DNA of 11,101 nt from Bordetella parapertussis (GTDB lineage: Bacteria; Pseudomonadota; Gammaproteobacteria; Burkholderiales; Burkholderiaceae_C): positions 1-11,101 of the forward strand of contig CALQBT020000040.1 in assembly GCA_943328885.2 (NCBI GenBank), read 5' to 3'. Of this stretch, positions 1 to 11,101 are shown one piece after another. A program made the position numbers and the translations under genes. The notes below the pieces were generated by a model that was given only the letters and a program-made list of their open reading frames with translations, was not told the DNA's origin and did not search any database. Position 1 is the first letter of the stretch. Every line of letters begins with the position of its first letter.

Positions 1-716
1 ACGGTGATCTGCACATGGTCGATGTGGTCGCGGTTCCACAGCGGCTCGAAGATGCTGTTGGCAAAGCGCATCAGCATGATGTTCTGCACTGTTTCCTTGC
101 CCAGGAAATGGTCCATGCGGTAGATCTGAGGCTCGGCCAAGCTGCGGCGCAGCTGGGTGTTGAGAGCGCGCGCCGAGGCCATGTCGTGACCGAAAGGCTT
201 CTCGACCACCACCCGGCGCCAACGGCCTGGTGCTTCGGTGACGAGCCCGGCAGCGCCGAGCTGGTCGACGATGCCGCCGAAAAACCGCGCCGCGACCGCC
301 AGGTAGAACAACACGCTGTCGCCGTTGTGCTGGGCTGCACTGACCTCGCCGAGCTTGTCGCCCAACCGGGCGTAAGCCAGCGGGTCGGCGAAATCACCCG
401 GCAGGTAGCTGATGCGCTGGAGCAACTCGTTCCAATGCACCTCGTCGAGCACCTGTGAGTAATGCTTGTCGGCGGCAAAAGCGCGCACCGCGGCGTCGAG
501 GTGCTGGCGGAATGCGCCATCTGTCATCTCGAGCCGGTCGACCCCGACGAGCGCGAACTTCTCCGGCAGCAGACCAGTGCGCGCCAGGTTGTAAAGCGCC
601 GGGATCAGCAAGCGCTTGGTCAGGTCGCCAGCCGCGCCAAAGATGACCACAGTGCAAGCGGGCGCCTGCTGGCCGTGCGGGATTGCTTCGTGATCGACAT
701 CATCGGCTTTGGCCAC
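1..716 (-). CDS. zwf: Glucose-6-phosphate 1-dehydrogenase, N-terminal 238 residues (3' end outside window)
   Basis: Oxidises glucose 6-phosphate to 6-phosphogluconolactone with NAD(P)+, the first step of the cytosolic oxidative pentose phosphate pathway. Reading from a GTG at 716 gives an open frame to the window edge. It has the nucleotide-binding motif GAAGDLTKR at residues 27-35, an EKPFGHD segment near 170-177, and the family signature IYRMDHFLGKE with Asp202, His203 and Lys207. The family is usually about 480-500 residues, so roughly half is missing only because the window ends. The GTG start is chosen because AGAAAGGA lies 6 nt upstream (plus-strand 723-730), inside the end of gnd, and because the preceding gene stops 3 nt away. 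This indicates one transcript and translational coupling with gnd. The nearby ATG at 725 is in a different frame that stops after seven codons. Identity is secure; the start codon is less so. Confidence 0.95.
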   Translation of the reverse strand, partial: MAKADDVDHEAIPHGQQAPACTVVIFGAAGDLTKRLLIPALYNLARTGLLPEKFALVGVDRLEMTDGAFRQHLDAAVRAFAADKHYSQVLDEVHWNELLQRISYLPGDFADPLAYARLGDKLGEVSAAQHNGDSVLFYLAVAARFFGGIVDQLGAAGLVTEAPGRWRRVVVEKPFGHDMASARALNTQLRRSLAEPQIYRMDHFLGKETVQNIMLMRFANSIFEPLWNRDHIDHVQIT

Positions 717-719
717 GGA

Positions 720-1700
<981 letters not shown>

Positions 1701-2001
1701 TGCGCTTCCTTTTGAGTAGGGGGGAATTTCTGAGCGCACTTTACACAGAATGCTGCTTTTTGGAATAGCCCATATCCAGCAACTTGCCGCACGCTGGCAG
1801 GTCCGGGTCTGGCGGAACTAGCACCAGCCCCCAGCGTCGAGCGCGGTCTCAGTTCAACGAGCAACGGCCTTGGCGCCGGATCAGTCAAGTCAAATCGGAC
1901 GGCCAGTGGTCCTCGCCGCACTTATCGAAGAGCTGCCAGCACAGCCTAGCAACCATTTCCGAAAAGACCGTTAACCACGAAATTTGAGAAAACTGTTGTA
2001 A

Positions 2002-2031
2002 TTTGTCAAAAAATGTCACTTAATGTCAAAT
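2002..2031. repeat. Three 10-bp direct repeats with TGTCA core upstream of sulP
   Basis: TGTCA occurs at 2004-2008, 2014-2018 and 2024-2028, exactly 10 bp apart. The units read TTTGTCAAAA, AATGTCACTT and AATGTCAAAT. A 10-bp period puts each core on the same face of the helix, as in tandem binding sites for a regulator. The array overlaps the putative sulP promoter. No specific regulator can be named from the sequence. Confidence 0.55.
2003..2031 (+). promoter_or_regulatory. Putative sigma70-type promoter for sulP
   Basis: TTGTCA at 2003-2008 (5 of 6 match to TTGACA) and TCAAAT at 2026-2031 (4 of 6 to TATAAT) are separated by 17 bp, in the only AT-rich part of the spacer. The predicted start, about 2038, would leave a leader of roughly 34 nt. 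The -35 box falls in the first TGTCA repeat and the -10 box overlaps the third, so a protein bound to the repeats would be expected to block this promoter. This is a consensus match only. Confidence 0.4.
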
Positions 2032-2071
2032 TAATTCACATCGGAGCGACGCCTAGGCTGATCGGTCCGAC

Positions 2072-4291
2072 ATGAGCACATCCCGACAAGCAAATCTACT
2101 GACAGCACCCGGCATCGGCGGCGACATCTGGGGTGGCTTTGCCGCGATGCTGGTCGCACTGCCATCGGCGATTGCTTTTGGTGTCACGATCTTTTCGCCA
2201 CTCGGCGCCGAGTTCGGGGCCAAAGGTGCGCTCGCTGGCATGCTCGGCGCCACGGCGCTCGGCCTGATTGCCGCAATCTTCGGCGGCACCCAGCGACTGA
2301 TTTCCGCACCCTGTGCACCAGCCGCCGCAGTGCTGTCCGCGTTGACGATCCAGTTGAGCCAGCAAGGTCTTCCGGCCAGCGCGATCGTGCTGACCCTGTT
2401 TCTAGTGGCGCTGGCCAGCAGCGCGGCGCAGATCCTGTTCGGCGTGCTGCGCATCGGCCAGCTGATCAAGTACATGCCGTTTCCGGTCGTCAGCGGCTAC
2501 CTCAGCGGTGTCGGCCTCATCATCATCCTGAGCCAGTTGCCCAAATGGCTGTCACTGCCCAAGGGCACGAGTTGGTGGCAGGGGCTGATGCAGCCCTCGC
2601 TGTGGCAGTTGCCAGGCTTGCTGATCGGCGGCGCGACGGCTGGCGCGATGCTACTGGCCCCCCGGATTTCGCAGCGCATCCCCGCCGTGATCCAGGGCTT
2701 GATCGCCGGCATCGCGATGTACTGGCTGCTCGCGCTGTCGAACTGGCCCGAGTTGAGGTCGCTGGCGCACAACGATCTGGTGATCGGACAACTCTCGACA
2801 CAAGCCGGCGGCTTCCTGGCGACGCTGAGCGGTCCCTGGTCCAGTCTTTCATCGGTGGCGCTACCGCGCTGGGACCTGGTCCTGGTCCCGGCGCTGACGC
2901 TGTCGGTGCTGCTGTCGATCGACACCCTCAAGACCTGTCTCGTGCTCGATGCGCTGACCGGAACCCGTCACAACGCCAACCGTGAGCTGGTCGGTCAGGG
3001 TCTGGGCAATCTGGTGTCGACACTGATCGGCGGTGCGCCGGGGGCCGGGACGATGGGCGCAACCCTGGTGAACAAGGCCAGCGGGGGAACGACTGCATGG
3101 TCGGGGATTTTCCAGGGTTTATGGTCGTTGCTGGCCGTGCTGTTGCTCACGCCGCTGATCGCCTGGGTGCCGGTGCCCGCACTGGCGGCGCTGCTGATCG
3201 TCATCGGCATCAGGATGATCGACTGGAAGTCGCTGCAGATGGTCCGTTCGCGCGACACCATTCTCGACTTCCTGGTCATCGCCGTGGTCGTGCTCGTGGC
3301 CAACACGGTCAGCCTGATCGCCGCCTCCGGCCTGGGCGTTGCCTTGGCGGCCTTGATGTACATCAGCGAGCAAATTCACACCTCGACCGTGCGCAGAAAG
3401 AGTTTCGGCAGCGCCTTGTTTTCCAAGCGCATTCGCAGCACGGTCGAGCGCCAGATCCTCGAGCGCGAGGGTGCCAAGTCGGTCGTGTTCGAATTGCAGG
3501 GGAGCCTGTTCTTCGGCACCACCGACCAGCTCTACAGCGCCATCGAGGCGGAGCTTCAAGGCGCACGCTACGTCATGCTCGACTTCTTCAGGGTGCAGTC
3601 GCTGGACTTGACCGCAGGCCACATGATCGAGCGCATCCGCAACATGCTGTCGACGCGACAGGCCACGCTGGTGCTGAGCCGACTGCCTGAACGCTTGCCC
3701 AATGGGCGCGATTTGCGCAGCTACGTCGAGCACATCGGACTGCTGTCGGATGGTCTCACGAAGGTCTTCGACGAGTTCAACGACGCGCTCGAATGGCTCG
3801 AAGACGAGATCCTGAAAGAGGCCGGCGTCGATATCGAGTCGCCGCACGCCCTGCAGCTTGCGGAATTCGAAATCTTCAAGCATCTCAGCGCAGCCGAGAT
3901 GCGCTCGCTGCAAGCCATCGCGCACACGCGCAATGCCGCTGCTGGCGAATTGGTTCTGCGGGCCGGTACTGCTGGCCAGGAATTGCTGCTGATCGCGCAG
4001 GGCGAGTTGAAGGTCAGCCTGTCGCTGCGCGGTGGCAAAAGCATTCATCTCGCAACGCTTGGGCGCGGACAGTTTCTGGGTGAAATGTCCTTCCTCGATG
4101 GGTGGCCCTACTCGGCCGATGTTCACGCGCTCGCCGACACGGCGCTGATCTGCATCGGCCGTCAGGCGCTCGACGCCATCGTTGCCAACGATGAGAGAAC
4201 CCGCGCCAGCATCTTCAAGACCATTGCCATGGCCATCGCCGCACGGCTGCGCCACACCAATGCCGAACTGCGAGAGATACGCGAGGCATGA
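2072..4291 (+). CDS. SulP-family anion transporter with STAS and cyclic-nucleotide-binding-like domains
   Basis: Inner-membrane anion transporter of the SulP (SLC26) family; substrates in the family include sulfate and bicarbonate, and which applies here cannot be told. The product is 739 residues. Residues about 15-435 are a hydrophobic multi-helix transport domain with SulP-typical segments such as RHNANRELVGQGLGNLVS. A STAS domain follows (about 465-575, with DFFRVQSLDLTAGH). A C-terminal cNMP-binding-like domain (about 590-720) has the phosphate-cassette core GQFLGEMSFLDG. In that cassette Glu671 is present, but the position of the ligand-binding arginine of CRP-type domains (R before S-A) is Tyr680, so cAMP binding is doubtful. 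The start at 2072 has only a weak ribosome-binding site; TCGGAGCG at 2041-2048 is too far upstream to serve it. It stands alone, 141 bp before the next gene on the same strand. Confidence 0.9.
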   Translation: MSTSRQANLLTAPGIGGDIWGGFAAMLVALPSAIAFGVTIFSPLGAEFGAKGALAGMLGATALGLIAAIFGGTQRLISAPCAPAAAVLSALTIQLSQQGLPASAIVLTLFLVALASSAAQILFGVLRIGQLIKYMPFPVVSGYLSGVGLIIILSQLPKWLSLPKGTSWWQGLMQPSLWQLPGLLIGGATAGAMLLAPRISQRIPAVIQGLIAGIAMYWLLALSNWPELRSLAHNDLVIGQLSTQAGGFLATLSGPWSSLSSVALPRWDLVLVPALTLSVLLSIDTLKTCLVLDALTGTRHNANRELVGQGLGNLVSTLIGGAPGAGTMGATLVNKASGGTTAWSGIFQGLWSLLAVLLLTPLIAWVPVPALAALLIVIGIRMIDWKSLQMVRSRDTILDFLVIAVVVLVANTVSLIAASGLGVALAALMYISEQIHTSTVRRKSFGSALFSKRIRSTVERQILEREGAKSVVFELQGSLFFGTTDQLYSAIEAELQGARYVMLDFFRVQSLDLTAGHMIERIRNMLSTRQATLVLSRLPERLPNGRDLRSYVEHIGLLSDGLTKVFDEFNDALEWLEDEILKEAGVDIESPHALQLAEFEIFKHLSAAEMRSLQAIAHTRNAAAGELVLRAGTAGQELLLIAQGELKVSLSLRGGKSIHLATLGRGQFLGEMSFLDGWPYSADVHALADTALICIGRQALDAIVANDERTRASIFKTIAMAIAARLRHTNAELREIREA

Positions 4292-4327
4292 GCCGCCGTC
4301 GCTGTGCATCGGTACCCGGGCAAACAG

Positions 4328-4347
4328 CCGGCGGCATGGGGCGCCGG
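4328..4347 (+). other. GC-rich hairpin after sulP, possible weak terminator or mRNA end structure
   Basis: CCGGCG at 4328-4333 and CGCCGG at 4342-4347 form a perfect 6-bp GC-only stem with an 8-nt loop, 36 nt after the SulP stop codon. There is no following T-tract, so it does not look like a standard intrinsic terminator. It may slow polymerase or protect the mRNA end, or be chance in GC-rich DNA. Confidence 0.25.
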
Positions 4348-4417
4348 TGCGGCAGCGCCGGATTTGATGCGCAGACGACCCCGTCGGCGCAGCACTGATG
4401 CAGCACATTGAATCATC

Positions 4418-4425
4418 AAGAGGGG
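4418..4425 (+). promoter_or_regulatory. Ribosome-binding site of the glutamate-synthase-like gene
   Basis: AAGAGGGG lies 7 nt before the ATG at 4433. It is the best Shine-Dalgarno match on the plus strand of this region and fixes the start of the gene. Confidence 0.7.
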
Positions 4426-4432
4426 TATTGCC

Positions 4433-6037
4433 ATGCAATTGATTGCCGGTAGATTTTCATTGTTGACCTATACGACCCTGCTGGGTCTATTATTTCTGTA
4501 TCTCGCAGTCGGAAATATTTACTGGTCGCCACTGTTTTTGATTTTTTCGGCCTGCTCCCTGCTCGGCTTCAGAGACTTGCTTCAAAAAAAGCATGCGGTG
4601 CTCGGAAACTACCCTTTGCTGGGTCGTTTCAGGTACTTTTTTGAAACCATTCGACCAGAGCTCAGACAATACTTCTGGGAATCCGATTCAGACAAGGTGC
4701 CTTATTCCAGAAATCAACGCGCCATCGTTTATCAACGCGCCAAGAGTGTGATGGCAGCGCGCCCGTTCGGCTCCATGCAGGACATGTATGTAGAGGATTT
4801 CAACTGGTTGAACCACTCGATGCAACCGACCCATATCGAGAACCAGAACTTCAGGATCCAGGTCGGAACCGGGCCCAAGCGCTACGACATGTCGCTGCTC
4901 AACATCTCGGGCACCTCGTTTGGCGCGATGTCGCCCCCCGGGATTCAGGCGCTCAGCGCCGGCGCCAAGATCGGCGGCTTTGCCCACAACACCGGCGAGG
5001 GTTCGCTGTCGCCCCACCACGAGGCGGGCGGCGGCGACACCATTTGGCAGATCGCCACGGGCTATTTCGGCTGCCGCACGGCGGACGGGAAATTCGACCG
5101 GGAAAAATTCAAAGCCAAAGCGGCCCTGGACCAGGTCAAGATGATCGAGATCAAGCTCAGCCAAGGCGCCAAGCCTGGACACGGCGGCATTCTGCTGGCC
5201 CCCAAAGTGACGCCTGAAATCGCCCGGACGCGCGGCGTCGAGGCCTACAAAGACTGCATCTCGCCGAGCCGCCATTCCGAGTTCTCGACGCCCAACGGCT
5301 TGCTCGCCTTCGCCCAGGAGCTGCGCGATCTGTCAGGCGGCAAGCCCGTTGGCATCAAGCTGTGTGTGGGTCATCCCTGGGAGTTCATCGCGATCGTCAA
5401 AGCCATGGTCGAGACCGGCAGTCATCTCGATTTCGTCACCGTGGACGGTGCCGAAGGCGGCACCGGGGCTGCGCCCGCTGAATTCACCGATCACCTGGGC
5501 AGCCCGCTGCGCGACGCCCTTGTCTTTGTCGACAACACCTTGCGCGGTGCGGGCATCCGAGACCGCGTGAAAGTCGGCGCCTCCGGCAAGATCATCAGCG
5601 CCTACGACATCATCCACCATGTCACCCTTGGTGCCGACTGGTGCAACATGGCGCGGCCCTTCATGTTCGCGCTCGGCTGCATCCAGGCGCGCAACTGCGC
5701 GTCGGGCCACTGCCCGACCGGGCTTGCCACGATGGATCCCCAACGCTACCGCGTGGTGGACGTGGCAGACCGGGCGCAACGGGTGGCCAATTTTCACAAG
5801 AACACCTTGATCGCAGTCGCTGAAATGCTCGAGTCCGCCGGCTTGCAGCACCCTGACGAGCTCACGCGCCATCACATCGAGCGCCGCCTGTCGGGCAGTC
5901 GGGTCGAACACGAAGCCGACATCTACCCGGAGGTCGAAACCAATGCGTTGAATCAAGGTGGAAAGATAGAAGACAAGCGGCTCATCAAGTACTGGAGCCG
6001 TGTCAGCGGAACGAGCTTTCAGTTGCAGGCGCATTGA
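4433..6037 (+). CDS. Membrane-anchored FMN-binding glutamate synthase family protein
   Basis: The 534-residue product matches the FMN/iron-sulfur synthase domain of glutamate synthase large subunits. Two hydrophobic segments at residues about 8-45 should anchor it in the membrane. The synthase barrel shows GEGSLSPHHEAGGGD, KLSQGAKPGHGG, a VDGAEGGTGA flavin-binding segment, and the 3Fe-4S cysteines Cys416, Cys422 and Cys427 with the spacing C-x5-C-x4-C seen in GltB. The N-terminal glutaminase domain of GltB is missing, and no GltD-like reductase is nearby. Ordinary glutamate synthesis from glutamine is therefore not supported, and the true substrate is unknown. The first 250 bases are clearly more AT-rich than the rest. 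A truncated thiamine-diphosphate enzyme gene follows after 39 nt, suggesting the two once formed an operon. Confidence 0.9.
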   Translation: MQLIAGRFSLLTYTTLLGLLFLYLAVGNIYWSPLFLIFSACSLLGFRDLLQKKHAVLGNYPLLGRFRYFFETIRPELRQYFWESDSDKVPYSRNQRAIVYQRAKSVMAARPFGSMQDMYVEDFNWLNHSMQPTHIENQNFRIQVGTGPKRYDMSLLNISGTSFGAMSPPGIQALSAGAKIGGFAHNTGEGSLSPHHEAGGGDTIWQIATGYFGCRTADGKFDREKFKAKAALDQVKMIEIKLSQGAKPGHGGILLAPKVTPEIARTRGVEAYKDCISPSRHSEFSTPNGLLAFAQELRDLSGGKPVGIKLCVGHPWEFIAIVKAMVETGSHLDFVTVDGAEGGTGAAPAEFTDHLGSPLRDALVFVDNTLRGAGIRDRVKVGASGKIISAYDIIHHVTLGADWCNMARPFMFALGCIQARNCASGHCPTGLATMDPQRYRVVDVADRAQRVANFHKNTLIAVAEMLESAGLQHPDELTRHHIERRLSGSRVEHEADIYPEVETNALNQGGKIEDKRLIKYWSRVSGTSFQLQAH

Positions 6038-6076
6038 TGATTTGTCGACCATCCTCCTCAACTTTGGCTCGATAAG

Positions 6077-6385
6077 ATGAATATCTCAAAAAGATCCATC
6101 AAGGGATCCGATCTCTTTGTCGAGGCGCTCGTCAACGAGGGCGTTGAATACATCTTCGCGGTCCCCGGCGAGGAAAACCTTGACATGCTGGAGTCCATCC
6201 GCGGCTCCAAGATCAAACTCATCGTGACCCGCCATGAGCAGAGCGCGGCTTTCATGGCTGCGACCTATTGCCGCCTGACCGGGCGTGCCGGTGTCTGCAT
6301 CAATCCACCGAACTTCAGCGAGGTGAAAAACCTGCGCGAGTTTGACCGCGTTGAGGCGCTGCAACTGGCCAATTGGGCGATTTGA
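6077..6385 (+). pseudogene. Acetolactate synthase-type enzyme, N-terminal fragment
   Basis: Residues 1-75 (to about 6301) read as the start of the thiamine-diphosphate-binding N-terminal domain of acetolactate synthase large subunits. They include GVEYIFAVPGEENLDMLES, the TRHEQSAAFMAATY segment with the conserved cofactor-activating glutamate (Glu54), and LTGRAGVCI. Here the family normally continues with a serine/glycine-rich GPG loop and about 470 more residues. Instead the frame enters unrelated sequence (NPPNFSEV onward) and stops at 6385. The gene has thus lost about 85% of its length by a deletion or insertion join near 6301. No remainder of the gene was found in the window. It lies 39 nt after the glutamate-synthase-like gene. 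The 102-residue product cannot be an active synthase. Confidence 0.85.
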
Positions 6386-6436
6386 CGCCTGCTATCTTGC
6401 CGGCCGATGTGCGCGCGGGGCTAGCTCAGCTCAGTC
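6302..6436. other. Unassigned junction sequence after the truncated synthase
   Basis: From the break at about 6301 to the promoter at 6437 no recognisable gene is present. The first 84 nt are read as the foreign tail of the broken synthase frame (ending in LQLANWAI). The remainder is GC-rich and includes a stretch GGGGCTAGCTCAGCTCAG at 6417-6434. I could not assign its origin; it probably came in with the neighbouring mobile modules. Confidence 0.4.
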
Positions 6437-6465
6437 TTGACGTAGTGCAACAGTTGCACTATCCT
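6437..6465 (+). promoter_or_regulatory. Putative sigma70 promoter of the DUF4160-DUF2442 operon
   Basis: TTGACG (6437-6442) and TATCCT (6460-6465) are separated by exactly 17 bp. They match the -35 and -10 consensus at 5 and 4 of 6 positions. Transcription would start near 6472, which is the A of the first ATG of the DUF4160 frame, so the mRNA would be leaderless or nearly so. The whole spacer is a perfect palindrome (separate entry), which argues for tight regulation. Confidence 0.55.
6443..6461. promoter_or_regulatory. 19-bp perfect palindrome, likely operator
   Basis: TAGTGCAACAGTTGCACTA has two 9-bp arms (TAGTGCAAC and GTTGCACTA) that are exact reverse complements around a central A at 6452. 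It fills the 17-bp promoter spacer and the first two bases of the -10 box, the classic place for a repressor dimer. The obvious candidate binder is the HTH of the DUF2442 protein encoded by the same operon, by analogy with autoregulated toxin-antitoxin operons; that link is inference. Confidence 0.65.
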
Positions 6466-6471
6466 GCATCA

Positions 6472-6689
6472 ATGCCGGTCATGCACAAGTTTTCGGCATC
6501 GCGCGTGGTGGTGACCACTTGCTTGCCCACGTCCACGTTCAGTTGCGGGATGGGCGCGAGTGCACGGTCGAGCTGGACAGCTTGACTATCGTTGGCCGAA
6601 TCGCTGCACGCGAGATCCGAGAGGAGTTGCTGTGGATCGGCTCAAACAGTGCCTGGCTGCATGAAGAATGGCGGAGCTTGAACCCATGA
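6472..6689 (+). pseudogene. DUF4160 family small protein, frameshifted near its start
   Basis: From ATG 6472 the frame reads MPVMHKF and then leaves the family. Restoring one T in the T-run at 6490-6493 joins it to the frame ending at 6689 and gives a 72-residue protein. That protein starts MPVMHKFFGIARGGDH, continues through AHVHVQLRDGRECTVELDSL, and ends HEEWRSLNP. The H-x-H motif, acidic strand and C-terminal HEEW helix fit DUF4160. After the shift, no ATG or GTG start precedes the conserved part in that frame; a TTG occurs at 6519. The sequence at the shift is not a standard slippery heptamer, so a mutation or a sequencing indel is likelier than programmed frameshifting. Its stop overlaps the next start in ATGA, the coupling expected of a two-gene module. 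DUF4160 and DUF2442 genes are often neighbours; a toxin-antitoxin-like role is conjecture. Confidence 0.7.
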
Positions 6690-7180
6690 GCGAATTTTTT
6701 CACCCCAAGCTGCTGGCCGTTGAGGCCTTGGCACCGTATCGGCTGCGCACGAGTTGGAGCACCGGCGAGGTGCTGGACGTCGATGTCGAGGCAGTGCTGC
6801 GTGGCACACCTGCGTTGACCAAGCTTCTCAAGCCAAAGGTCTTTGCCAAGGCACACCTTGCTGGCTGGGGCCACGGCATCGAATGGTTCGATGCCGAGCT
6901 GGGCGCAGACAACGTTTACGCCTGGGCCAAGGAACAAGCGGGCGAAGTCAGTCACCAGATGTTCGACACCTGGATGTATCGAAATAGCCTGTCACTGAAC
7001 ACAGCTGCCGATGCCTTGGGCATCAGCCGTCGCATGGTGAGCTACTACCGCACAGCGCACAAAGCTATTCCCCGAGCGATCTGGCTGGCTTGCCTGGGCT
7101 GGGAGGCCACCATGCCGAAGCCCAAGACCTTGCCGCTTGCGCTGCCAACGGCCAGGGAATACGCGTTGGCGCATGCTTGA
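6686..7180 (+). CDS. DUF2442 domain protein with C-terminal helix-turn-helix
   Basis: The 164-residue product has a DUF2442 domain at about residues 5-85 (FHPKLLAVEALAPYRL, STGEVLDVDVEAVLRG, GIEWFDAELGADNVYAWA). A helix-turn-helix follows at about 102-125 (LNTAADALGISRRMVSYY), then PRAIWLACLGWEA and a basic, proline-rich tail. Start 6686 is chosen over an in-frame ATG at 6668 because it overlaps the DUF4160 stop as ATGA and has GGCGGAG 9 nt upstream. The gene itself is intact even though its partner is frameshifted. As a DNA-binding protein encoded directly behind a palindromic operator, it probably represses its own operon, like an antitoxin. The function of DUF2442 itself is not established. 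An alternative is a stand-alone transcription regulator carried by a mobile element. Confidence 0.8.
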   Translation: MSEFFHPKLLAVEALAPYRLRTSWSTGEVLDVDVEAVLRGTPALTKLLKPKVFAKAHLAGWGHGIEWFDAELGADNVYAWAKEQAGEVSHQMFDTWMYRNSLSLNTAADALGISRRMVSYYRTAHKAIPRAIWLACLGWEATMPKPKTLPLALPTAREYALAHA

Positions 7181-7362
7181 TGCGTATTTCGGATCATCGT
7201 GACCGCCGAATGCTGGGGACAGCGCTTGGCGTTGATCGGCGCACGCTGGCGTACTGGTGGGACTGGTGACCAGAGCAATTCACGCAGACGCCGCTGTGGC
7301 GTGCGATGTGCGCGCAGTTCATACCGCTGTTGCCTGAAGCGCAGATCCTGGGCGAGTGCCTA
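7180..7362 (+). pseudogene. Remnant of an HTH protein resembling transposon-associated proteins
   Basis: One frame, from the ATG at 7180 that overlaps the previous stop, reads TALGVDRRTLAYWWDW, then a TGA at 7267-7269, then PEQFTQTPLWRAMCAQF and IPLLPEAQILGEC up to about 7362. Both pieces resemble one continuous segment. An HTH of the type GVDRRTLARW is followed by a W-rich helix and a TPFW...AQFMP segment, seen in short proteins that accompany insertion sequences (some annotated DUF6431). With an in-frame stop, no N-terminal zinc-ribbon region and an end running into antisense brnA, it cannot be a whole gene. The family assignment rests on recognition by eye and is tentative. Confidence 0.4.
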
Positions 7363-7647
7363 CTTCACCCGCCCCTGCTCCACCGCCTCGCGCAGCAGCG
7401 CATTCAGGCGGGTTTGCCAGCCACGCCTGCTGGCCTTGAGACCCGCAAGCACATCCGCGTCAATGCGCATGCTCAGCGTCGGCCGGCGCACGGGAACAGG
7501 TGGGCGACCTCGCAGGGGGCGCAGGCTCGCCAGTTCGGCATCAGTCAAGGGCTGGGCATCAGGGTCGCTCAAGGCCGCTGCCGTGATGGCCGCATCCTCC
7601 TGGGGTATCGGCAGGATGACCCTCCGTCAGGACCGCGTTTTAAGCAT
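7360..7647 (-). pseudogene. brnA: BrnA-type antitoxin with a stop at codon 7
   Basis: BrnA is the DNA-binding antitoxin that neutralises BrnT ribonuclease and represses the brnTA operon. From ATG at 7647 the frame reads six codons (MLKTRS), then TGA at plus-strand 7627-7629. After that comes an uninterrupted BrnA sequence: ILPIPQEDAAITAAAL, LTDAELASLRPLRGRPP, then the ribbon-helix-helix part with LSMRIDADVLAGLK and the hallmark GWQTRLNALLREAV. The ATG overlaps the end of brnT by 8 nt, the usual operon arrangement, which shows that the codon-7 stop truncates the original gene. Translation could restart downstream: an AGGAGG-like ACGGAGG follows the stop, and an in-frame TTG at 7572 would give 70 residues that keep the DNA-binding part. 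Whether any product is made is unknown. Confidence 0.75.
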
Positions 7648-7722
7648 GGTTGACATATTCGGATGCCTCTCTGTTGTTGGCCTTGCGCAGGCTGATGATT
7701 CGCCGCACCACTTTGACGGTGC
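7640..7722 (-). pseudogene. brnT: BrnT toxin, C-terminal fragment only
   Basis: The last 27 or so codons before the TAA at 7640-7642 read TVKVVRRIISLRKANNREASEYVNHA. This is the conserved C-terminal strand and R-I-I-S-x-R-K-A helix of BrnT ribonuclease toxins (about 90 residues when whole). The frame continues rightward only into the end of the sugar transferase gene, whose stop codon is at 7723. The join therefore lies at about 7722 and the catalytic N-terminal two thirds are gone. No toxin activity is expected. The antitoxin frame follows directly, overlapping by 8 nt. Confidence 0.75.
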
Positions 7723-8313
7723 CTAGCGTTTTAACAGCATCTTCAGCGTGCGGCCGAGCACTGCCAGGTCTGAGCCCAGCGTCGCGCGTTCGGCGTAATC
7801 GGCTTGCAGCGCGAGCTTGGCTGGGAGGATGGTCTCGATGTAGGCTTGCTCGGGGTCCGCGGCGCCAGCCAGCAGCGTGATCTCGTCGAGGTGGGCCAGC
7901 GAGGCCGGGTCGGTGATGCCCGGGCGCACGGCCAGCACCCGCGCCCGCATCTCGGCCGGGTAATGCGCCACGAAGCGCGGCACCTCGGGTCGCGGCCCGA
8001 CCAGGCTCATCGCACCGCCCAGCACGTCGATGAACTGCGGCAATTCGTCGAGGCGGTAGTGGCGAAGCACATGGCCGACACGGGTGATGCGGTGGTCGTG
8101 CGCCACAGTGATTTGCGGGCCGGGCGCATCGGCCTGCATGGTGCGGAACTTGTGGATCTGAAACAGCACGCCGTGGCGGCCAACCCGCTGCTGCCTAAAG
8201 AACACTGGCCCAGAGGAGTCGAGCCGGATCGCCAGCGCCACCAACGCGAGCAGCGGTGACAGCAGCAGCAGCGCCAGCGCAGCGCCGAGCAGGTCGAACA
8301 GGCGTTTGGCCAT
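7723..8313 (-). CDS. Phosphoglycosyl transferase (bacterial sugar transferase, PglC type)
   Basis: Moves a phospho-sugar from a UDP-sugar to undecaprenyl phosphate at the inner membrane, starting assembly of a surface glycan or glycoprotein glycan. The 196-residue product is the small monotopic type. A hydrophobic re-entrant segment lies at about 7-29. GPVFFRQQRVGRHG and HKFRTM follow at 35-59, and the catalytic pair Asp89-Glu90 sits in HYRLDELPQ ahead of MSLVGPRPE. The length equals that of Campylobacter PglC, so it lacks the extra helices of WcaJ/WbaP proteins. The sugar donor cannot be read, but the adjacent aminotransferase suggests an amino-sugar such as a bacillosamine-like residue. It begins 25 nt after the aminotransferase stop, so the two are co-transcribed. 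Its 3' end coincides with the brnT deletion join, yet the C-terminus looks natural. Confidence 0.92.
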   Translation of the reverse strand: MAKRLFDLLGAALALLLLSPLLALVALAIRLDSSGPVFFRQQRVGRHGVLFQIHKFRTMQADAPGPQITVAHDHRITRVGHVLRHYRLDELPQFIDVLGGAMSLVGPRPEVPRFVAHYPAEMRARVLAVRPGITDPASLAHLDEITLLAGAADPEQAYIETILPAKLALQADYAERATLGSDLAVLGRTLKMLLKR

Positions 8314-8338
8314 CGCAGCGCGCGGTGCTGGCAGGGTC

Positions 8339-9535
8339 TCAGGGGCGCGCCAGCAGGCCGCGCACCGCGGCGATCACCCGCTCGACATCGGCCTCGCTCA
8401 TCAGGCTGTAGATCGGCAGGCTCAGCATCTGCTCGTAAGCATGCTGGCTGGCCGGGAAGTTCTTGGCCTGCAACTGGTAGCGGTCGCGCCAATAGGGTTG
8501 CAGGTGCAGCGGGATGTAGTGAACGCTGCAGCCTATGCCTTGCGCGAACAAGCGCTCGATGAAGGCGTCGCGGCCCATGCCAGCCTCGGGCCGCAGGCGC
8601 AGCACGTACAGATGCCAGGGATGGATCTGGCCCGACGGCGCCTCGGGCGCGGTGATCACCGGCAGATCGGCAAAAGCGGCGTTGTAGCGCGCTGCGATCG
8701 TCGCCCGATGCTGGGCGAAGGCGTGGGCCTTCTTCAACTGGTGGATGCCCAGCGCCGCCGCGATATCGGTGAGGTTGTACTTGAAGCCCGGCGCGACGAT
8801 CTCGTAATACCAGCTCGGCACGGTGGCGGTGAAGCGGTCGAAGGCGTCGCGGCTCATGCCGTGCAGACGCATGATCTGCGCCCGCTTGGCCAGCGCGGCG
8901 TCGCGCGTGACGAGCATGCCGCCCTCGCCAGTGGTGATGGTCTTGTTGGCGTAGAAGCTGAACACCGTGGCGTCGCTGGCCAGCGTGCCCACGCGCGCGC
9001 CAGCGCTGGTGCTGGGCAAGGCGTGGGCGGCGTCTTCGACCACCTTCAGCCCGTGGCGCTGCGCGATGGCCAGGATCGCAGGCATGTCGGCGGCCAGACC
9101 GGCATAGTGCACCGGGATGATCGCGCGGGTTCTGGGCGTGATGGCGGCCTCGATCAGCGCCGGGTCGATGTTGAGCGTGGCCGGGTCTATGTCGACGAGC
9201 TTGACGTCGGCGCCGAGGTAGCGCACGACCTCGGCCGTGGCCGTGAAGGTGTGGGTGGTGGTGATCACCTCGTCACCCGGGACTATGCCCAGGGCTTCGA
9301 GCGCCAGGTGCAGCCCGGCGGTGGCCGAGTTCACCGCGATGCAGTGCAACCCTTCGATGTCGTCGCCCGCATCCCCCAGCCAGGCTTTGAAATCGGCCTC
9401 GAAGCGCCTGGCCTTGGGCCCGGTGGTGATCCAGCCGCTGCGCAGCGTGTCGACCACCTCGGCGATGTCGTCCTCGCCGATCTCGGGCAGGGCGAAGGGC
9501 AGGAAGGGGAGCGTGGACGGAACGGTGGGGTTCAT
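8339..9535 (-). CDS. DegT/DnrJ/EryC1/StrS family sugar-nucleotide aminotransferase
   Basis: PLP-dependent enzyme that transfers an amino group, usually from glutamate, to a keto-sugar nucleotide, making an amino-sugar for glycan synthesis. The 398-residue product has the family layout: [19 protein letters not shown] near the N-terminus, [45 protein letters not shown] with the cofactor-contacting aspartate, and the Schiff-base lysine Lys198 in [33 protein letters not shown] and [10 protein letters not shown] follow. The best-matching subfamily seems to be the PglE/WbpE-like C4 aminotransferases, but that needs a tree. It lies directly upstream of the phosphoglycosyl transferase in a two-gene unit. 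The Shine-Dalgarno sequence before ATG 9535 is weak. The divergent 133-bp spacer to the Uma2 gene probably holds its promoter, though no clear -35/-10 pair was found. Confidence 0.92.
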
Positions 9536-9656
9536 GCGCGGGGGGCTGGGTCGGCGGGCTAGGCCGCAGGGTTGACGGCCTGGGCGGAACCGGTAATTTT
9601 ACGGCCGACGGTCAAGGTGAATTGCGGCGGCGCGGACGGCTTCACAATGACGGTTT

Positions 9657-9661
9657 GGAAG
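9657..9661 (+). promoter_or_regulatory. Ribosome-binding site of the Uma2 gene
   Basis: GGAAG lies 7 nt before ATG 9669, supporting this start over other possible starts nearby. The 133-bp spacer (9536-9668) otherwise shows only a short AT-rich patch, GTAATTTTAC at 9592-9601. Confidence 0.45.
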
Positions 9662-9668
9662 TGCCGCC

Positions 9669-10232
9669 ATGGCCTGGGTGCAGCAAAAAATGTCGATTGA
9701 CGAATTCCTGGCCTGGGAGAACGAACAAGCCGAGCGCCATGAGCTCTTCCGAGGTGAGGTGTTTGCGATGGTGGGCGGGCGGCGCACGCATGGGCGGGTG
9801 GTGTCCAACCTCAATCGACGGCTGAACGAACAACTGGACGGCACGCCCTGCCAGGTCTTCTCCGAGTCGATGAAGATCCAGGTCGCCGCCGACTCCATCC
9901 TCTACCCCGACCTGTTCGTCACCTGCGACAAGGCCGACCTGGCCACGGACATCATCTTCCGCGCGCCGACGCTGGTGATCGAGCTGCTGTCGCCCAGCGC
10001 CCAGGCTTACGACCGCAGCCAGAAGTTCGCGCTCTACCGGCAGTTGGCGTCCTTGCAGGAGTACATCCTGGTCGACCCGGACACGCGCCGGGTGGAGGGA
10101 TTCCGGCGCAGCGAGGACGGCCTGTGGGTGCTGCACGACATGAGCCAGGACGCGCTACTGCAGGCCGATAGCGTCGGCTGCAAGGTGGCGATGGCCGAGG
10201 TTTTTCAGGGCATGGAGCCGACGGAAATCTAA
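9669..10232 (+). CDS. Uma2 family protein (PD-(D/E)XK nuclease fold, DUF820)
   Basis: A 187-residue protein with the Uma2 pattern. It starts MSIDEFLAWENEQAERHEL with FRGEVFAMVGG. The core has the presumed metal ligands Asp81 in YPDLFVTCD and Glu105 in PTLVIELLSPS, followed by ALYRQLASLQEYILVDP. The fold is that of PD-(D/E)XK nucleases, but the cellular role of Uma2 proteins is unclear; they are extremely abundant in cyanobacteria and scattered elsewhere. Here it is the only plus-strand gene in a minus-strand glycan locus, divergent from the aminotransferase and ending 18 nt from the convergent methyltransferase stop. This suggests a later insertion as an independent unit. The gene is intact and has composition similar to its neighbours. 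Confidence 0.88.
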   Translation: MAWVQQKMSIDEFLAWENEQAERHELFRGEVFAMVGGRRTHGRVVSNLNRRLNEQLDGTPCQVFSESMKIQVAADSILYPDLFVTCDKADLATDIIFRAPTLVIELLSPSAQAYDRSQKFALYRQLASLQEYILVDPDTRRVEGFRRSEDGLWVLHDMSQDALLQADSVGCKVAMAEVFQGMEPTEI

Positions 10233-10250
10233 GCCCTTGCCCGGCTGAGC

Positions 10251-10970
10251 TCAGGCGCTTGGCGGCTTTTCCAACCACACCAGCACATGGGTGCGCAGCA
10301 GGGGCAAGGCGTTGAAGACCGGGTACAGCCCCGGGTGCAGCCGGCACAAGGCGCGGGCGATCGGCGGGGCCAGCGTGAGCCTTTGGCTGACGACCCGCGC
10401 CTGCGGGAACAGCTGGCGGATGCGTGCCAGCGGCACGCCGCGCACATCCGGGTTGCGCGGGTTGTTGTAGACGAAGTCGTACCACAGCACGCCGCCGCCG
10501 GGCGCCACCCAGCGCCACATCGCCGCGGCCAGATCTTGCTGGAAGCCGTCGTCGAGCAGCGACGAGAAGACGGTGGACTGGAACACGATGTCGCGGCTGG
10601 CCGGGGCGATGGCCAAGGCACTGGCGTCGCCGCCCCACAGCGTCAGCGCCTCGGGCAGCACCTGGCGGGCGCGGGCCAGGCGCTCGGGCAGCAGTTCGGC
10701 GCCGGCCAGGTTCTCGGGCGCGAAGCCCAGACGCAGCAACTCGAGCAGGTTGCCGCCCGCACCGCTGCCCACTTCGAGCAAACGCAGCCGCGACAGGTCT
10801 GAGAACCCGAGCCGAACGAACAGCTTGAGCATCGCGCGCTGGCGTTCCTGCACGCCTTGCCAGACCTCGGGTCGCAGCAGGCTGTAGCGGTCGGCCAGGC
10901 CGAGCGTCTGGCGGCGCGCGTAGCGCTCGACCACTGCCTGCGTTTCGTCGGCACGGCGCTCGTCGCTCAT
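10251..10970 (-). CDS. Class I SAM-dependent methyltransferase
   Basis: The 239-residue product has a Rossmann-type methyltransferase core: motif I LLEVGSGAGGN at about residues 64-74, an acidic second strand at GAELLPERL, GGDAS, and a DIVFQSTVFSSLLDDGF segment. It resembles Methyltransf_11/25 proteins in polysaccharide clusters; the acceptor (sugar hydroxyl or other) cannot be deduced. Its ATG at 10970 overlaps the stop of the upstream glycosyltransferase as ATGA, so the two are translated together and probably act on the same glycan. Its 3' end faces the Uma2 gene across 18 nt, with no room for a normal terminator. Confidence 0.88.
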   Translation of the reverse strand: MSDERRADETQAVVERYARRQTLGLADRYSLLRPEVWQGVQERQRAMLKLFVRLGFSDLSRLRLLEVGSGAGGNLLELLRLGFAPENLAGAELLPERLARARQVLPEALTLWGGDASALAIAPASRDIVFQSTVFSSLLDDGFQQDLAAAMWRWVAPGGGVLWYDFVYNNPRNPDVRGVPLARIRQLFPQARVVSQRLTLAPPIARALCRLHPGLYPVFNALPLLRTHVLVWLEKPPSA

Positions 10971-11101
10971 CGCCGCACCGCCTCGATGAAGCGCTGCGCC
11001 AGCACTGGGTAGCTGTGGCGGGCGAGCACGAAAGCGCGGCCGCGCTCGCCCATCGCGCGGCGCTCGGCGGCCGACAGCCGGCTCATCTGGCGCAGGCCGT
11101 C
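10967..11101 (-). CDS. Glycosyltransferase, C-terminal 44 residues (5' part outside window)
   Basis: The open frame enters from the right edge and ends at the TGA at 10967. The tail LSAAERRAMGERGRAFVLARHSYPVLAQRFIEAV has the usual closing pattern of GT4-type glycosyltransferases: an E-R-x-x-M-G-x-x-G-R turn, then a helix with H-S/Y-P-V-L-A-x-R-F. With so little sequence, family membership is likely but not proven. The ATGA overlap with the methyltransferase places it in the same operon, which would start beyond the window. Confidence 0.65.
   Translation of the reverse strand, partial: DGLRQMSRLSAAERRAMGERGRAFVLARHSYPVLAQRFIEAVRR

Follow-up and report, generated by a model that had tools for sequence, protein, structure and literature searches.

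Organization of the locus

The window, the whole stretch of 11,101 nucleotides that was analysed, is contig C40 of a 2.9-Mb genome that is 62% complete and consists of 467 contigs. Both PF13711 and PF10387 scored above cut-off, which gave a DUF4160 gene followed by an overlapping DUF2442 gene, preceded by a predicted promoter and a perfect palindrome (Table 1).

Table 1. Features of the DUF4160/DUF2442 locus in the window
Feature	Position	Strand	Basis
-35 hexamer TTGACG	6437..6442	+	promoter scan; TTG at identical spacing in 37/66 relatives
19-bp palindrome TAGTGCAACAGTTGCACTA, putative operator	6443..6461	.	exact symmetry; related palindrome in 66/66 complete pairs
-10 hexamer TATCCT	6460..6465	+	shares 2 bases with operator; TAnnnT in 52/66 relatives
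6-nt discriminator and ATG 6472, predicted leaderless DUF4160 start	6466..6474	+	spacing from -10
DUF4160 (predicted toxin), 5' part, 37 codons then stop	6472..6585	+	stop at 6583-6585, after frameshift
DUF4160 remainder, shifted frame	6507..6689	+	PF13711; profile A4; ends NP + stop, overlapping antitoxin start
GGAG Shine-Dalgarno-like motif, ahead of antitoxin ATG 6686	6673..6676	+	sequence; Shine-Dalgarno motif in 57/66 relatives
DUF2442-HTH, predicted antitoxin and repressor	6686..7180	+	PF10387 E 3.7e-8; 2auw/NE0471 E 1.4e-75
Helix-turn-helix (HTH), residues 104-122	6995..7051	+	predicted helices 104-111 and 115-122; Foldseek

The palindrome TAGTGCAACAGTTGCACTA consisted of two 9-bp arms around a central A and was exact, as an earlier note on this DNA had described. 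It was the sole odd palindrome with arms of at least 9 in the window. Since 200 first-order Markov draws gave an expectation of 0.105 such palindromes per window, the palindrome by itself is no more than mildly unusual. Scanning both strands of positions 6300-7300 revealed a single sigma-70-like site, TTGACG-17-TATCCT at 6437-6465, compared to a mean of 0.2 in shuffles; this is the promoter that had been proposed. The palindrome had been assigned to the promoter spacer, and the 17-bp spacer (6443-6459) indeed lies fully inside it; however, it is not confined to the spacer and runs two bases into the -10 hexamer. The ATG at 6472 sits 6 nt past the end of the -10 hexamer. A role in RNA structure or termination was rejected, as the palindrome precedes the predicted start and no terminator was reported there by the scan.

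The DUF4160 gene had been assigned to a DUF4160-DUF2442 operon, which proved not to be intact in the window. The PF13711 match extended over 6474-6686 (E 7.2e-8) and positions 16-75 of profile A4 matched at 6507-6686, but the reading frame from ATG 6472 is broken because approximately 10 bases near 6510, present in relatives L002, L004, L005, and L007, are missing from the window. An intact DUF4160 protein starting at ATG 6472 was thus ruled out by the 37-codon frame and the frameshift, and only the antitoxin and the operator can still work in the window. With the toxin dead in this genome, what remains is probably a relic locus that might still regulate itself. In the DUF4160 alignment A4 of 10 diverse members, residues H19, H23, H25, D30, and W58 were invariant besides the start residue; the resulting HxxxHxH pattern is suggestive of a metal-binding or catalytic role.

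The DUF2442-HTH gene was intact in the window and had a second in-frame ATG at 6668. It encodes a protein of 164 aa with a C-terminal HTH, whose predicted recognition helix corresponds to residues 115-122 (RRMVSYYR). The sequence match to PDB entry 2auw (NE0471) covered residues 7-163 of the 170-aa reading. An AlphaFold model of the window antitoxin built from 21 sequences was weak, with a mean pLDDT of 57 and values of 74-83 at residues 101-130, and the reading of the fold therefore rests on 2auw. Two 2auw chains were the only Foldseek matches with E <0.001. Xre/Cro-type matches (SinR, HigA, Aca2, and 434 Cro) were obtained with probabilities of 0.96-1 and E-values of 0.02-0.3 over approximately 50-85 columns. 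By sequence and model, the protein is predicted to carry an Xre/Cro-like HTH domain.

Two further gene remnants could be seen near the locus. Just upstream, at 6077-6385, lies a truncated thiamine-pyrophosphate enzyme gene (PF02776, profile positions 2-69 of 119). An intact BrnA antitoxin gene (PF14384, E 2.8e-15) occupies 7363-7722 on the minus strand and is preceded solely by an apparent short C-terminal remnant of BrnT, judged by eye, so this pair may have lost its toxin. DUF497/DUF4415 pairs are of the BrnT/BrnA type.

Conservation of the palindrome among relatives

A profile search yielded 39 loci from genome contigs and 5 from viral contigs, while 60 related genomes gave 5 more distant loci besides the window and PLSDB gave 12 records, of which 5 were examined. 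Later searches added same-family genomes and members with a variant helix. Among same-family genomes, 35/399 matched the 18-row profile A1 at E 1e-8, a count that includes HTH-less and partial genes. The final set comprised 97 distinct DUF2442-HTH genes covering at least 85% of the profile, and 66 of these were preceded by a DUF4160 gene that the profile criterion scored as complete. The operator site at each of these 66 loci was chosen by self-complementarity, with extra score for TAnnnT and TTG where the promoter elements are expected; for L083 and L150 the automatic choice missed by a few bases and was corrected manually.

At first inspection, the palindrome stood directly ahead of the DUF4160 start codon in most loci. 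In the final set, a 19-bp palindrome was present just before the toxin start in all 66 complete pairs, with 6-9 of 9 positions paired. Operator positions G5, A7, T13, C15, and C17 (5/19 positions) were invariant in 66/66. TAnnnT followed the operator in 52 of the 66, and TTG stood at the -35 position in 37. When the site was chosen without the promoter bonus in the earlier set of 51 pairs, the identical site was obtained in 49/51 by reading of the list, the misses being L015 and L083. The palindrome was also kept where antitoxin identity had fallen to approximately 40%, as on plasmids of Sphingobium and in other genomes; the operator and the pair occurred together in Sphingobium and Methylobacterium plasmids, many betaproteobacterial contigs, Halothiobacillaceae, a Mailhella bin, and viral contigs. 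This conservation in relatives gives the strongest support to the palindrome and confirms it as real. The earlier note had named the lack of related palindromes upstream of homologous operons as an outcome that would speak against its proposal; they were looked for and found in every complete pair.

Specificity of the motif for HTH-bearing pairs

PF13711 was detected in 90/300 genomes of this order, and the best-scoring matches in the 300 genomes provided 30 DUF4160 loci as HTH-less controls. In all 30, the DUF2442 partner was 80-102 aa long and lacked an HTH. The operator was found in 0/30 of these HTH-less DUF4160/DUF2442 pairs, the best match reaching 8-10 of 18 consensus positions. In the earlier set, 6-9 of 9 positions were paired in the 51 HTH pairs compared to 4-7 in 26 HTH-less pairs, so that self-complementarity alone overlaps between the two kinds. 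The promoter elements were distributed as 39/51 against 1/26 for TAnnnT and 32/51 against 0/26 for TTG.

The strict pattern TRGWGCAAYNRTTGCWCTA occurred in 4/399 same-family genomes, including that of the window, and each copy preceded a DUF4160/DUF2442-HTH locus; the reversed control pattern occurred in 1/399 (G427). The window's genome, which is 62% complete, contained one copy of the motif. The exact motif was also present in 11 viral contigs, with the pair adjoining in 5 (L094, L096, L097, L099, and L100) and not seen in the other 6 within the stretches examined. At L102 the motif lay at the contig end, and some other viral motifs without the pair looked, by eye, to be inside coding sequence.

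Recognition helix and operator sequence

Comparison of the recognition helix with the operator revealed that, in 48/49 pairs with a helix of the form SRR[M/L]..YY, both half-sites have C at operator position 6 (GTGCAA type), and that with any other helix at least one half-site has A or T at this position in 14/17. The half-sites found with the variant helices were GAGAAA for TRRTVSQY (L074, L078, L145, L146), GAGAAA/GAGCAA for SRRTVSQY (L050), GAGAAT or GGGAAT for SRRAVSQY (L153, L154), GTGTAA and GTGAAA or GTGCAA for TRRMIAHY (L083, L149, L150), GGGAAT/GGGAAA for SRRTATNY (L136), GTGAAG for TRRMVSYY (L152), and GTGAAA/GTGCAA for SRRNVI[N/S]Y (L157, L158). The exceptions were L041, with a canonical helix and one changed half-site, and L055, L159, and L161, in which C was kept with a variant helix.

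The association of helix and operator gave a Fisher p of 1.2e-10, a value that ignores relatedness and uses a helix class set after seeing the data. On a tree built without the HTH columns, just 3 helix and 5 operator changes were required. An independent-pairs test found 3 pairs, 1 of them on well-supported branches, with a mean of 0.8 changing in the same way and 0 in the opposite way; it cannot reach significance because there are too few independent changes, 6 or more being required. The co-change of helix and operator is therefore best regarded as supportive of recognition by the HTH, not as proof.

Genome G448 carried five DUF2442-HTH genes with different recognition helices, one with an internal stop (L135, L139, L142, L143, L144). 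Among four loci examined there, a DUF4160 gene lay upstream solely of L143.

Predicted leaderless start of the toxin gene

The start codon of the toxin gene was located 5-8 nt past the -10 hexamer in 54/66 complete pairs. In 7 of the 66 it lay 3 nt or less past the -10 hexamer or upstream of its end; among these 7 are L080 and L167, whose starts lie within the operator and may have been wrongly chosen. The remaining 5 had a spacing of at least 9 nt: L055 (24 nt) and L097 (26 nt) showed a leader with a Shine-Dalgarno motif, and L017, L076, and L145 had none. With a spacing of 8 nt or less, a Shine-Dalgarno motif preceded the toxin in 1/61, compared to a shuffled expectation of 3.3%. Such a motif was present before the antitoxin in 57/66 complete pairs and before the HTH-less toxins in 21/30. 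The mean anti-Shine-Dalgarno energies were -0.6 kcal/mol for toxins of HTH pairs (spacing of 8 nt or less), -7.4 kcal/mol for antitoxins, and -5.5 kcal/mol for HTH-less toxins. The deficit before the toxin is partly forced, because at a spacing of 6 the -16 to -5 region overlaps the operator and the -10 hexamer.

The toxin cistron is thus predicted to be leaderless from the -10 spacing and the absence of a Shine-Dalgarno motif, and the leaderless start at ATG 6472 suggested for the window gains support from the start positions of its relatives. Two loci departed from the usual arrangement. In L009, the region upstream of the gene is 8 nt shorter than in L011, a near relative, so that the ATG straddles the end of the -10 hexamer; the DUF4160 frame is intact. 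L084 has an open DUF4160 frame and no ATG near the expected start; by eye, an ATT 6 nt past the -10 hexamer could initiate.

Loss of the predicted toxin gene and retention of the predicted antitoxin

By the profile criterion, 31/97 HTH antitoxins were without a complete DUF4160 gene, and 28 remained after removing L081 (contig end) and L084 and L165 (open frame by eye). The operator was recognisable in 15 of these 31 loci and not in the other 16. No piece of a toxin gene could be found at L003, L008, L064, and L077; the operator was kept at all four, with a start codon in the antitoxin frame 4-8 nt past the -10 hexamer. A reverse search with the toxin profile over 190 genomes gave 17 matching places. 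When the 7 of these with an operator score of at least 13 were taken together with the window, a full HTH antitoxin lay downstream in 8/8, and the toxin was interrupted in 2 (L171 and the window). The predicted toxin thus appears to be often lost while the antitoxin is kept, as expected of a toxin-antitoxin pair; the reverse sample is small.

Relation to known systems

DUF4160/DUF2442 is already known as the described dhiTA/PEM toxin-antitoxin family. The pair of Dickeya dadantii 3937, named dhiTA, consists of a DUF4160 toxin and a DUF2442 antitoxin for which toxicity and neutralisation were shown; its promoter is repressed approximately 50% by DhiA alone and more by the DhiTA pair (PMC8198452). 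The domain pair is identical to that of the window, with the toxin gene first, and the dhiTA genes overlap by 3 bp (PMC8198452). Unlike dhiTA, the window has an HTH-fused DUF2442 and a frameshifted toxin; here DhiA is compared as a DUF2442 protein, its HTH status aside. PEM, found on Thermus thermophilus plasmids, has the identical pair and order, with a DUF4160 of 87 aa and a DUF2442 of 92 aa, and deletions show that its second ORF is needed to tolerate the first (PMC12724237). The PEM DUF2442 has the size of the HTH-less type, whereas the window antitoxin has 164 aa and a C-terminal HTH. The pair is further listed in a table of PMC12654330.

The window DUF2442-HTH protein has a full-length homologue known from structure, NE0471 of Nitrosomonas europaea (PDB 2auw), the structure reference of which is given as unpublished in PMC9410881. 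The best reading of the window protein is a DhiA-like antitoxin fused to an Xre-type HTH, with NE0471 as its solved relative. For Aca10, an HTH repressor that forms a dimer and has a minimal palindrome of 19 bp over the promoter of its own operon, NE0471 is listed as one of the nearest structures (PMC9410881). In the accessible part of PMC9410881, the paper found to name NE0471, no operator for NE0471 was seen and the term DUF2442 occurs 0 times. The anti-CRISPR-associated repressors Aca10 and Aca2 resemble the proposed arrangement as HTH dimers on a palindrome over their own promoter (PMC9410881), but differ in partner genes and operator sequence.

Leaderless toxin-antitoxin transcripts have precedents. 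In Synechocystis 6803, toxin-first loci (DUF497/DUF4415 and RelE/HTH-Xre) have a mapped transcription start at the start codon (PMC4963859); these belong to other families and their starts are mapped, whereas the starts in DUF4160/DUF2442-HTH loci are predicted. Leaderless toxin-antitoxin transcripts are common in M. tuberculosis (PMC3898074), and the toxin-antitoxin regulator gene paaR2 is leaderless (PMC8630535).

The earlier note had proposed an autoregulated module with an undescribed operator. The papers searched gave no published account of such an operator; the toxin-antitoxin family and the autoregulation of dhiTA have both been published. Words starting with 'palindrom' and 'operator' occur 0 times in the accessible text of PMC8198452. 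No paper giving a DUF2442 operator or linking DUF2442 to an HTH fusion was found in a search that covered few subscription journals or preprints.

Interpretation of the palindrome

The palindrome is very probably the operator for a dimer of the downstream DUF2442-HTH protein and is embedded in the promoter of a predicted DUF4160/DUF2442 toxin-antitoxin pair, the toxin gene of which carries a frameshift in the window. That the downstream HTH would be the repressor had been proposed before and is now favoured by the occurrence of the operator (66/66 against 0/30) and by the co-variation of helix and operator. Helix 115-122 of each HTH would read one half-site of the GTGCAAC type; once bound, the dimer would block RNA polymerase, so that the antitoxin would repress its own transcription. 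Transcription would start at the toxin ATG or no more than one or two bases from it. If intact, the toxin cistron would then be translated without a leader and the antitoxin cistron from a Shine-Dalgarno site; the antitoxin would therefore be favoured although the toxin gene comes first.

A chance palindrome in a decaying region has a negligible probability. The expectation of approximately 0.1 such palindromes per window and the broken neighbouring gene would be compatible with chance, which is nevertheless ruled out by a related motif at the same place in 66/66 complete pairs. Binding by an unlinked host regulator, with the pair merely one of its targets, is highly improbable. Such palindromes are bound by many regulators, and 6/11 viral contigs with the exact motif had no DUF2442-HTH gene in the stretch examined. 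However, a host-wide regulator is made unlikely by the genome pattern search (4/399): the motif is single in the window's genome and lies at a DUF4160/DUF2442-HTH locus in 4/4 motif-bearing genomes. Moreover, it travels with the pair across plasmids, bacterial contigs, and viral contigs, is absent with HTH-less partners (0/30), and tends to change along with the HTH.

Also unlikely, if less so, is a reading in which the two genes do not form a toxin-antitoxin system and instead encode a regulator and an unrelated small partner, with the palindrome as a simple autoregulatory operator. NE0471 is titled merely a putative DNA-binding protein, and toxicity is reported for the Dickeya and Thermus members from papers only. 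Those papers nevertheless describe DUF4160/DUF2442 pairs as toxic and neutralising (PMC8198452, PMC12724237), 31/97 HTH antitoxins (28 after exclusions) are without a complete toxin, and the 8/8 operator-bearing toxin loci keep a full antitoxin. Greater weight can be given to the possibility, still a doubtful one, that a DUF4160/DUF2442 complex and not the antitoxin alone binds the operator, which would leave the site idle in the window, where the toxin is dead. The stronger repression by the Dickeya DhiTA pair agrees with it; against it, DhiA by itself already represses by about half (PMC8198452), and the operator and promoter spacing persist in L003, L008, L064, and L077 without a toxin gene.

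Tentatively, the HTH-fused DhiA proteins may form a distinct dhiTA branch, in which the -35 hexamer, operator, -10 hexamer, and toxin start are combined in one unit of approximately 36 bp, with a simple helix code, a leaderless toxin next to a Shine-Dalgarno-bearing antitoxin, and an operator before a second small gene in some prophages. Under such a code, SRRM..YY would read GTGCAA and [S/T]RR[T/A]VSQY would read GAGAAA/T. If a distinct branch of this kind exists, conditions favouring leaderless initiation would shift the ratio toward the toxin without antitoxin proteolysis. Neither of the common families DUF4160 and DUF2442 has a biochemical function assigned to it, and among the papers found, experimental evidence for a toxin-antitoxin role goes back no further than 2021. 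For the HTH-fused branch, the present analysis supplies a putative operator, names residues that may recognise it, and predicts a leaderless toxin start that is widely conserved; it could also explain an excess of antitoxin in a toxin-first operon. The interest thus lies in the family rather than in the window locus.

Additional putative operators in relatives

Tandem operators could be observed in L070, L094, L096, and L100, where the -35 region is covered by another complete or partial palindrome that directly adjoins the first. In addition, the viral, prophage-like L094 and L096 carry a second operator copy approximately 586 nt upstream of the first: at 3046-3064 in L094, where the operator of the pair is at 2460-2478, and at 6246-6264 in L096, where it is at 5659-5677. 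The second operator of L096 is followed by TATACT and, 7 nt on, by the ATG of a small ORF; a related small ORF begins approximately 70 nt further on in L094. These two small prophage ORFs had no PHROG match. By analogy with the Aca repressors, a further phage gene in L094 and L096 may be under the control of the HTH antitoxin.
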